From: an uncultured Pseudomonadota bacterium
GTDB lineage: Bacteria; Pseudomonadota; Gammaproteobacteria; Steroidobacterales; Steroidobacteraceae
Length of the DNA stretch: 64,000 bases
Reading direction: 5' to 3'
Assembly (NCBI GenBank): GCA_903879335.1
Contig: CAIRLC010000005.1
Coordinates: 1 to 64,000, forward strand
Shown: piece by piece, positions 1 to 64,000 of the stretch
How the letters are laid out: each line of letters opens with the position of its first letter
Position numbering within the stretch: the first letter of the stretch is position 1
Made by a program: the position numbers and the translations under genes
The notes under the pieces: model-generated
What the model was told of the DNA's origin: nothing
The model's input: the letters and a program-made list of their open reading frames with translations, nothing else
The model's database searches: none

Positions 1-354
1 GGTTTGTGATCGGTAGATCAGTCCTGTGCAATGGCGACACGCGAAGCCGTATTGCGGAAATAGATGCTGTGCGCGCCGTTGGCACTGTGGGCAAACGAAA
101 TAAGGTCGCGCACCACCTAAAGGGCATCTGTCCCATGCAAGGGTGATTGGGGCGTGTAATGGTTGTTCGCTGGCGCCACAAGGCGTTATGGCGGCGCGTG
201 ATGTCTTGAAGAGGATTTTGGCGCCATCGGCCCACTGTATGAGTGCTCGCCCGCCAGAATGGCGTATAGAAGCTCGTAACGCCCTAATCGTGATGCGACG
301 GCATTGGTTCAGGGTGGGTCTTGATGCCCGTCTGCCGCTACCGTAACCGCCCAT
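1..354 (-). CDS. Conserved zinc-ribbon hypothetical protein, partial (runs off left edge)
   Basis: An open frame starts at ATG 354 and stays open for 118 codons to the window edge, so the C-terminus is missing. The N-terminus MGGYGSGRR and the middle LGGARPYFVCPQC match a conserved uncharacterised family (typical start MGG.GSGR, then C..GG.RPWF.CP). Cys pairs CPQC and CRHC, about 20 residues apart, followed by GLIYRSQ, suggest one zinc ribbon. Function is unknown. In my experience of the family, members often sit on integrated elements, which suits the tRNA-derived repeats just to the right. GC is lower here than in the rest of the window. The family call rests on remembered sequence pattern, not a search. 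Confidence 0.6.
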   Translation of the reverse strand, partial: MGGYGSGRRASRPTLNQCRRITIRALRASIRHSGGRALIQWADGAKILFKTSRAAITPCGASEQPLHAPITLAWDRCPLGGARPYFVCPQCQRRAQHLFPQYGFACRHCTGLIYRSQT

Positions 355-499
355 AAATTAACCCGCCTAAGTGGAGAATATCGCTGTGTCGTAACTTGGT
401 GAAACAAGGGCTTAGCTGTGCCTAAGTGCTAAAATTATTCTCCAATTCGGCTCGGTAAGTGCGATTACAAACAATTAGTTAAGCTGACTATACGGTTAG

Positions 500-548
500 A
501 CTCTTAATCAATTGGTCGTAGGTTCGATCCCTACACGGCCCACCAATT
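500..548 (+). repeat. tRNA-Lys 3'-half fragment, direct repeat copy 1 (att-like)
   Basis: These 49 bases carry the anticodon loop (CTCTTAA, anticodon CTT), variable region, T-arm and acceptor end with CCA of a tRNA-Lys. The 5' half (D-arm and 5' acceptor strand) is absent, so this is not a functional tRNA. It matches 1345-1393 with a single difference in the T-loop. Integrases of many islands recombine into exactly this part of tRNA genes and leave such fragments as att sites. Confidence 0.8.
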
Positions 549-631
549 TCGCCATGAGATTTTCTTTTTTTCTTGCGCTCTTCGGCGTGTGAGCTCCTCT
601 TGTCAGTTGGCAATTCCCTTATTGCGAGCAG

Positions 632-649
632 TGTAATCGATCGATTACA
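632..649. promoter_or_regulatory. 18-bp perfect palindrome, probable toxin-antitoxin operator
   Basis: TGTAATCGATCGATTACA is its own reverse complement and ends 9 bases before the toxin ATG at 659. HigA/Xre-type antitoxins bind palindromes overlapping their own promoters, so this is the likely autoregulatory operator. I see no clear -35/-10 pair around it. Confidence 0.6.
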
Positions 650-658
650 ATTGCCAGC

Positions 659-958
659 ATGTACATCGTCCGTACGTTGCCGGAATTTGACGCTTGGTTA
701 AAAGGGTTGACGGACAAGATCGTGCAGCGTCGCCTGATTGTTCGCCTACGAAAAGCCGCGCATGGCAATTTGGGCGACGTGAAGTCAGTCGGTCGTGGCG
801 TATCGGAAATGCGTGAGCATTTTGGCGCCGGCTGGCGGATGTATTTCATCATGCGGAACGGTGAACTCGTAGTGATGTTAGGCGGTTGCAACAAGTCCTC
901 TCAATCCAGAGATGTTGCGACCGCACAGCGTCGAGCCGAGCGCATTTCTTGGGAGTGA
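659..958 (+). CDS. RelE/HigB-family toxin
   Basis: A 99-residue protein with the pattern of the addiction-module killer family (TIGR02683, RelE/ParE fold): FDAWLKGLTD near the start, then the basic helix RRLIVRLRKAAHGN, VGRGVSEMRE and a beta-strand end GWRMYFI...ELVVMLGGCNKSSQ. Relatives are ribosome-dependent mRNA interferases; activity here is inferred. The stop lies 4 bases before the antitoxin ATG, so the two are co-transcribed, toxin first, as in higBA. The pair sits inside tRNA-derived direct repeats, which suggests it was left by, or stabilises, a mobile element. Confidence 0.85.
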   Translation: MYIVRTLPEFDAWLKGLTDKIVQRRLIVRLRKAAHGNLGDVKSVGRGVSEMREHFGAGWRMYFIMRNGELVVMLGGCNKSSQSRDVATAQRRAERISWE

Positions 959-962
959 CACG

Positions 963-1265
963 ATGAAGCACAAAATGGTCAAGGCGAAAGATCTGCCGGA
1001 GTTCGACGCGGCAGAATATATGGATTCTGACGAAGCCATTGCGGAGTACCTAACTTTGGTGCTCGCAGAGAACGATGGCGCGTTGCTCGCCACTGCGCTT
1101 GGGGATATTGCTCGAGCTCGCGGCATGAGTCAGATCGCCGAATCCACGGGATTGGCGCGGGAAGCACTTTACAAGGCCCTGCGTCCAGGCTCCCAACCGC
1201 GCTTTGATACCGTCCATAAAGTCTGTGCCGCGCTAGGTGTGCGTTTGGTTGCCGAGACCGCCTAA
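963..1265 (+). CDS. HigA/Xre-family antitoxin
   Basis: A 100-residue partner of the upstream toxin, matching the addiction-module antidote family (TIGR02684). The helix-turn-helix lies at about residues 55-80 (RGMSQIAESTGLAREALYKAL) and is followed by the typical GSQPRFDTVHKVCAALGV end. I chose ATG 963, 4 bases after the toxin stop, over an in-frame ATG at 912 inside the toxin gene, because family members start near the MKHK/VKAKDLPEFD stretch. It should neutralise the toxin and repress the operon through the palindrome at 632-649. Confidence 0.85.
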   Translation: MKHKMVKAKDLPEFDAAEYMDSDEAIAEYLTLVLAENDGALLATALGDIARARGMSQIAESTGLAREALYKALRPGSQPRFDTVHKVCAALGVRLVAETA

Positions 1266-1344
1266 CAGTTACACACTTTGCTGCACACCGTCGTTTTTGC
1301 TTGATAACCTAGTAAAAAATAAGCCAGCTTAAAACAGCATCTTT

Positions 1345-1393
1345 ACTCTTAATCAATTGGTCGTAGGTTCGATACCTACACGGCCCACCAATT
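1345..1393 (+). repeat. tRNA-Lys 3'-half fragment, direct repeat copy 2 (att-like)
   Basis: Second copy of the 49-bp tRNA-Lys 3' end (48 of 49 identical to 500-548; C to A in the T-loop). Like the first copy it has no 5' half, so an intact tRNA-Lys must lie elsewhere, probably left of the window. The two copies enclose 796 bp holding only the toxin-antitoxin pair. From here to 1572 I see no gene. Confidence 0.8.
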
Positions 1394-1572
1394 CTCGTAA
1401 CGCGATTCGTCACACTGCTCTGTTGTGTGTGGCGTCGTGATGACGAGTGGCAGTAACCGCATTTAGCTATTGCCAAGCATCCTCGTGGTGGCAGAACGTG
1501 ACGGCGAGTAGGCTTCTTTATTGATAACCGCCATTGCGGCACTCACATCCGATGCCTAAGCTCGGCGCCGCT

Positions 1573-1731
1573 CTAGGCCGGGTTGTTACGCGTAAGCCGA
1601 TCCTTAAGTGTCACATCAATCCGAGTTTGCCATCCCTCAGCGGCGGCTCTAAACGCGTTGATGACATCCGGTGACAGCCGGATGGTTATCGAGACTTTGG
1701 TGATACTGACGTTGGCCGCACGATCGGACAC
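1573..1731 (-). pseudogene. BrnA-like antitoxin, C-terminal remnant
   Basis: Read from GTG 1731, 52 codons give ITKVSITIRLSPDVINAFRA followed by AEGWQTRIDVTLKDRLTRN. This is the ribbon-helix-helix end typical of BrnA-type antitoxins (VTLRLDPDVLxxFRxxGxGWQTRIN). BrnA proteins are usually about 80-100 residues, and neither an N-terminal part nor a BrnT toxin gene is visible, so I treat it as a remnant. A very short functional DNA-binding protein is not excluded. Confidence 0.5.
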
Positions 1732-1734
1732 TGA

Positions 1735-1941
1735 TTAAACGCTTTCGCTGTACGCGGCATGGATCATCGCAGCTAGTAGCTTGCCGTGCGCGATTGCCTC
1801 GAGAATCACGACATCAACCGTCGTTCCCTCTTCGGCGCACCTAATATGCGTATTCCAATAACCTGACACTTCTTCGGTGATGGACTTGTCCTATAAACGG
1901 ACTACCAGCATGTCGTCATCTTCGAAATAGGTGCTGTCCAT
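1735..1941 (-). pseudogene. DUF2283-like protein with in-frame stop
   Basis: From ATG 1941 the frame reads MDSTYFEDDDMLVVRL, a stop, then DKSITEEVSGYWNTHI and TTVDVVILEA. This is the DUF2283 pattern (Y-D/E-x-D-D-x-L-x-I/V-x-x-S-D-K ... V.ILEA). The premature TAG at codon 17 breaks it unless suppressed. It ends 3 bases before the BrnA-like frame, so the two were probably one small operon. With the neighbouring tRNA fragments this marks a decaying accessory region. Confidence 0.5.
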
Positions 1942-2246
1942 ATCTCTCACTCCGGAACAGTGAATCGATGCATCACCGCTATAAATAGGACTGAATGCTC
2001 GACGATGAGGACTGCGCAAATCAGATTATCGGGTCGATTCTAAAGGCAAGACCAGGAATCGCAGGTCAGGTCAATGGCGACTTGCGCAACGACGTCTAGA
2101 CGTGAAACACAACCAGTAATATTTTATCGCCGAAGAAGAGATTCGGCCGCGAATCATGTGTCTGGAGTTTTGCCTACCAACACGCCACTGAGGGTTTAAA
2201 TCAATCGCGCAGACATTGCTCTTGATCGATTGGAGAGCGTCCAGAC
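1942..2246. other. Intergenic, no convincing gene
   Basis: About 300 bases between the decayed fragments and the helicase stop. A 34-codon frame (1995-2099, plus strand) is the longest thing that starts with ATG, but it has no recognisable motif or ribosome binding site. I see no strong terminator for the helicase here. Confidence 0.5.
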
Positions 2247-3386
2247 TCAAGCTAAATTCGCGGGTCTTAATTCGCCGTTGATTAATCGTACACAATGCAA
2301 AGAAATTCCAAGTTCGTGCTCGTATCGACGGATTAAACGAGCCTCGGTGTCCGTGACGATGGATACCGCAGTTCCCTTTGAACCGGCACGTCCAGTTCGA
2401 CCAACTCGATGCAAATAAGCTTTGCTCATCGTCGGTACGTCGAGGTTAAAAACGTGAGTGATGCCCTGAACGTTCAGGCCACGCGCCGCGAGATCAGACG
2501 AGATCATGATCCGGATGGTTCCGTTACGAATGCCATCCATTGCCCGCTTCCGATCCATTTTGGAAAGTTCCGAATTCAAATCTGCGGCGGCAAGCTTGTG
2601 ATGGCTTAACTTCGCCGCAACTTGTTCTGCTACGTCATTGCGATGAACGAAGACGATGGATCGCGGCACATCGAAAGCATGCAGCAATTTACGCAAAATG
2701 TCCGGCTTGTCCCGACCCTCGCACACCAAGTAGAGATGTTCGATGTTTTCGTTAACTTCTGAAAGACTCGCTCGAAGCAGAGCTACGCTCGGGGCGAGCG
2801 ACTGCAACACCTCGCTCGTCTGTGACTCGATCGTTGCCGATGCAAAGACAAGTTGTCGGCCCGAAGGCGCGGCACTTTTGATCTTTTGGATCCAGTGCAG
2901 ACATTCATTGCTCAGCAATCGGTCGGCCTCATCGACGACAATGGCCCGCAGTTGGGCCGTCTTAAGTTTGCCGCGCTCAATGAGTTCGACGATGCGTCCC
3001 GGTGTTCCGACCACGACCTGCGGTTTGGCTTTAAGCTTATCAATCTGACGATCGGTCGCCGTGCCGCCGATGAGCAATACTGAGCGAATGCTGTAAGACG
3101 CATTTAACGCAAGTTCGCACGCTTGCCGATGGATCTGTATGGCTAATTCGTGGGTTGGTGCAACGATCACGAGCTGTGTCTCGGCCCGCGTCGGATCCAA
3201 CTTTGCAAATAGTGGTAGCAGATAGGCAAGAGTCTTGCCGGTGCCTGTCTCGGCCTGTAGATATAGATCTTGTCCGGCGTTGAGAGGCGGTATCGCTGCG
3301 ATCTGAATAGGGGTCGGCTCGCTAATGTCTTGCTTCGCTAGGGCAGCAATGAGTGCTGGTGGAATGGATAGTTCGGTGAACGTCAT
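2247..3386 (-). CDS. DEAD-box ATP-dependent RNA helicase
   Basis: A 379-residue cytoplasmic RNA helicase core. Visible motifs: Q-motif EPTPIQ (about 23-28), Walker A AETGTGKT (45-52), motif Ib VGTPGR (126-131), DEAD (152-155), SAT (183-185), then the second RecA domain with ARGLNVQG and HRVGRTGR (326-333). There is almost no C-terminal extension after the core, unlike DeaD, DbpA or SrmB, so it resembles minimal RhlE/RhlB-like helicases. A role in RNA unwinding (ribosome assembly or mRNA turnover) is family knowledge; the target is unknown. It stands alone, with 200 noncoding bases upstream. Confidence 0.9.
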   Translation of the reverse strand: MTFTELSIPPALIAALAKQDISEPTPIQIAAIPPLNAGQDLYLQAETGTGKTLAYLLPLFAKLDPTRAETQLVIVAPTHELAIQIHRQACELALNASYSIRSVLLIGGTATDRQIDKLKAKPQVVVGTPGRIVELIERGKLKTAQLRAIVVDEADRLLSNECLHWIQKIKSAAPSGRQLVFASATIESQTSEVLQSLAPSVALLRASLSEVNENIEHLYLVCEGRDKPDILRKLLHAFDVPRSIVFVHRNDVAEQVAAKLSHHKLAAADLNSELSKMDRKRAMDGIRNGTIRIMISSDLAARGLNVQGITHVFNLDVPTMSKAYLHRVGRTGRAGSKGTAVSIVTDTEARLIRRYEHELGISLHCVRLINGELRPANLA

Positions 3387-3584
3387 AGCATGAGACTCGC
3401 TGCAACCAGGACCACCGAAGCAGCCGTATGCGGCGGCTGGAGGCTAGGCCTACATGCTACCAGTATCCCTGACGACTCCTACGACGTCTTGCATCGCACT
3501 GTGGCGAGGTGCCGATAAGGCCTGACGGCTGGCCTGAAGGGGCTAGGACGTCAGCGTACTGGTGGCTTTGAGGGAACATAAGAC

Positions 3585-4922
3585 CTACTGAGTGAGTCGC
3601 AGCACAGCATCGGCAATCAAATTGAAACAAGTACTGAGCTGAGTCGAGTCTGCTGCGTAACAGTACATGCCCTGCGGTTGACTACTGTTATAGGTGTCTG
3701 AAACGCTCGAATTAGAAAAACGATTCAAAATATTGGCGCCATATTCTGAGGCGCCGTAGCCACAATAGGTTAACTCATTCGTCGTCAAGGCTGCCCCTAA
3801 GCCAACGGTCATCACGATCACGCCTTCGGACCGTGCGATATTGGCGACATTCTCGGCCATATTTCTCGCCGCCTTATTGACGTTACATTGGGTGTTCGTC
3901 ACCGGATTGCCACTCAGTGTGCGAAGGCCGTTATAGCCGGCGAGGGGGATTCCCCCGATCCCAAGCGTCGGAAGCGTCGCAATGTCTGAATAGGTACCTG
4001 TTTGGGTATTGAGCGCGGTGTTGGAATAAAGACGTGTCGCCCGTGCGGTAGCAGGGCCCCCGGTCTCTGAATAAAGATCACCCGTCACCGTGGCGTTACT
4101 GGGCACCCGGACGAAGGCCGCTGATACATCGTTTGGAGCGCCGTCGCTGAAAAATGCGATCACCCTAAGACTCGACCTCAAGTTCACAGGAATGGCGTCC
4201 AATTCACCGAGCGCACCCCGCAGCCCTTCGGCCTGCGCGGTACTGCCGGCGGCTTGTACGGCGTTAATCGCCGAGGTGACGTTCGCCAAATTGAAGCCGC
4301 GTGACACCGTCTTATCAATCGGTACGCTCACCAGGGCGCCCGACGCAAAGGTCAATACCCCCACCCGGTCACCGCCGACCCCTGCTGCGAAATGCTGAAC
4401 GAAGTTATTAATTGCAGCTGTTTTGAGGTTCGGTAGGGTGCTGGCGGGAATCGCTAAAGAGCCGGAGCTGTCCAGCACCAACATGACATCAATATCGCGG
4501 CGTACAGACGTTGCGCTAGCACTGACCAAAGTTGGGCCCGCTACGCCCAGAGCGCCCAAAAAGGTAATCGGCACGGTGGCGCTACCGGTGGCGACGACGG
4601 TCCAGTAACCACTGGCATTGTGAACCGCGGTCAACGAGACCGGTCCGAGTGTCGAGCCCATATAGCCGACTGGATAGTTCGCGTTGTAATACCGGGTCCC
4701 AGCGGTGATGGCTGCCGACGACCGATCGGCGTCCGAGGCGCCCGTGGCCAACGCCCGACCGGCGGCCAGAGAGGCCGCATCTAAGGCGTGCGATAGCTTG
4801 GCCCGAACTCCATAGGCACGGCCCGTATCAATCGCCAGGCCGACGATGCCAATCAGTACGATCAACATCAGTAGAAACATGATGGCAACGGCGCCCCGAC
4901 TATAAAAACGAATGCCTTGCAT
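3585..4922 (-). CDS. tadG: TadG-like pilus assembly protein with VWA domain
   Basis: The last gene of the Tad operon. N-terminal membrane segment (about 13-31, AIMFLLMLIVLIGIVGLAID) of the TadE/TadG type, then a von Willebrand A domain whose metal-binding motif DSSGS is at 151-155. I start it at ATG 4922 (AGGGAG about 9 bases upstream), giving 445 residues. A longer frame from 5030 would overlap the preceding gene by 95 bases and puts nonsense residues before the membrane segment. TadG-type proteins are envelope-anchored minor pilus components; a role at the base or in adhesion is likely but unproven. Confidence 0.85.
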   Translation of the reverse strand: MQGIRFYSRGAVAIMFLLMLIVLIGIVGLAIDTGRAYGVRAKLSHALDAASLAAGRALATGASDADRSSAAITAGTRYYNANYPVGYMGSTLGPVSLTAVHNASGYWTVVATGSATVPITFLGALGVAGPTLVSASATSVRRDIDVMLVLDSSGSLAIPASTLPNLKTAAINNFVQHFAAGVGGDRVGVLTFASGALVSVPIDKTVSRGFNLANVTSAINAVQAAGSTAQAEGLRGALGELDAIPVNLRSSLRVIAFFSDGAPNDVSAAFVRVPSNATVTGDLYSETGGPATARATRLYSNTALNTQTGTYSDIATLPTLGIGGIPLAGYNGLRTLSGNPVTNTQCNVNKAARNMAENVANIARSEGVIVMTVGLGAALTTNELTYCGYGASEYGANILNRFSNSSVSDTYNSSQPQGMYCYAADSTQLSTCFNLIADAVLRLTQ

Positions 4923-4935
4923 GACGGGACTCCCT

Positions 4936-5490
4936 CTAAAGGAGACTGATGGAATACAGGGGAATGACTGAGCTTGAGATATAGCCGGCGAGGGGCGTGT
5001 AATTGAACGAAGCCTCGGCGACATGAACAATTTCCCCCGTGGAGAGGGTCATCGGCAGCGCAACGGAGACGGAATTACCCGGCACTACGCAACCGGTGCC
5101 GGACCAGCCGGGACAAATGTAGACTCGACTGGCCTGAGACGGATCTCCTCCAGCCATACGGTTTTGCGACACTACGATCCCACGTCCATCGGAACGTCCG
5201 ACCAGGACCGTGATGTAAATCATCCCCTGTGTAGTGATTTTGAGCGGCGATGCGGTTGAGCTCGTCGCGCTGATGATGAAATCCGGGAGTGCGGGTGTGC
5301 GCGCGGCGAGGTTCGCCGATTCGCCGCTGATGCCGGTCAGAATATTCGCGAACTGTATTGCCCGTCCGTAGTCCACGACGCCGAATATAAGCAGAAGCAA
5401 AATCGGCAAGACAAGCGCGAATTCGATCAGGGCGTTTCCCCGACAGTGGCTTGGCCGAGAGACCGACAATAGGAAATTAATTTTCATCAC
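4936..5490 (-). CDS. tadE: TadE-like pseudopilin
   Basis: 184 residues with the TadE signature near the N-terminus: GNALIEFALVLPILLLLIFG, where the G-x(4)-E pattern marks a prepilin-peptidase site before the hydrophobic helix. The rest is a small, poorly conserved exported domain with one Cys pair (ICPGWSGTGC). TadE pseudopilins are needed for Flp fibre assembly in characterised Tad systems. The start overlaps the stop of the upstream TadE-like gene by 4 bases, and 13 bases separate its stop from tadG, so the genes are translated in series. Confidence 0.85.
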   Translation of the reverse strand: MMKINFLLSVSRPSHCRGNALIEFALVLPILLLLIFGVVDYGRAIQFANILTGISGESANLAARTPALPDFIISATSSTASPLKITTQGMIYITVLVGRSDGRGIVVSQNRMAGGDPSQASRVYICPGWSGTGCVVPGNSVSVALPMTLSTGEIVHVAEASFNYTPLAGYISSSVIPLYSISLL

Positions 5491-5930
5491 TCATTCCGAA
5501 TCGTCGTGCTGACGCTGAAGCTGTAGATGCCGTTCGGAAAGAAAGCGGCGATAAATCCGGTCATCAGAGTGGACGAGCAATTGACGGTCAGCACAATAAT
5601 GTCGGCTGACACACCGGAGGATTTCGGAGGTAGTGTGGTCACGCCGCCATTGGCATTGACGACGGCAATAGAGACTGTCGGGGATAAGGTGGTCCAGAGG
5701 CCCATGGACTGATCCTGGATTCGCGCAATTGCCGTGCTGTAGTCTCCATGGACGGCCGCGACGCGCGCGCCCTCACGAACCGCGTGCTGCATGGTCAGAT
5801 TGATATAGAGCAAATAACTGAAATCGAAAACCGCCGCGATCAGCGCGAAAAACATGGCGCTAATCAACGCGAATTCGACCAGTGCGACCCCACGGACCTT
5901 TGAATTCAAGATGATGCGATTGGCGTTCAT
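5487..5930 (-). CDS. Second TadE/TadF-like pseudopilin
   Basis: 147 residues from ATG 5930, which overlaps the tadC stop by one base (TGATG). Near the N-terminus KVRGVALVEFALISAMFFAL has the glycine and conserved glutamate of the TadE family, followed by a single membrane helix and a small periplasmic domain ending in a beta-rich stretch. By position it corresponds to TadE or TadF; two consecutive TadE-like genes are usual in Tad operons. Reading further upstream would add residues encoded inside tadC, so the shorter form is preferred. Confidence 0.85.
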   Translation of the reverse strand: MNANRIILNSKVRGVALVEFALISAMFFALIAAVFDFSYLLYINLTMQHAVREGARVAAVHGDYSTAIARIQDQSMGLWTTLSPTVSIAVVNANGGVTTLPPKSSGVSADIIVLTVNCSSTLMTGFIAAFFPNGIYSFSVSTTIRNE

Positions 5931-6877
5931 CACTGGCCCGATGTGAGGGTAGGCATCAGAGAGTGGTAGATGTTCAACATGGCCGGCCCCATCAGGACCA
6001 ACAACATGGCCGGGAAGACGCAAAACATCAGTGGGAAGAGAAGCTTTGTGGCCACTTTCGCCGCCTCTTCCTCTGCATTTTGGGCGCGCTTGGAGCGAAG
6101 TACTTCCGCATAGACCGTGAGTGATTCAGAGACGCTGGTGCCAAAACGCTCCGATTGAATCAGCATGGCGACTAAAAGGCCGATGTCATGCGTGCCTGCG
6201 CGTAACGCAAGATTGCGCAGAGCACGTTCACGACTGCTGCCGGCACGCATCTCTAGGGTCACGAGATGTAACTCTTCCGCGAGCGGCGGGCATTTCTCGA
6301 AGGACTCTGTCGACACTTTATCGATCGCGGAATCGAGCGATAAACCAGCCTCGACGCATACGGTAATAAGATCCAGTGCGTCCGGGAAATGCGCAACCAA
6401 GGTTTTTTGGCGAGCCTCAATCAATCGATTGAGCACAAAATTGGGTAAGAAATAACCCAATCCCGCACTGATGATGACGATGGAGAAGAGAATCGGACGC
6501 TCAATATGGCGTCCGGCCATTGCGATGACGGTCAGTGCAATGAGCGGAAGGAGAAACGTCAGTGCTGTTTTTGACGCGAAAAATATGACCGGCGCGCGTT
6601 CACTCCGCAGCCCTGCATTCATAAAACGGACACGTTCCGGAAAGTCCTGCCAGGTGCCCAAGGGTACGGAGAGTTGGGTCAGCAATCCCGCCAGATGCGC
6701 GAGCCGTGTTTTCCAGGCGATCATTGACGGGCTCGACGTATCGATGGCTTGGTCGTCGAAGATCGCCGCTAACCGGGCGCGAGTGTAGTCACCATGCCGG
6801 AACCGAGAAATTAGATAGAGCGCAGCGAGTGCCGCCGCGAAGACTGTGAAAAAGATCAGTATTTGAGTGGCAGACAT
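5930..6877 (-). CDS. tadC: Tad pilus inner-membrane platform protein TadC
   Basis: 315 residues with an N-terminal membrane helix, two central helices and a C-terminal helix flanking a GspF/T2SSF domain (about 165-300: ALDLITVCVEAGLSLDSAID, then RAGSSRERALRNLALR). TadC works with TadB as the inner-membrane platform onto which the TadA ATPase acts to polymerise Flp. 26 bases separate it from tadB and its stop overlaps the next gene. Confidence 0.9.
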   Translation of the reverse strand: MSATQILIFFTVFAAALAALYLISRFRHGDYTRARLAAIFDDQAIDTSSPSMIAWKTRLAHLAGLLTQLSVPLGTWQDFPERVRFMNAGLRSERAPVIFFASKTALTFLLPLIALTVIAMAGRHIERPILFSIVIISAGLGYFLPNFVLNRLIEARQKTLVAHFPDALDLITVCVEAGLSLDSAIDKVSTESFEKCPPLAEELHLVTLEMRAGSSRERALRNLALRAGTHDIGLLVAMLIQSERFGTSVSESLTVYAEVLRSKRAQNAEEEAAKVATKLLFPLMFCVFPAMLLVLMGPAMLNIYHSLMPTLTSGQ

Positions 6878-6903
6878 AAATTTTCTTCTGAGTTAGCCGA
6901 CGC

Positions 6904-7887
6904 TCAACTTTGGATCTTGATCGCGCGGGACATCCAAAAAATCCCAAGACACATCATCAGTAGAGCAGTGCCGACTAAGCGCCGGCCTAGGGGTTCATTG
7001 AAGAGAATGTCGAAAAATCCAGGATTGAGTACGTGTAGAACGAATCCCAATGCAAACGGGAGAAGAATGAGTATCCAGGCCGAGAGGCGTCCCTCGGCGG
7101 TGAGAATGCGAACTGAACGGCGGAACTTGGCTCGAGACCGCATCAACGTGGCGATTTTGGTCAGCAGCGCCGAGAGATTTCCTCCGGTGTCCCTTTGAAT
7201 CATCACCGCCAACACAAAGTGTCGAACGTCCTCGATGGGTACACGGTTCGCGAAATTTCCGAGTGCAAGCGTGTGATCCAACCCGAAATTGATCTCATCA
7301 AATGCGGTTTGAAATTCCGCGCAGATCGGTTCGGGCAACTCTTCTCCCGCCATTTTGAGCGCGCTTGGGAACGCATGGCCGGCTTGCATGGCCGCGGCCA
7401 GCATGTCGAGGGCTGCAGGCAGTTGTTCCTCAATCACGGCGAGACGATTGGATTTGCGCTGGATCAGCCAAAGGGTGGGGGCCAATAGGGCAGCGATCGC
7501 ACCTAGTATTGTGAATAAGGTCGCCGCATTTACGGCCAGCGTTCCGATAATCGCGAGGAACGACGCGATTACCGAGCCTCCCAGAAGCCGTGCCAGATTG
7601 AATTCGTATCCCGCCTGCAGAATCAATTGGTCAAGGAGAGCAAACCAGGGTAGATGACGTAATGTCGCGTCAAGCGTTGCTGAACCGGAGAGATTTCGCA
7701 GCTTCAGCAGTCCGGGGCCACTCGAGGGGGCTGCGATGCCTCGAATCGCACGGAGTCGTGGCTTCAACCGGCGGTGTTCGTTGGCAATCCAGCCCCTCCA
7801 GCCGGCCCTTAATCCGTCGAGCAGCAGAAGCACAGCGAAGAAGAGAAAGACAAGCCAGAGGTAAGAGGTATTGTCCATGATAGTCAC
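6904..7887 (-). CDS. tadB: Tad pilus inner-membrane platform protein TadB
   Basis: 327 residues: an N-terminal membrane helix (about 7-25), paired central helices, a T2SSF domain (about 175-290, [20 protein letters not shown] ... [12 protein letters not shown]) and a C-terminal helix. It is the TadB/CpaG partner of TadC. The start overlaps the tadA stop by 4 bases (ATGA), so translation is probably coupled. Another ATG three codons in is possible. Confidence 0.9.
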
Positions 7888-9179
7888 CCGCGGTGGACGG
7901 ACGGGTCAAACATGTCGGCCGGTATCGTGATCCCCCGGATGTGGAGTCGTTCTGCAAACTGGGGTCGGATTCCGGTGGCGCGAAAATGTCCGATCACCTT
8001 CCCATCGGGTGACAATCCGGTTTGTTCAAAAGTGAATATTTCTTGCATGGAGATCACCTCACCCTCCATGCCGGTCAGTTCCTGGATGCTCACGATCTTG
8101 CGTTTGCCGTCGCTGAGCCGGGAGATTTGAATGATGACCGTGAGCGCCGAGGCAATTTGCTGGCGTATCGCTCGCGACGACATGGCGTAGCCGGCCATGC
8201 CGAGCATGTTTTCGAGGCGGATCAGTGCATCGCGAGGGCTGTTCGCATGGACCGTGGCCATGGAACCGTCGTGACCGGTGTTCATGGCTTGCAACATGTC
8301 GAGCACTTCGGCGCCACGCACCTCACCGACGATAATCCGGTTCGGTCGCATTCGCAGACTGTTGCGGACCAGGGCGCGCTGGTTGATCTCGCCTTTTCCC
8401 TCGACATTCGGTGGTCGGGTTTCGAGCCGAACCACGTGGGGCTGCTGCAAGCGAAGTTCGGCCGCGTCCTCGATGGTGATGATGCGTTCGTCCACTGAGA
8501 TGGCACTGGACAACACATTCAGTAGCGTTGTTTTGCCGGTTCCTGTCCCGCCGGAGAGAAGCAAATTAATTCGAGCGTGGACCAAGCCCTCCAAGATGAA
8601 GGCCATAGGCGCGGTTAAGGTCTGATTGGCGGTCAGATCGGTCATTTTGAGCGGGATTTTTGAGAATCGACGGATCGATAAAATGGGTCCATCAATCGCG
8701 AGCGGCGGAATGATGGCATTGACGCGCGAGCCGTCTTTGAGACGCGCGTCGACCATTGGGCTCGACTCGTCGACGCGACGCCCTATCGCGGAGACGATTT
8801 TGTCGATAATTTTCATCAAATGAGTGTCGTTTTCGAAGCAGACGCTCGTCTTTTCAAGCAGTCCGCGCCGTTCGACATAGACCGAATTAGCGGTATTGAC
8901 CAAGATATCTGAAATACCTTCATCGGCAAGCAAGGGTTCCAGCGGCCCTAATCCTAAGACTTCGTCTTGAATGGCTTGGATGACAGTCGTTCGCTCTTGC
9001 GCATTCAGCGGAGTGGGATCTAATGCCAGCAACCGTTCGACGATTCGGCGCAGTTCAGAGGCCATTTTTTGCGGCGCCATTCGTTCTAATTCAGCCAAAT
9101 TGACCTTATCAAGTAGTTGATGGTGTATTCGCGAGCGGACTTCTTGATGGACTTGGCTGTTATTCGGGGGATTTAGCAT
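7884..9179 (-). CDS. tadA: Tad pilus assembly ATPase TadA/CpaF
   Basis: 431-residue secretion ATPase of the GspE/VirB11 superfamily, cytoplasmic at the inner membrane. Walker [10 protein letters not shown] is at about 210-218. The Asp box, Walker B and His box lie in [16 protein letters not shown] and [14 protein letters not shown]. It powers Flp assembly (and retraction in some Tad systems). The length and N-terminal region ([12 protein letters not shown]...ISDILVN) are typical of CpaF. 76 bases lie between the upstream gene's stop and this start, the largest gap between adjacent genes from tadZ to tadG. Confidence 0.95.
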
Positions 9180-9255
9180 TTTTTATCCGCAACGCCGGTC
9201 AGGAAGTTTGAGAACGAAATCAGAATCTTGGGCAGTCGTCTGACTGCGACCGTTT

Positions 9256-10422
9256 TTATTTGGCAAATTGTTTAAACCAACCTTGCTTTTCGGTGGGCTC
9301 CATTCCGAAATAGGTTTCGCAAATCACTCTGAGCTTTTGCGAAATCGGATGTCGCGGGTGGCTCGAAATTAAGGGCACGCCTCGATTGATCGCGCCTGAT
9401 ACGGTTTCGTAGTCGCTGGGTATCAGGCAGGAGACCTTTCTGGACAGTGCTTGCTCGACATCCTCAACATGGATATCGTCATTGCTCTTAAATCGATTCA
9501 CGATCAGGTGTATATTTTTTTCATCGACGCCGAGTGCTGCGGTTGTCGCCAATACCCTTTTGGCGGCACGTAATTGCGGGATGCTCATTTGCATCGTGGC
9601 AACGATCGCATGTGAGCGGTCTAGTACACGGACGGTGACTGGATCGAAGGTTCGTCCTAAGTTGAATACGACGCAGTCGTAGATCGAACCGGCCAGGTTG
9701 AGCAACATGTCCAAATGTTCCGGGCGGACACCAAGCCCCAAATGGAGGCTCTCTGGAGCTTCGAGGGCGTCAAGGTTCGGCAGGATATGGACGGTGCTCG
9801 CTTTGAGGAGCTCGGTGTCCAGCCGCGACATGTTTTTCGCGAGATCCGAGATCGTCGCGGTGCCCGGGACCTTGGCGATGAATAACAACGCATCCCCCGA
9901 TGACCAATCTAGATCCACCAACAACGTCCGCTTTTTGTACTCCGCCGCCATCGCATAGGCGATGTTGGTCGCCATAAAGGTAGAACCACTGCCGCCTTTA
10001 CAGGGAAAGAACGCCGACACATGCGCTTTGGCGGCGACGTTCGTACCGATGGAGCGAGTCTGCTCGATACGTTTGACCGCCGAGACGAGTCTCTCGTCGG
10101 GATAGGGCATCGGTAAGACGTCCTTAACGCCGACATGCATGGCGTGCATGAGGGTCTCGGCAACCATGCCATTGCCGAGCAGAATGAACGAAATTCCGGG
10201 GTATTGAGTGGCCGTGGGTTCGAGCAGCATCACCTGCTCAGTGTTGCTGCAGAGCTGATCCACGATCACTAGGTCCGGCAATTCTTGCGCCACCACAGCG
10301 GCGAGACCGATGAGGTCGGATTCGCGGCATTTGATTAGGCGCTCCGGTAGTAGCGGGTCGGTCAGCAATTGGGAGAGCGAAGCGAGACGGGCTGGGTCGA
10401 TGGCGACGATCACGATTTTCAT
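9256..10422 (-). CDS. tadZ: Pilus localisation ATPase-like protein TadZ/CpaE
   Basis: 388 residues with two parts: an N-terminal receiver-like domain (about 1-120, lacking obvious phospho-acceptor context) and a C-terminal MinD/ParA-like domain. The deviant Walker A reads KGGSGST (142-148), so the second lysine of the usual KGGxGKT is replaced by Ser. Such atypical P-loops are described for some TadZ proteins, which act as polar localisers rather than strong ATPases. A 13-base gap separates it from the upstream lipoprotein gene. Confidence 0.9.
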   Translation of the reverse strand: MKIVIVAIDPARLASLSQLLTDPLLPERLIKCRESDLIGLAAVVAQELPDLVIVDQLCSNTEQVMLLEPTATQYPGISFILLGNGMVAETLMHAMHVGVKDVLPMPYPDERLVSAVKRIEQTRSIGTNVAAKAHVSAFFPCKGGSGSTFMATNIAYAMAAEYKKRTLLVDLDWSSGDALLFIAKVPGTATISDLAKNMSRLDTELLKASTVHILPNLDALEAPESLHLGLGVRPEHLDMLLNLAGSIYDCVVFNLGRTFDPVTVRVLDRSHAIVATMQMSIPQLRAAKRVLATTAALGVDEKNIHLIVNRFKSNDDIHVEDVEQALSRKVSCLIPSDYETVSGAINRGVPLISSHPRHPISQKLRVICETYFGMEPTEKQGWFKQFAK

Positions 10423-10435
10423 GGGTTGCTCCTAC

Positions 10436-10750
10436 TCATTGATTGGCTGGCACAGCCGGCGCTTGCGTTAAAGCCGCGCCGCTGCCGACGCCGACGGCGA
10501 ACACGTTGGCCGGGGCCGGTGGTGCTGCGAATGAGGATTCGTAGCGTCGTGCAGCGTTCACGGCGGCCACGCCATCGAGACCATTGACCGGGTTCAGGTC
10601 GTACAGCGCGAAGGGGTTGATCAGTTGTAGGTCGACGGATTGTCGAATGCTGACGCCAAACTCCGCATCGAGTTGCGGGGTTGGGGACGTGCAGCCGCTG
10701 GTCGCCAGAATAATGACGGCCGTGCCTAAAGGTCTAATGAGGGCGTGCAT
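10436..10750 (-). CDS. Small Tad-associated lipoprotein
   Basis: 104 residues with a lipoprotein signal: a hydrophobic stretch then ATSGC, so Cys19 or nearby would be lipidated. The mature part holds LDAEFGVSIRQSVDLQLINP and NGLDGVAAVNAARRYESSF. This pattern (LD..FG..VR......NP ... G.DG..A......Y..SF) recurs in small lipoproteins encoded between the secretin and cpaE in many proteobacterial Tad clusters. By position it may act as a secretin pilotin or CpaD-like partner, but this is inference. Confidence 0.75.
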   Translation of the reverse strand: MHALIRPLGTAVIILATSGCTSPTPQLDAEFGVSIRQSVDLQLINPFALYDLNPVNGLDGVAAVNAARRYESSFAAPPAPANVFAVGVGSGAALTQAPAVPANQ

Positions 10751-10787
10751 GACTGTTCCATCCTTGGAAAGTTTGGGCGTGGATGCG

Positions 10788-12221
10788 CTAGTTGGGCGTA
10801 TAGGCTAAGGGTTCAGCGCTTGGCGGCGGCGGTACTTGAGGGCGCCCCTCAAGATTGCCTTTCAAGAGGAAGTCAGCGCGTTCCGGTGGGACAAACCCGT
10901 CCGTCGGCATTCGGTAATCATTGCCGATCGGCTTGACGAGATGAGCGGTAATGACAAAGAGCAACTCAGTTTTGTCATTCTGGAAGGAGCTGCTGCGGAA
11001 CAGCGCGCCGAGTATGGGTAACTCACCCAGGGCTGGAAACCGCTTAACCGTTTCCGTGACGTTGTTTTTAATCAGTCCGCCAATTGCGAAGGTTTGTCCG
11101 TCACGCAGTTGCACAGTGGTGGAAGCGCGGCGGGTCGTGATCGATGGCAGCACGGACTGTCCGGCGCCGAGCGCGCTGATGATGATGCCTTGCTGGTTGA
11201 TATCCGAGACCTCGGGGCTCACCCGTAGGTTGATACGGCCATCTTCCAGAACGGTTGGCGTGAACCGAATCCCGATGCCATATTCTTTTTCCTCGAGCGT
11301 GATCGACATGGCTCCGGCGATACCCTGAGGAATCGGAAAGTAGATTTTTCCGCCGGCGAGGAATGATCCCTCCTGACCGCTGATCGCCATGATGTTTGGC
11401 TCGGCGAGGACCTTCACGATCTCGTGCTTGTTGTTGGCATCCACTTGGATTTGGGTGCTCGTCATGCCGGGCTTAAAAATCTGACCGATCCCGGCCGCAC
11501 CGGATAGATAGCCGCCGGCGAGCTGCCACCCCAATCCCGTGGCCGAGGCGAGATGAGTGGCCGAAAAATCCGCCCCCAGTTGATCGATCAAGGTTTTCGA
11601 GACTTCCGCGATCTTCACCTCGAGAAGCACCTGCTGCGGCGCCGTCGTGCGCAAGAGATTGACGACCTTTTTCTCATTGGAAAAGGACTCGGCCATAGTG
11701 ATCGCCCGTTCGGCCCGAAACCCGTCCTGGACCGATCCACTCAGCACAATGGAATTCCCAAGCGTCGAGACTCTCAAGTCCGATTCATCGGGCATGATGC
11801 TTTTCAGCGCAGTACTGAGCGCCGTCGTGTCTAAACGCACATCGACGTCCATCGGCACGCCCGTTCCGTGTTTGCCCCAGGCCACGAGATTCGTGGTGCC
11901 CAGGGCTTTCCCGAGTACGTACAGTTCCGTGGGGTTGATCAGCAAAATATCAGCCACGTCTGGATCCCCGGTCGATACCCGGCTGACCGGCTCTTCAAGG
12001 TGCACCAGCAAGGACTTGTGCAGCATGACTTGCACTGACAGCGGCGCGTGACTTGGATTGACCGCTGCTGCGGCAGACACGAGCGGAGTCGTCGTAGCCG
12101 CGGCATCCGCGGGTGACATGGCCGTGAGCGGCGGGGATTCTGCGATGGCGCCGGCGCCGACAAGCATGGCGCTGCAGCACAGGGCAGTGATCAACAACGA
12201 GCGGGTGCAACGAATGGTCAT
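10788..12221 (-). CDS. rcpA: Tad pilus outer-membrane secretin CpaC/RcpA
   Basis: 477 residues from ATG 12221. An N-terminal signal peptide (SLLITALCCSAMLVGAGAIA) is followed by a BON/pilus N-domain (VSTGDPDVADILLINPTELYV) and the secretin domain (VLLEVKIAEVSKTLIDQLGA through ITTRRASTTVQLRDGQTFAIGG). It forms the outer-membrane pore for Flp. A longer frame from 12299 overlaps cpaB by 4 bases, but it adds 26 non-hydrophobic residues before the signal peptide, and GGAG sits 8 bases before 12221, so I prefer 12221. Confidence 0.9.
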   Translation of the reverse strand: MTIRCTRSLLITALCCSAMLVGAGAIAESPPLTAMSPADAAATTTPLVSAAAAVNPSHAPLSVQVMLHKSLLVHLEEPVSRVSTGDPDVADILLINPTELYVLGKALGTTNLVAWGKHGTGVPMDVDVRLDTTALSTALKSIMPDESDLRVSTLGNSIVLSGSVQDGFRAERAITMAESFSNEKKVVNLLRTTAPQQVLLEVKIAEVSKTLIDQLGADFSATHLASATGLGWQLAGGYLSGAAGIGQIFKPGMTSTQIQVDANNKHEIVKVLAEPNIMAISGQEGSFLAGGKIYFPIPQGIAGAMSITLEEKEYGIGIRFTPTVLEDGRINLRVSPEVSDINQQGIIISALGAGQSVLPSITTRRASTTVQLRDGQTFAIGGLIKNNVTETVKRFPALGELPILGALFRSSSFQNDKTELLFVITAHLVKPIGNDYRMPTDGFVPPERADFLLKGNLEGRPQVPPPPSAEPLAYTPN

Positions 12222-12295
12222 GGGGGTGCTCCGGCGGTGTTCGTTCGGCAGCAATGGCCTCGCCACTGAGCCCGTGATGGATGGCTTCGGCGCGT

Positions 12296-13186
12296 TCATC
12301 GCTCAACACTCTGAGTGCCACGAGTGGTGCCGCGAATGACCTCAATGCGTTCCGCCGCGGGCCGAGTCGGCTTCGCCTTGGCGACAGGCATCGGTGGAGG
12401 TAGCGTGACTTCGGAACTATCAGGCATCGGCACTGCTACCTTGCCTCGATCCCAGGGTCCATTACCAAGGAGCATTCTTTTGTCGACGCCGAGCGATCCG
12501 GACTGTCCAACGTCCATCGGATTACGCAGCACGAGTGAGAGAGTGCCGACGCTGCGAGCAAGATCAATTCGTTCCGCCTGCTCGGGCGTCACCTCTAAGG
12601 TCACTGCATTCACCACTTTGGGCTTGGAATCGTCGCGCGAAATTTCTTCAGCGGCCGCCAACACGAGGATGTGGTTCAGGACGATTTTCGAGATGCTTTC
12701 ATCCAAAACGGTGTTGGAGCCGCTGGTCTGGGTCGTATTGACGAGCACGTCCACGTACGATCCGGGTAGCGCAAATCCACCCACGCCGACCACGTCATTG
12801 ACGCGCACCGTGATGGCGCGATTGCCAGGCGCAATGACGGCCGCTAGTCCGCCGAGGCTGCCGATCGGGGCGAGCCGGAGTTCCAGAATGGGTTCGCCTT
12901 TGAGTATCGTCGTGCGGACGACGCGCGGGGCCTTGGTGGTGGGTTCCGCGAGCAGTGGAGTGAGTGTAGAAAAGGTCCCGTCCGGCGTACTCTCGCGCGG
13001 CCAGTCAATCATGGTCACGAGATCCGCGCTGAGCGGTGTGCCCAGTTCGATGGTGCTTTTGGCAACCGCGACTTGGTGGGTGTTTTGTCGGGTTTTATTG
13101 CCGACATATCGTCCCGCGAGCACAGCCGCGAAGGAGGCGAGGACCAGCGCGGCCACAATGGTCAGAATGGCTCTTAACTTGCTCAT
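12296..13186 (-). CDS. rcpC: Tad pilus assembly protein CpaB/RcpC
   Basis: 296 residues: an N-terminal membrane anchor (about 7-24) then a SAF domain (VAVAKSTIELGTPLSADLVT ... ILKGEPI) and the CpaB/RcpC region (RAITVRVNDVVGVGGFALPG SYVDVL). SAF-domain CpaB proteins bind periplasmic parts of the secretin complex, possibly peptidoglycan. The C-terminus is proline-rich. 127 bases lie between this start and the prepilin peptidase stop. Confidence 0.9.
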   Translation of the reverse strand: MSKLRAILTIVAALVLASFAAVLAGRYVGNKTRQNTHQVAVAKSTIELGTPLSADLVTMIDWPRESTPDGTFSTLTPLLAEPTTKAPRVVRTTILKGEPILELRLAPIGSLGGLAAVIAPGNRAITVRVNDVVGVGGFALPGSYVDVLVNTTQTSGSNTVLDESISKIVLNHILVLAAAEEISRDDSKPKVVNAVTLEVTPEQAERIDLARSVGTLSLVLRNPMDVGQSGSLGVDKRMLLGNGPWDRGKVAVPMPDSSEVTLPPPMPVAKAKPTRPAAERIEVIRGTTRGTQSVER

Positions 13187-13313
13187 GCGTGTTCTCCGCC
13201 GTAGGTCTCGGGCACTGGTTGAAGGGCAGCGTCCACGCGGCGTAGTCGGTCAATTGATCTGACTGAGCCGATCGTGTGCAAACGCGGTATCCAGCGATTA
13301 ATCGTTTGGCTTT

Positions 13314-13838
13314 TCATGCGCTTTGCAGCTTGAACCGCCACACCAAGCAGCCAACGGCGAGGCATGGGGCGTATGGCATTGAGCCGATCGATGATTCGGC
13401 GTGGTTGGCTGACGACGTGCCGTGGGCAGCCGTGATCCAAGCGCCGAATAGCACGTGGCCGAGATTGGCGAGCAGCTGTGAGACCCGCCGGTCCCGTGCC
13501 GCATAAAGCAGGGCGAGGATGCCTCCGGCCATGGCGCTAGCCAGTAAGATCTGAATGAGTCCCGTCGCCCCGCTGTAGGCGCCGATGGCGGCCGCTAATT
13601 TGACATCGCCGGCACCGAGTACGCTGAGCGCGTAGAGCGGTAGGAGTAAGGCCAGTCCAGCGATGAATCCGCTGAGGGCGTGGATGACGCCAGGGAGTCC
13701 CGCTGAGTCAATCGCCAAACCGAGGGCGATGATGGCGCTCACCAGTATCAAGAGATTAGGAACACGCCGGTACAGGACGTCCGTGACGGTCGCGGTCACG
13801 ACAAGCCCGAGCAAGCCGAGGTCAAAAAACGCGTCCAT
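13314..13838 (-). CDS. tadV: Prepilin peptidase TadV/CpaA (A24 family)
   Basis: 174 residues, almost entirely membrane helices. The two catalytic aspartates of the TadV/FlaK aspartyl protease class are visible: Asp20 in TATVTDVLYRRVPN and Asp78 in the GAGDVKL motif (75-81). It cleaves Flp and the TadE-type pseudopilins in the inner membrane. It lacks the cytoplasmic methyltransferase domain of PilD, as is normal for TadV. It lies between the hairpin at 13931-13973 and cpaB. Confidence 0.9.
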   Translation of the reverse strand: MDAFFDLGLLGLVVTATVTDVLYRRVPNLLILVSAIIALGLAIDSAGLPGVIHALSGFIAGLALLLPLYALSVLGAGDVKLAAAIGAYSGATGLIQILLASAMAGGILALLYAARDRRVSQLLANLGHVLFGAWITAAHGTSSANHAESSIGSMPYAPCLAVGCLVWRFKLQSA

Positions 13839-13930
13839 GCGGTTGTCCTTTCAGCGGCGACGGCGCCTGACGGTTGGTTCCGCGCGTTCAGCGAGTCCAT
13901 TCGCCGTACAGGATTTGGGGTCTTTCGAAG

Positions 13931-13973
13931 CGCTGATCTGGAGACGGCTGGGGCAGTCGCCTCCAGGTCAGCG
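13931..13973 (-). terminator. Long hairpin between flp and tadV (attenuator or 3' stabiliser)
   Basis: A 20-bp interrupted stem (one mismatch and two G-T pairs) with a 3-base loop; the inner stem is 13938-13950 pairing with 13954-13966. It lies just after the flp stop on the transcribed strand. No run of T follows, so it is not a standard intrinsic terminator. It probably protects or partly terminates the flp message, letting the pilin be made in excess of the machinery. Confidence 0.6.
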
Positions 13974-13988
13974 GCGATCGACTGTCGG

Positions 13989-14150
13989 TTACACGATTTT
14001 CCCAGCGACTTTCGTAAACAAAGCGCTGATGTTCGTGCCGAGCAAAGTCACCGAGATGACGATGGCAGCAGCGATCAAGGCGGCGATCAAACCATATTCA
14101 ATGGCCGTTACACCGGATTCGTCGGCGACAAATTTGCGAATTGCGTTCAT
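13989..14150 (-). CDS. flp: Flp-type pilin (major Tad pilin)
   Basis: 53 residues from ATG 14150 (GGAG 9 bases upstream). The prepilin motif is clear: a short basic leader MNAIRKFVADESG then VTAIEYGLIAALIAAAI. The predicted cut follows Gly13, with the conserved Glu-Tyr at mature positions 5 and 6. The mature protein is about 40 residues, nearly all one helix, as in the Flp/Fap family. A longer frame from 14225 would add 25 residues before the leader and lacks support. It heads the Tad operon and is processed by the TadV peptidase encoded next. Confidence 0.95.
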   Translation of the reverse strand: MNAIRKFVADESGVTAIEYGLIAALIAAAIVISVTLLGTNISALFTKVAGKIV

Positions 14151-14511
14151 GGCAGAGTTCTCCAACTTCCATTTTGGTACTCGAACAGTTGTCGAGACGC
14201 TTTCCTTTTGACGACGCAAATCCATGATTTGACGTCGCTGTCGGGCAGCTTTTGAAACTTCTCAGCGCTTCATTGCGTTGGTAAGTTTCGACTCGACGGT
14301 TTAATTAAAACGATTAAAGACACACCGCGTCATTGTGGCTTCTACGCACTTTCGGAAAAAATATAAGTTCGCCGAAATTAGATTCATTGCCATTTGTGTT
14401 GAAGTAACACCGATGGCTTTGCGAATAATAACGTTGGTTTGACGCGAGCCAATCCAGGTCGAAAATCGGCGTCCTGAGCGTAACCAGTGACGATGCGGCG
14501 TATCCATTGAC

Positions 14512-14811
14512 TCAATCCGATGTGACGCTAAAGCGCATATTGATTCGATCGGCCACTTGATTCTCAGCGGCACACCAGTCGTCGAGCTCGTGGCCTGCCT
14601 CAAAATGCCTGAGCTCCGCTAAGAAATAAGCTGCGGTTTCAATCATGGCCCGACGCAGTTCCTCGTCAACTTTGGCGCTGTCTTCAGTGGTCATGCTCAG
14701 CGGATTGACTCGAGCACGTATCGGAGCTTCAGCAAACTTTTTTTGCTTGGGTGCCCGAATCAGCTTCGACTTGTGGCTGTTGTTGTGGGTCGTGGTTTGT
14801 AAGCGTGTCAT
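14512..14811 (-). CDS. DUF2934 domain protein
   Basis: 99 residues from ATG 14811, chosen because GGAGG stands 5 bases upstream; in-frame starts further up lack this. The N-terminal half is basic and low complexity (KSKLIRAPKQKKF). The C-terminal part RRAMIETAAYFLAELRHFEA, then GHELDDWCAAENQV, fits DUF2934 (IAxxAYxxAExRGFxPGxExxDWLxAExEV). Function is unknown. The 286 bases between this gene and flp hold no gene I can support. Confidence 0.75.
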   Translation of the reverse strand: MTRLQTTTHNNSHKSKLIRAPKQKKFAEAPIRARVNPLSMTTEDSAKVDEELRRAMIETAAYFLAELRHFEAGHELDDWCAAENQVADRINMRFSVTSD

Positions 14812-15061
14812 AAAGGCCTCCATGCCTGTAGAAAACTCGTCCTTGGTTTGATCCGGCGCAACCTTGCGGCCGGTCCGCAGCACTGTGCGACAGTTATTGC
14901 GGCCAGTGTTATTGGGTCTAATACCTACAGGCGCATGCAAGACCGACGTGAGCCGGCGCAGTTCGCCCGGACGGGCTTCGCAAAGGTTCTCCGGAATTGC
15001 GCGGTGTGCCAGCGCCGATGCCATTACAATCCGGGCTTTCGTCGTACGCCTAGGATGGTCT

Positions 15062-16504
15062 ATGTCTATCCGGTTTTGGATTCTTAGCCTCGCATTATTG
15101 CCCTTTTTCCCGGTGGCAGCCCTCGGCGCAGCATCTGGCCAACCGGCTGTCGATCCGGCCGTGTTGGGGCGTATTCGGGATGTTGCAATGCAGGATGTTT
15201 GGGCCTACCAACACTTGGCAGAGTTAACCGATGAAATCGGTCCGCGTCTCTCGGGTTCGACCGGCCTGGAGGCTGCCATCGTTCGGATCGCGGCCGCGAT
15301 GAAAGAGGTCGGCGCGACTGTTGCTCTCCAACCCACCAAAGTGCCCCACTGGGAGCGTGGCGTTGAAACGGCGGACGTGGTTGAGTTTGCCGGTCGTTCG
15401 ACCGGCCTCAACCAACATCTGCACCTTGCCGCGCTGGGGGATTCCGGCGCGACGCCTGCGAATGGGCTCACGGCACGGGTCTTGGTGGTGCATAGTTTTG
15501 AGGAGCTGAGCGCCCGGGCCAAGGACGCTCAGGGCAAAATTGTGGTCTTCAACATGCCCTTTGATCAGCGTTTAGCCGACAACGGTTATGCCGGTGAAGC
15601 CTACGGCCAAGCTGGAGAAGAACGGTTTGTGGGCCCGAGCGCGGCCAGCAAACTTGGCGCCGTCGCAACCTTGGTGCGCTCCGTGGGGGACGCGCAGTAC
15701 CGCTTGCCACACACCGGCGCCACCGAGTGGGACGCAGGGCAGACGCCGATGCCGGCTGCGGCGTTGGCGGCGGAAGACGCGCAATTGCTGGATCGTCTCG
15801 CCGCAGCGGGACCTGTCAGCGTCCACCTCACGCTGACCCCACGCCATTTGCCGGATGCCGAAAGTGCGAACGTGGTTGCGGAATGGGTGGGTCGCGAACA
15901 TCCTGAGGATGTCGTCGTGGTGGGTGGGCACCTCGATTCCTGGGATCTGGGCACCGGGGCGATTGATGATGGCGCAGGGGTGATGGCGGCGGCGGGTGTC
16001 ATTGAAACGCTGGCGCGGCTGGGCCTCCATCCGCGTCGCACCATCCGCTTCGTGGCTTTCACGAACGAAGAAAATGGCGGCCGCGGTGGGCAAGCTTATT
16101 TTGCTGCGGCTTCCAAGCAGCCTGGCAAAACGGTGGCGGCGATCGAATGCGATTTGGGTGCAGGCCGTGCACTCGGCGTGCAGGCCGCCGTCAATTCAAA
16201 CTCGATGGAAAAACTGAAAGCGGTAACCCAAGCACTGTCGCCCATCGGCGCTACGGTTCTGGTGCGCCGTGAGGGGGTGGTTGGTTCAGATATTCGGCCG
16301 TTACAGTTGTCCGGCGTGCCAGGCTTTGCACCGCTCCTCGACGCGCGGCATTATTTCGACTATCACCACACCGCGGCCGACACGCTCGACAAAGTGGACC
16401 CGGAGAACTTGCGTTCAGAAGTCGCGACACTCGCGGTGTTGGCGTATTACCTGGCTGAAATGCCGGAAGCCTTGGCGCGAGTGACGGTCAAGGACGAGGA
16501 GTAA
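15062..16504 (+). CDS. Exported M28-family metallopeptidase (aminopeptidase-like)
   Basis: 480 residues from ATG 15062 (AGGA upstream), beginning with a signal peptide (FWILSLALLPFFPVAALGA). A PA-like insert (about 110-255) precedes the zinc peptidase domain. Zinc ligands and catalytic residues typical of M28 are visible: GGHLDSWD (His290, with catalytic Asp292), bridging Asp303, NEEN (Glu336/337), IECDLG (Asp364) and DYHHTAADT (His435/436). It resembles periplasmic M28 carboxy/aminopeptidases of 450-500 residues. The substrate is unknown. Its stop codon overlaps the next start by one base. Confidence 0.9.
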   Translation: MSIRFWILSLALLPFFPVAALGAASGQPAVDPAVLGRIRDVAMQDVWAYQHLAELTDEIGPRLSGSTGLEAAIVRIAAAMKEVGATVALQPTKVPHWERGVETADVVEFAGRSTGLNQHLHLAALGDSGATPANGLTARVLVVHSFEELSARAKDAQGKIVVFNMPFDQRLADNGYAGEAYGQAGEERFVGPSAASKLGAVATLVRSVGDAQYRLPHTGATEWDAGQTPMPAAALAAEDAQLLDRLAAAGPVSVHLTLTPRHLPDAESANVVAEWVGREHPEDVVVVGGHLDSWDLGTGAIDDGAGVMAAAGVIETLARLGLHPRRTIRFVAFTNEENGGRGGQAYFAAASKQPGKTVAAIECDLGAGRALGVQAAVNSNSMEKLKAVTQALSPIGATVLVRREGVVGSDIRPLQLSGVPGFAPLLDARHYFDYHHTAADTLDKVDPENLRSEVATLAVLAYYLAEMPEALARVTVKDEE

Positions 16505-17379
16505 TGACGCCAGTAGCCCAGGCGGCATCACAGCTGCGGCGCGGGTATCTGATCTTCGCAGCCTCGCTCGCCTTTTTGCCAGTGATGGACGCCATCGCCA
16601 AGCTATTGTCGACGCGACTGCCGGTGCTTGAGATCGTCTGGGCGCGTCATATCGTTTATGCCGCTGCGGTAGTGCCACTCGCCACGTGGAACCGCGGCTG
16701 GCAGGGTCTTAAGCCTCGGCATCCGTTGTGGCAACTGGCCCGTGGCACCTGCATGTGTTTGGCGTCCGGCTGTTTCTTTATGGCGGTCTCGCGCATGCCC
16801 GTTGCCGACGCGATGGCGATTTTTCTGAGCTATCCGGTGGTGCTGTTGCCCTTGTCTGCGCTCATTCTGGGTGAGCGCCCGACGGGCAGGCAGTGGTCGA
16901 TGGTAGTGTGTGGTTTTATCGGTGCGCTGATCGTCGTCCGTCCTACCTTCCACGGCCTTGCTGATGGGGCGATTTTTGCCGTCGGTTCAGCTGTGCTGTA
17001 CCCGCTGTCCATGCTTGCCACTCGACGACTGGCCGACGAGTCCTCACCGATCATCACGACCGCCTTATCGGCACTGATCGGCGCGATTGGGTACTCGTTT
17101 GTCGTGCCATCTGTATTTCAGGTCCCTTCCCACTGGGATATGTGGCTCATGCTGGCCGTCGGGCTGATCGCCGCAGTTGGGCACTACGGCATTGTGGCGG
17201 CGCATCGCTATGCCAAATCCTCGCAGCTCGCGCCCCTCGGTTATTCGGAGATCGTCGGCGCGGTGGCTGCGGGTGCGGTGATGTTCGGGGATGTGCCGAC
17301 GTGGGCGACGTGGATTGGAATTCTGCTCATTGTGGTCAGTGGCCTCGTCGCGACTTGGCCGAAGCGCGCGGCAGACTGA
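16504..17379 (+). CDS. EamA-type (DMT superfamily) membrane transporter
   Basis: 291 residues in ten predicted membrane helices made of two EamA repeats (about 15-145 and 155-285). Typical motifs are WARHIVYAAAVVPLA near the first repeat and ERPTGRQWSMVVCGFIGALI at its end. The substrate cannot be deduced; DMT proteins export amino acids, nucleotides or drugs. The start overlaps the peptidase stop (TAATG), so it may export peptidase products. It lies directly upstream of urease genes on the same strand, with 130 bases between. Confidence 0.85.
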   Translation: MTPVAQAASQLRRGYLIFAASLAFLPVMDAIAKLLSTRLPVLEIVWARHIVYAAAVVPLATWNRGWQGLKPRHPLWQLARGTCMCLASGCFFMAVSRMPVADAMAIFLSYPVVLLPLSALILGERPTGRQWSMVVCGFIGALIVVRPTFHGLADGAIFAVGSAVLYPLSMLATRRLADESSPIITTALSALIGAIGYSFVVPSVFQVPSHWDMWLMLAVGLIAAVGHYGIVAAHRYAKSSQLAPLGYSEIVGAVAAGAVMFGDVPTWATWIGILLIVVSGLVATWPKRAAD

Positions 17380-17509
17380 CCTTGACCCGCCGCGTTGGTC
17401 TAGTTCTTGCAGCTCCAATGGTGGGTCTTTCGGATTGAGTATCCACATGTCCGCTGGTGACGCGCGAGGTAGATGGTCGTCGATGCACGCAGCCGTGTAC
17501 CCTCGCGCC

Positions 17510-18361
17510 ATGAATACACCGCAAGCCATGGCCTCAAGCCGCGATTCTGGCTGGACCGCTCGGCTGGAACTCGGCTTTGAGAGGCGCGCTGCGCGCACTG
17601 AATTGGTGCATCGACGTCATATCGGACCTCTGGTCGTGCAGAAGGCGCTGCATCCCGAGGGTGACTCGCCGTGTCATGCGATTGTTTTGCATCCCCCCTC
17701 TGGGTTGGTGGGCGGTGATAGCCTCGCCCTGGAGGTGACGGTCGCTGCAGGCGCAGCGGCGCTGCTCACGACACCGGGTGCCTCTAAGTGGTACAGATCA
17801 CTGGGAGCCACGGCCGACAGCACAACCGATTTACGAGTTGCCCCAGGTGCTGCGCTCGAGTATTTGCCACGCGAAGCGATCGTTTACGATGGCGCCGAGG
17901 CCCGTGCGGATTTGCGGATTGAGTTGTCCGGCGATGCGCGCTTGATGGCTTGGGATGTATGGTGTCTTGGCCGAACCCATGCGGGCGAGCGCTTCGACAC
18001 CGGTCGCCTCGAGACGCGAGTCTTGCTGCGTATCGAGGGTCGTGAGGTCTTGTACGAACGGGCGGTGATCGACGGCGGATCAGAATTATTGCGGCGCTCT
18101 GCCGCCTTGGCTGGGGCGCCCGTGTACGGCACCATGCTCTGCGTCGGTCCGCCGCCCGATGCCGCTGAGTTGGCTCTCTGCCGCGCGTTACCCGTGCGAG
18201 AGGGGCGAGGTGCGCTCACTGTGTTGCCCCGCGTACTGTGCGCGCGCTACCTCGGTCATTCGAGTGAGGCGGCACACGAGTGGTTTACCGCGCTTTGGTC
18301 GCGACTGCGGCCGATGATGTTGGGACGGGTCGCAGTGCCGCCGCGGATTTGGGCGGTCTAA
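17510..18361 (+). CDS. ureD: Urease accessory protein UreD (UreH)
   Basis: 283 residues from ATG 17510; the in-frame ATG at 17483 is an alternative, and the frame remains open further upstream without homology. Family blocks visible: GPLVVQKALHPEG, ILHPPSG-type HPPSGLVGGDSL, LTTPGASKWYRS and YLPREAIVYDGA. UreD binds urease apoprotein and, with UreF and UreG, forms the complex that delivers nickel. It is first in the urease operon; ureA follows after 20 bases. Confidence 0.9.
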   Translation: MNTPQAMASSRDSGWTARLELGFERRAARTELVHRRHIGPLVVQKALHPEGDSPCHAIVLHPPSGLVGGDSLALEVTVAAGAAALLTTPGASKWYRSLGATADSTTDLRVAPGAALEYLPREAIVYDGAEARADLRIELSGDARLMAWDVWCLGRTHAGERFDTGRLETRVLLRIEGREVLYERAVIDGGSELLRRSAALAGAPVYGTMLCVGPPPDAAELALCRALPVREGRGALTVLPRVLCARYLGHSSEAAHEWFTALWSRLRPMMLGRVAVPPRIWAV

Positions 18362-18381
18362 CGGAGTTGAGGTAATACGCG

Positions 18382-18684
18382 ATGGAAATGACTCCCCGTG
18401 AAAAAGATAAGTTACTGCTCTTTACAGCAGGGCTTCTGGCCGAGCGTCGTCGGGCACGTGGCCTCAAGCTCAATTATCCCGAGGCGATCGCGCTGATCAG
18501 CGCCGCGATTCTGGAGGGCGCGCGCGATGGGCAGACCGTCGCGCAACTGATGCATGTCGGTCGCACGATCTTGAGTCGTGCCGATGTAATGGATGGCGTC
18601 GCGGAGATGATTCCCGAAATTCAGATTGAAGCCACGTTTCCGGACGGCACCAAACTCGTGACCGTCCACGATCCGATCCTCTGA
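18382..18684 (+). CDS. ureA: Urease gamma subunit
   Basis: 100 residues, the standard length. It opens [20 protein letters not shown] and contains [23 protein letters not shown]-type family blocks (LNYPEA at about 31-36, EGARDG at about 46-51). It ends in [14 protein letters not shown]. It forms the (alpha-beta-gamma)3 cytoplasmic enzyme that hydrolyses urea to ammonia and carbamate. TTGAGG lies about 9 bases before the ATG. Confidence 0.97.
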
Positions 18685-18694
18685 GGGGGCAGCC

Positions 18695-19000
18695 ATGAAG
18701 CCGGGTGAAATTGAGACGGTCGACGAAGATATCGAGTTGAACATGGGTCGCGCCACCGTGACGATCGAAGTCCAAAATCGTGGTGATCGGCCGATACAGG
18801 TGGGTTCGCACTACCACTTCGCTGAAACGAATCTCGCGCTCGCCTTTGAACGCGCGCAAGCGCGAGGCATGCGACTCGACATCGCTGCGGGTACCGCGGT
18901 TCGATTCGAGCCCGGGCAGACACGCACGGTGCGTCTGGTGGCCTACGGTGGCCTGCGTCGGGTGCATGGGTTTGCAGGCCGTATCGAGGGCGCACTCTAA
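18695..19000 (+). CDS. ureB: Urease beta subunit
   Basis: 101 residues with the beta-subunit pattern [26 protein letters not shown] and [16 protein letters not shown]. It packs over the flap that covers the alpha active site. A strong ribosome site (GAGGGGG) precedes it, 10 bases after ureA. Its stop overlaps the ureC start by one base (TAATG). Confidence 0.97.
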
Positions 19001-20703
19001 TGTCGCTTCGAATTAGCCGGCAGGCCTATGCGGAAATGTATGGACCAACGACCGGCGATCGCATTCGTCTGGCGGACACGGCGCTATGGATTGAGATCGA
19101 AGCCGATCGTACGGTCTATGGCGAAGAAGTGAAATTTGGCGGCGGCAAGGTGATCCGCGATGGCATGGGGCAGAGTCAGCTGACTTCGGCATTCGTCGCC
19201 GATACCGTGATCACCAATGCCGTGATCTTGGATTACTGGGGCGTGATCAAAGCCGATATCGGCCTCAAGGATGGATATATCTGGCGGCTGGGCAAAGCCG
19301 GGAATCCAGATGTCCAAGACGGGGTTGATATCCCGATCGGCGCCGGCACGGAAATCATTGCGGGTGAAGGCATGATCGTCACGGCGGGTGGTGTAGACTC
19401 GCATATCCACTTTATCTGCCCGCAACAAATTGACGACGCGTTGGCGTCCGGCGTGACGACGATGCTCGGCGGCGGCACCGGGCCGGCCGCCGGGACCACG
19501 GCCACCACCTGTACGCCCGGCCCGTGGCACCTAGCCCGGATGCTGGGTGCGGCGGATGCATTTCCCATGAACTTAGGCTTCCTCGGCAAGGGCAACGGCA
19601 GCGCCGAGGCGCCGTTGATCGAGCAAGTCGAAGCGGGCGCGATCGGGCTTAAATTGCATGAGGATTGGGGCACGACGCCGAAGGCGATCGACACCTGTCT
19701 GCGGGTTGCCGACGCGACGGACGTGCAGGTCGCGATCCACACCGACACCCTGAATGAGTCGGGCTTCGTCGAGACGACCATTGATGCCATTGCGGGGCGC
19801 ACGATCCACACCTTCCACACGGAAGGGGCGGGTGGTGGGCATGCACCCGACATCATTCGGGCAGCAGCACTCCCGAATGTGTTGCCGAGCTCCACCAATC
19901 CAACGCGGCCGTACACGGTCAACACAGTGGACGAGCACCTCGACATGTTGATGGTTTGCCATCACTTAGACCCGGCGATTGCTGAAGATGTGGCGTTCGC
20001 CGAGTCCCGCATTCGACGCGAGACCATCGCAGCGGAGGACATCCTCCACGATCTCGGCGTGTTCTCCATGATGTCCTCCGATTCACAAGCCATGGGCCGT
20101 GTGGGTGAGGTCGTGATTCGCACGTGGCAGACCGCCCACAAAATGAAGCAGCAGCGCGGCAGCTTAGCCGGTGATACCGCACGCACTGATAATGCGCGGG
20201 CGAAGCGTTACATCGCGAAATACACCATTAATCCGGCGATTACCCACGGTATTGCGCACGTGGTCGGCTCGGTTGAACCGGGTAAGTTAGCGGATCTAGT
20301 CCTGTGGCGACCGGCGTTCTTTGGCGCAAAGCCGGCGATGGTGCTCAAAGGCGGCATGATTGCCTTGGCGCCGATGGGAGATCCCAATGCATCCATTCCG
20401 ACGCCACAGCCGGTCCACTACCGGCCGATGTTTGGCGCCTATGGCAAGGCCTTAACGACCTCCGTGACTTTTGTGTCAAAGGCTGCGCTTGAAAAGGGCA
20501 GCGTGGCGGAGCTTGGCTTGTCCAAGCCGCTGGTGGCGGTGTCGGGTACTCGTTCGGTGCGTAAAGCGGATATGGTTCATAACGACGCGACGCCTCACCT
20601 CGAGGTGGATCCAGAGACCTACGTGGTGCGCGCCGACGGCGTGTTGCTGGAATGTGAGCCGGCAGTCGAACTGCCACTCGCGCAACGTTATTTTCTATTC
20701 TGA
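19000..20703 (+). CDS. ureC: Urease alpha subunit (catalytic)
   Basis: 567 residues, full length. All nickel-centre residues are in place: His135 and His137 (DSHIHF), Lys218 to be carbamylated (GLKLHEDWG), His247 ([11 protein letters not shown]), His273 ([13 protein letters not shown]) and Asp361 ([10 protein letters not shown]), plus the catalytic His321/322 region (MVCHHLDP). The enzyme should be active if nickel is supplied. It overlaps ureE by one base (TGATG). Confidence 0.98.
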
Positions 20704-21203
20704 TGACCATCCCGATGCCTGAACGACTCATTGCGCGTGCGTCGGCTGAGTGTGTCCCGACTGCACAGTTGGTGGCCGCCTTTGAGCAGCGGGTCCGGAC
20801 GCGTCATGTCGCCAATTTGGAAGATGGGCGACCGATCGCCATTGTCGTGCCGCGCGGCAGTGTCATGCGCGGCGGCGAGTGCTGGGTGACCGAATCGGGT
20901 CTCGTCGTTGAAATCCGCGCGGCCGACGAATCCTTGCTTGAAGTTCGCTGCCAGGATGCGCTGTTGCTCGCGCGCGCCGCCTATCACCTCGGCAATCGGC
21001 ATGTGGCGGTCGAGATCGCGCCTGGGGTCGTGCGCATTTCAAACGACCCGGTCCTCGGTCGGATGCTGGAGGGGCTGGGCTTGAGTCCGCAGCCTATCGT
21101 CGGCCCATTTGAGCCCGAGGGTGGCGCCTATGGTCACGATCACGCCCATGCAGGTGGTGGGCATGCCCTCGCGCCCGTGATCCACGAGTATCGGCCGGGA
21201 TGA
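20703..21203 (+). CDS. ureE: Urease accessory nickel metallochaperone UreE
   Basis: 166 residues: an N-terminal substrate-like domain and a nickel-binding domain (ARAAYHLGNRHVAVEI at about 96-111, with the conserved HLGNRH), then a short His-rich tail, GHDHAHAGGGHALAPVIHEY. UreE hands nickel to UreG. The tail has five histidines in its main cluster, fewer than the Klebsiella tail. It overlaps ureF by 4 bases. Confidence 0.95.
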   Translation: MTIPMPERLIARASAECVPTAQLVAAFEQRVRTRHVANLEDGRPIAIVVPRGSVMRGGECWVTESGLVVEIRAADESLLEVRCQDALLLARAAYHLGNRHVAVEIAPGVVRISNDPVLGRMLEGLGLSPQPIVGPFEPEGGAYGHDHAHAGGGHALAPVIHEYRPG

Positions 21204-21883
21204 GCGCGCTGGCTGCACTCTTGCAGTTGTCGAGTGCGACGCTACCCGTCGGTGCCTACTCGTATTCGCAAGGTCTCGAGTCAGCGATAGAGGCGGGCTG
21301 GGTCAGCGATGAATCGAGCGCGCGGCAGTGGATTGAAACAGTGCTGAGTGAAGGCATTGCCCGTACCGAGGCGGTCATCGTCGCGCGGACCTTTGACGCT
21401 TTGGCGCAAGGATCGGTCGGTGACCTCGTCTTGATCAATGCGCGCTTTCTCGCCAGCCGGGAGACCCGTGAATTACTGGCTGAGACGCTCCAGATGGGCC
21501 GCTCCATGCGTCTATTAGTCGTATCGACTCCAGGGGTTGATGGCGCCGTGCGGCAGCAACTGGACGATCTCGAGGCTGATGAGGGGCTCGGTTATCCAAT
21601 CGCGTGGGCGGTCGCGGCGATGGCCCGCGGACTCGATACTGAGACGGCACTCCTCGGCTACCTATATGCGGCACTCGAAAATATCGTGCTCGCTGCGGTT
21701 AAAACGGTACCGCTGGGTCAAAGTGCGGGACAACGCCTGCTGACTGAGCTCGGGCAAGGCTTAGCGATGATGGTGAGCGTGGCGCGCGACTGTCCGCTCG
21801 ATGAACTGACAAACTTCTTACCTGGCCAAATCATGGCCTCAATGCAACATGAACACCAACACACACGACTCTTCCGTTCCTAA
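21200..21883 (+). CDS. ureF: Urease accessory protein UreF
   Basis: 227 residues, mostly helical, with UreF blocks [20 protein letters not shown] (about 7-26), [20 protein letters not shown] and a C-terminal [15 protein letters not shown]. It bridges UreD and UreG in the activation complex. It overlaps ureE by 4 bases and ureG by 35 bases, an unusually long but clean overlap. Confidence 0.95.
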
Positions 21884-22505
21884 AACCTATTCCAGCCCGT
21901 TGCGCGTCGGTATCGGCGGTCCGGTGGGCTCCGGTAAGACGGCGCTCACGCTGTCTCTATGCCGGGCGCTCCGCGATCGGCGCCGAATCGCCGTGGTGAC
22001 CAACGACATCTATACGGAAGAGGATGCACAGTTCCTCGTGCGCAACGAGGCTTTAGTCCCCGAGCGCATCATCGGCGTCGAAACGGGCGGCTGTCCGCAC
22101 ACCGCCATCCGAGAAGATGCCTCCATCAACCTGGAGGCGGTGGACCGATTGGCACGGCGCTTTGGCGACCTCGAGATCGTTTTTGTCGAGTCGGGCGGTG
22201 ACAACCTAGCGGCGACTTTCAGTCCAGAATTATCCGACTTCACGATTTACGTGATTGACGTTGCCGCCGGCGACAAAATTCCGCGCAAAGGTGGCCCGGG
22301 CATTACGCGTTCAGACCTTCTGGTGATCAACAAGATTGACCTCGCTCCCTATGTCGGTGCCTCGCTTGAGGTCATGGATCGGGATGCGAGGAAGATGCGC
22401 CCGACCCGTCCTTTCGTGTTCACGAATCTTAAAACAGGCTCGGGTCTAGACGAGATCATCCGGCGCATTGAAGAGCGCGCCGATATGGTTAGCATCAATG
22501 CCTGA
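21849..22505 (+). CDS. ureG: Urease accessory GTPase UreG
   Basis: 218 residues, a SIMIBI GTPase. P-loop GGPVGSGKT is at 23-31, the metal motif Cys-Pro-His at 82-84 ([13 protein letters not shown]), [15 protein letters not shown] in the switch region and NKIDLA near 160 for guanine specificity. It couples GTP hydrolysis to nickel insertion. It is last in the operon, and no nickel permease or UreJ gene follows. The gene converges on the ABC permease with 97 bases between the stops and no clear intrinsic terminator. Confidence 0.97.
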
Positions 22506-22602
22506 TGAACCGAATGGCCGCCCGATCGTCAACTTGGCTTGACTCCTTGAGGCGGCAACTTGAAGCGCCAATCGCCGCTAGACAGGACTTGCTCCAGGAT
22601 TT

Positions 22603-23778
22603 TTAACCCGACAGTGCTAGGCGCTCTGAGGTGTAGGCCCGTCGGGCTGCCACGTAGGTCAACGCGGCCAAGACGAGCGTGGACACGATCACTAAGAGTT
22701 CCGGAACTAAGCCGACCGTATCGCCGCGCAAGGCTCGCGTGATGACCAATTGCTGGCCAACCAGAGGGATCGCATACATCCACAGGGCCGTTTTAAACGG
22801 CAGTACGGTGACCAGCAATACCGGAACAACCGGGACAATTTGCAACAGACCGAGTTGGGTCTGAGCTTCGCGGAAGGTCTTGGCAAAGGCCGCCACGAAG
22901 GTCTGCAGCGAGGACACCATGAGTACGAGTGGCAGCATGACGGGGATCACGAGTCCGAGGAATCGTGATCCCAAATCAATTGACATACCGAGGTCGGCGG
23001 CAGGCATAAAGCGTCCGACGATCAGGAAGGCCACTAAGGACATGGCCACCGAGGTCCCTGCGAAGGCCGTCGTCGCCATCACCTTGCCGGCGAGAAACGA
23101 TGTTCGTCGTACGGGCGTGGCAAAGAGCGGCTCGAGTGATTGCCGCTCGCGTTCACCGGCTGTGGCATCGATCGCGAGGAACATGCCACCGATAAAGGTC
23201 GTGAGGATCAGCATATAAGGCAGCATGGCGAAGAGCATGGCGCCTTTGGATGAGGGCGTCGCTTGGTCCCGATCCGCGACCAGGAGCGGATTAGCCACCA
23301 TCGGCGCAATCCCACGCACCATGAGGCGCATCGCGCCAACTTGTCGGCTGTAAACTTCGAGCATGCCTTTTAGACGGCCAATTTGTGAGCCTGCTTCTTT
23401 GCGGGAGGAGTCGTAGTAGGCGTAGACGGTGGCGGCGCGCCCGGCTTGCCACTCTTCGGCGTAGTTGCTCGGAATGACGAGGGCCAGTTCAATGTCTTCA
23501 TCGCGAACCGCTTGCGCGGGGTCAGCGGGTGCGACGCTCACGGCGGCGCCGGCCGCTTTGAGTGCTGCGACGAGATTCGGCGCTCGCTCCGCGCCTTGGA
23601 TGGCGACAGGCAAGGGCTTCTCGGCCTTGTTCAATTCAGTGCTGACCACGACGCGGATCATCACGAGGAATAGCAGCGGGCCGAGCAAAGGGCCTACCAA
23701 TAGCGTATTCATGAGCGCGCGACGGTCGCGCAGACTCTCGCGCAGTTCTTTGCGAAAGACGACGAAGGCGGATCTCAT
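22603..23778 (-). CDS. ABC-2-type transporter permease, NatB-like
   Basis: 391 residues. An N-terminal helix (about 25-45) leads to a large extracytoplasmic domain (about 50-175), then five or six helices (about 195-375) with ERERQSLEPLFATPV, the ABC-2 coupling-helix signature. This layout fits NatB/YhaP-like permeases. The start overlaps the ATPase gene by 4 bases. It may export sodium, peptides or a toxic product; the substrate is not evident. Confidence 0.85.
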   Translation of the reverse strand: MRSAFVVFRKELRESLRDRRALMNTLLVGPLLGPLLFLVMIRVVVSTELNKAEKPLPVAIQGAERAPNLVAALKAAGAAVSVAPADPAQAVRDEDIELALVIPSNYAEEWQAGRAATVYAYYDSSRKEAGSQIGRLKGMLEVYSRQVGAMRLMVRGIAPMVANPLLVADRDQATPSSKGAMLFAMLPYMLILTTFIGGMFLAIDATAGERERQSLEPLFATPVRRTSFLAGKVMATTAFAGTSVAMSLVAFLIVGRFMPAADLGMSIDLGSRFLGLVIPVMLPLVLMVSSLQTFVAAFAKTFREAQTQLGLLQIVPVVPVLLVTVLPFKTALWMYAIPLVGQQLVITRALRGDTVGLVPELLVIVSTLVLAALTYVAARRAYTSERLALSG

Positions 23779-24506
23779 GGGCTCACCTCGCTCGGGCTGA
23801 TGAGGTGCATGAAGGCTTCCTCCAGCGCCGCTTCGCCGGTTTGTGCGCGCAGCTCATCGGGTGAGCCATTCGCGACGACGCGGCCATGCGCGATCACCAC
23901 GATGCGATCACACAACGCAGCCACCTCCTGCATCACGTGGGTCGAGAGCAAGACGCAGCGACCTTCCGCTTTCAGTTCGCGCAAGAACTCACGCAGGGCG
24001 CGGGTCGCTAAGACGTCGAGCCCGTTGGTGGGTTCATCGAGCACAACGTTGGCGGGTTCGTGGACCAGCGCGCGGGCGATGGCGGTCTTGACGCGTTCAC
24101 CTTGGCTAAAGCCGTCGGTGCGCCTTTGCGCAATATTGTGCATGCCGAGCCGCTCGATCAGACGGTCGATGCGTGCTCGTGCGGTGACTGGGTCTAGACC
24201 ATGGAGTTCTGCGTAGTACTCGATGTTTTCCCGCGCGCTGAGGCGACGGTAGAGACCTCGCGAGTCCGGCAGGACGCCCAAGTGACGGCGGACGGCCAGT
24301 GGGTCTGTCGCAGCATCAATCCCGTCGACCAATACCGAACCTGAGTCCGGGCGCACCAGGGTATACAGCATGCGCATCGTGGTGGTTTTCCCGGCACCAT
24401 TGGGGCCGAGCAAACCGGTGATTTCGCCATCGCGGGCGACGAACGACACATCGCGGACAGCCGCGACTTCACCATAGGACTTGCTGAGATGGCGCACTTC
24501 AATCAT
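23775..24506 (-). CDS. ABC transporter ATP-binding protein, NatA-like
   Basis: 243 residues from ATG 24506; a longer frame from 24563 runs into the neighbouring hydrolase gene and adds no homologous residues. Walker A GPNGAGKTT is near 34-42, Walker B VVLDEPTNGLD, and the H-loop is in LLSTHVMQEV. The signature is degenerate, FSQGERVK instead of LSGGQ, as often seen in NatA-type proteins. The start overlaps the hydrolase stop by 4 bases (ATGA), tying the exporter to two upstream peptidase-like genes. Confidence 0.9.
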   Translation of the reverse strand: MIEVRHLSKSYGEVAAVRDVSFVARDGEITGLLGPNGAGKTTTMRMLYTLVRPDSGSVLVDGIDAATDPLAVRRHLGVLPDSRGLYRRLSARENIEYYAELHGLDPVTARARIDRLIERLGMHNIAQRRTDGFSQGERVKTAIARALVHEPANVVLDEPTNGLDVLATRALREFLRELKAEGRCVLLSTHVMQEVAALCDRIVVIAHGRVVANGSPDELRAQTGEAALEEAFMHLISPSEVSP

Positions 24507-26029
24507 GGCGTCGCTCCCGCATAGCCGACAAAAAACGGCGTCGCCCGTTCGCGCGCGAGGCACTCTGCGTCCAAGTGCTCAAAGTCGAGGTGTTCAACGA
24601 AACGGGCCACGACGTCCGCCGCACACCCAATCCCCATCACCGAATGCCCCTGTCCGGGAAGCGTCAACACTCGCGCATGTTGCAGATGTCGCGCGATTTC
24701 TTCGGCATAGCGGGGCGGTGTCACAGGATCCCACTCGCCGCTGAGGAGCAAGGTGGGCACCGGCCCCGTCAAGGGATCATGAAACCCACCCGGCATGGAC
24801 CGGTGCGGCCAGTTCGCGCAGGCGGTCTGCGCCTCGAGTACAAATCCGGTGCCGAGCACGGTGTCGGCATCGTCAGCTTGAACACGGAGTAAGGGCGCAT
24901 CCTCGGTGCACAGCACGGACAACTCCATCGGACCGTCGAGTCGCGTCGACAGGTCGCTTTGCACGAGCAGCAGTTGACCCAATAAGGGGTCGTAGTGGCC
25001 GGCTTTCGCTTCATCAAGCGTCAGCGGTAACAGCGCTGTCGTGATCGGGCTATAGGCGTAGAAGCGCACGAGGCTCGCAAGCCCCGCTCTGGTTAAATGT
25101 TCGCGGCGCGAGCCATGGGTGACAGGGTCGGTGATGGTGACGTCGATCGGGTGGCCGTCCAGGCGCTGCAGCAGCGTCTGCAAAGTCGTATACGGATCGC
25201 CGAAACGGGCCTTGCACGCGCTGTCCGCCACGCAGGCCTTGAAGCGGGTCTGCAATGTGTTCTCCAGGTTGCGAGCGTGCTCTTGGCCCAAGGTAAGGGC
25301 GTTCGGCACCGGGCTGTCCAAGACCAACGCTCGGACTGCGGCCGGGTAATGGCGTGCATACACTTGCGCCACTCGAGTGCCGTAGGAGACACCGATGACC
25401 GTCAACTGCGGGTAACCGAGGCGACGGCGCACGTCCTCAATATCCGCCGTGGCATCATCAGTCGCGTAGTGGCGTGGGTCGGCCTGGCGGGCGACTTCGA
25501 CGGCACAAGCGCGGACTCGCGCCTCGGTCGACGGTTCCTTGCCGGGGCTGCATTCGAAGCCATTGGAGTGGCCGGTACCGCGCTGATCAATGAGTACGAC
25601 ATCGCGTGTTTTCAATAGCGGCGCAAACTGGTGGGCGACCAGCGGGTAGTCGGCAACGGCCGCACCTCCTGGTCCGCCATCCAAAAAGGTGACGGCGTCG
25701 CGGGCAGGGTGTTCAGCCGAGGACGGGACGATCGCGACGTTCAGATGTACCTGGCGGCCGTGTGGCTCCGCTCGATTTTCCGGGACATCAACCGTCGCGC
25801 AGTACGCGGCGACCGGCGGGAATGGCACGCTGGTCGCGGGCAAATCGCACTCGCGTAAACGCACGCCACCGCGCACCAGCACGCGCGGCTCAGTGACCGC
25901 GTGGTGGATGACCTTGGGGGCTGGCGCGCTGTGCGTCGCTGAGCCATAGCGCTGCCATAGCGCCCACGCGAGGATCAGCGCGACGACGACGAGGCGTAGG
26001 TTACGTCGGGTGTACATCGAAGCGAACAT
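24503..26029 (-). CDS. Alpha/beta hydrolase, S33/TAP-like peptidase, membrane-anchored
   Basis: 508 residues with an N-terminal hydrophobic segment (about 12-25) that serves as signal anchor. The oxyanion region DGGPGG (117-122), nucleophile elbow GVSYG (Ser215), an acid in LSGEWDPVTP and the His in GQGHSVMG complete the triad. DQRGTGHS (148-155) is typical of tripeptidyl/prolyl aminopeptidases with a TAP-like C-terminus. It is likely an exported exopeptidase for short peptides. 39 bases separate it from the S15 gene upstream. Confidence 0.85.
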   Translation of the reverse strand: MFASMYTRRNLRLVVVALILAWALWQRYGSATHSAPAPKVIHHAVTEPRVLVRGGVRLRECDLPATSVPFPPVAAYCATVDVPENRAEPHGRQVHLNVAIVPSSAEHPARDAVTFLDGGPGGAAVADYPLVAHQFAPLLKTRDVVLIDQRGTGHSNGFECSPGKEPSTEARVRACAVEVARQADPRHYATDDATADIEDVRRRLGYPQLTVIGVSYGTRVAQVYARHYPAAVRALVLDSPVPNALTLGQEHARNLENTLQTRFKACVADSACKARFGDPYTTLQTLLQRLDGHPIDVTITDPVTHGSRREHLTRAGLASLVRFYAYSPITTALLPLTLDEAKAGHYDPLLGQLLLVQSDLSTRLDGPMELSVLCTEDAPLLRVQADDADTVLGTGFVLEAQTACANWPHRSMPGGFHDPLTGPVPTLLLSGEWDPVTPPRYAEEIARHLQHARVLTLPGQGHSVMGIGCAADVVARFVEHLDFEHLDAECLARERATPFFVGYAGATP

Positions 26030-26068
26030 CGTCGTCCTCCCCAGTCGAACCTGTCGTTGCGCCTCAAC

Positions 26069-28027
26069 TCAGCGCGCAATCAACGGCAGGTCGATGCGAC
26101 TGGCGTGTGTGGCGTCGTGCAGTACGGTCATCGTTTGCTTCTGATAATCCGCAGGCTTTGCCAAGAACACGTTGGGCACGAAGGTCTGCGGATTGCGCTC
26201 ATAAACGGGGAACCAGCTCGACTGGATCTGCACCATGATCCGGTGTCCTTTCTTGAAGACATGGTTGGCATTCGGCAGATCGAAGCTGTATTCCAATGCA
26301 ACATTCGGTGTGATCGGTTTGCCGACCGTATAGCCCTCACGATAGCGGCCGCGCAGGATGTCGGCCGCCACCATCAATTGATAGCCGCCCATGAAGGCAT
26401 CGCCGGCCACTTCGTCGGGATACACGTCGATGAGTTTGACGACCCAATCCGCGTCCGTACCCGTCGTCGCGGCCTGCAGATGCACCATCGGTGCACCGGC
26501 GATTTGTACGGCGGACGTCAGTGGCGGCGTGACGTACGACAACACGTCGGTACGCGTGGCGACATTGCGCTGATCCTCGGTGAGCCACTCGTGCCATGGC
26601 GCGCCGACCGAGAAACCGTCCGCAGGATCAACCGGGTTGATTGGCCGCTGGCGATAGGGCACGGGTTTGGCTGGATCCGACACGTAGGCATCGGCGCCGT
26701 CGTTGGCAGCAGGCGCCGAGAACGACAGCGCGCCCGATGCGCCGAGATAGAGCGGCGTCGTCACCGGCGAGCGTTCGCCGCTGGCTGATGGCCAGGTCTT
26801 CAAATGGCGCCACGTATTGGTGCCCGTCTCGTAGGCGGTCACCGGGGCCACATCAAGCGCTGGGGCGTTGTCCTTGAGGTAGTGGTCAAGGAATGGCAGC
26901 AGGACATCGCGCTGGAAATCATAGGCCGTGTCGCTCGGGAAACGAATCCTGCCCAAATGCGTACCGTCGCTGATTTCTTGGCCGTGATACCAAGGTCCGA
27001 TCGCCAAAAAGACCTTGTCGTTGTTGACGTCCTTCGGCTTGAGTGCGCGATAGATCGCCAATGCGCCGTAAATATCTTCCTGATCCCACAAGCCGTGCAC
27101 GAGCAGCATCGGCACGCTCAATGGCTCGCGTGCGAGTAGCTTGTCGATCGCCTGCTCCTGCCAGAAGTTGTCGTAGGCGGGATGGGCGAGCATCTTCTGC
27201 CAAAAACCAATCTGCTCAAGTCCGTGCGCGCGAGCGAGGTCGCCAGTCGAGCCCCCTTCGAGGTACTGGGCGTAGTCATCGCCCTGTGAGGTCCACCAGT
27301 GCTCGGAATTATCCCGCGTCGCCACCTGATCGTGGATGTACGGCAGGTTGATGGCGCGGAAGGCGCCGTGGTGAAACCAGTCATCCCCCATCCAGCCATC
27401 CACCATCGGATTCATCGGCACCGTCACCTTCAGGGCGGGATGCGGATGATAGGCCGCCATCAGTGGTTCAAAGCCGTCATACGAGATGCCGAGTGTGCCG
27501 ACCCGACCATTGGATTCGGGTACGTGCTGCACGAGCCATTCGATCGTGTCGTAGGTGTCGGTGGAGTCATCCACGGGCGTCGGGTTCTGTGGGCCGGAGA
27601 CGGGGCGGGCCATCACGTAATCACCCTCAGAGCCGTACTTGCCTCGGATGTCCTGCAAGACGCGGATGTAGCCGCCTTCGATGATGGTGTAGAGGGCGTT
27701 ATCGTAGCCGACGAGGTTCGGTGCGAGATGCGCGGACGGGCCGTGGTTGGCCATGCCGTTCGCATCGTAGGGTGTGCGCGTGAGCAGCATCGGCGCGTGT
27801 TGGGCGCCTTTGGGCACGAGGATCAGCGTGTGTAATTTGACCCCATCGCGCATTGGGATCATGACGTCACGCTTCTCGAAATTCCAACTGCTGGTGACCG
27901 TCTTGAAGGACGCCGGGGTTTCCGAGGGCAAGTTCGGATACTGCGCTCGAGTCGCAGGGGCTGCGGGTGTGGCGCTGGCGAGTGCCGAGACTAGGACCGT
28001 GCAGGCGAGCGTGACGCGAATCAGCAT
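26069..28027 (-). CDS. Exported S15/CocE-NonD family hydrolase
   Basis: 652 residues with a signal peptide (MLIRVTLACTVLVSALASA) and GGGAG-type ribosome site (GGGAG 7 bases before ATG). The N-terminal alpha/beta hydrolase domain has the elbow GISYDG (Ser182), a following YRALK/GLWDQEDI acid loop and DIRGKYGSEG. The C-terminal jelly-roll (about 400-640, PMVHLQAATTGTDADWVVKL) is the X-Pro dipeptidyl-peptidase C domain. Relatives are cocaine esterase, glutaryl-7-ACA acylase and Xaa-Pro peptidases, so substrate class is open. Confidence 0.85.
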   Translation of the reverse strand: MLIRVTLACTVLVSALASATPAAPATRAQYPNLPSETPASFKTVTSSWNFEKRDVMIPMRDGVKLHTLILVPKGAQHAPMLLTRTPYDANGMANHGPSAHLAPNLVGYDNALYTIIEGGYIRVLQDIRGKYGSEGDYVMARPVSGPQNPTPVDDSTDTYDTIEWLVQHVPESNGRVGTLGISYDGFEPLMAAYHPHPALKVTVPMNPMVDGWMGDDWFHHGAFRAINLPYIHDQVATRDNSEHWWTSQGDDYAQYLEGGSTGDLARAHGLEQIGFWQKMLAHPAYDNFWQEQAIDKLLAREPLSVPMLLVHGLWDQEDIYGALAIYRALKPKDVNNDKVFLAIGPWYHGQEISDGTHLGRIRFPSDTAYDFQRDVLLPFLDHYLKDNAPALDVAPVTAYETGTNTWRHLKTWPSASGERSPVTTPLYLGASGALSFSAPAANDGADAYVSDPAKPVPYRQRPINPVDPADGFSVGAPWHEWLTEDQRNVATRTDVLSYVTPPLTSAVQIAGAPMVHLQAATTGTDADWVVKLIDVYPDEVAGDAFMGGYQLMVAADILRGRYREGYTVGKPITPNVALEYSFDLPNANHVFKKGHRIMVQIQSSWFPVYERNPQTFVPNVFLAKPADYQKQTMTVLHDATHASRIDLPLIAR

Positions 28028-28073
28028 GAGTAGGCTCCCGTTGAGGAAGCCCGATGGTAGCCCGAGCCGAGGT

Positions 28074-29258
28074 TTAAGCGATAACCGTTCGCCGTGGCAG
28101 CAAGTCTAGACGTCGCAGGAGTGGTTGGATGGCGAGACCCTGCAGAATCACCGACAGGGCCACAACCGCCACCAGCAGATCGCCCGATGGGCCGGACGAG
28201 TCGGCGCCTATGGCCGTCGCCGTCGGCAAAACCAAGGCCAGCGCCAGCGCGCCCCGCAAACTGCCGACCACCAGGATGTGTTGGTACGCCATCGGCAATG
28301 GGCGAGAAGAGCCGCGGAAAAGCCCCGCGAGGGGATAGATCGCCACTGCGCGTGCGGCCCAGATGACCAGCAGGACCACCGTCACGGGCCCGATCAGGGT
28401 GGGTAGTTGCGGCAGTCCCCACCAGCCGATCCACAGGAATATCGCGGTGTTGCTGAGATGCCCGTAGCTGAGGAGTGCGTCCCAGTGGCCGGTGGACGTC
28501 TCGCTTCGGCGAGCGGCAACGACGAGACCCGCGACCACGGTGGTCACCACGGGCGAGGCGTGGCCGAGTTGAGCGAGGTGCGCCATGCCGATAGCCGCAG
28601 CGAGTTGCAGCACGCTCTCGAGGGGCGGGTGACGCAGGCGCGGCCCGAGTACATTGAGCACTCCCCCGGCGATCAGTCCCAACACCAGCGCAAGACCGAC
28701 CTCCGTCGCAAGGAGGCCTGCGAGGGCGGAAAACGCCAAACCGTCTGGACTCAACCACAGCGGCACGAGCGAGAGCAGGCAGGCGGCGACCGCGTCATTC
28801 AATAGGCTCTCGGACTCGACCAGTGTGAGCAATCGTCCACCGAGGCCGACCGCGCGGAACGTGGCGATGACGGCCACCGGGTCGGTGGCCGCGATGATTG
28901 CGGCCAAGGGTAGCGTGCTCGCGATCGGCCAATGCGCGCAATAAACCAAGGTCGTTGCAATCACTGCCGCCGCGATCAGCGTGCCGAGGCACGCAAAACT
29001 CAGCACAGGCCCTGCGTCGCGGCGCAACTCCGCCACATCGACGGTCCGCGCGCCTTCAAAGAGCAAGGGCGCCAGCAGCCAGGTCATCGCCGTCTCACGG
29101 GCGACGGACTGCACCGCGATCGGTGTCAGTGCCCAAGCGCCGCCGAGGAGTACCAGTAGTACGCTCGCCGGGACCCGTAGGCGCGCGCCGATCCAATCCG
29201 CGGCGTGGCTTTGTGCCCACAGGAGTGCCAGCAGTCCGATCGCCAACGTGACGGTCAT
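28074..29258 (-). CDS. CPA1-type Na+(K+)/H+ antiporter
   Basis: 394 residues with about 12-13 membrane helices. The start is ATG 29258 (GGAGGG just upstream), overlapping the LysR stop by 4 bases; a longer frame from 29378 lies inside lysR. The functional core of CPA1 proteins is visible: AAIIAATDPVAVIATFR and ESESLLNDAVA, with the conserved Asp residues. LRGALALALVLP near the end is also typical. There is no long cytoplasmic tail. Its overlap with lysR implies regulation by that gene. Confidence 0.9.
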   Translation of the reverse strand: MTVTLAIGLLALLWAQSHAADWIGARLRVPASVLLVLLGGAWALTPIAVQSVARETAMTWLLAPLLFEGARTVDVAELRRDAGPVLSFACLGTLIAAAVIATTLVYCAHWPIASTLPLAAIIAATDPVAVIATFRAVGLGGRLLTLVESESLLNDAVAACLLSLVPLWLSPDGLAFSALAGLLATEVGLALVLGLIAGGVLNVLGPRLRHPPLESVLQLAAAIGMAHLAQLGHASPVVTTVVAGLVVAARRSETSTGHWDALLSYGHLSNTAIFLWIGWWGLPQLPTLIGPVTVVLLVIWAARAVAIYPLAGLFRGSSRPLPMAYQHILVVGSLRGALALALVLPTATAIGADSSGPSGDLLVAVVALSVILQGLAIQPLLRRLDLLPRRTVIA

Positions 29259-30190
29259 AGGCCCTCCATCGGACGCCGCTGTAAGCGAGAGTCGGTGAGT
29301 ACCGCGTTCACCAACCATTCGCGGAACAGACGCACCTTCGGGCTGTCCACGTGGGTGCGCCGACAGACAAACCACCAATCGGCCGGGTGGGCGGCGCGCA
29401 GCGGGGCGAAGGGTTCCACCAGAGCGCCTGAGGCCAATTCATCGGCGGCATAGACTTCCATGGCGAGCGCAACCCCAAGACCCTGACGCGCGGTGGCCAA
29501 CGCATGGTCGTAACTATCAAAAGAAAGGCCGGCATCTGGATCAACGCCCTCGACCCCAGCCCGATCCAACCAATACTGCCAGTCCGGGCGCGACGGGTGC
29601 ACCTGTAGCAGCGGTGCATGCGCCAGATCAGCCGGGCTCCGCAATGGCGAGCGGGCGAGGAAGGCAGGGCTCGCGACGGGGAACACTTCGCTGGAAAATA
29701 AGTAGGTGTAGTCCAGGTCAGCGTACTGGCGATGGCCGATCAATACGCAGGCCTCAACCTCATCGCGGCCAAAATCGACGTCCCACTGTGAGGTCAGCAA
29801 GCGCAGTCGCAAGTCCGGATGTCGGGTCTCAAAGTCTGGCAGTCGAGGGATCAGCCAGCGGATGGTCAGCGTTGAATACAGCTGCACGGTCAAGACTTCG
29901 CCGCGTTGCGGGGCCACTAATCGTTCTGCCGTATCGGCGATCCGATTGAACGACTCACGGACCGTGGCGTACAAACTGCGTCCGGCCGCGGTGAGACTGA
30001 GCGCTCGAGGCTCCCGATTAAAGAGCGCGAGACCGAGGTGTCGCTCCAGTTGTTTGATGTGATAGCTGACAGCCGAGTGCGATACGCACATCTCATTGCC
30101 CGCGGCGCGAAACGAGCCGAGTCGTGCGGCAGACTCAAAACTCTTTAGGGCGTTCAGTGGCGGCAAGGTGCGGCGCATGGCGTCGTCCAC
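29255..30190 (-). CDS. LysR-family transcriptional regulator, GcvA-like
   Basis: 311 residues. The winged helix-turn-helix is at about 9-67 (LPPLNALKSFESAARLGSF ... HSAVSYHIKQLERHLG), then the effector domain. The LNALKSFEAAARxGSF opening is typical of the GcvA group. ATG 30178 (four codons in) is an equally good start. It is the first gene of a run of six minus-strand genes, and diverges from the gene at 30335 with 144 bases between, where its binding site (T-N11-A type) would be expected. Confidence 0.88.
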   Translation of the reverse strand: MDDAMRRTLPPLNALKSFESAARLGSFRAAGNEMCVSHSAVSYHIKQLERHLGLALFNREPRALSLTAAGRSLYATVRESFNRIADTAERLVAPQRGEVLTVQLYSTLTIRWLIPRLPDFETRHPDLRLRLLTSQWDVDFGRDEVEACVLIGHRQYADLDYTYLFSSEVFPVASPAFLARSPLRSPADLAHAPLLQVHPSRPDWQYWLDRAGVEGVDPDAGLSFDSYDHALATARQGLGVALAMEVYAADELASGALVEPFAPLRAAHPADWWFVCRRTHVDSPKVRLFREWLVNAVLTDSRLQRRPMEGL

Positions 30191-30334
30191 AGGTGGGGCG
30201 GTCGGAGTGTAACGTCGAAATAAGGGGCGGTCAGCGCCTGTGGATCTAAAAATTAGACCAATCGTCGAGAATTCAATACTTTACGGTCAATCTGTGCGTT
30301 TTTAGGCTTGCGGTAATCGATGAAGGGGGATTCG

Positions 30335-31009
30335 ATGCCGCTTGAGCCGAAGGTTCCTGTCCACCCGCGTTTATGCGTACGTGCCGACCGCCAAGATGCC
30401 GAGCTCGGTTGGGGCGGTCGGGCAGGTGTGCACGCGTGGACCACATCGGCGGCGGATCGTCGTCGATCCTGGTTCGCAGAAGGAGACACGCTGGGTGTGC
30501 AGCCGATGGTCATTCTGTCGGCGCCTTGCTCTGCGAGCGAGTGGACGGTGACGCGGGCCTCCCGCGACCAGACGGAATGGTCACAGACCGTCGCCGACGG
30601 GCGTGGCCTCGAGGTGCTCGCCGTTCGCCAAACGGTGACGATTGATGAGTGGGGATTACACCTTGCGCTGGCCATCGACAATGTGGCCCCGCATCGACTC
30701 GATTCGCGTTGGGGCTTCGGTTTAAATCTCACGGCCCCGCTCGATGCAACGCTCGCGGTTCCAAGTGGTGCCATGGGCGAAGGCGTGGAGCTGAAGACCG
30801 GCTCGTCGCCCTTTGTCTGGCCTCGATGCTGCACACTGCAGCACGCCAATGCGGATCGTTTGGACGTGTTGGCCTACCCGCCGTTGACCCGTACGGTGGT
30901 CCGGCGCGGATCAAATCAGATTGAACTGATCCTGCTGGCGCTCGGGCCAATCGCCTCGGGTCAAACCGTGCGCGCCGAGTGCCGTCTGCGCAGTCAGGTG
31001 AATGAGTGA
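30335..31009 (+). CDS. Hypothetical protein, possible beta-sandwich (mutarotase-like)
   Basis: I do not recognise this 224-residue protein. I start it at ATG 30335 because AAGGGGGA stands 4 bases upstream; an in-frame ATG at 30320 lies before that site. There is no signal peptide or membrane helix. It is rich in alternating beta-strand patterns (VRQTVTIDEWGLHLALAIDN, then SRWGFGLNLTAP), which recall aldose-epimerase or amylase C-terminal beta-sandwich domains, but this is only an impression. It is divergent from lysR. Confidence 0.6.
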   Translation: MPLEPKVPVHPRLCVRADRQDAELGWGGRAGVHAWTTSAADRRRSWFAEGDTLGVQPMVILSAPCSASEWTVTRASRDQTEWSQTVADGRGLEVLAVRQTVTIDEWGLHLALAIDNVAPHRLDSRWGFGLNLTAPLDATLAVPSGAMGEGVELKTGSSPFVWPRCCTLQHANADRLDVLAYPPLTRTVVRRGSNQIELILLALGPIASGQTVRAECRLRSQVNE

Positions 31010-31134
31010 CGGTCGCGCTGAGCGAGAGCAGCGGCAATGGGCCGCATTGCGGTCCTTGCTTATGGCGTTCCTGGCCATTGCGTGCACACTCAAGCCTGAG
31101 ACGACGAGGTCTTTAAGCCGCGAAGGGGCACGCA

Positions 31135-31539
31135 ATGAGGCGATCCACGTTCTGGCCTTGGTTAGGCGTCATGTTGCTGCTGGCTCAAGCCCCCTTAGCG
31201 GATGAGCTCGCGCCGGGTCTCGTGGATGCTTCCGGCGATGATCGTGTGCAACTGCTCTATGCCTTGCAGGCGACGCTGCGGAATATCAATCCCGACGCCG
31301 TGATTGAATACTGCACGGTGGTCTTGAAAGCGCCGGTGGGTGAGCGTGCCGATGCTGATGATCGTTTCGGTGCCGCCTGCGGCATTCAGGATGGGTTGAG
31401 TCAACGGCACATGCTGTTATGCGTGGATCCGCGCCGTGCTGAGGTGGCGATTGAGGAGTTAGATCAGGACGACCGTGATGCGCTCATCGATTTTATCGAG
31501 CGGCAATGTCCTACCGGCGACCGCGGCCCTCCGCCATAG
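31135..31539 (+). CDS. Hypothetical exported protein with four cysteines
   Basis: 134 residues with a signal peptide (FWPWLGVMLLLAQAPLADE) and a ribosome site (AAGGGG 6 bases before ATG). The mature part is acidic with four Cys (EYC, AACG, LLCV, RQCP), which may form two disulfides in the periplasm. I do not recognise the family. It lies 125 bases after the previous gene and converges on pilE with only 16 bases between stops. Confidence 0.6.
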   Translation: MRRSTFWPWLGVMLLLAQAPLADELAPGLVDASGDDRVQLLYALQATLRNINPDAVIEYCTVVLKAPVGERADADDRFGAACGIQDGLSQRHMLLCVDPRRAEVAIEELDQDDRDALIDFIERQCPTGDRGPPP

Positions 31540-31555
31540 CGCGCTGCGGCCCGCC

Positions 31556-31981
31556 TTACTTCCAGCAACCCGAGGCGTCGTTTGGACTGCGCACGCCCTG
31601 ATCGTCAATGCTGAGTGTTTGGCAGGCTGCAATATCCTTCAATTGTGCGCCGGCGGCGCTGGCGGTGACCTTCCAGGAGGTTGCCAGTGAGCCGGTGAAG
31701 CCTGCCGTCACGGCGAGCGAGTAGTAGCCGAGCGGCGTACTGGCGCCGATACCAAGGCCAGTAGGGGCTGCGCTGGCCAGATCGGCCGTGTACTGACTGT
31801 TCTGCAGAAAATACTTTTCTTCCGCGACCGACACCCGCAACAGCGTTGTCGTGGCGTCGGTCCGGTTTGATCGCAACACCGAACTGCGGTAACTCGCCAT
31901 CGCAAGGCTGCCCAAGATCGCGAGGACCACGACCGAGATCATCAGTTCAATCAGGGTGAAACCGGCGTTTTTGCGGGTCAT
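31556..31981 (-). CDS. pilE: Type IV pilin-like protein PilE
   Basis: 141 residues with a class IVa prepilin start: MTRKNAG then FTLIELMISVVVLAILGSLA, cut after Gly7 by PilD, Glu5 of the mature form present. Cys pair near the C-terminus (AACQTL ... SGCWK) gives the D-region disulfide. The pattern ATTTLLRVSVAEEKYFLQN is typical of PilE-type minor pilins encoded after pilY1. Its start overlaps the pilY1 stop by 4 bases. Confidence 0.92.
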   Translation of the reverse strand: MTRKNAGFTLIELMISVVVLAILGSLAMASYRSSVLRSNRTDATTTLLRVSVAEEKYFLQNSQYTADLASAAPTGLGIGASTPLGYYSLAVTAGFTGSLATSWKVTASAAGAQLKDIAACQTLSIDDQGVRSPNDASGCWK

Positions 31982-34900
31982 GGCGCGTCCGTCTCTTTCC
32001 AGTAGGTTTTGACTCGGCTCGAGAATGCTTTGCAGGAGCCCAACATTTCAGCCCCGGACATACAGAGCACATTGCTCTGCGTGCTGGTGGGGATCGGATT
32101 GCCATTGGCATCTTTGGCGGGCACCGGCGCTGGGAATAGGAAGGCTAAGTTCGGCGCGATACCTGTTTGCGCGAGTGTTGTCGAGCGGTCGGTGATGGCT
32201 TGGTTGCTTTGGTTATTGAGATTGGCGACTGGGCTGCCATCAATCACACTGACCGCATAGAACTTATTCACACCCAGCGCGGGTTGGCATAAGCCGACCA
32301 CGTTACCGCCGGGAGTGTACGTGGTGAACAAGATCTGATTGTTGAGGGTGGTCGCGTTCGACAGCACCTTTTCGCCTTGCCAACTGGACCCCGGCATATT
32401 GAGCAGCAATTTCCAGCCTTTAGACGTCGGCGGCAAGGTCGGCGTCGCACTGTTGGTGATGTCGGCGAGGTCGCTGTCGCCGATGCGGGACAGCGCGGCG
32501 TACTGCGCGCCGGTGAGCGGTGTGAACGGGTTGTAGTCGCGGACAGCGTAGAAGCGATCTTGGGTGGCCACACTCAGGGGGTGTCCGCGGTAGCCCGAAC
32601 CGATGGCGATATTGATGTACGGCGGCAGGCCACGTTGTTGTACGACCGAAATATCCGGCGGGTTATAAAACCGTCGGTTGCTGACTAAGGTCGCAGGACT
32701 CTGGTCGTGATCTCCAAGCGAGGCGATCACGCCGCCCGCCACGAGGGAGCCGCGACTATTGCTGTTGGTGATGTCAAAGCGCCAAATTTGGCCGCCGAGA
32801 TCGCCCACATACATCCGATCGGCCAAGCCATCGCCGTTGGTGTCTAAAATCGCGACATCGGACGGAATGGCATGATCCATCGACGGCAGAATCAGATCGG
32901 CGCCGCTACCGGTACCGCCCGCCCGCCACAGGAGCGTGCCGGATACGGCGTCGACCATATAGATCGCATTGCCGAGCGCATCGCTGGCAGCATAGGGTTC
33001 GTTTTCTTCGGCCGGGTCGTAGCCACCGCCGAAGACCAAGACCAGTTTTTGCTTGGAGACTTGGGCGCCACCGCCGACGGCAACTCGGGCCAGCTGTGGA
33101 TTCGACCACGCTTGTCCGATACCCGGTAACTGGGTCGGGCCCAGTGACCACATGAATTTCGGATTCAGCTTGTCGGTCACGTCCAAGGCGTAATAGGTGC
33201 TGCCGCCACGTCCTTGACCGAAGTAAATGAAAACGCGATCACCCGCAGCCGGATCGATGACGCCGTCGCCGTTCACGTCGTACTTCAAGACCTTGATCGA
33301 GCCATCCAGCGTGTAGTGTTTTTGGGCTTGTGGGCTGTTGGAATACAACTGTCGCAAGGACGGCAAGACCTCTTGCGGAATGAATGACCACAGTTCAGCG
33401 CCCGTGTCGGTTCTAAAAGCATGCAAGAAGCCATCGTTTTCAGCGACGAAAATAACGCCATCGGTGGCGTCAGGCGCTGCCGGTGTGCCGCCATAGATGA
33501 CCGCGGCGGGTTGTGCGTGCAGTGGATCGCCCATCGTGTGTCGGGTATCGGTCGTGATCAGGTTGCCGTTCTGATCCCGTAAGTCCTCGCCGCGCGCGTA
33601 AGCGATGATGGAGTCACGCAGGGTGCTGCTCGTGATGCCGAACAGGGTCGTACTGAGCGCGGTATTGGTCAGCGTGACGCTGGTCGCATCACTGCCTGAG
33701 AGCGTGACCGGGCTGCCCGGGTTCGCGCCGATATAGGTGTACACATTGCGATGTGGCGTGTTGGCGGGATCCCAATCCGGGATCTGATTGGCGGCGCCAC
33801 CGAGCGGAATATTGGTGCCGTCAATGGTGGGTGACCAGACGCTCTGGGCGCTGGACTTGAAAAATCCGGTGGTCGGATCGACGGCATCCTGTCCGTTGGC
33901 GTCGACAATCTTGCCGTTTTGGAGCAGGTAGCGTTTCAAGTTTCCCGGCCAATGGTAGTTCGTGGCTGGCTGGAAGACGGAGACGTACAGATCGTTGAGT
34001 GTCTGGGTGCGATTGAACGCGTTGACGGCCACCGTCGGTGCCGTGAACGTCGTCGAGATCTGCAAGATGTTGGAGACGATGGAGGTCAGCACCTGCTGCA
34101 ACGTTGTCAGGTCGGCTGCGGTGAAGGCTTGGCCGCCGCCCTTGGTAGCGGCATTTTGCAAGTACGTGAACGCGGTGCGCAGATCCGGGTCATCACCGAA
34201 GCCGATGAAAAACGTTTGGACGTTCTGTGGGCCACTGAGGGACGGGTTTAAATCTGCGTTGAACATGTAACTGGCCAGCGCGCCGAGGCACCGACCGGAA
34301 TTCGGGTCACCACCGCCACCGCCACCGCCACCGAGGTTGCCGCCCGTACCCCAGCCACTCAGGTTGTATGGCGATTGGGTGGCTGCATCACAGGCGCCAC
34401 CAACGGCTTGCATCGCCGGGGTGTAGTACGATTTCGTGATGAGGTCGCTGTCGTAGGTGGGCAGACCGTCGGTGAGGAACACCACGAAGTTGCGTTGGCA
34501 GGAATACTGGATCGGCGACACGTATTTACCGCCGGACACTGACGCCGCAATGCTCGCATTCGGCGAGACGCCGTAGACTGGGCTTTGACCCGAATAGTAG
34601 CGATACCCCTCATACAGCGTTTCGGACAAGGGCGTAAAACCAGAGGCGCTGAGGGAGTCAATCGCTGAGGTGAGCGTGACGCGTGACGTGGTATTCAGCG
34701 GGGTGACCGGTACGATCACGCGGCCGCCGGTACTCTGTGAGGTGTTGTACCGCATCAAACCGACATTGACGTTGGACAGTGAGTTGACCAGGCTCTTGGC
34801 GGCCGTTTGCACAACGCTAATACGCGTGCCGCTGCGCCATACACCGTAGTGGAAGAAGTTGAGATATTTGCCGGAGAAGACGGTGTAAATCGTCTGCGTC

Positions 34901-35592
34901 GCGCCGCTTTGATTCCAATAGGAGGCGCTGGCCGCGGCGACATAGTTGGGCGTGGTCAAGGACATGCCCGTACTGCTGGCGGGTGTGGCCGGAAAAGGGC
35001 CCGTGCCATTCAAGTAGTCAGACAGGCAGTCAATGGTCGTTTGCCGCGTGACGCTGCCCGAGACCGTAGGCGTCCACGAGTACGTGTAGCTGCCCGAGGA
35101 GCCGCGGCGTTTCCACTGCACCAAGGTCTCCGTGACAAACCCCGGATCGCCGGTGAGTGCCGGCGCCGAATTGGCGCATTGGTAGAGCGAGCTGTCCACC
35201 ACCGAGACGGCGTTCAATGAGTCCGGGCAGGTGGGGACATTGGAGCTTGTGGGCAAGCCACTGATCGGATCCGCCGTCGGCGCCACTTGACCTTGCACAA
35301 TGTACAGCTTCGTCTCATCGAAGGCCGTCGAACAGTTTCCTGTATTTGGATTTTGTCCTTGAGTGACCGGATAGCTGGCGGTGGGGTCATAGGGGACGGC
35401 CGAATAGACCGTACTGCTCATACTGCCGGAGGTGTCCAAGATCAGCAGGATGTTCGGACCCACCGTGCCTGCGGTAGGGGCCGCGAAAATTTCGCTGTCA
35501 TCCGCAAAAGTCGGAGACATGCCGGTGAGCGCCAAGCCCAAGCCCAAGCCCAGCCAAAGGATCAGCGAGTGCCAGCGTGGATTGCGATTCAC
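31978..35592 (-). CDS. pilY1: Type IV pilus tip adhesin/biogenesis factor PilY1
   Basis: 1204 residues. A signal peptide is followed by a VWA-like N-terminal domain with DTSGS at 53-57 and, at the C-terminal half, the PilC/PilY1 beta-propeller (from about residue 700: GVIFVAENDGFLHAFRTDTG). Two calcium-loop-like motifs are visible: YDVNGDGVIDP and DTNGDGLADRMYVGD, the latter matching the site needed for pilus extension control in PilY1. A glycine-rich linker, GGNLGGGGGGGGDPNSG, lies around residue 420. It overlaps the genes on both sides by 4 bases. Confidence 0.95.
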   Translation of the reverse strand: MNRNPRWHSLILWLGLGLGLALTGMSPTFADDSEIFAAPTAGTVGPNILLILDTSGSMSSTVYSAVPYDPTASYPVTQGQNPNTGNCSTAFDETKLYIVQGQVAPTADPISGLPTSSNVPTCPDSLNAVSVVDSSLYQCANSAPALTGDPGFVTETLVQWKRRGSSGSYTYSWTPTVSGSVTRQTTIDCLSDYLNGTGPFPATPASSTGMSLTTPNYVAAASASYWNQSGATQTIYTVFSGKYLNFFHYGVWRSGTRISVVQTAAKSLVNSLSNVNVGLMRYNTSQSTGGRVIVPVTPLNTTSRVTLTSAIDSLSASGFTPLSETLYEGYRYYSGQSPVYGVSPNASIAASVSGGKYVSPIQYSCQRNFVVFLTDGLPTYDSDLITKSYYTPAMQAVGGACDAATQSPYNLSGWGTGGNLGGGGGGGGDPNSGRCLGALASYMFNADLNPSLSGPQNVQTFFIGFGDDPDLRTAFTYLQNAATKGGGQAFTAADLTTLQQVLTSIVSNILQISTTFTAPTVAVNAFNRTQTLNDLYVSVFQPATNYHWPGNLKRYLLQNGKIVDANGQDAVDPTTGFFKSSAQSVWSPTIDGTNIPLGGAANQIPDWDPANTPHRNVYTYIGANPGSPVTLSGSDATSVTLTNTALSTTLFGITSSTLRDSIIAYARGEDLRDQNGNLITTDTRHTMGDPLHAQPAAVIYGGTPAAPDATDGVIFVAENDGFLHAFRTDTGAELWSFIPQEVLPSLRQLYSNSPQAQKHYTLDGSIKVLKYDVNGDGVIDPAAGDRVFIYFGQGRGGSTYYALDVTDKLNPKFMWSLGPTQLPGIGQAWSNPQLARVAVGGGAQVSKQKLVLVFGGGYDPAEENEPYAASDALGNAIYMVDAVSGTLLWRAGGTGSGADLILPSMDHAIPSDVAILDTNGDGLADRMYVGDLGGQIWRFDITNSNSRGSLVAGGVIASLGDHDQSPATLVSNRRFYNPPDISVVQQRGLPPYINIAIGSGYRGHPLSVATQDRFYAVRDYNPFTPLTGAQYAALSRIGDSDLADITNSATPTLPPTSKGWKLLLNMPGSSWQGEKVLSNATTLNNQILFTTYTPGGNVVGLCQPALGVNKFYAVSVIDGSPVANLNNQSNQAITDRSTTLAQTGIAPNLAFLFPAPVPAKDANGNPIPTSTQSNVLCMSGAEMLGSCKAFSSRVKTYWKETDAP

Positions 35593-35990
35593 GGGCTCCT
35601 CCGGACGGGCGTGGCAACATCCAACAGCACCCGTGTGACGACATGCGTTTTGACGTCGATGAGGACCGTCGCTGGCGCATGCATCGACGCGCGGGCGAGG
35701 GACTGTATCTCGGCGGCACTGACACTCGCATTGCGGGCCAAATACAGCGTCCCTGCATCCGTCACATAGCGCTCGGCTGCGCAGCTTGCGCAGGCATGCA
35801 CGGTCAGTGTGCCGGGGACAGCGCTTGGCCAGTCGATGGATCCTGCTTCAACTTCGATGGCACGCTCGGCGGCGATCATCGGGAGCAGCGTGCTGGCTTG
35901 CCGAGCCGGTGGCGCCGCCTGAACTAAAGCCGCACAGAGGCTCAAGAATACGGTAGCGCTAAGGCGGATCCTCGCGGGATGGAATGACAT
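35589..35990 (-). CDS. Unknown exported protein between pilX and pilY1
   Basis: 133 residues from ATG 35990 (AGGAG 5 bases upstream); a GTG at 36008 would overlap pilX by 4 bases but lacks its own ribosome site. It has a signal peptide (ATVFLSLCAALVQAAPP) and a CxxC in VHACASCAAERYV. The second half (VSAAEIQSLARASMHAPATV) looks helical then beta. I do not recognise it. Its overlap with pilY1 suggests a pilus-related periplasmic or outer-membrane role. Confidence 0.7.
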   Translation of the reverse strand: MSFHPARIRLSATVFLSLCAALVQAAPPARQASTLLPMIAAERAIEVEAGSIDWPSAVPGTLTVHACASCAAERYVTDAGTLYLARNASVSAAEIQSLARASMHAPATVLIDVKTHVVTRVLLDVATPVRRSP

Positions 35991-36004
35991 GGTCTCTCCT
36001 GCTT

Positions 36005-36484
36005 TCACGGTCCGCCCGGACCGGTCACGATGATGGCCGCTGGCGCGATGACGGCGACGCCCTGGACATTGGTGGACGACGCATTGCGCACCGATTGGCC
36101 AGTACTGCGAATCTCAAAATGATACGTCGAGAAGGCATTCCAGCTCGAGCCGTAGACCGCACCCTGTGGTGCGCCCTGCATCTGAGTCACGACTTGGGTG
36201 TTGTAGGTGTCGGTCGTCGAATTGGGCACGGTGCCGGATAAAGTGACCGTGGTGTTTTCCGGGTTGAAGGTGCCGAAGGCCATGGCTTGCTCGATACCCG
36301 TTTCGGCGGCGACGAAGGCGCTTTGCCGAAACTGCTCGTTGCCCGCCATGATGAAGCCAAATCCGGCCGATCGCATCGCGGCGGTGGCGAGCAGCAGTAG
36401 GAGGGCGAGCAGAATCAGCGCGATGGGCAGTGCTAGGCCGCGTGCCGATCGTTGCATCGGTTGGAGTGTGGCCTTCTGCATCAT
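36005..36484 (-). CDS. pilX: Type IV pilus assembly protein PilX
   Basis: 159 residues opening with a basic stretch and RGLALPIALILLALLLLLATAA. This is the PilX N-terminus, which has an atypical prepilin site (GLALPIALI, no Glu5), followed by FIMAGNEQFRQSAFVAAETGIEQAM, the conserved PilX block. It contributes to the minor pilin/PilY1 tip complex. Its start overlaps the pilW stop by one base (TGATG). Confidence 0.9.
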   Translation of the reverse strand: MMQKATLQPMQRSARGLALPIALILLALLLLLATAAMRSAGFGFIMAGNEQFRQSAFVAAETGIEQAMAFGTFNPENTTVTLSGTVPNSTTDTYNTQVVTQMQGAPQGAVYGSSWNAFSTYHFEIRSTGQSVRNASSTNVQGVAVIAPAAIIVTGPGGP

Positions 36485-37518
36485 CAGGTGCCGAGGACGT
36501 TGCGGATCATGACCGTGCGCGTGATCAGTAAGCGCCGGTAGTGATCGTTCGGTTGATAGGCCATCCCAGCGGTACCGGCGGCTGTCAGGTCATGCACCGT
36601 GCCGTTGCTGGTGGCGCGGTTGCCGTAGGCGTAGGTGCGATTGTCGGTAAACCCCATTTCTAGACTATCGGAGCGCACCAGGATCCAGAGCCGGAGGGCG
36701 ACGATTTGAACGCCCGCCGGTAAACCGCCCGCGGCCAGCGGATCAACATACTGTTGGACAATGCCCGTGGTGCCCGTGTAGTCGATCCCGAGTTGCACCT
36801 GCAAATCTTCAACGCCGGCTAGGATTTCTTCGTCTTGGAAGGTCGGCACTGTGCCGACGTTGTTGAGCGACTTGCGCCACAGCGTCGGCACGCCGGTCGC
36901 GGTCGAACTGTCGCGAGCGACGTAATAGGAGTGCACGACGAGGTCGTGGATCGTCCCCGCCGAATTCTGTGCGGGGGACTGATCGGCTTGGCAGGCCGTC
37001 ACGGTGTTCACGAGCGCCACCGAAGTTCGGGTCGAGCAGATGCGCAAGGGCCCCACAGCACTGGCGGGGACACTGGTGGGGAGCAGTGCGGCGCGGCGCA
37101 CGGTAATGGTGTCGGCCGAGGGCATGCTGCGCCCTTTGTAGGCGCTACAGCCCAAGGTGTAGCTATCGTTCGATCCCTCAATCGGCGTGGCCAGGTCAGT
37201 GCCGAAGTTGCCGCCGCAACTGCTCGAGGCAGTCCCCGACAGCGTCGTGGCTGGCGGGTCGGTTTGCGGGGTCGTGCCTAAAATGCCGCTCAATCCTTTG
37301 GCATAGCCCCAATAGCCGGCCATGCGCAGATCCGGCTCAAGCACCGAATAGGCGTAGCGCGCGTTTTCCTCAAGTCGCGCTTGAGTCTCGTGGATGCCGT
37401 ACGTTTTCGAACTGTCCATGTACACCTTGAAGGCGCCACTGACCAGTACGAGACCAATGGTCATCGCGATCATCAGCTCGATCAGGGTTAAGCCACGGGC
37501 TCGCGTGTGGCGGCTCAT
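36484..37518 (-). CDS. pilW: Type IV minor pilin PilW
   Basis: 344 residues with a prepilin start RARG-LTLIELMIAMTIGLVLVSGA (Glu5 present), the PilW family core LEENARYAYSVLEPDLRMAGYWGYA and a C-terminus DHYRRLLITRTVMIRNVLG. Large PilW proteins of this length are typical of Pseudomonas and Xanthomonads. It overlaps pilV by 4 bases. Confidence 0.95.
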   Translation of the reverse strand: MSRHTRARGLTLIELMIAMTIGLVLVSGAFKVYMDSSKTYGIHETQARLEENARYAYSVLEPDLRMAGYWGYAKGLSGILGTTPQTDPPATTLSGTASSSCGGNFGTDLATPIEGSNDSYTLGCSAYKGRSMPSADTITVRRAALLPTSVPASAVGPLRICSTRTSVALVNTVTACQADQSPAQNSAGTIHDLVVHSYYVARDSSTATGVPTLWRKSLNNVGTVPTFQDEEILAGVEDLQVQLGIDYTGTTGIVQQYVDPLAAGGLPAGVQIVALRLWILVRSDSLEMGFTDNRTYAYGNRATSNGTVHDLTAAGTAGMAYQPNDHYRRLLITRTVMIRNVLGT

Positions 37519-37973
37519 ATGACCACCCTTAGTGCATACGAGAGCGACTGACCCGTGCCGGCTTCACGCCAGCTCAGCGTAATCGTATAGGTCGCCGGCA
37601 TATTGGCGCCGCCTGCAACGTAGGCGACTGTCCCGGTCGCTCCACTGGGCATCATTGAGGTGACTTGTGTCTGCCAGAGCCACAGGTCGTTGGCAGCCAT
37701 CTGCGTGGGCGAGCAGAGTGTGGCGCGCAGGGCGCCGCCCGAGCAGGCGTAATTGGCCGGCGTGCCGGCGTAGGCTGCACCTGCGGTGCGGTTGGCGCGG
37801 ATGCGATCGGCGAGGTCAGCCGTCAGGTTGACCGCGTAGAGGCGCGAGGTGGCGCTGGCATTGCCTTGGATGGTTACGACGAACAGTTTGGCAACGCCCA
37901 ACAGCCCGATGGAAAGCACGACCAAGGCCACTAAGACTTCGACCAGAGTAAACCCAGCGATGCGCGCCTTCAT
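37515..37973 (-). CDS. pilV: Type IV minor pilin PilV
   Basis: 152 residues from ATG 37973, which overlaps the fimT stop by 4 bases. A longer frame from 38108 would add 45 Arg-rich residues from inside fimT and is rejected. The prepilin site is MKARIAG-FTLVEVLVALVV, with Glu5, then LSIGLLGVAKL as usual in PilV. It is part of the tip initiation complex with FimT/PilW/PilX/PilE. Confidence 0.93.
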   Translation of the reverse strand: MKARIAGFTLVEVLVALVVLSIGLLGVAKLFVVTIQGNASATSRLYAVNLTADLADRIRANRTAGAAYAGTPANYACSGGALRATLCSPTQMAANDLWLWQTQVTSMMPSGATGTVAYVAGGANMPATYTITLSWREAGTGQSLSYALRVVI

Positions 37974-38602
37974 GGGCAGCTTCCGCCGTTGAGGGCTGCG
38001 TTCACATCGGCGACCGCTGCGACGGCGCGAGCCCGCCCCGTCGTCGCGATGACCACGGCGCGGGCTGTCGATGAGCCGCCCGCGGCGACGACGCCACGGG
38101 CGTCGCAAAACGTGACGTTACGCAGTGCTTGGTGGACGCCCGACGGGGTCGCAAAGCCACTGGGTGAGAAGGCTAGGATGGCATCGCCGTCAGCTTTGAC
38201 GGTGACGCCACTGTCGATCGTGGCATGACGCTCGAGAATAGCCTCGCCGCTTTGGTAGGCCCAGTCACCACTCGTGTCGATGAAGACGATCCAGCCTCGA
38301 GCCGCCGCATAGCTGCAGGCCGGCGTCGCAGCCGTGGGGTCAGCGGTGAAGCAGACCACCGCCGCTGCCTGTTGTTTGAGGGCTTCGGTGCGAGCTCGGT
38401 TTACGGAAGCGAGTAGGTCGTTCGCCGCGCCAGTCAGGCGACCATTCAGCAACATCGTGCGCATGGGCGGCACGGCGATTGACCCTAATATGACGGCCAC
38501 CGTCAGCGCGAGCATCAGTTCCACGAGCGTGTAGCCGCCCGTCCGCGCGGATGCGCGATTCGGACCACTCAGGCAGCTCGTTCGGGTCATCGGGGTGCTC
38601 AT
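37970..38602 (-). CDS. fimT: Type IV minor pilin FimT/GspH-like
   Basis: 210 residues with a prepilin site RTGG-YTLVELMLALTVAVILGSIA, then MRTMLLNGRLTGAANDLLAS as in GspH/FimT. The leader of about 23 residues is long; an internal ATG four codons in would shorten it little. It is the first gene of the minor pilin operon. FimT is also linked to DNA uptake in Pseudomonas/Legionella. No clear ribosome site is visible at 38602. Confidence 0.9.
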   Translation of the reverse strand: MSTPMTRTSCLSGPNRASARTGGYTLVELMLALTVAVILGSIAVPPMRTMLLNGRLTGAANDLLASVNRARTEALKQQAAAVVCFTADPTAATPACSYAAARGWIVFIDTSGDWAYQSGEAILERHATIDSGVTVKADGDAILAFSPSGFATPSGVHQALRNVTFCDARGVVAAGGSSTARAVVIATTGRARAVAAVADVNAALNGGSCP

Positions 38603-38807
38603 ATGGCGCAGGACACACGTCCGGCATCCTTAAGGATAACCTCCGTAGCGCACCTGCAGCGGGGCCCATTCAGGTCAGCGCCCGCAATTGGGAGGCCGGT
38701 CACAGTCCTTTGGGGCCGAGGCCACCCAAGTCACCGGCCGGTTTGAACGGCCCTATTGAGGCTAGAACCGTTCGAACCGGACGCTGTGGCCTGCGCGGTG
38801 GCCAGCC

Positions 38808-39359
38808 TTAACCCCCGATGGCGAAGACTGACAATGCCGTGGCGATGCCGGCGATGGCGGCGATGGAGCCGATGACGGGGAAGAATTTTTGCCGACCGAG
38901 GAAGTAAAGCGAGGCGAGCACGAGTCCGAGTTCCAAAAGCCCCTCGCCGAGATCAAAGCGCAGCGCCAGCACTTCGTCGTGCTCGGTTTCCTTGTCCTTA
39001 TCCTTGGCCTTCTCCTGGATATCCTCGGCGTCTTTGACGTATTTATCGCGCTGACCTTGGAATTTCTCGAGCGCCTTGACGATTTTTTCTGACTTTTCGC
39101 CCTTGGCGTCCGTGGGGGCGAGGGCATTCAGCAGCTCGGCGGCTGTCACGACGGTGTTCTCGCGGACTTTCTTGGCTTGGTAGTAGGCCCACGCATCGTT
39201 GGCTTCAGTGCGGTGTATCACGGCGGCGGTATGGGCGCGGTGGGCGCAGATCGTCACGACGGCCAAAAGCACGCCGATGACGCCGACCAGAAAGCCGACG
39301 GACCTGCCGGCGGGGTCCGCGCTATGGGCATGTTCGTGGTGGATTTCGATTTCGGCCAT
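38808..39359 (-). CDS. DUF4337 membrane protein
   Basis: 183 residues from ATG 39359 (AGGAG about 7 bases upstream). An N-terminal His-rich tail (EIHHEHAHS) is followed by one helix (VGFLVGVIGVLLAVVTICAH), then a block with conserved ANDAWAYYQAKKVRENT, a long charged coiled coil (about 85-135, KFQGQRDKYVKDAEDIQEKA) and two C-terminal helices. This layout is that of DUF4337. Function is unknown. It stands alone between the pilin operon and tRNA-Leu. Confidence 0.8.
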   Translation of the reverse strand: MAEIEIHHEHAHSADPAGRSVGFLVGVIGVLLAVVTICAHRAHTAAVIHRTEANDAWAYYQAKKVRENTVVTAAELLNALAPTDAKGEKSEKIVKALEKFQGQRDKYVKDAEDIQEKAKDKDKETEHDEVLALRFDLGEGLLELGLVLASLYFLGRQKFFPVIGSIAAIAGIATALSVFAIGG

Positions 39360-39501
39360 CGCAGGGCTCCTCAACGGGGGGAAGGGGGTATTTCAATTCT
39401 AGCGCTGGCCGAGGCCCCTGCGTATGACAGTCGACGGGGAGGCCGGGAGGCGATTTTCGGAATCCTGTGCAGGAGTGCTTTCGGGGCGGGGGTCGGCACG
39501 C

Positions 39502-39507
39502 TATACT
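39502..39507 (+). promoter_or_regulatory. Likely -10 box of the tRNA-Leu/tig promoter
   Basis: TATACT stands 52 bases before the tRNA, with TTTCGG at 39479-39484 as a poor -35 at 17-bp spacing. A GC-rich stretch follows the -10. No other good promoter lies between the DUF4337 gene and the tRNA. Confidence 0.45.
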
Positions 39508-39559
39508 GAGTGGCTTACCCGAGGCGCTCGGCAACGAACGCTTCGTCCAACCAAGAAAC

Positions 39560-39644
39560 GCGAATGTGGCGGAACTGGTAGACGCGCTGGATTTAGGTTC
39601 CAGTGGGGCAACCCGTGAGGGTTCGAGTCCCTCCATTCGCACCA
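39560..39644 (+). tRNA. tRNA-Leu (anticodon UAG)
   Basis: 85 bases including the encoded CCA. The acceptor stem GCGAATG pairs perfectly with CATTCGC. The anticodon arm is CTGGA-TTTAGGT-TCCAG with anticodon TAG. The long variable arm (class II tRNA) and T-arm GAGGG-TTCGAGT-CCCTC are intact. The trigger factor ATG is only 13 bases after the CCA, so both are almost certainly on one transcript. Confidence 0.97.
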
Positions 39645-39657
39645 GAGGATTTTGAGG

Positions 39658-40959
39658 ATGAGGGTTTCGTTAACGTCGACCGGAGCGCTTGAGCGCCGTC
39701 TTGAAGTCGCGGTACCGGCCGCTGACGTGGACAAAGTCTACGGCGATCGCCTGAAGGCGTTCGGTCGTACGGCTCGTCTCAAGGGCTTTCGCCCTGGTAA
39801 GGCTCCGGCGAAGGTGGTCGAGCAGCAGTTCGGAGGCCAAGTCCGTCAGGAAGTGGTTTCAGAAGTACTGCAGAACAGCCTGAATCAAGCGTTGGTGCAG
39901 GGCGGGATTTTCCCGGTCGGCAACCCACGCATTGAGCCGTTATCGCTTGCGCCAGGCCAAGATCTGGCCTACGTAGCGGTGTTTGAGGTGTTCCCGCAGG
40001 TCACCCTGCAGGGCCTCTCCGACATCGAAGTCGAGCGTCCAACCTCTGAAGTCGGCAGCGACGACGTCGATGCCATGCTCGATACGTTGCGCAAGCAGCG
40101 CCTGAACTGGAAGCCGGCAACGGCTCCGGCGAAGGAAGGCGACCGCGTCGTGATCGACTTCGAAGGCACGCTGGATGGCGTGGCGTTCGAGGGCGGTAAG
40201 GGCGAGAGCGTCTCGTTCATCCTCGGCCAAGGCCGGATGCTGAAGCCTTTTGAGGCTGGCGTCACCGGCGCGAGCACGGGCGAGACCCGGACCTTCCCGG
40301 TCGAGTTCCCGGCGGATTACCAGGCCGCGAATTTGGCGGGTAAGACCGCTGAATTCACGGTCACCGTTAAGTCGGTCGACGAAAGTGAGTTGCCGGAAAT
40401 CGACGACGCGTTCTGCGAGGCTTTCGGCATTGCCGAGGGTGGCGTTGAACAACTGCGTAGCGAAGTGCAGGAAAACATGCGCCGTGAGTTGGCGGATAAC
40501 CTGCGCAATCGCGTGAAGACGGTTGTCCTCGATAAGCTCTGGGCTGCCCATCCAATTGATCTGCCTGCGGCTGCGGTCGATGAGCAGATCCGCGTGCTGC
40601 AAATCGATTGGCTGCGTCGGATCGGCGCGAAGCCGGAAGACATCAAGCAGGCTCCGCCGCGCGAGCCGTTTGAGCAAGCGGCCCGTCGCCGCGTGGCCGT
40701 TGGCCTACTGGTGGGTGAAGTGATCCGCCAGCAGAACATCACGGTGGATGCGGCGAAGTTTGAAGAGCGCCTTGAAGCCGCTGCGGTCGGTTATGCCGAT
40801 CCAGAATCTGCGATGCGCCAAATTCGCGACAACGAACAGTTCCGCCAGAACATCGAGGGCACGATCCTCGAAGATCAGGCCGTGGATTGGTTGCTGACGC
40901 AGATGAAGGTGGTTGATGTTCAGGCGTCCTTCAAGGACATCATGAACTTCGGCGCCTGA
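39658..40959 (+). CDS. tig: Trigger factor (ribosome-associated chaperone, PPIase)
   Basis: 433 residues from ATG 39658; AGAGGA directly after the tRNA CCA serves as ribosome site. A TTG at 39652 is in frame but closer to that site. Domains: N-terminal ribosome-binding with GFRPGKAP (about 44-51, the ribosome-contact loop), FKBP-type PPIase (about 155-240, GDRVVIDFEGTLDGV) and the C-terminal helical arms. It shields nascent chains at the exit tunnel. It is followed by clpP after 18 bases, the usual order. Confidence 0.97.
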   Translation: MRVSLTSTGALERRLEVAVPAADVDKVYGDRLKAFGRTARLKGFRPGKAPAKVVEQQFGGQVRQEVVSEVLQNSLNQALVQGGIFPVGNPRIEPLSLAPGQDLAYVAVFEVFPQVTLQGLSDIEVERPTSEVGSDDVDAMLDTLRKQRLNWKPATAPAKEGDRVVIDFEGTLDGVAFEGGKGESVSFILGQGRMLKPFEAGVTGASTGETRTFPVEFPADYQAANLAGKTAEFTVTVKSVDESELPEIDDAFCEAFGIAEGGVEQLRSEVQENMRRELADNLRNRVKTVVLDKLWAAHPIDLPAAAVDEQIRVLQIDWLRRIGAKPEDIKQAPPREPFEQAARRRVAVGLLVGEVIRQQNITVDAAKFEERLEAAAVGYADPESAMRQIRDNEQFRQNIEGTILEDQAVDWLLTQMKVVDVQASFKDIMNFGA

Positions 40960-40977
40960 ACGTTTTAGGAGATCCTT

Positions 40978-41592
40978 ATGCTCGAACAAGCCCTCAATAT
41001 GGTTCCGATGGTCGTCGAGCAGACCGCCCGTGGCGAACGGGCCTACGATATTTATTCGCGCCTGCTGAAGGAACGAATCATTTTTATCGTTGGCCCGATC
41101 GAGGATCACATGGCGAACCTGGTGGTCGCCCAGTTGTTGTTCTTGGAGTCGGAGAATCCCGACAAGGACATCGCGATCTACATCAATAGCCCAGGCGGCG
41201 TGGTCACCTCAGGGCTCGCGATTTACGACACGATGCAGTTCATCAAGCCGCAGGTCGCGACCATCTGTGTGGGGCAGGCGGCGTCGATGGGTGCAGTGTT
41301 GTTGGCCGCCGGCGCGCCAGGCAAGCGTTACTCCCTGCCGAATTCGCGCGTGATGATCCACCAGCCCTTGGGTGGCTTCCAGGGCCAGGCCACCGATATC
41401 GAAATCCATACGCGCGAGATCTTGGATCTGCGGGCCCGTCTCAATGGGATTCTGGCCAGCCACACGGGTCAGGACATCGAGCGTATCGGTCGCGACACGG
41501 ATCGCGACAATTTCATGGGTGCTGAGGCCGCTAAGGCTTATGGGCTTGTGGATCACGTCTTCTCGCGTCGCGGCGATATCGCCGGGACCTGA
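40978..41592 (+). CDS. clpP: ATP-dependent Clp protease proteolytic subunit
   Basis: 204 residues. The serine protease triad is Ser103 (GQAASMG), His128 (MIHQPLGG) and Asp177 (DTDRDNFM). The heptamer N-terminus [20 protein letters not shown] is standard. It forms the tetradecamer fed by ClpX (and ClpA). AGGAG lies 7 bases before the ATG. 157 bases with a hairpin separate it from clpX. Confidence 0.98.
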
Positions 41593-41646
41593 AGTAGAAT
41601 CCTGAGCACGTTCATAGACTTGAACGAATCGGACCTGGTTCACAGT

Positions 41647-41680
41647 GCGGCCCCGGAGCTTTTGCAGGCGCCGGGGCCGC
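41647..41680 (+). other. Perfect 10-bp-stem hairpin between clpP and clpX
   Basis: GCGGCCCCGG (41647-41656) pairs with CCGGGGCCGC (41671-41680) around a 14-base loop. There is no T-run, so it is not a complete intrinsic terminator. It may cause pausing or protect the tig-clpP message. Confidence 0.6.
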
Positions 41681-41690
41681 GTGCTATATA
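41662..41690 (+). promoter_or_regulatory. Possible internal clpX promoter
   Basis: TTGCAG (41662-41667) and TATATA (41685-41690) are separated by 17 bp, 60 bases before the clpX ATG. The -35 falls in the loop of the preceding hairpin. The match is modest, so this is a suggestion only. Confidence 0.35.
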
Positions 41691-41749
41691 CCAATGGCAG
41701 AGGGCCGACATCCGTTAAGGGTGGCGACTCGCCATAGACGAGGACGAAG

Positions 41750-43060
41750 ATGACTGAAGATACACGCGGCAAGGATGACGGGAAGCTTCTGTACTGCTCT
41801 TTCTGCGGAAAGAGTCAGCATGAAGTGCGCAAACTCATTGCCGGCCCCTCCGTATTCGTCTGCGACGAGTGCGTTGAGCTGTGTAATGACATCATCCGTG
41901 AAGAGCTTGAAGAAAAGCAGGAGCGGACGCGCGAGAAGCTGCCGAAGCCTCACGAAATCAAGAAAGTTCTCGACGAATATGTGATCGGACAGGTCCGCGC
42001 CAAGAAAGTCTTGGCGGTGGCCGTTTACAACCACTACAAGCGGCTGCAAAACCGCACCCCGGCCGGCGAGCGCAAGGCTAAGGGTGACGAAATAGAGTTG
42101 CAGAAGTCAAACATCCTCCTGATCGGTCCGACGGGTTCCGGCAAGACGCTGTTGGCGGAAACGCTGGCGCGCCTGCTGAACGTGCCATTCACCATTGCGG
42201 ACGCGACCACGTTGACGGAAGCCGGCTATGTCGGCGAGGACGTCGAAAACATCATTCAGAAGCTGCTGCAGAAGTGTGATTACGACGTCGAGAAGGCGCA
42301 GACCGGTATCGTCTACATCGACGAAATCGACAAGATCAGCCGCAAGAGCGACAACCCGTCGATCACGCGTGATGTCTCGGGTGAGGGCGTGCAGCAGGCA
42401 CTGTTGAAGCTCATCGAAGGCACGGTCGCTTCGGTACCCCCACAGGGCGGCCGCAAACACCCGCAGCAGGAATTCCTGCAGGTCGACACGTCCAACATTC
42501 TCTTTATCGTCGGCGGCGCTTTTGCCGGGATCGAAAAGATCATCTCGAACCGGACCACCAAGGGCGGTATCGGCTTCACATCAGAAGTGAAGCCTTCTGA
42601 CGACCAACGCCGGCCGAGCGCCGACCTATTTAAGGACGTGGAGCCTGAAGACCTTGTGAAGTTCGGTCTCATCCCAGAGTTCGTCGGCCGTCTTCCGGTC
42701 GTCGCGACCTTGGAAGAACTGGACGAGAACGCGCTTATTTCGATTCTGAATGAGCCGAAGAACGCGCTCACGAAGCAGTACCGAAAACTCTTCGATATGG
42801 AAGGCGTTGAACTCGAGTTCTTAGAACCGGCCCTGCGCGCCGTGGCCCGCAAGGCGCTCGCCCGTAAGACCGGTGCACGCGGTCTGCGTACGATCTTGGA
42901 GCAGGTGCTGCTCGATACGATGTACGAATTGCCCGGTCTCAAGAACGTCCACAAAGTGGTCGTCGACGAGTCTGTGATTGGTGGCGAGACTCGACCCTAT
43001 GTGGTGTATCGCAGTGAAGAAGTCGCCGAGGAAGAGCCGCGGCGCACCGGTTCGACCTGA
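41750..43060 (+). CDS. clpX: ATP-dependent Clp protease ATP-binding subunit ClpX
   Basis: 436 residues. N-terminal C4 zinc domain with Cys16, Cys19, Cys38 and Cys41 (CSFC ... CDEC), AAA+ module with Walker A GPTGSGKT (126-133), Walker [11 protein letters not shown] and pore loop GYVGED. The IGF-type ClpP-contact loop lies in the [10 protein letters not shown] region neighbourhood. It unfolds tagged substrates into ClpP. It ends in a clear terminator. No lon gene follows, although clpX-lon is the common order in related bacteria. Confidence 0.98.
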
Positions 43061-43086
43061 TCAAGGTCGGCTCGGAATTCGATGAG

Positions 43087-43113
43087 AACGCCGCCTATGG
43101 GCGGCGTTTTTTT
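43087..43113 (+). terminator. Intrinsic terminator after clpX
   Basis: AACGCCGCC (43087-43095) pairs with GGCGGCGTT (43100-43108) around TATG, followed directly by T to 43113. This is a textbook Rho-independent terminator for tig-clpP-clpX. Confidence 0.95.
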
Positions 43114-43259
43114 AACAACCATCGTCGCATCGCGGTGGGGCGTGCTGCAGTGCCTTAATGCTGTCACAATAGTCGCGCTTTAAAACCGGTCGCGCACGAT
43201 AGGTGGCGACGGTGCAGTTGGCCTGATGTGCTTACATCGCTGTGTAGGAATCGTTTCTC

Positions 43260-43628
43260 ATGACTGACGCCGCGCCAGCTCAGCCTGACCATGAATTTGA
43301 ACTGTGGGACCTGCGTGTGGAGGTTGTAGGCCCTGAGGGTGCCAAGATCTACTGCGGCGCACGCCTCGGCGATTACTTTGAGTTGCACGGTGAGATGCTG
43401 CATCTGCCGCCGGGCCAGGGGTTCTCCATTTACTCCTTGTCCGCTGTGCTGCCATTGCTGGCAGCCAAGCAACGGGTGACGGATCCGAACGATTGGATGT
43501 CGACGGATGCTGAAGTGGCTTGTCCTGATCCCCATTGCCCGACCCGGTTACGCATCACCCGAATCGCGAAAAGACGCTTTCGTCACGCGGAGGTGACGGC
43601 CGTCCCGATGCCAGAGGTGTCCCCATGA
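43260..43628 (+). CDS. TIGR04076 family protein
   Basis: 122 residues with the TIGR04076 pattern: GDYFELHGEMLHLPPGQGFS, then SLSAVLPLLAAKQR, and CPDPHCPTRLRITRI near the end, where the Cys-Pro-Asp-Pro and following Cys may bind metal or an Fe-S centre. Function is unknown; relatives accompany oxidoreductases in many bacteria. Its stop overlaps the aldo/keto reductase start by 4 bases, so the two are likely partners. Confidence 0.85.
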   Translation: MTDAAPAQPDHEFELWDLRVEVVGPEGAKIYCGARLGDYFELHGEMLHLPPGQGFSIYSLSAVLPLLAAKQRVTDPNDWMSTDAEVACPDPHCPTRLRITRIAKRRFRHAEVTAVPMPEVSP

Positions 43629-44677
43629 TTCCTCGCACGACGCTCGCCGACGGATACTCGCTGTCACGCCTGATCAAGGGCGGTTGGCACCTCGCCGGTG
43701 GTCATGGCGAAGTCGATGAGAGCCAAGCACTGCAGGACATGGCGGCCTTCGTCGAAGCAGGCATCACCTCCTTCGACTGCGCGGACATTTACACGGGCGT
43801 GGAGGCCTTGATCGGCCGTTTCCGCGCTCGTTACCCGACACTCGCGCAGCAGGTTCAGGTCCATACGAAATTTGTACCGGACCTGGATCGTTTGGCCTCC
43901 GTCGATCGAGACTATGTCGAGACGATCGTTCATCGCTCACTGCGGCGTTTAGGGATTGAGCAACTCGATGTGGTGCAATTCCATTGGTGGGACTTTGCGG
44001 TCAAGGGTTACGTGGAGACCATGCACGAGCTGAACCGTTTGCGCCTCAACGGCAAGATCGGCCGTCTCGCCGTCACCAATTTCGATACCGCCCATCTCGA
44101 GGAAGTCCTCGCCGCGGGGATACCTGTCGCCGCCCACCAGTTGCAGTATTCCGTCCTCGATCATCGACCAGAATCGGCGATGGTCTCGACCTGTGCGGCA
44201 CACGGCATCGGTCTCTTGGCGTACGGGACCGTGGCCGGTGGCTTTTTATCGAATCGTTGGCTTGGGCTGGACAGTTCAGCCGAGCCGTTGGCCAATCGAT
44301 CACTGGTGAAATACCGCCTGATCATTGAAGACTTCGGCGGTTGGGCGTTGTTTCAGGAACTACTGGCGGTGCTGGATCAGATCGCCCGTGCCCATGACAC
44401 CGACATCGCCACCGTGGCGACCCGCGTCGTGCTGGATCGACCCGGTGTGGCCGCCGCGATTGTGGGTGCGACCAGCCGCGCCCATCTAAGCGCCCACGAG
44501 TCGATCTCACGCGTGCAGTTAACCGAAGAGGACCGCGCTGCGATTGACGCAGTCGTGGCTCGACGCACGGGTCCATCGGGCGATGTCTACGAACTTGAGC
44601 GCGACAAGACCGGGCCGCACGGTCGAATCATGAAGTACAACTTGAATGAGCCGGCCTCCGGCGGCACTGCGTCCTAA
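43625..44677 (+). CDS. Aldo/keto reductase
   Basis: 350 residues from ATG 43625, overlapping the preceding stop (ATGA). A longer frame from 43535 lies inside the neighbour. AKR features: GWHLAGGHG near the start, FDCADIYTGVEALIGRF with the catalytic Asp and Tyr (DIYTG), Lys in VQVHTKFVPD, and DVVQFHWWDF where the His of the tetrad sits. The C-terminal part holds NADPH-binding VGATSRAHL. The substrate is unknown. It is about 20-30 residues longer than the smallest AKRs. Confidence 0.88.
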   Translation: MIPRTTLADGYSLSRLIKGGWHLAGGHGEVDESQALQDMAAFVEAGITSFDCADIYTGVEALIGRFRARYPTLAQQVQVHTKFVPDLDRLASVDRDYVETIVHRSLRRLGIEQLDVVQFHWWDFAVKGYVETMHELNRLRLNGKIGRLAVTNFDTAHLEEVLAAGIPVAAHQLQYSVLDHRPESAMVSTCAAHGIGLLAYGTVAGGFLSNRWLGLDSSAEPLANRSLVKYRLIIEDFGGWALFQELLAVLDQIARAHDTDIATVATRVVLDRPGVAAAIVGATSRAHLSAHESISRVQLTEEDRAAIDAVVARRTGPSGDVYELERDKTGPHGRIMKYNLNEPASGGTAS

Positions 44678-44733
44678 TCACCACTGAACACAGCGTCGGA
44701 TCGGGACTGTGGATCTCTCTGAAGGAGCGACTG

Positions 44734-47106
<2,373 letters not shown>

Positions 47107-47134
47107 GCGTATCTGAGCGGTCATTGACGCGGTG

Positions 47135-47159
47135 CGGCGCCGGGAAATACCCGGCGCCG
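47135..47159 (+). terminator. Terminator-like hairpin after the TonB-dependent receptor
   Basis: Perfect 10-bp stem CGGCGCCGGG / CCCGGCGCCG with loop AAATA, 29 bases after the stop. Only TT follows, so termination may be incomplete or factor-assisted. As a stem it works in either direction and could also serve the mgtA transcript, which converges. Confidence 0.65.
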
Positions 47160-47280
47160 TTCGCCTTCGGGTTCATTGCTACGCAGATCGGCCTTTTAGC
47201 CGGCAGTTCCTTCGCTATTAACGCCCAAGTTTTAACGGTGCCGATGCACCCGTCCTTCGGTCCCGACCGTGTGCACGACG

Positions 47281-49962
47281 CTAATTCAGGCCGAAGTGTT
47301 TAAAGAACCACGTTTTTACCCATTGGGTCAGCCCCAGATAGCAGACGAGGATGGGTACGAGCCATCGCCAATATGCCGAGGGTAATGGAACAAATCCAAG
47401 TGCTGGCGCGAACGGTGATAGCGGTAACCATAAGCCCACGAGGCAAATCAGCACACTCGTCGCGATCAGCGGAGTGCTCGCGCGACTCTGCAGAAACGGC
47501 ACTCGTCGCGTCCGAATGACGTGAATAATCAGCGTCTGCGAGAGTAGGGATTCGATAAACCAACCGGTCTGGAAGAGTGGAGCCGCTTCCGGCGTATTGG
47601 CCTTAAAGACGAAGTACAACAGCGCGAAGGTCAGGTAGTCGAAGAGCGAGCTGATCGGACCGATACACAGCATGAAGCGGCCGATATTGCCGAGCTCCCA
47701 CCGCCGTGGCTGCTGCAAGTACTCCTCATCCATCGTGTCTGTCGGAATCGCACTTTGTGAAAAGTCGTACAGCAAGTTATTGGTTAAGACCTGGACCGGC
47801 GCCATCGGCAAGAATGGCAACCACGCGCTGGCGCCGATCACGCTGAACATGTTGCCGAAGTTAGAACTTGCGCCCATGCGGATGTACTTGATGATGTTAC
47901 CGAAGACCTTGCGTCCTTCGATGACACCCTCATCCAAGATCAACAGACTCTTTTCCAACAAAATGATATCGGCGGATTCTTTCGCGATATCCACCGCGGA
48001 GTCGACGGAGATACCGACATCCGCCGCTTTTAAGGCCGGGCCATCGTTGATCCCATCGCCCATAAAGCCGACTACATGGCCGCTATGCTGTAAGGCTCGA
48101 ATCACGTCGGCTTTCTGCGAGGGTGAAAGTTTGGCGAATACATTGGCGCCGGCAACGAGCGGTTCGATCTTCTCGACGCTCAGGCCCTCCAGCTCTTTGC
48201 CTAGGACTATGCCGGTCACCGCTAAGCCCACCTGCTGGCATATTTTCCGTGTCACGATCTCGTTATCGCCAGTCAGGACTTTGACTGCGACGCCGTGATG
48301 AGCCAGTGCTGTAATGGCCTCGCGCACACTGTCTTTGGGTGGGTCTAGAAACGCGATATAGCCCAGTAAGGTGAGATCGGCTTCATCAGCAACCGAACAA
48401 CTCTCTTGTGTACGCGGCAACTCGCGGTACGCGATGGCAATGACCCGGAATCCCTCTTCATTGAGATCTGTGCTGGTGCGGTGTAGCGAGGTTTGGTGCG
48501 CTTCATCGAGATCGAAGATCATTCCGCCCGTACGACCGTGGCGGGATACGGCATAAACCTCTTCGACCGCGCCTTTGCAAATCAAGAGCCGATGCGTTCC
48601 GTTTTCAACGGCGACCGACATCCGACGTCGATTAAAGTCGAACGGCACTTCATCGAATTTTCGGTACCCCGCGGCTTTGACGCTTAATGCGGCAGCATCG
48701 GGATGTCCCAAAACCGCCACATCCAATAGATTTTTAAGACCCGACTGATAACGGCTATTGAGATAGGCGTATAGCAGCACCTCGTCGCAGTCTCGACCGT
48801 TTAGATCAACATGCTGTTCCAAAATAATTCGGTCTTGGGTGAGCGTGCCGGTTTTATCCGTGCACAGGACATCCATGGCGCCGAAGTTTTGGATTGAGTT
48901 CAGGCGCTTCACAATCACCTTCTTGCGGGACATCGCAAGCGCGCCTTTGCCAAGGTTGACCGTGACGATCATGGGCAACATTTCCGGTGTCAGGCCTACA
49001 GCCACGGCGACGGCGAATAAGAAGGCCTCCAGCCAATTGCCCTTGGTGAATCCGTTGATGAGGAACACGAGTGGCGCCATCACCACAATGAATCGGATCA
49101 TGAGCCATGCAAAGCGTGACACCCCTCGATCAAAATCGGTGCCTGGACGTTCTCCAGCAATGACATCGGCAAGACCGCCAAAGTAGGCTTTGGGTCCGGT
49201 CAGGATAACGATGCCATGGGCACTTCCACTGAGCACGCTTGTGCCCATAAAACAGATGTTGTGGAGTTGATTCGCATCCGCAGAGGGGTTTGCCAGTGAA
49301 TGCGCCACTTTTTCAACCGGTAACGACTCACCCGTCAGGGATGATTGGCTGACATAGAGGTCTTTAGACGTGAGAACCCGCAGGTCAGCGGGCACCAGAT
49401 CACCGGCGCTGAGGTGCACGATGTCGCCGGGGACAAGGTCATGAATCGGGATCTCAAGCCACGGCGTGTCGAGCACTGTGTTTGAGTCCAGATCTGGGGT
49501 GCGTCGACGCACCGTGGCGCAGGTGTGCACCATGGCGCGCAGTCGTGCGGCAGCCTGGTTGGAGCGGTGTTCCTGGAGGAAAGCTAATGTCACGCTCAGG
49601 ATTACCATCAAGATGATGATCTCGGCGGCTCGATGGTCCCCGACGACTGCTGAGACGATGGCCAGACTCATTAGCAAGAGATTGAGTGGATTGGCGAAGT
49701 GGTGCAGCAAAGCCGCGATCACCCGAGGGCGCTGTTCCTGAGCGATTTGATTGGGGCCATGCGTCGAGAAGCGCGTCACTGCATCCGCGTCGGTCAGCCC
49801 TTGTGGGTTGGCTGATAGGCGCTCGAGCACGGCCGACACCTCGAGTCCTGCGGCGACGGTTAATTCGCTTGGAATTTTCACGTCGGTGCGCATCGTGTGG
49901 TGATGCGTCCACCGAGGCGTATGGTCCGGTCGACTCGCATTGAACCACTCGCGCCAGGCCAT
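47281..49962 (-). CDS. mgtA: Mg2+-importing P-type ATPase MgtA/MgtB-like
   Basis: 893 residues, a P3B ATPase of the inner membrane. Visible: TGES actuator motif (210-213), membrane motif GLTPEMLPMIV (323-333) typical of MgtA, phosphorylation Asp369 in DKTGTLT, and GDGINDGPAL in the hinge, where the usual Ala after Asp is Gly. The C-terminal membrane domain has about six helices. An N-terminal His-rich stretch (HHTM) is present. It starts 3 bases after the MFS stop, so no leader riboswitch of the Salmonella mgtA type can stand directly before it. Confidence 0.93.
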   Translation of the reverse strand: MAWREWFNASRPDHTPRWTHHHTMRTDVKIPSELTVAAGLEVSAVLERLSANPQGLTDADAVTRFSTHGPNQIAQEQRPRVIAALLHHFANPLNLLLMSLAIVSAVVGDHRAAEIIILMVILSVTLAFLQEHRSNQAAARLRAMVHTCATVRRRTPDLDSNTVLDTPWLEIPIHDLVPGDIVHLSAGDLVPADLRVLTSKDLYVSQSSLTGESLPVEKVAHSLANPSADANQLHNICFMGTSVLSGSAHGIVILTGPKAYFGGLADVIAGERPGTDFDRGVSRFAWLMIRFIVVMAPLVFLINGFTKGNWLEAFLFAVAVAVGLTPEMLPMIVTVNLGKGALAMSRKKVIVKRLNSIQNFGAMDVLCTDKTGTLTQDRIILEQHVDLNGRDCDEVLLYAYLNSRYQSGLKNLLDVAVLGHPDAAALSVKAAGYRKFDEVPFDFNRRRMSVAVENGTHRLLICKGAVEEVYAVSRHGRTGGMIFDLDEAHQTSLHRTSTDLNEEGFRVIAIAYRELPRTQESCSVADEADLTLLGYIAFLDPPKDSVREAITALAHHGVAVKVLTGDNEIVTRKICQQVGLAVTGIVLGKELEGLSVEKIEPLVAGANVFAKLSPSQKADVIRALQHSGHVVGFMGDGINDGPALKAADVGISVDSAVDIAKESADIILLEKSLLILDEGVIEGRKVFGNIIKYIRMGASSNFGNMFSVIGASAWLPFLPMAPVQVLTNNLLYDFSQSAIPTDTMDEEYLQQPRRWELGNIGRFMLCIGPISSLFDYLTFALLYFVFKANTPEAAPLFQTGWFIESLLSQTLIIHVIRTRRVPFLQSRASTPLIATSVLICLVGLWLPLSPFAPALGFVPLPSAYWRWLVPILVCYLGLTQWVKTWFFKHFGLN

Positions 49963-49965
49963 GGC

Positions 49966-51228
49966 TTATCTCCTTGGGACCAGTGAAACGACCGACTCCG
50001 TTTGGGGTCGGATGTGTGCATTGCGGTGCGCGATCCACAGCCTGAGTAAGACCGTGATGGCGATGGCGCCGTTGACGGCTAGGATGGTCTGTAGGCCAAA
50101 ACGTCCGATCGCATAGCCCGTCAGCAGGTTCCCAAATGCGCCACCTCCGCGTGCGCAGAGCATAAAAAGCGCGACACTTTGACCACGAACTGCACTGGAG
50201 GCTTCCGACTGCACGAGCGCATTGGCGGTCGCATTGGCGATGGTCATGGCGAGCCCAGCGAGGGTGAACAGCGCGATTGACATCACGATTGAGGTGTTTA
50301 AGGCGCCGATCACCACGATGACCGCCAGCATCAGCGCAAAGACCAGACTGATCGAACCACGGTCATGGCGTGGATCGACGCCGACGAGCAGCGTCGCACC
50401 CAACAAGCCGCCCACGCCGAAAGCCACCATCGCGACGCTAAAAATGCCGACCGAGGCGTGCAACACTTCGCGTACCAGCAATGGGCAAAACGTCACGAGT
50501 GGTGAGCAGAACATGCTCGTAACACACGTCGTCAGTAGGACGGTGCGTAGTCGGGGTTGCTGGGCAATATCGCGTAGCGTCGCGCGTAGTCGCTGAAACT
50601 CGGGTGTGCTGTCGCGAGTGGCGGGATGTAAATCGGCCGGCAAGACCCAGATGGCCACTAAGATAAAGGGCACATAGGACAGCGCGCTCACGCCAAAGGC
50701 GCCGGCAGCGCCAAGGCGGGTCATCAGCAGTCCGGCAACGGCAGGTCCTAATATGCGCGATAGATTGAACTGCACTGCATTCAGCGCGATGCCATTCGCG
50801 AGTTCGTCGCGGGCGACGATGGTGGGCACGATGGATTGAAACGAGGGCATTGATAAGGCGTCGGTAATTCCGACCACGAGTGAGAGCAATACAATCATCC
50901 ACGGCTGCAGCTGGTGCCCCAGCAGTAGTCCGATGATGAGGATCGGGCAGAGCATCTGGGCGGACTGTAAGTAGGCGATGACGCGACGCCGATCGACGCG
51001 GTCGGCGAGTACGCCGCCCACTAGGGTCAACATTAAGACTGGGCCGCCCATGGCAAAGGCATCGAGCCCGAGCACGAATGGAGAGGCGCCAAGGCTGAGC
51101 AACAGCCACGGTTGGGCAACCGACTGGGCCCATGTGCCGATGTTGGACAGTAGACTGGACCACCAGAACGTTCCGAATGACTTCGTGCCCAGTAGGGCAA
51201 AGGGTCTCCGGGGGTGTCGATTGCTCAT
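49966..51228 (-). CDS. MFS transporter (MFS_3/EntS-like)
   Basis: 420 residues, 12 membrane helices. The N-terminus FWWSSLLSNIGTWAQSVAQPW (about 17-37) and GGVLADRVDRRRVI (motif A region, about 71-84) place it in the MFS_3 group of exporters such as EntS. The substrate is unknown. It is upstream of and co-directional with the Mg2+ ATPase, with 3 bases between, so they share a transcript. Confidence 0.88.
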   Translation of the reverse strand: MSNRHPRRPFALLGTKSFGTFWWSSLLSNIGTWAQSVAQPWLLLSLGASPFVLGLDAFAMGGPVLMLTLVGGVLADRVDRRRVIAYLQSAQMLCPILIIGLLLGHQLQPWMIVLLSLVVGITDALSMPSFQSIVPTIVARDELANGIALNAVQFNLSRILGPAVAGLLMTRLGAAGAFGVSALSYVPFILVAIWVLPADLHPATRDSTPEFQRLRATLRDIAQQPRLRTVLLTTCVTSMFCSPLVTFCPLLVREVLHASVGIFSVAMVAFGVGGLLGATLLVGVDPRHDRGSISLVFALMLAVIVVIGALNTSIVMSIALFTLAGLAMTIANATANALVQSEASSAVRGQSVALFMLCARGGGAFGNLLTGYAIGRFGLQTILAVNGAIAITVLLRLWIAHRNAHIRPQTESVVSLVPRR

Positions 51229-51509
51229 GCCCTGACACTCTCTCCTTAGGCGAGGTCCACGCGTTCATTGCGTAGAGTTAAAACGGTGACTGGACTCCAT
51301 CACCATGCGCCGGCCGGTCGCCCGAGGCTATTGCGGATTGTGCGCAGCGGCCACGGCTGGGTTGTGGTGGAGCGCACAGCCTCGGAGAGGGGGTGACCGG
51401 CGGATTTTTTTGCCGATTGTCAAAAAAATGTCATCGTTCGGGTGCGATTGTGCGCGGCCGTTCAGCAAACGGCCTTTCGTGTCATCAACGGTCTCGCAGT
51501 GAGGCTTTC
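51229..51509. other. Divergent intergenic region
   Basis: 281 bases between the MFS start (minus strand) and the methyltransferase start (plus strand); both promoters must lie here. The only visible structure is an AT-rich inverted repeat, TTTTTTTG (51405-51412) and CAAAAAAA (51421-51428), 8 bases apart, which could be a regulator site or the remains of a terminator. Confidence 0.4.
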
Positions 51510-52334
51510 ATGTCTGCAGTTTCCGCAACGGATTCGATCTCATGCCGCCTGTGTTCGGCCGTCAGTGCCTACACCTTCAGCAAGCGTCTCCTAGACCGTC
51601 ACGACGTCCGCTACTTCCTGTGTGGCGCCTGCGGCGCGCTCGAAACCGAACCGCCGACGTGGTTGGCCGAGGCCTATCAACCTGAAAACGAGCGTTTTGA
51701 CACGGGGCAGGTCATTCGCAGTCTGCAGAACGCCGCCTTTTTGAAGATGTTGATGGAGACGATCGGTCTTACGGCCTCCACTGCCATCGACTTTGGATGC
51801 GGCTCGGGACTGTTGGTGCGGCTACTGCGCGATCAGGGCATTGACGCCTATGGTCTTGATGCCTATGCCGTGCCGCGCCTCGCGACCGGCTTTGTACGAA
51901 CGACACTGGCTGGGGCCGACGTCATCAACTTGTGTGAGGTTGCCGAGCACTTCGATGATCCGGCACGGGAGTTCAACGCGCTCTTTGCGCACGATCCGCG
52001 CTTGGTCGTCATGCAAACGGCGATTCAGAATACCTTCAGTCCGGACTGGCCGTATTTGGCGCCCGAACATGGCCAACATGTCTTTTTTTATTCCACCGGT
52101 GCCATCCAGGTCTTGGCGCAGCGGCATGGGCGCATTGCCGTGCCCTTGGGTGGATTCGTCGTGTTTGTACACCCCGGTCTCGCAGGGCGGGTGGTTGATC
52201 TGGCTCAAGGGCGGGTGCATCCCGAACTCGAGGCGCGCGTCGGTCAGGCCTTGCCCCGTTTCCTTGAAGGTTTGCTCGCCACCGGCTATCGGTACGCGAT
52301 CGAAGACAATCAACGCATCGCAGCCGTGCCGTAA
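51510..52334 (+). CDS. Zinc-ribbon class I SAM-dependent methyltransferase
   Basis: 274 residues from ATG 51510 (GAGG 5 bases upstream); the frame is open upstream but without homology. An N-terminal zinc ribbon with CRLC (about 11-14) and CGAC (about 37-40) precedes a Rossmann methyltransferase whose motif I is AIDFGCGSGLLVRLL (about 90-104) and whose acidic loop is YGLDAYAV. The EVAEHFDDP block is typical of Methyltransf_23. The substrate is unknown; similar proteins modify sugars or polyketides. It converges on the ABC ATPase gene with 9 bases between stops. Confidence 0.85.
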   Translation: MSAVSATDSISCRLCSAVSAYTFSKRLLDRHDVRYFLCGACGALETEPPTWLAEAYQPENERFDTGQVIRSLQNAAFLKMLMETIGLTASTAIDFGCGSGLLVRLLRDQGIDAYGLDAYAVPRLATGFVRTTLAGADVINLCEVAEHFDDPAREFNALFAHDPRLVVMQTAIQNTFSPDWPYLAPEHGQHVFFYSTGAIQVLAQRHGRIAVPLGGFVVFVHPGLAGRVVDLAQGRVHPELEARVGQALPRFLEGLLATGYRYAIEDNQRIAAVP

Positions 52335-52343
52335 TTCGCGCGT

Positions 52344-53441
52344 TTAGATTCGGTCGCCGGTAACGCCGTCAAAGGCGTGCAGTTGGGTGCTATCCATTTC
52401 TAAGGCGACCCATTCCCCGTAGGCGGGAACGCGTCGACTGCCCAGTCGCGCAATCAATCGACCTAGCGGAAACGCAAGGTGCACCAAGGACTCGGCGCCA
52501 ATTGTTTCGGCAATCTCGGTCGGTCCCTTAATCATGATCGCCCGATCAGCGGGTAACTGCCCCGGTTCGTGGATGTGTTCTGGACGGATACCGATCTGAA
52601 CTCGACGGGCCGGCTGACCGATGAGGTGGGCGAGGGGCCCCGTAAGTGGGATGCTAAATCCCTCACCCACTGCCGTCGTGCCATTGATGATTGCTGGCAA
52701 CAGATTCATCGGTGGAGAGCCCATGAATTGCGCCACAAATGCATTCGCCGGCCGGTCGTAGATCTCCAGTGGCGTGCCCACCTGCATCAGGTTGGGTGTC
52801 GTGTCTGGGCCGGTGGGGGCAAGAACGGCAATCCGGTGTCCGAGCGTCATCGCCTCGACCTGATCATGGGTCACATAGACCGTCGTGGTGGCGAGCGTCT
52901 TTTGCAGCCTTGCGAGCTCCGCCCGCATTTGTACACGCAGTTCGGTATCTAAATTTGAGAGTGGCTCATCGAATAGGAACACCGAAGGCTCGCGGACAAT
53001 CGCGCGCCCGAGGGCCACCCGTTGTCGTTGCCCACCCGAGAGTGCTGCCGGCTTTCGATTGAGCAGCGTGGTAAGGCCTAAAGTATCGGCGACCTGTCCG
53101 ACTCGGCGGCTGATCTCAGCGCTCGCGACGCCGCGGATTGACAGGGAAAAGCCAATGTTCTCGGCAACACGGAGGTGCGGGTATAGCGCGTAACTTTGAA
53201 AGACCATCGCGACGTCGCGATCTTTCGGCGGCACGAGACGCATATCGCGCCCACCAATCGTCAAGGTCCCCGCTGACGGACCTTCGAGGCCTGCGATGAG
53301 GCGCAGTGCCGTCGATTTGCCACAGCCCGAAGGCCCGACCAACACCATGAACTCCCGATCGGCGATGGAGAGCGTGAGGTCATGGAGGACGGTGATGGCG
53401 CCAAAGGTTTTGCAAATGCCGGTTAAGCCGATCGCTGCCAT
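52344..53441 (-). CDS. Sugar ABC transporter ATPase, MalK/UgpC-type
   Basis: 365 residues from ATG 53441, where GGGGAGGG stands about 8 bases upstream; a longer frame to 53591 would cross the regulatory region. Walker A GPSGCGKST (36-44), signature LSGGQRQRVALGRA, Walker B FLFDEPLSNLD, and a C-terminal TOBE regulatory domain (about 240-365). This is the CUT1-family ATPase. The matching permeases and binding protein are encoded at 60.1-63.1 kb, past three other genes, with no ATPase of their own. Confidence 0.93.
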   Translation of the reverse strand: MAAIGLTGICKTFGAITVLHDLTLSIADREFMVLVGPSGCGKSTALRLIAGLEGPSAGTLTIGGRDMRLVPPKDRDVAMVFQSYALYPHLRVAENIGFSLSIRGVASAEISRRVGQVADTLGLTTLLNRKPAALSGGQRQRVALGRAIVREPSVFLFDEPLSNLDTELRVQMRAELARLQKTLATTTVYVTHDQVEAMTLGHRIAVLAPTGPDTTPNLMQVGTPLEIYDRPANAFVAQFMGSPPMNLLPAIINGTTAVGEGFSIPLTGPLAHLIGQPARRVQIGIRPEHIHEPGQLPADRAIMIKGPTEIAETIGAESLVHLAFPLGRLIARLGSRRVPAYGEWVALEMDSTQLHAFDGVTGDRI

Positions 53442-53518
53442 TTGAATTGCCCTCCCCGACGTCGCGGCAGTGTCAGGGTAGACGTGGCGATCGGCAAGTT
53501 CTGGATGATAAATCGTTT

Positions 53519-53530
53519 GCAATCGATTGC
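53519..53530. promoter_or_regulatory. LacI/GalR-type operator candidate
   Basis: GCAATCGATTGC is a perfect palindrome with the central CG typical of LacI-family operators (T-G-N-A-A-N-CG-N-T-T-N-C-A), lying in the 455 bases between the divergent ATPase and receptor genes. No LacI-type regulator gene is in the window. Apart from this I see no gene or clear -10/-35 box in 53442-53896. Confidence 0.5.
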
Positions 53531-53896
53531 GATTTTTGCTGTTGCCTTGCCGCAACAAAAGAACATGATCGATCCTGAAAAATCTTTGCATGGGATCGAA
53601 TCGCGCGTTAATCTCGGCTTCATAAAGAAGCAGCCGGTTACTTCACCAGTTCCAACGGCTGCGAAAGAGGGGGTGATTGGTTTGAGTGCAACAGTCCGAC
53701 GGCTCTCGCAGGGCGAGAGTGCCGACGTCTTCGTTGTCGAGGGTCACTCGGTTCACGCGTGTGTGGACTCGCAGGCCCCTATCCAGAACTCGACCATCGA
53801 TCGAGGGTGCCGCCTGCGCCAAGCAGGCGGCCCTTCGTTCTCTCCCCAGACCAACAGAACCTCTGACTTGATCACTGACTTAAGGAAACTCTCCTG

Positions 53897-56800
53897 ATGA
53901 CTAAGAAGCGAATGACCGCGCAATCGCGCTCAGCAGCTGTAACCGTCGCGGCGGCGGTGGCGGCGATTTTGGCAGGCCCGCGCGTCAGCTATGCGCAGAC
54001 GGCGAACGCTACGCTTCAGGGCTCCGCGCCGGCCAATGCCGAAGTGGTCGCCACGAACCGCTCAACCGGTTTTACCCGCAAGACCAAGGCAGGCGCTGAC
54101 GGCGCGTACACCTTGCTCGGTTTGCCGCCAGGCAACTACACGGTCAGCGCAGGTAAGGGCACCGAACAGGACATCGTTCTGTCGGTCGCAACCACCTCGA
54201 CCCTCGATATCGCGATTCTGGACTCGGTCGTCGTCAGCGGCCGGCGTCTGCTCGAGGTGAAGACGCCGCAAGTTGCGAACGTCGTCTCTCTGCAGGAGAT
54301 CCAGACGGTTCCTCAGTTGACGCGTAACTTCCTTGAGTTCGCGGATACGGTCCCAGGCGCCATTTTCAACGTGGCTCCGAACGGTGCCACGACCTTCCGC
54401 TCGGGCGCGGATTCGCCAGACTCGGTCAACATCTTCATCGATGGTATCGGTCAGAAGGGTTATGTCCGCAGCGGCCAGTCGGGTCAGTCGGACGGCAGCC
54501 AGGGTAATCCGTTCCCGCAGCTGGCCATTCAGGAATACAAGGTCATCACCTCGAACTACGGCGCTGAGTTTGACCAACTCTCGAGCGCCGCGATCGCGGC
54601 CGTCACGAAGTCCGGCACGAACGAGTACCACGGTGAGTTCTTCGGCACCTACTCGAGCGACAGCCTGCGCGCGGCAACGCCATCCGAGCTTGCGGCCAAT
54701 AACAAGGTCCAGTCGAAGGACAAGGAATTCGGCTTCGCGGTCGGCGGCCCGATCATCCAAGACAAGATGCACTTCTTTGCCACCTACGAGGGCAAGAATT
54801 ATTCCCAGCCGGTCGCTGTGACCTACGCGAACACGCCGCCTGCCGCCATCATCGCGGCTTTGCCGTCGAGTGTGCAGTCTCAGGTAGGCCCGTCGTCGAT
54901 TCCGTTCACCGAGAAGTTGGTGTTCGCGAAGATCGACTACGAACCGACCAGCAATGACCGCCTCGAGTTCTCGCTGAAGACCCGTCAGGAAGATTCGGCC
55001 GGTAACGGCGCCGGTGTCGGTCAAGCCGCCTCCACGACGGTCGCGACGCGTAACACCGATTTCCGTTACGACATCCGTTGGCAGCACAACGCGGATCATT
55101 GGTTCAATGAAGCGATCATCGCGAAAGAAAACTCGTTCTTCCGACCACGCGCGGCGAACTACTCGTCGAACGGTGCGGATTACACGTGGTTGCGCGATGG
55201 GAACAACACCGGAATCCTGAACACCGATGGTGCCGACCCGCGCGCCACCCAGGACAAAGGCCAGAAGGGCATTTCCTTCCAAGATGACCTCACTTTCGCC
55301 GACGTCAACCTCGGTCAGGGCAAGCACACCTTCAAGATGGGCGTGAAGTTCAAGTCGGTTGAGTTGACCGCGATGGACGCCTGCCAGTCCTGCTACCCGG
55401 TCTTCAATTACAACGTCGATCCCGTCACCGGCATCGAAAGCGATGCGAATGGCTATGTGCCGTACTCAGCGACCTTCACTGGCATCCCGGTCAGCGTCAA
55501 CGGCCAGCCGCTCGCGAGCGCCATCGCGAAGTCGCAGGACCGTCAGTTCGGCGTGTACTTCCAGGACGACTGGACGGTGACGAACAAGCTGACCTTGAAC
55601 TTGGGCGTGCGTTGGGACCTCGAGCAGAACCCGACCTACCTTGACTGGCAGACGCCGGACTTCGTCCGCAATCTGTTCCAGCAGGAGTCATCGACCCCAG
55701 GCCTGAACTGGGTCGATTACTACAAGCAGGGGCCATTCGGCTACGACATCAACAACTACATGAGCAACGGCCACCAGCGTAAGGCCTATACCGGTGAGAT
55801 CCAGCCGCGTCTGGGCTTCTCGTACGACGTGCACGGCGACGAGAAGTTGGTGGTCATCGGTGGTCTCGGTCGCTCTTACGACCGCGACCTCTTCGACTAC
55901 CTGCAGCTTGAGCAGACGAAGTTGGCGACCTCGGTGCCGACCTCATACTTCAACACGCCAAGCCATCCCTGCACGGTCGACGGCGTGAGCTGCTTGACCT
56001 GGAATTCGAGCTACCTGAATGGCCCAGGCGCGTTGCAGAACGCCGTCAAGGGCACGGTCGGCGACGTGTTCTTGTTCAACAACAACCTCAAAGTTCCGTA
56101 CTCGGACCAGTTCAGCTTAGGGATCCGTTCGCGCCTCGGCGACTGGAACACGAGCGCGGTGGTCAGCCGTATCCACTCCAAGAACGGCCTGACCTTCGTG
56201 GTCGGCAACCGTGGCCAGGGTGGCCAGTACTTCGTACCAGAGCCTTGGGGCGGTTACGGCACGCCGTGGGACGTCACGCCGGGCGTGAACACGCCGGTCG
56301 GCATGACCAACAACCTGATCCTCACCGACAACGACGTCGAGATTCGCTCGACGCAGGTCTTGCTGAGCGCCGAGAAGCCGTTCACGCACGAGTCGGGCTG
56401 GGGCTTGAAGGTGTCGTACACCTTCACGCAGGCGGAGACCAACTCCATCCCGAACGATCAGGGCGGCAACTTCACCAACACCGAGTTCTCGGTCAGCTAT
56501 CCGAACATCAAGTCCTACCCATTCCTGCAGTCGACGAACGCCCCGAAGCATCGCTTGGTGGCGAGCGGCTCGTTGGCTCTGCCTTGGGACATGATCTTGG
56601 GCGGCAAGTTGACGCTGTCGACCCCACTGCCGGGTTGGGACTCGTCGTGCGGACCGACGCGCGGACCTTTGGGTCAGCCGTGTGACGACACCGTCCGGAC
56701 GCCAGACGTGACCTTGGGCTACAAGAGTCTGGATCTGCAGTTGACCAAGAACTTCAAGTTCGCCGACGCGTTTAGTGCCTATGCGCGTATCGACTTGTTG

Positions 56801-56944
56801 AATGCGTTCAATCACGCCAACTTGGTGAATCAGAACACGACCTATGCGCCAGACGGCACAGTCGCGACCCACTACTACAACCCGACCGGCAACATCTCGA
56901 ACAGCATGCGTACAGTTCGGTTGTCAGTCGGCGGTAAGTTCTGA
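53897..56944 (+). CDS. Oar-like TonB-dependent receptor with carboxypeptidase-like domain
   Basis: 1015 residues. A signal peptide (about 1-33, ending SYAQ) precedes a beta-sandwich of the CarboxypepD_reg type (about 35-105, GAYTLLGLPPGNYTVSAGKG), then VVVSGRRL as TonB box, plug and a large barrel ending in Phe (SVGGKF). This is the Oar/SusC-like class used for oligosaccharide or peptide uptake. No SusD gene is beside it. It likely imports the glucan pieces cut by the GH144 protein. Transcription ends at two consecutive hairpins. Confidence 0.93.
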   Translation: MTKKRMTAQSRSAAVTVAAAVAAILAGPRVSYAQTANATLQGSAPANAEVVATNRSTGFTRKTKAGADGAYTLLGLPPGNYTVSAGKGTEQDIVLSVATTSTLDIAILDSVVVSGRRLLEVKTPQVANVVSLQEIQTVPQLTRNFLEFADTVPGAIFNVAPNGATTFRSGADSPDSVNIFIDGIGQKGYVRSGQSGQSDGSQGNPFPQLAIQEYKVITSNYGAEFDQLSSAAIAAVTKSGTNEYHGEFFGTYSSDSLRAATPSELAANNKVQSKDKEFGFAVGGPIIQDKMHFFATYEGKNYSQPVAVTYANTPPAAIIAALPSSVQSQVGPSSIPFTEKLVFAKIDYEPTSNDRLEFSLKTRQEDSAGNGAGVGQAASTTVATRNTDFRYDIRWQHNADHWFNEAIIAKENSFFRPRAANYSSNGADYTWLRDGNNTGILNTDGADPRATQDKGQKGISFQDDLTFADVNLGQGKHTFKMGVKFKSVELTAMDACQSCYPVFNYNVDPVTGIESDANGYVPYSATFTGIPVSVNGQPLASAIAKSQDRQFGVYFQDDWTVTNKLTLNLGVRWDLEQNPTYLDWQTPDFVRNLFQQESSTPGLNWVDYYKQGPFGYDINNYMSNGHQRKAYTGEIQPRLGFSYDVHGDEKLVVIGGLGRSYDRDLFDYLQLEQTKLATSVPTSYFNTPSHPCTVDGVSCLTWNSSYLNGPGALQNAVKGTVGDVFLFNNNLKVPYSDQFSLGIRSRLGDWNTSAVVSRIHSKNGLTFVVGNRGQGGQYFVPEPWGGYGTPWDVTPGVNTPVGMTNNLILTDNDVEIRSTQVLLSAEKPFTHESGWGLKVSYTFTQAETNSIPNDQGGNFTNTEFSVSYPNIKSYPFLQSTNAPKHRLVASGSLALPWDMILGGKLTLSTPLPGWDSSCGPTRGPLGQPCDDTVRTPDVTLGYKSLDLQLTKNFKFADAFSAYARIDLLNAFNHANLVNQNTTYAPDGTVATHYYNPTGNISNSMRTVRLSVGGKF

Positions 56945-56962
56945 TCGGACGACGGAGCGGGG

Positions 56963-56996
56963 ACAGCCCCGGGAGCTCGGCTCCACGGGGCTGTTT
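56963..56996 (+). terminator. Intrinsic terminator after the Oar-like receptor
   Basis: ACAGCCCCG (56963-56971) with CGGGGCTGT (56986-56994), continued by GGAGC / GCTCC round a TCG loop with one bulged A, then TTT. A very stable hairpin 19 bases after the stop. Confidence 0.85.
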
Positions 56997-57012
56997 CGGA
57001 TGATCAAATCTA

Positions 57013-57047
57013 AGGCCCGGCCGCTACAGCGCCCGGGCCTATTTTTT
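57013..57047 (+). terminator. Second intrinsic terminator
   Basis: AGGCCCGG (57013-57020) pairs with CCGGGCCT (57033-57040), loop 12 bases, then A and six T (57042-57047). It ends 14 bases before the halogenase ATG, so it may act as leader attenuator for that gene as well as backup terminator. Confidence 0.85.
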
Positions 57048-57061
57048 GAGACTATGCAGCC

Positions 57062-58573
57062 ATGAATGCCCAACCTTTAAAGTCGATCGTGATCGTCGGC
57101 GGCGGGACCGCCGGCTGGATGAGCGCAGCGGCGCTGGCGAAAGCCCTATGCCCCAGTGTCCAGGTTCGTCTGATCGAGTCGGACGAGATCGGTACGGTCG
57201 GCGTTGGCGAAGCAACGATCCCGGCCATGCGCATATTCAACGACACCTTAGGCTTGCCTGAGGCGGAGTTTGTGCGCGAGGTGAAAGGCACCTTCAAGCT
57301 CGGCATTCAGTTCCGCAATTGGGGCAAGCTCGGCGACGCCTATTTCCACGGCTTTGGGCATCTCGGCCACGACTACGGCCCGAATCCCTTCCACCAGTTG
57401 TGGCTGCATCAGATGCTGGCGGGTAAAGCCGGCGACTTGGCGGATTACTCACTGCATAGCGTCGCAGCGCCCCAAGGTCGCTTTATGACCTCGCCGAGCG
57501 ATGCGCCGCTGAACTCACCGCTGCGGGATTTCCCGCATGCGTATCACTTCGATGCCGGACTCTACGCACGCTACCTGCGTCGCTATGCCGAAAAGCGTGG
57601 TGTGCGCCGGACGGAGGGTCGCGTCGTTGATGTGCAGTTGCGCGCGACGGATGGTGCGATTGATGCGGTGATGCTGGAAGATGGTGAGCGGGTCAGCGCG
57701 GATTTCTTCATCGACTGTTCAGGCTTCCAGGGTCTTTTGATCGAGAAGGCCCTGCAGACGGGATACGTGGATTGGACGCACTGGTTGCCTTGCGATCGCG
57801 CGGTGGCCGTGCCCTGTGCCAAGTCAGGCCCCGCGTTGCCCTACACCGTCTCCACCGCCCACAAAGCGGGTTGGCAGTGGCGCATTCCGCTGCAGCATCG
57901 CACCGGCAACGGTCATGTGTTCTGCAGTCGTTACACCAGTGAAGACGAGGCGACGGCCACCCTGCTGTCGAACCTCGATGGCAAGCCGCTGGCGGATCCA
58001 CGGATCTTGAAATTCACGACGGGTCATCGGCGCCAATTCTGGAACCGGAATTGCTTGGCGATTGGTCTTGCGAGTGGCTTCATGGAGCCGCTCGAATCGA
58101 CCAGTATTTACCTGATCCAGTCCGGCATCGGCCGCTTCTTGAATTTGCTGCCGGACCAGCGTTTCAGCCAAACCCTGATCGACCGTTACAATTCCCAAGC
58201 GATCTTCGAGTTCGAGAGAATTCGCGACTTCCTGATCCTGCACTATTACGCGAACCAACGCGTGGACGCGCCGTTCTGGCAGGACTGCGCCCACATGGCG
58301 ATTCCCGACTCATTGGTGGAGAACATCGAGTTGTTTAAGGACAGCGGGCGCTTCTTCCGCAATGCCGAAGAAATGTTCGCCGTCACCAGTTGGGTGCAGG
58401 TGATGATCGGCCAAGGTGTCATACCGACCGGCTGTCATCCGGCGCTGTATACGCTGCCAGACTCAGAGATTGAAAAAGTAGTCGGGATGACGCGGCAGGT
58501 GATCGCCAACTGTTCGGCGGCGATGCCGATGCACGAGCAATTCATTGATCGATATTGTCGAGCGCCAGTCTAG
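57062..58573 (+). CDS. Flavin-dependent tryptophan halogenase-family protein
   Basis: 503 residues. FAD motif GGGTAGW (13-19); Lys79, matching the catalytic lysine of PrnA in position and setting (GTFKLGIQF); the halogenase signature WQWRIP (271-276); and EPLEST (342-347) containing the catalytic Glu. All active residues are present, so it should form hypohalous acid with reduced flavin supplied by a separate reductase (none nearby). Family members beside TonB-dependent receptors in Xanthomonads and Caulobacters mostly have unknown substrates. There is no signal peptide. Two terminators precede it. Confidence 0.92.
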   Translation: MNAQPLKSIVIVGGGTAGWMSAAALAKALCPSVQVRLIESDEIGTVGVGEATIPAMRIFNDTLGLPEAEFVREVKGTFKLGIQFRNWGKLGDAYFHGFGHLGHDYGPNPFHQLWLHQMLAGKAGDLADYSLHSVAAPQGRFMTSPSDAPLNSPLRDFPHAYHFDAGLYARYLRRYAEKRGVRRTEGRVVDVQLRATDGAIDAVMLEDGERVSADFFIDCSGFQGLLIEKALQTGYVDWTHWLPCDRAVAVPCAKSGPALPYTVSTAHKAGWQWRIPLQHRTGNGHVFCSRYTSEDEATATLLSNLDGKPLADPRILKFTTGHRRQFWNRNCLAIGLASGFMEPLESTSIYLIQSGIGRFLNLLPDQRFSQTLIDRYNSQAIFEFERIRDFLILHYYANQRVDAPFWQDCAHMAIPDSLVENIELFKDSGRFFRNAEEMFAVTSWVQVMIGQGVIPTGCHPALYTLPDSEIEKVVGMTRQVIANCSAAMPMHEQFIDRYCRAPV

Positions 58574-58582
58574 GGGTCCGAG

Positions 58583-58627
58583 GACCTCAGGATTCGGGTT
58601 TGACATGCCGACTAAAGGCCTGAGGTC
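58583..58627. repeat. Inverted repeat between halogenase and GH144 genes
   Basis: GACCTCAGG (58583-58591) and CCTGAGGTC (58619-58627), a perfect 9-bp inverted repeat with 27 bases between. No T-run. It may be an operator or a weak pausing hairpin before the lipoprotein gene, whose ribosome site GGAGG is at about 58700. Confidence 0.4.
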
Positions 58628-58711
58628 GTCGCGAGCGCCGCAACCGCGAGTCAATGGAGAGCCGAGCGCCCGCGGTCGACAAGCGCCCATGTCATAGTTC
58701 GGAGGTTTTCT

Positions 58712-60154
58712 ATGTTGACGCGTCATCGCCTGATTGGGTTGTGTTTGATGGCGGTCGTCACGGCTGGCTGTGCAGGGGGGGCTACTACAACGGCCATGCC
58801 GGTACCCGCAGCGGCTCCACCGAGTGTGGCGACAAGCGCGCGATTGGATGAACTCGAACACCGTTCGTTTGATTACTTCTGGGACTCGGCGAACCCGGCG
58901 AACGGGCTTGTGCCCGACCGCTACCCGACGCCCACCTTCTCCTCAGTGGCTGCGGTGGGCTTCGCGCTGAGCGCCTACACCATCGGGGCGGAGCGGGGCT
59001 GGGTGACGCGCAGTGCCGCCGCGGCGCGGACCTTGACGACGCTCAAGTTCCTGCGTGACTTGCCGCAAGGCGATGCGCCGAGCGGCACCGCCGGTTTCCA
59101 CGGCTTCTTTTATCACTTCCTGGATATGCAGACGGGTCTGCGTTATCTCACCAATGAGCTGTCCACGATCGACACGACGCTCTTGATGGCCGGCGTGCTC
59201 TCGGCCGAGCAGTACTACACCGGCGCCGATGCCACGGAGAGCGAGATCCGCAGCGTTGCCGACACGCTCTACCGTCGGGTCGAGTGGGACTGGTTGGCGG
59301 ACAGTCAGGGTCTTGTCGCGATGGGCTGGAAGCCGGAAGTCGGCGAGTATCCCGCCCGTTGGCTCGGCTATAACGAAGCGATGCTGCTCTATGTGCTCGG
59401 GATCGGCTCACCCACCCATCCGCTGCAGGGATCGGCCTGGAGCGCATGGACGCAAGGTTACGAGCGCACCTGGCGTAGCGAGTACGGTCAAACCTATTTG
59501 GGATTCCCGCCGCTTTTTGGCCACCAGTATTCCCACGCGTGGATCGACTTCAACGGCATCCAGGATGCGTACATGAAGTCGAAGAACAGCGATTATTTCA
59601 AGAACAGCCGCGCCGCAACCTACGCACAGCAGGCCTATGCCGCGCAAAACACGCTCGGTTATACCGGTTACGACGCCACCGTCTTTGGCGTCACGGCCTG
59701 CGATGGACCCGGAGCCATGACGCTCACCATCAACGGCACCCCGCGTAAGTTCTACGGCTATGCCGGCCGCGGCATGGGTGGCATCAACACCTACGACGAT
59801 GGCACCTTGGCGCCCACAGGTGTGGTGTCATCCATCGCCTTTGCACCCGACATTGTCCTGCCCGCCATCGGCACCTTGTTGGCCCGATACGGCGATTTCC
59901 TCTACGGCCGCTATGGGTTCTTGGACGCGTTCAATCCGAGCATTCCCGATGGCACCGTCGTGCAGAGTGGCCGCGTGGTGCCGGGCAAGGGCTGGGTGGA
60001 TGTCGATTATCTCGGTATCGACGAAGGTCCGATCGTGCTCATGATCGAGAACTACCGCAGCGGATTGCTGTGGACCTTGATGCGCGCCAACCCCTACATC
60101 AAGAACGGACTCAAGGGCGCCGGCTTCAGCGGTGGCTGGGTCGATACGCCTTGA
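58712..60154 (+). CDS. GH144/glucoamylase-family lipoprotein (beta-1,2-glucanase-like)
   Basis: 480 residues with a lipoprotein signal (VVTAGC, Cys20). The body fits the Pfam 'glucoamylase' family (PF10091), which contains GH144 endo-beta-1,2-glucanases: LEHRSFDYFWDSANPANGLV (about 48-67), GFHGFFYHFLDMQTG, GWKPEVGEYPARWLGYNEAM and GYAGRGMGGINTYDDGT. All are aromatic/acidic blocks of the (alpha/alpha)6 barrel. It likely cuts glucan in the periplasm or at the cell surface. Its stop overlaps the next start (TTGA). Confidence 0.85.
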   Translation: MLTRHRLIGLCLMAVVTAGCAGGATTTAMPVPAAAPPSVATSARLDELEHRSFDYFWDSANPANGLVPDRYPTPTFSSVAAVGFALSAYTIGAERGWVTRSAAAARTLTTLKFLRDLPQGDAPSGTAGFHGFFYHFLDMQTGLRYLTNELSTIDTTLLMAGVLSAEQYYTGADATESEIRSVADTLYRRVEWDWLADSQGLVAMGWKPEVGEYPARWLGYNEAMLLYVLGIGSPTHPLQGSAWSAWTQGYERTWRSEYGQTYLGFPPLFGHQYSHAWIDFNGIQDAYMKSKNSDYFKNSRAATYAQQAYAAQNTLGYTGYDATVFGVTACDGPGAMTLTINGTPRKFYGYAGRGMGGINTYDDGTLAPTGVVSSIAFAPDIVLPAIGTLLARYGDFLYGRYGFLDAFNPSIPDGTVVQSGRVVPGKGWVDVDYLGIDEGPIVLMIENYRSGLLWTLMRANPYIKNGLKGAGFSGGWVDTP

Positions 60155-61413
60155 AGCGATTCCTCGCCCTCGCGCCACTCCTTGTCCTGCTCAGTGCCTG
60201 TCGGGGCGAGCACCAAGACATTGAGTTGCGCTTCTGGGCGATGGGCCGTGAAAGCGAGATCTTGGAGCAGTTGATGCCGGCCTTCGAGCGCGAGCATCCG
60301 GGCGTACACGTGCGCGTGGAGCAGCTGCCGTGGACGGCGGCACACGCGAAGCTCTTGACGGCCGTGGCGGGGGATTCCACGCCGGATTTGTGCCAGCTCG
60401 GCAACACCTGGGTGGCTGAGTTGGCTGACCTTGGCGCCTTGAAAGCCTTAGACGGCGATCTCAGTCGCAGCGATGCGGTGCCGGCAACGGATTATTTCCC
60501 CGGGATCTGGCGCACCAATCAGATCGGCACGCGTCAGTATGGGGTGCCGTGGTACGTCGATACGCGCTTGCTGTTTTATCGCAAGGATATACTGGCGGCG
60601 GCCGGCTACGCGTCCGTGCCGACCGATTGGGCCGGGTTCAAAGTGATGCTGGCGAAGATCCGCGCGCAGTCGCACGGTGAGCGCTACGGGATCTTGTTGC
60701 CCTTGAATGAGTACGAACCGATCCTCGCCTTGGCGCTCCAGTCCGAGACGCCCGTGCTGAAAGAGCAAGGCACGCGCGGTAATTTTTCGAACCCTGACTT
60801 TGTCGCCGCCTTCAGCTACTACATCTCGCTGTTTGATGACGCTTTGGCACCACCGGTGACGAATTCGCAGATCTCGAACGTCTGGAATGAATTCGCACGC
60901 GGCTATTTTGCGTTCTACATCACGGGTCCCTGGAACATCGGCGAGTTCCGTCGGCGCTTGCCGCCCGCGCTGGCGGGACACTGGGGCACGGCACCCTTGC
61001 CCGGGCCGCATGGCCCCGACGCATCGATTGCCGGCGGCGCCAGCCTCGCGGTGTTTAAACGCACGCAGCATCCGGCAGAAGCCTGGGCCTTGGTCGAGTA
61101 CTTGAGTCGACCGGCCGTCCAGGAGCGCTTCTACGCCTTGACGGGGGATTTGCCGGCGCGGCGCTCGGTCTGGGAAACCGGGTCGGTCAAGGATGATCCG
61201 ATGACCGCGGCCTTTAGGGAGCAACTGGAGCGGGTCCGGCCCGCGCCTGCGGTCGCCGAGTGGGAAGAAATCATGACGGAGCTGCGCCTGATGGCCGAGC
61301 ACGTCGTCCGGCACGAGCTGACGCCCGCTGAAGGGGCGGCGGAACTCGATCGTCGCGCGGACCGGATGCTCGCCAAGCGTCGCGAACTCGTGCATGCAGG
61401 ACGCTTGCCGTGA
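60151..61413 (+). CDS. Sugar-binding lipoprotein of an ABC importer
   Basis: 420 residues. The start is TTG 60151, overlapping the GH144 stop by 4 bases; it gives a perfect lipoprotein leader, KRFLALAPLLVLLSAC, whereas the only upstream ATG (60070) lies inside the neighbour. The family pattern (IELRFWAMGRESEILEQLMP, PDLCQLGNTWVAELADLGAL, GGASLAVFKRTQHPAEAWAL) is that of CUT1 extracellular solute-binding proteins. It should bind the oligosaccharide after passage through the outer membrane. Confidence 0.9.
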   Translation: MKRFLALAPLLVLLSACRGEHQDIELRFWAMGRESEILEQLMPAFEREHPGVHVRVEQLPWTAAHAKLLTAVAGDSTPDLCQLGNTWVAELADLGALKALDGDLSRSDAVPATDYFPGIWRTNQIGTRQYGVPWYVDTRLLFYRKDILAAAGYASVPTDWAGFKVMLAKIRAQSHGERYGILLPLNEYEPILALALQSETPVLKEQGTRGNFSNPDFVAAFSYYISLFDDALAPPVTNSQISNVWNEFARGYFAFYITGPWNIGEFRRRLPPALAGHWGTAPLPGPHGPDASIAGGASLAVFKRTQHPAEAWALVEYLSRPAVQERFYALTGDLPARRSVWETGSVKDDPMTAAFREQLERVRPAPAVAEWEEIMTELRLMAEHVVRHELTPAEGAAELDRRADRMLAKRRELVHAGRLP

Positions 61414-62285
61414 CGCGCCGTTGGCTGGGCTGGCTGTATGCGGGGCCTGCGCTCCTCGTGCTTGCCATTTTTTTTGTCGTGCCGGTGCTGGCTGCGCTGC
61501 TGCTCTCGGTGACGGATTACGACCTCTACGCCATCGCCTCCATCCACAACCTGCGCTTCGTCGGGCTGCGCAATTACGCCGACCTGCTCAGCAATCCGCT
61601 CTTTTGGCAGGCGCTTTGGAATACGGTCTACTTCGTGGTGGTCGGCGTGCCCTTGAGTTTGGCCGCGTCCTTAGGCGGCGCGGTGCTTGTGCACTCGAAA
61701 GTGGCGCGCTTCAAGGGCTTTTTCAGAACCGCCTATTTCGCGCCATCGATCACGACGGTGGTGGCGGTGGCGGTGATCTGGCGCTATCTGCTGCATACCC
61801 GCTATGGCCTGATCAACTATCTGTTATCGATGCTCCATATTGCGCCGATTGATTGGTTGGGCGATCCGCATTGGTCGATGCCGGCCATCATCTTGTTCGC
61901 CGTCTGGAAGAACTTCGGCTACAACCTCGTCATTCTGTTGGCTGCTTTAGGGACCATTCCGGCTGATCTCTATGAGGCGGCGGAATTGGACGGCGCGGGC
62001 GCCTTCGCCCAGTTTCGCCACATCACGCTGCCCGGCATCCGCGGCACGCTCGGCTTCGTGGGCTTGCTGACGATGGCCGGATATTTCCAGCTCTTCGCTG
62101 AACCCTACGTCATGACTCAGGGCGGACCGGCGCAAAGCACGCTCTCGGTGCTCTACCTGTTGTATGACGAGGGCTTTAAGTGGTGGAACCTCGGTCGCGC
62201 CTCGGCGGTGGCCTTCGTCCTGTTCTTGCTGATGTATGCGACAGCGCTGCTGCAACACCGCTGGACGCGGGAACACAGGCCATGA
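61410..62285 (+). CDS. Sugar ABC transporter permease, MalF-type
   Basis: 291 residues, six membrane helices, start GTG 61410 overlapping the binding-protein stop by 4 bases. The EAA loop reads YEAAELDGAGAFAQFRHITL-type (about 190-209, EAAELDGAGAFAQF). The N-terminus WLGWLYAGPALLVLAIFFVVP is typical of the MalF/UgpA group. It pairs with the next gene and the MalK-type ATPase at 52.3 kb. Confidence 0.93.
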   Translation: MTRRWLGWLYAGPALLVLAIFFVVPVLAALLLSVTDYDLYAIASIHNLRFVGLRNYADLLSNPLFWQALWNTVYFVVVGVPLSLAASLGGAVLVHSKVARFKGFFRTAYFAPSITTVVAVAVIWRYLLHTRYGLINYLLSMLHIAPIDWLGDPHWSMPAIILFAVWKNFGYNLVILLAALGTIPADLYEAAELDGAGAFAQFRHITLPGIRGTLGFVGLLTMAGYFQLFAEPYVMTQGGPAQSTLSVLYLLYDEGFKWWNLGRASAVAFVLFLLMYATALLQHRWTREHRP

Positions 62286-63097
62286 GGCGCCACACGCTGC
62301 TGGTCAATGCGCTGCTGATCCTCACGGCCGGCTTAACGCTGTTCCCGCTCGTGTGGATGGTCTCGGTGAGCCTCATGCCGGCCGGCACCTCGGCGACCTA
62401 TCCGCCGCCGCTCTGGCCCGCGCATCCGACGCTGGCCAACTACACCGAGTTATGGACCCACGCCGGGATGGCGCGGCACTTGCTCAATTCCTTGGGTCTT
62501 GCGACCGTGGCCACCGCGCTGGCACTGACCCTGAATGTGGCGGCGGGCTATGCCTTTGCCAAGCTTGAGTTTCCCGGGCGTGAGGCGGTCGCCAAAGCCC
62601 TGTTGGCTGCGCTCGTCATCCCGGCGCAGGTGGCGATGCTGCCGCTTTTCTTGGAACTCAAGGCGCTGGGTCTCGTCGATACGTACGCCGGCGTGTTGGT
62701 GCCGTCACTGGCCGGCATCTTCAGCATTTTCCTGGTGCGCCAAGCGGCGCTCGCCATTCCTCATGAACTCATTGACGCTGCGCGCATGGATGGGGCCTCC
62801 GAGTGGACGATCTTTCGGCGGGTGGCTTTGCCCTTGATGCGCCCCATGTTGGTCACGCTGGGCGTATTTGCGTTTCTGGGCAGCTGGAATGATTTTTTCT
62901 GGCCGCTCATCGTCTTGAACGACTCCGACCGCTACACCTTACCGGTCGCCTTGGCGGCGCTGTCGCGCGAGCACGTGCAGGATAATGAACTGATGATGGC
63001 CGGCAGTGTCGTCACCCTCGTGCCGGTCTTGGCACTGTTCCTCGCGCTGCAACGGCATTATTTGGCCGGCCTCATGGCAGGGGCGGTGAAGGGATGA
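62282..63097 (+). CDS. Sugar ABC transporter permease, MalG-type
   Basis: 271 residues from ATG 62282, overlapping the previous stop by 4 bases (the longer frame from 62180 lies inside it). Six helices, the EAA loop IDAARMDGASEWTIFRRVAL, and FLGSWNDFFWPLIVL near the end are characteristic of MalG/UgpE. It completes the importer. Confidence 0.93.
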   Translation: MRRHTLLVNALLILTAGLTLFPLVWMVSVSLMPAGTSATYPPPLWPAHPTLANYTELWTHAGMARHLLNSLGLATVATALALTLNVAAGYAFAKLEFPGREAVAKALLAALVIPAQVAMLPLFLELKALGLVDTYAGVLVPSLAGIFSIFLVRQAALAIPHELIDAARMDGASEWTIFRRVALPLMRPMLVTLGVFAFLGSWNDFFWPLIVLNDSDRYTLPVALAALSREHVQDNELMMAGSVVTLVPVLALFLALQRHYLAGLMAGAVKG

Positions 63098-64000
63098 GCG
63101 CTCGAGTCTTCGGCGTGCTGCTGGCCTGCGCCATGCTCTCAGCGCCGCGCGCTGTGGCGCGCCCGCTCGATACGCTGCCGGGAACCGGGCCCTGGACGTC
63201 GATCGCCTCGGATGATGTGGCGGTGCAGACGGCGGTTGCAGAGGACGGCACCCTATCGATCGAGTGGGATTACCGCCATCACGCCGGCTACGCCGGCGCA
63301 GCGCGGGCACAGCCGATCGATTGGCCTGAAAATTTTGAACTGGCCATTCCGCTCAAGGGCGATGTGGCCGGCAATGTGTTGGAACTGAAATTCGCCGACG
63401 CCTCGAACGACAACGTCTGGTGGGCGCGGGCGGTCAACCTGTCGATGCCCGCGGCAGGTCAGGTCTTGCGCGTGCGCCGGCGCGATGTGAGCTTTGCGTG
63501 GGGTCCGGCCCGAGATCATGCGCTGACGCATACGGTGCGGCTGGAACTCCTGGTGACCGCTCGGTCCGGCCGCAGCGGCGCGTTGCAGGTGGGGCCGATT
63601 GAACTGATCCCGAAGCCGGTGGCGCCGACCGCACCGCCGCCGGCTCAGGTGCGCCTTGAGTCCGGCCTCGTGGCCTTGCCCGATGGCACGGGTCCGGCGC
63701 TCGCGGTCGCACACCCCATCGTCATCGACTGGGGCGCGCCCCGGGAGATCGGCGGCGTGCGCCTCGAGTGGCAAGAGGATCAACCGCATGCGGGTGTACT
63801 GGAGTCCTCAGCGGATGGTGAGCATTACACGACGCTGAGCCGCTACGGCGGCCGTGGTCGTATTGACTGGGTTGCCTTTGACGCGCGCGAGGATCGCTAT
63901 TGGCGATTACGGCCCGACGCGGCGCCAGCAACGCAGGCTTTGGTATCGGTCACGCCGGAGGCCGCTGACTTTGGCGAAGACCCCAACCGCCGGCTGATCG
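63094..64000 (+). CDS. Secreted carbohydrate-binding protein, partial (runs off right edge)
   Basis: An open frame from ATG 63094 (ATGA overlap with the permease stop) continues to the edge, 302 codons seen. A signal peptide (VFGVLLACAMLSAPRAVA) leads into a beta-sandwich (about 25-175, FELAIPLKGDVAGNVLELKF and DNVWWARAVNL) like carbohydrate-binding modules. A second domain (about 195-285) holds IDWGAPREIGGVRLEWQED and REDRYWRLRPD, like F5/8 type C (discoidin) domains. The missing C-terminus probably carries a catalytic domain. It looks like the last visible gene of the glucan operon. Confidence 0.75.
   Translation, partial: MSARVFGVLLACAMLSAPRAVARPLDTLPGTGPWTSIASDDVAVQTAVAEDGTLSIEWDYRHHAGYAGAARAQPIDWPENFELAIPLKGDVAGNVLELKFADASNDNVWWARAVNLSMPAAGQVLRVRRRDVSFAWGPARDHALTHTVRLELLVTARSGRSGALQVGPIELIPKPVAPTAPPPAQVRLESGLVALPDGTGPALAVAHPIVIDWGAPREIGGVRLEWQEDQPHAGVLESSADGEHYTTLSRYGGRGRIDWVAFDAREDRYWRLRPDAAPATQALVSVTPEAADFGEDPNRRLI

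Follow-up and report, generated by a model that had tools for sequence, protein, structure and literature searches.

We analysed a 64,000-nucleotide stretch of DNA (the window), the end of which holds a flavin-dependent halogenase directly behind an Oar-like TonB-dependent receptor and in front of genes for glucan use. On balance, we favour the view that two modules stand here side by side, a putative beta-1,2-glucan pathway and a receptor–halogenase pair, with the receptor chain as the leading, though doubtful, candidate for the substrate of the halogenase. Comparison with relatives shows that the two genes are for the most part passed on and exchanged together, alongside many sugar pathways. 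Hence, the halogenase serves the receptor more than this sugar. The preliminary description read the locus as an importer of beta-1,2-glucan fragments with a halogenase acting on a compound linked to that uptake. The first part of that interpretation is supported by homology, while the second finds no support in the distribution of the halogenase among relatives.

Layout of the locus

All genes listed in the preliminary description were found at their places (Table 1). Lipoproteins and signal peptides were assigned by reading the N-termini by eye. The genes show the set expected of a CUT1 importer, with an SBP_bac_1 binding protein, two BPD permeases and a MalK ATPase with OB/TOBE domains. Ends overlap by 4 bp at the last four junctions, from GH144 to the reading frame starting at 63094 (with the start codons as chosen here). 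In contrast, gaps of 117 bp and 138 bp separate the receptor from the halogenase and the halogenase from GH144, so the overlapping ends described earlier do not extend to these two junctions.

Table 1. Features of the locus and their positions in the window
Feature	Position	Strand	Remarks
MalK/UgpC-type ATPase of CUT1 importer	52344..53591	-	ABC_tran, OB_MalK, TOBE_2; divergent
Intergenic region before receptor	53592..53896		
Oar-like TonB-dependent receptor, 1015 aa	53897..56944	+	OMP_b-brl_4, CarboxypepD_reg; signal-peptide-like start by eye
Flavin-dependent halogenase, 503 aa, BrvH/Xcc4156-like	57062..58573	+	PF04820
Receptor and halogenase, two-gene block	53921..58574		Alignment to G057:C151 (L062)
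GH144 endo-beta-1,2-glucanase-like lipoprotein	58712..60154	+	PF10091
Sugar-binding lipoprotein	60151..61413	+	SBP_bac_1; solved relatives 3uor, Lin1841 (5ysb)
CUT1 permease 1, UgpA/MalF type	61410..62285	+	
CUT1 permease 2, UgpE/MalG type	62282..63097	+	
First 302 residues of 1034-aa protein	63094..64000	+	Signal-peptide-like start by eye; runs past window

The "carbohydrate-binding protein" of the preliminary description has an F5/8-type sugar-binding domain, but what the window contains is only the beginning of a longer protein, in which this domain is followed by a probable six-hairpin glycosidase. Taken alone, the 1034-aa protein stays below every Pfam and NCBIfam threshold; the AlphaFold model of its relative in L083, built from 3 sequences, has a mean pLDDT of 48. 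GH94 and GH1 genes come after it, beyond the window end.

A Pfam scan of proteins of the locus detected no SusD-like lipoprotein, the mark of a Sus-like PUL. The SusD-less character noted earlier matches the account of Xanthomonas in the accessible sections of PMC1790865, where SusC/SusD are confined to Bacteroidetes and the CUT loci of Xanthomonas and Caulobacter are TonB-receptor carbohydrate loci without SusD. The window locus is similar to the CUT loci, as described in those sections, in that its TonB receptor has degradative enzymes and an inner-membrane importer as neighbours. However, it differs from them by the halogenase paired with the receptor (the word "halogenase" is absent from the main text of PMC1790865) and in that no regulator gene was found. 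Five same-genus relatives have a LacI-type gene in the intergenic position before the receptor; the window's copy (L006) gave no match to three LacI references in a search that covered the LacI family. Since no sugar-related regulator was found, the locus is a "partial CUT locus" in the terms of that part of PMC1790865. The preliminary description also remarked on a missing flavin reductase. None is seen in the locus, but this is uninformative, because one PF01613 protein elsewhere in the genome is a candidate.

Predicted beta-1,2-glucan pathway

The GH144 protein (PF10091, 259 bits) is 52% identical over 436 residues to XcSGL (XCC2207, PDB 8xul). Its E222, F269, Y350 and I436 correspond to E239, F286, Y367 and I453 of XcSGL, which include the clan residues E239/F286/Y367. 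XcSGL is a tested beta-1,2-glucanase; of the glucans in the visible part of Table 1 of PMC12102758, it showed activity on beta-1,2-glucan alone. The same activity is predicted for the window protein. For the binding protein, 3uor is among the best solved relatives and the sophoro-oligosaccharide binder Lin1841 (5ysb) is the second best. The GH94 resembles the GH94 of cyclic beta-1,2-glucan synthase.

Two comparable clusters are those of Listeria innocua and Streptomyces griseus, which are Gram-positive and hence have no outer-membrane receptor. As presented in the accessible part of PMC12369401, Lin1839-1841 and SGR_2423-2427 share with our locus a binding protein with an ABC importer, and a beta-glucosidase with a phosphorylase or glucanase for sophoro-oligosaccharides. 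The same part gives a precedent for the GH1 in such a pathway and names no halogenase in either cluster.

In the pathway that we suggest, GH144 would cut beta-1,2-glucan at the cell surface or in the periplasm, the fragments would enter by way of the binding lipoprotein and the ABC importer, and GH94 and GH1 would turn them into glucose 1-phosphate and glucose. With the homologies of GH144, the binding protein and GH94 and the precedent for GH1, the assignment as a putative uptake and digestion cluster for beta-1,2-glucan is well supported, in line with the import reading of the preliminary description. Import of another beta-glucan or glucoside is improbable. GH1 and GH94 are broad families and the receptor might bind a different ligand; however, GH144, the binding protein and GH94 agree on beta-1,2-glucan, and the substrate range of XcSGL points the same way.

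The halogenase

As claimed earlier, the halogenase has all catalytic residues. The motifs GGGTAG (13-18), K79, WQWRIP (271-276) and EPLESTS (342-348) correspond to the GxGxxG, catalytic Lys, WxWxIP and catalytic Glu-Ser expected of a BrvH/Xcc4156-type enzyme; K79 and the Glu presumably act as in PrnA. At 645 bits, the Pfam score (Trp_halogenase) far exceeds its cut-off of 21, therefore the match is not due to chance. The best solved relative, 9luq (535 bits), is listed only as tryptophan halogenase. Judged by sequence, Xcc4156 (6y1w, 514 bits) and BrvH (6frl, 477 bits) are the closest described solved relatives; PrnA scores 318 bits. The N-terminus has no signal-peptide-like start by eye, so the enzyme is probably cytoplasmic. 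The genome encodes four halogenases, one of them cut near its end by the contig end, and one contig-edge fragment.

Receptor and halogenase seem to move as one unit

For 80 related halogenases from Alpha-, Beta- and Gammaproteobacteria, used as queries, a TonB receptor lies directly upstream in 56 cases (an earlier count, now superseded, of all 99 halogenases in the same 80 loci gave 59/99). These paired loci serve different, unrelated glycans. In Caulobacter vibrioides DSM 9893 (L131), for example, the pair stands in a locus with LacI and GH3-like genes. Among 20 GH144-centred loci taken from 47 matches, the halogenase is present in 9 and absent in 10, and L055 is cut too short to tell.

At G057:C151 (L062) of a sister genome, the receptor and the halogenase alone align to the window as one block, with 81% nucleotide identity over 4660 columns. 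The genes flanking the pair there include none recognised as a sugar gene. The GH144 locus of the same genome carries a different receptor–halogenase pair. The two genes seem to travel together. In base composition the pair does not stand out clearly, and no direct repeats were found inside either of its border stretches, each searched singly.

Distances and trees point in the same direction. Over 16 loci, the divergence of the halogenase is tied more closely to that of the receptor (partial r 0.78) than to that of GH144 (partial r 0.37). The GH144 correlation with the halogenase is retained in its own right (0.37, and 0.55 without the window; p 0.001 in both). L066 is left out of the 16 loci on account of stops and a frame break in its halogenase. 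With 13 loci the receptor value is 0.83; with 17 loci including L066 the partial r is 0.29 (p 0.09), which is low because the L066 halogenase translation is broken. The receptor class switches twice on the halogenase tree versus 21.7 times in shuffles, and the pairing state switches 8 times on the receptor tree (130 labelled rows) versus 39.8. Receptor searches at the level of the order and the class contributed only two genomes from outside the window's family. A halogenase working for a compound tied to this sugar is not supported by these results, as the enzyme keeps closer to the receptor than to GH144 and also turns up beside receptors where the locus is for another glycan.

For 7 of the 80 halogenases, the surrounding 6.5 kb contain no receptor, and some of these stand in sugar loci: a pullulanase gene is directly upstream in L097 and L105, a GH97 gene in L129, and in L130 the halogenase is among MalK-, LacI- and GH1-like genes. 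No sugar gene was identified in L119, L136 and L151. The four former loci are what would be expected if the halogenase were a general companion of sugar-induced operons, for example for O2/flavin use in fast growth, its position merely reflecting operon order. We regard this as rather unlikely, as the pair exists without recognised sugar genes and the halogenase keeps to one receptor class.

Observations that count against the two-module explanation include the receptor-less halogenases, the residual GH144 correlation and the many unpaired Oar-like receptors. In the second receptor set, 67 of the 90 whose state could be assigned lack a following halogenase.

Receptor residues and pairing

The first set of Oar receptors comprised 47 sequences, of which 4 were dropped (two copies, two partial), leaving 28 paired and 14 unpaired receptors, plus 1 near a halogenase. 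For the second, 118 were collected, of which 23 were removed because they shared at least 95% identity with rows already included; the remaining 95 rows were 23 paired, 67 unpaired and 5 near or undetermined. The joint set holds 50 paired and 80 unpaired receptors, with 3 broken or partial rows and 5 rows of unclear state left out.

A Cys pair at residues 908-935 occurred in 28/28 paired versus 0/14 unpaired receptors of the first set. This was spotted after the fact and was therefore tested on the second set, where 19/23 paired but also 56/67 unpaired receptors carry it, and the correlate was rejected. A Trp-loop correlate, in a loose pattern, gave 28/28 versus 2/14 in the first set; W791 is found in 38/50 paired versus 43/80 unpaired receptors of the joint set.

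With kinship allowed for, which leaves 8 independent pairs and low power, significance is reached neither by any of 14 aromatic/His columns (median p 0.25 to 1) nor by the eight best columns of any kind (median p 0.125 to 1). Of the aromatic/His columns W791 comes nearest, with 3.2 of the 8 pairs pointing in one direction and 0 in the opposite one (median p 0.25, not significant). For G926 and Q848, about 3.5 of 8 pairs share a direction and no pair goes against it. Hence, the column tests gave the receptor as substrate no support and, with so little power, no disproof; a target that varies between receptors would also escape them.

Proposed role of the halogenase

We tentatively suggest that the cytoplasmic halogenase halogenates or oxidises Trp/Tyr of the receptor chain before its export. 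We favour this over a small aromatic because the available part of PMC7336383 suggests that BrvH and Xcc4156 may act on a peptide, and because Cupin_8, DUF6445 and 2OG-oxygenase genes adjoin such pairs in a minority of loci. In more general form, and more doubtfully, sugar TonB receptors of Proteobacteria might be tailored by cassette-borne cytoplasmic enzymes, that is, the halogenase, which would modify aromatic residues of its own receptor class, together with Cupin_8, DUF6445 and 2OG-Fe(II) oxygenases.

Next in rank, and doubtful too, we place a small aromatic linked to receptor function, be it a plant or competitor compound or the organism's own signal, entering through the receptor or sensed with it. 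In vitro BrvH accepts free indole for halogenation, and bromination of screening substrates is recorded for the Xcc halogenases, according to the accessible parts of PMC5945002 and PMC7336383, and the probable cytoplasmic location would also suit such a substrate. However, the same pairing is seen with loci for unrelated glycans, therefore one co-imported aromatic would need to be common to all of them.

Enzymes of the BrvH/Xcc4156 type are studied as biocatalysts, and the accessible part of PMC7336383 describes what BrvH and the Xcc enzymes act on in nature as unknown; the word TonB is absent from the main text of both PMC5945002 and PMC7336383. The pairing narrows the search for the native substrate, as the halogenase goes and travels with one class of outer-membrane receptor across several sugars. 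The locus also adds a predicted Gram-negative beta-1,2-glucan pathway with the 1034-aa protein. If the receptor is not the target, the pairing still guides the choice of deletion strains and growth conditions. If it is, nutrient uptake would be subject to a novel type of protein modification, and receptor tailoring would be the missing native role of BrvH/Xcc4156-type halogenases.

The probable glucan locus and its continuation

Gene calls and a family scan place the genes at 52344-64000 where the preliminary description had them. The window is C5:1-64000 of G000, a genome of 3.14 Mb in 46 contigs. Downstream of the window the operon runs on through the remainder of the 1034-aa protein into genes for a GH94 protein, read as 1128 aa, and for a GH1 protein. 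They are followed by what we take from the sequence to be an exonuclease-like gene, a glucose-6-phosphate-isomerase-like gene and lon.

The closest solved relative of the window GH144 is XCC2207 (8xul, E 2.5e-160), named XcSGL in PMC12102758, where it is active on beta-1,2-glucan and inactive on the further glucans in the portion of Table 1 consulted. The two proteins share 228 of 436 residues; E222, F269 and Y350 of the window enzyme correspond to the clan-defining E239, F286 and Y367 of XcSGL, and I436 to I453. The crystal chain of 8xul has Q at the position of E239. Among the solved relatives of the binding protein, 3uor comes first and Lin1841 second (E 3.1e-63), the latter being the sophoro-oligosaccharide binder of Listeria innocua according to PMC12369401, which also gives a precedent for a GH1 beta-glucosidase acting on sugars of this type. 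The GH94 protein is nearest to the GH94 of cyclic beta-1,2-glucan synthase (E 1.6e-211). Together, these relationships bear out the beta-1,2-glucan reading proposed before, and this sugar is a well supported prediction from homology. It would pass from the receptor to GH144, then through the importer to GH94 and GH1.

The 1034-aa protein adjoins the importer in many GH144 loci. Alone, it scores above threshold for no family. A profile of 14 relatives places F5/8-type sugar-binding domains at profile positions ~181-300, and single scans (E up to 1) match F5_F8_type_C in all 14 (best 2.4e-21) and Bac_rhamnosid6H in eight (best 3.6e-05). The latter matches suggest a six-hairpin glycosidase, possibly of a new family.

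Coordinates of the features discussed
Feature	Position	Description
Oar-like TonB receptor	window 53897-56944	
Halogenase	window 57062-58573	
GH144	window 58712-60154	
1034-aa protein	window 63094 onward = L006:13095-16199	F5/8 domain and probable six-hairpin glycosidase; L006 is the window's own locus, extended
Block shared with L062	window 53921-58574	receptor and halogenase alone
Flavin reductase-like match	G000:C13:57231-57668	the genome's only PF01613 match; ~7.5 kb from another halogenase (C13:65150)
G031 halogenase	L066:8416-9733	stops and a frame break; decayed gene or assembly error
TPR + 2OG-Fe(II) oxygenase protein	L009:13706-15244	G000; immediately precedes the receptor in a locus of receptor, halogenase and melibiase
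Its 56% identical copy	L149:5161	gammaproteobacterial MAG; same gene order
Cupin_8, Pfam-confirmed	L147:13074, L128:13154, L136:11558	
DUF6445, confirmed	L109:9276, L123:12594, L095:7035	

Receptor and halogenase as a separate block

Within the family, GH144 occurs in 40 of 150 genomes, the halogenase in 62 and the window-type receptor in 35. The preliminary description had proposed following the linkage of halogenase, receptor and GH144 across relatives, and it holds in part. Among 20 GH144-centred loci (nearly the 20 best-scoring of 47 GH144 matches) the halogenase is present in nine (L042-L048, L057, L060; that of L048 is cut by the contig start and counted as present), and the remaining 11 include L055, too short to tell. 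In L053, L054, L056, L058 and L059 a more distant receptor (32-40% identical) stands immediately before GH144, with no halogenase.

The GH144 locus of the sister genome G057 (L042) clearly corresponds to the window locus, with nucleotide identities of 72% in MalK and 74% from GH144 into the 1034-aa gene; its receptor and halogenase reach just 64% and 68%. The window pair aligns at 81% with contig C151 of G057 (L062), as a single block of 4660 columns that covers these two genes alone within the compared stretch 51001-64000. Comparison shows that receptor and halogenase move jointly; gene content and homology are shown likewise. The L062 pair is flanked by an ORF with a DUF4372 domain, which we take to be part of IS4-type transposases, and by a PemK/MazF-like gene ~0.6 kb past the halogenase. 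In the 15 kb of L062, Pfam scans of all 11 remaining ORFs that reach 110 aa assign a family to seven, in no case a sugar family, and none to four. A LacI-type gene precedes the receptor in all five same-genus relatives having GH144, and none was found there in the window.

Distances were compared over the 16 loci where halogenase, receptor and GH144 are all present. Halogenase and receptor distances correlate with r 0.85 (partial 0.78 given GH144, p 0.001), halogenase and GH144 distances with r 0.62 (partial 0.37, p 0.001). When the window is left out, the partial correlations become 0.76 for the receptor and 0.55 for GH144. Hence, the halogenase tracks the receptor more than GH144, though not exclusively.

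Halogenase neighbourhoods and trees

The neighbourhoods of the best 80 of at least 590 halogenase relatives, labelled as Gamma-, Beta- and Alphaproteobacteria in their records (one as Bacillus), were compared. A TonB receptor lies directly upstream on the same strand in 56; nine have a same-strand receptor within 6.5 kb, five another receptor nearby and seven none, and three are too close to a contig end to score. Individual loci contain alpha-amylase, pullulanase, GH97, GH2, GH43, GH30, glucokinase and, by similarity, GH3, so the sugar differs between loci. G000 itself has two further halogenases behind Plug-domain-class receptors, one of them beside an alpha-galactosidase. The earlier proposal that the halogenase acts on a compound linked to uptake of this sugar finds no support in that form: the enzyme goes with the receptor, in loci for different sugars.

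The halogenase tree holds 116 halogenases from 96 loci; of these enzymes, 73 are encoded immediately behind a receptor (26 Oar-like and 47 Plug-type by best match). Receptor class changes twice on this quick tree, which has some long branches, against 21.7 changes with shuffled labels (0 of 500 as low). On a quick Oar receptor tree with 130 labelled rows, pairing changes eight times against 39.8 in shuffles. Such clustering reflects inheritance and alone is no proof of a functional bond. Two tandem Oar-like receptors precede one halogenase in two Xanthomonas loci (L091, L124), those of L124, the locus from which both were sampled, coming from distant lineages, and L111, L126 and L142 have three or four consecutive halogenase genes near one receptor, some on very long branches.

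Possible substrate of the halogenase

PMC7336383 states that no native substrate is known for BrvH or for the Xcc enzymes and that a peptide is conceivable. We suggest tentatively that the halogenase would act on the receptor chain. This fits better than a sugar-specific aromatic, because the enzyme keeps to its receptor class independently of the sugar. Cupin_8 proteins stand beside halogenases in four of 80 loci by clustering and DUF6445 proteins in five, these families being putative oxygenases or of unknown function; with the 2OG-Fe(II) oxygenase they accompany a minority of pairs, yet would suit a receptor-tailoring enzyme set. No association of receptor residues with halogenase pairing was significant after kinship was taken into account. 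W791, in the window receptor loop of residues 780-800, is Trp in 38 of 50 paired and 43 of 80 unpaired receptors; no independent comparison has it running counter to pairing, and the association is not significant. One seemingly perfect residue correlate failed in a second receptor set. Given these non-significant tests and the failed correlate, we hold the receptor chain, our favoured candidate, with low confidence.

Listings and abstract starts of the open-access literature gave no report of halogenase-TonB receptor pairing, which may have been noticed earlier elsewhere. The new point is the cassette itself, a TonB receptor with a BrvH/Xcc4156-like flavin-dependent halogenase directly behind it.
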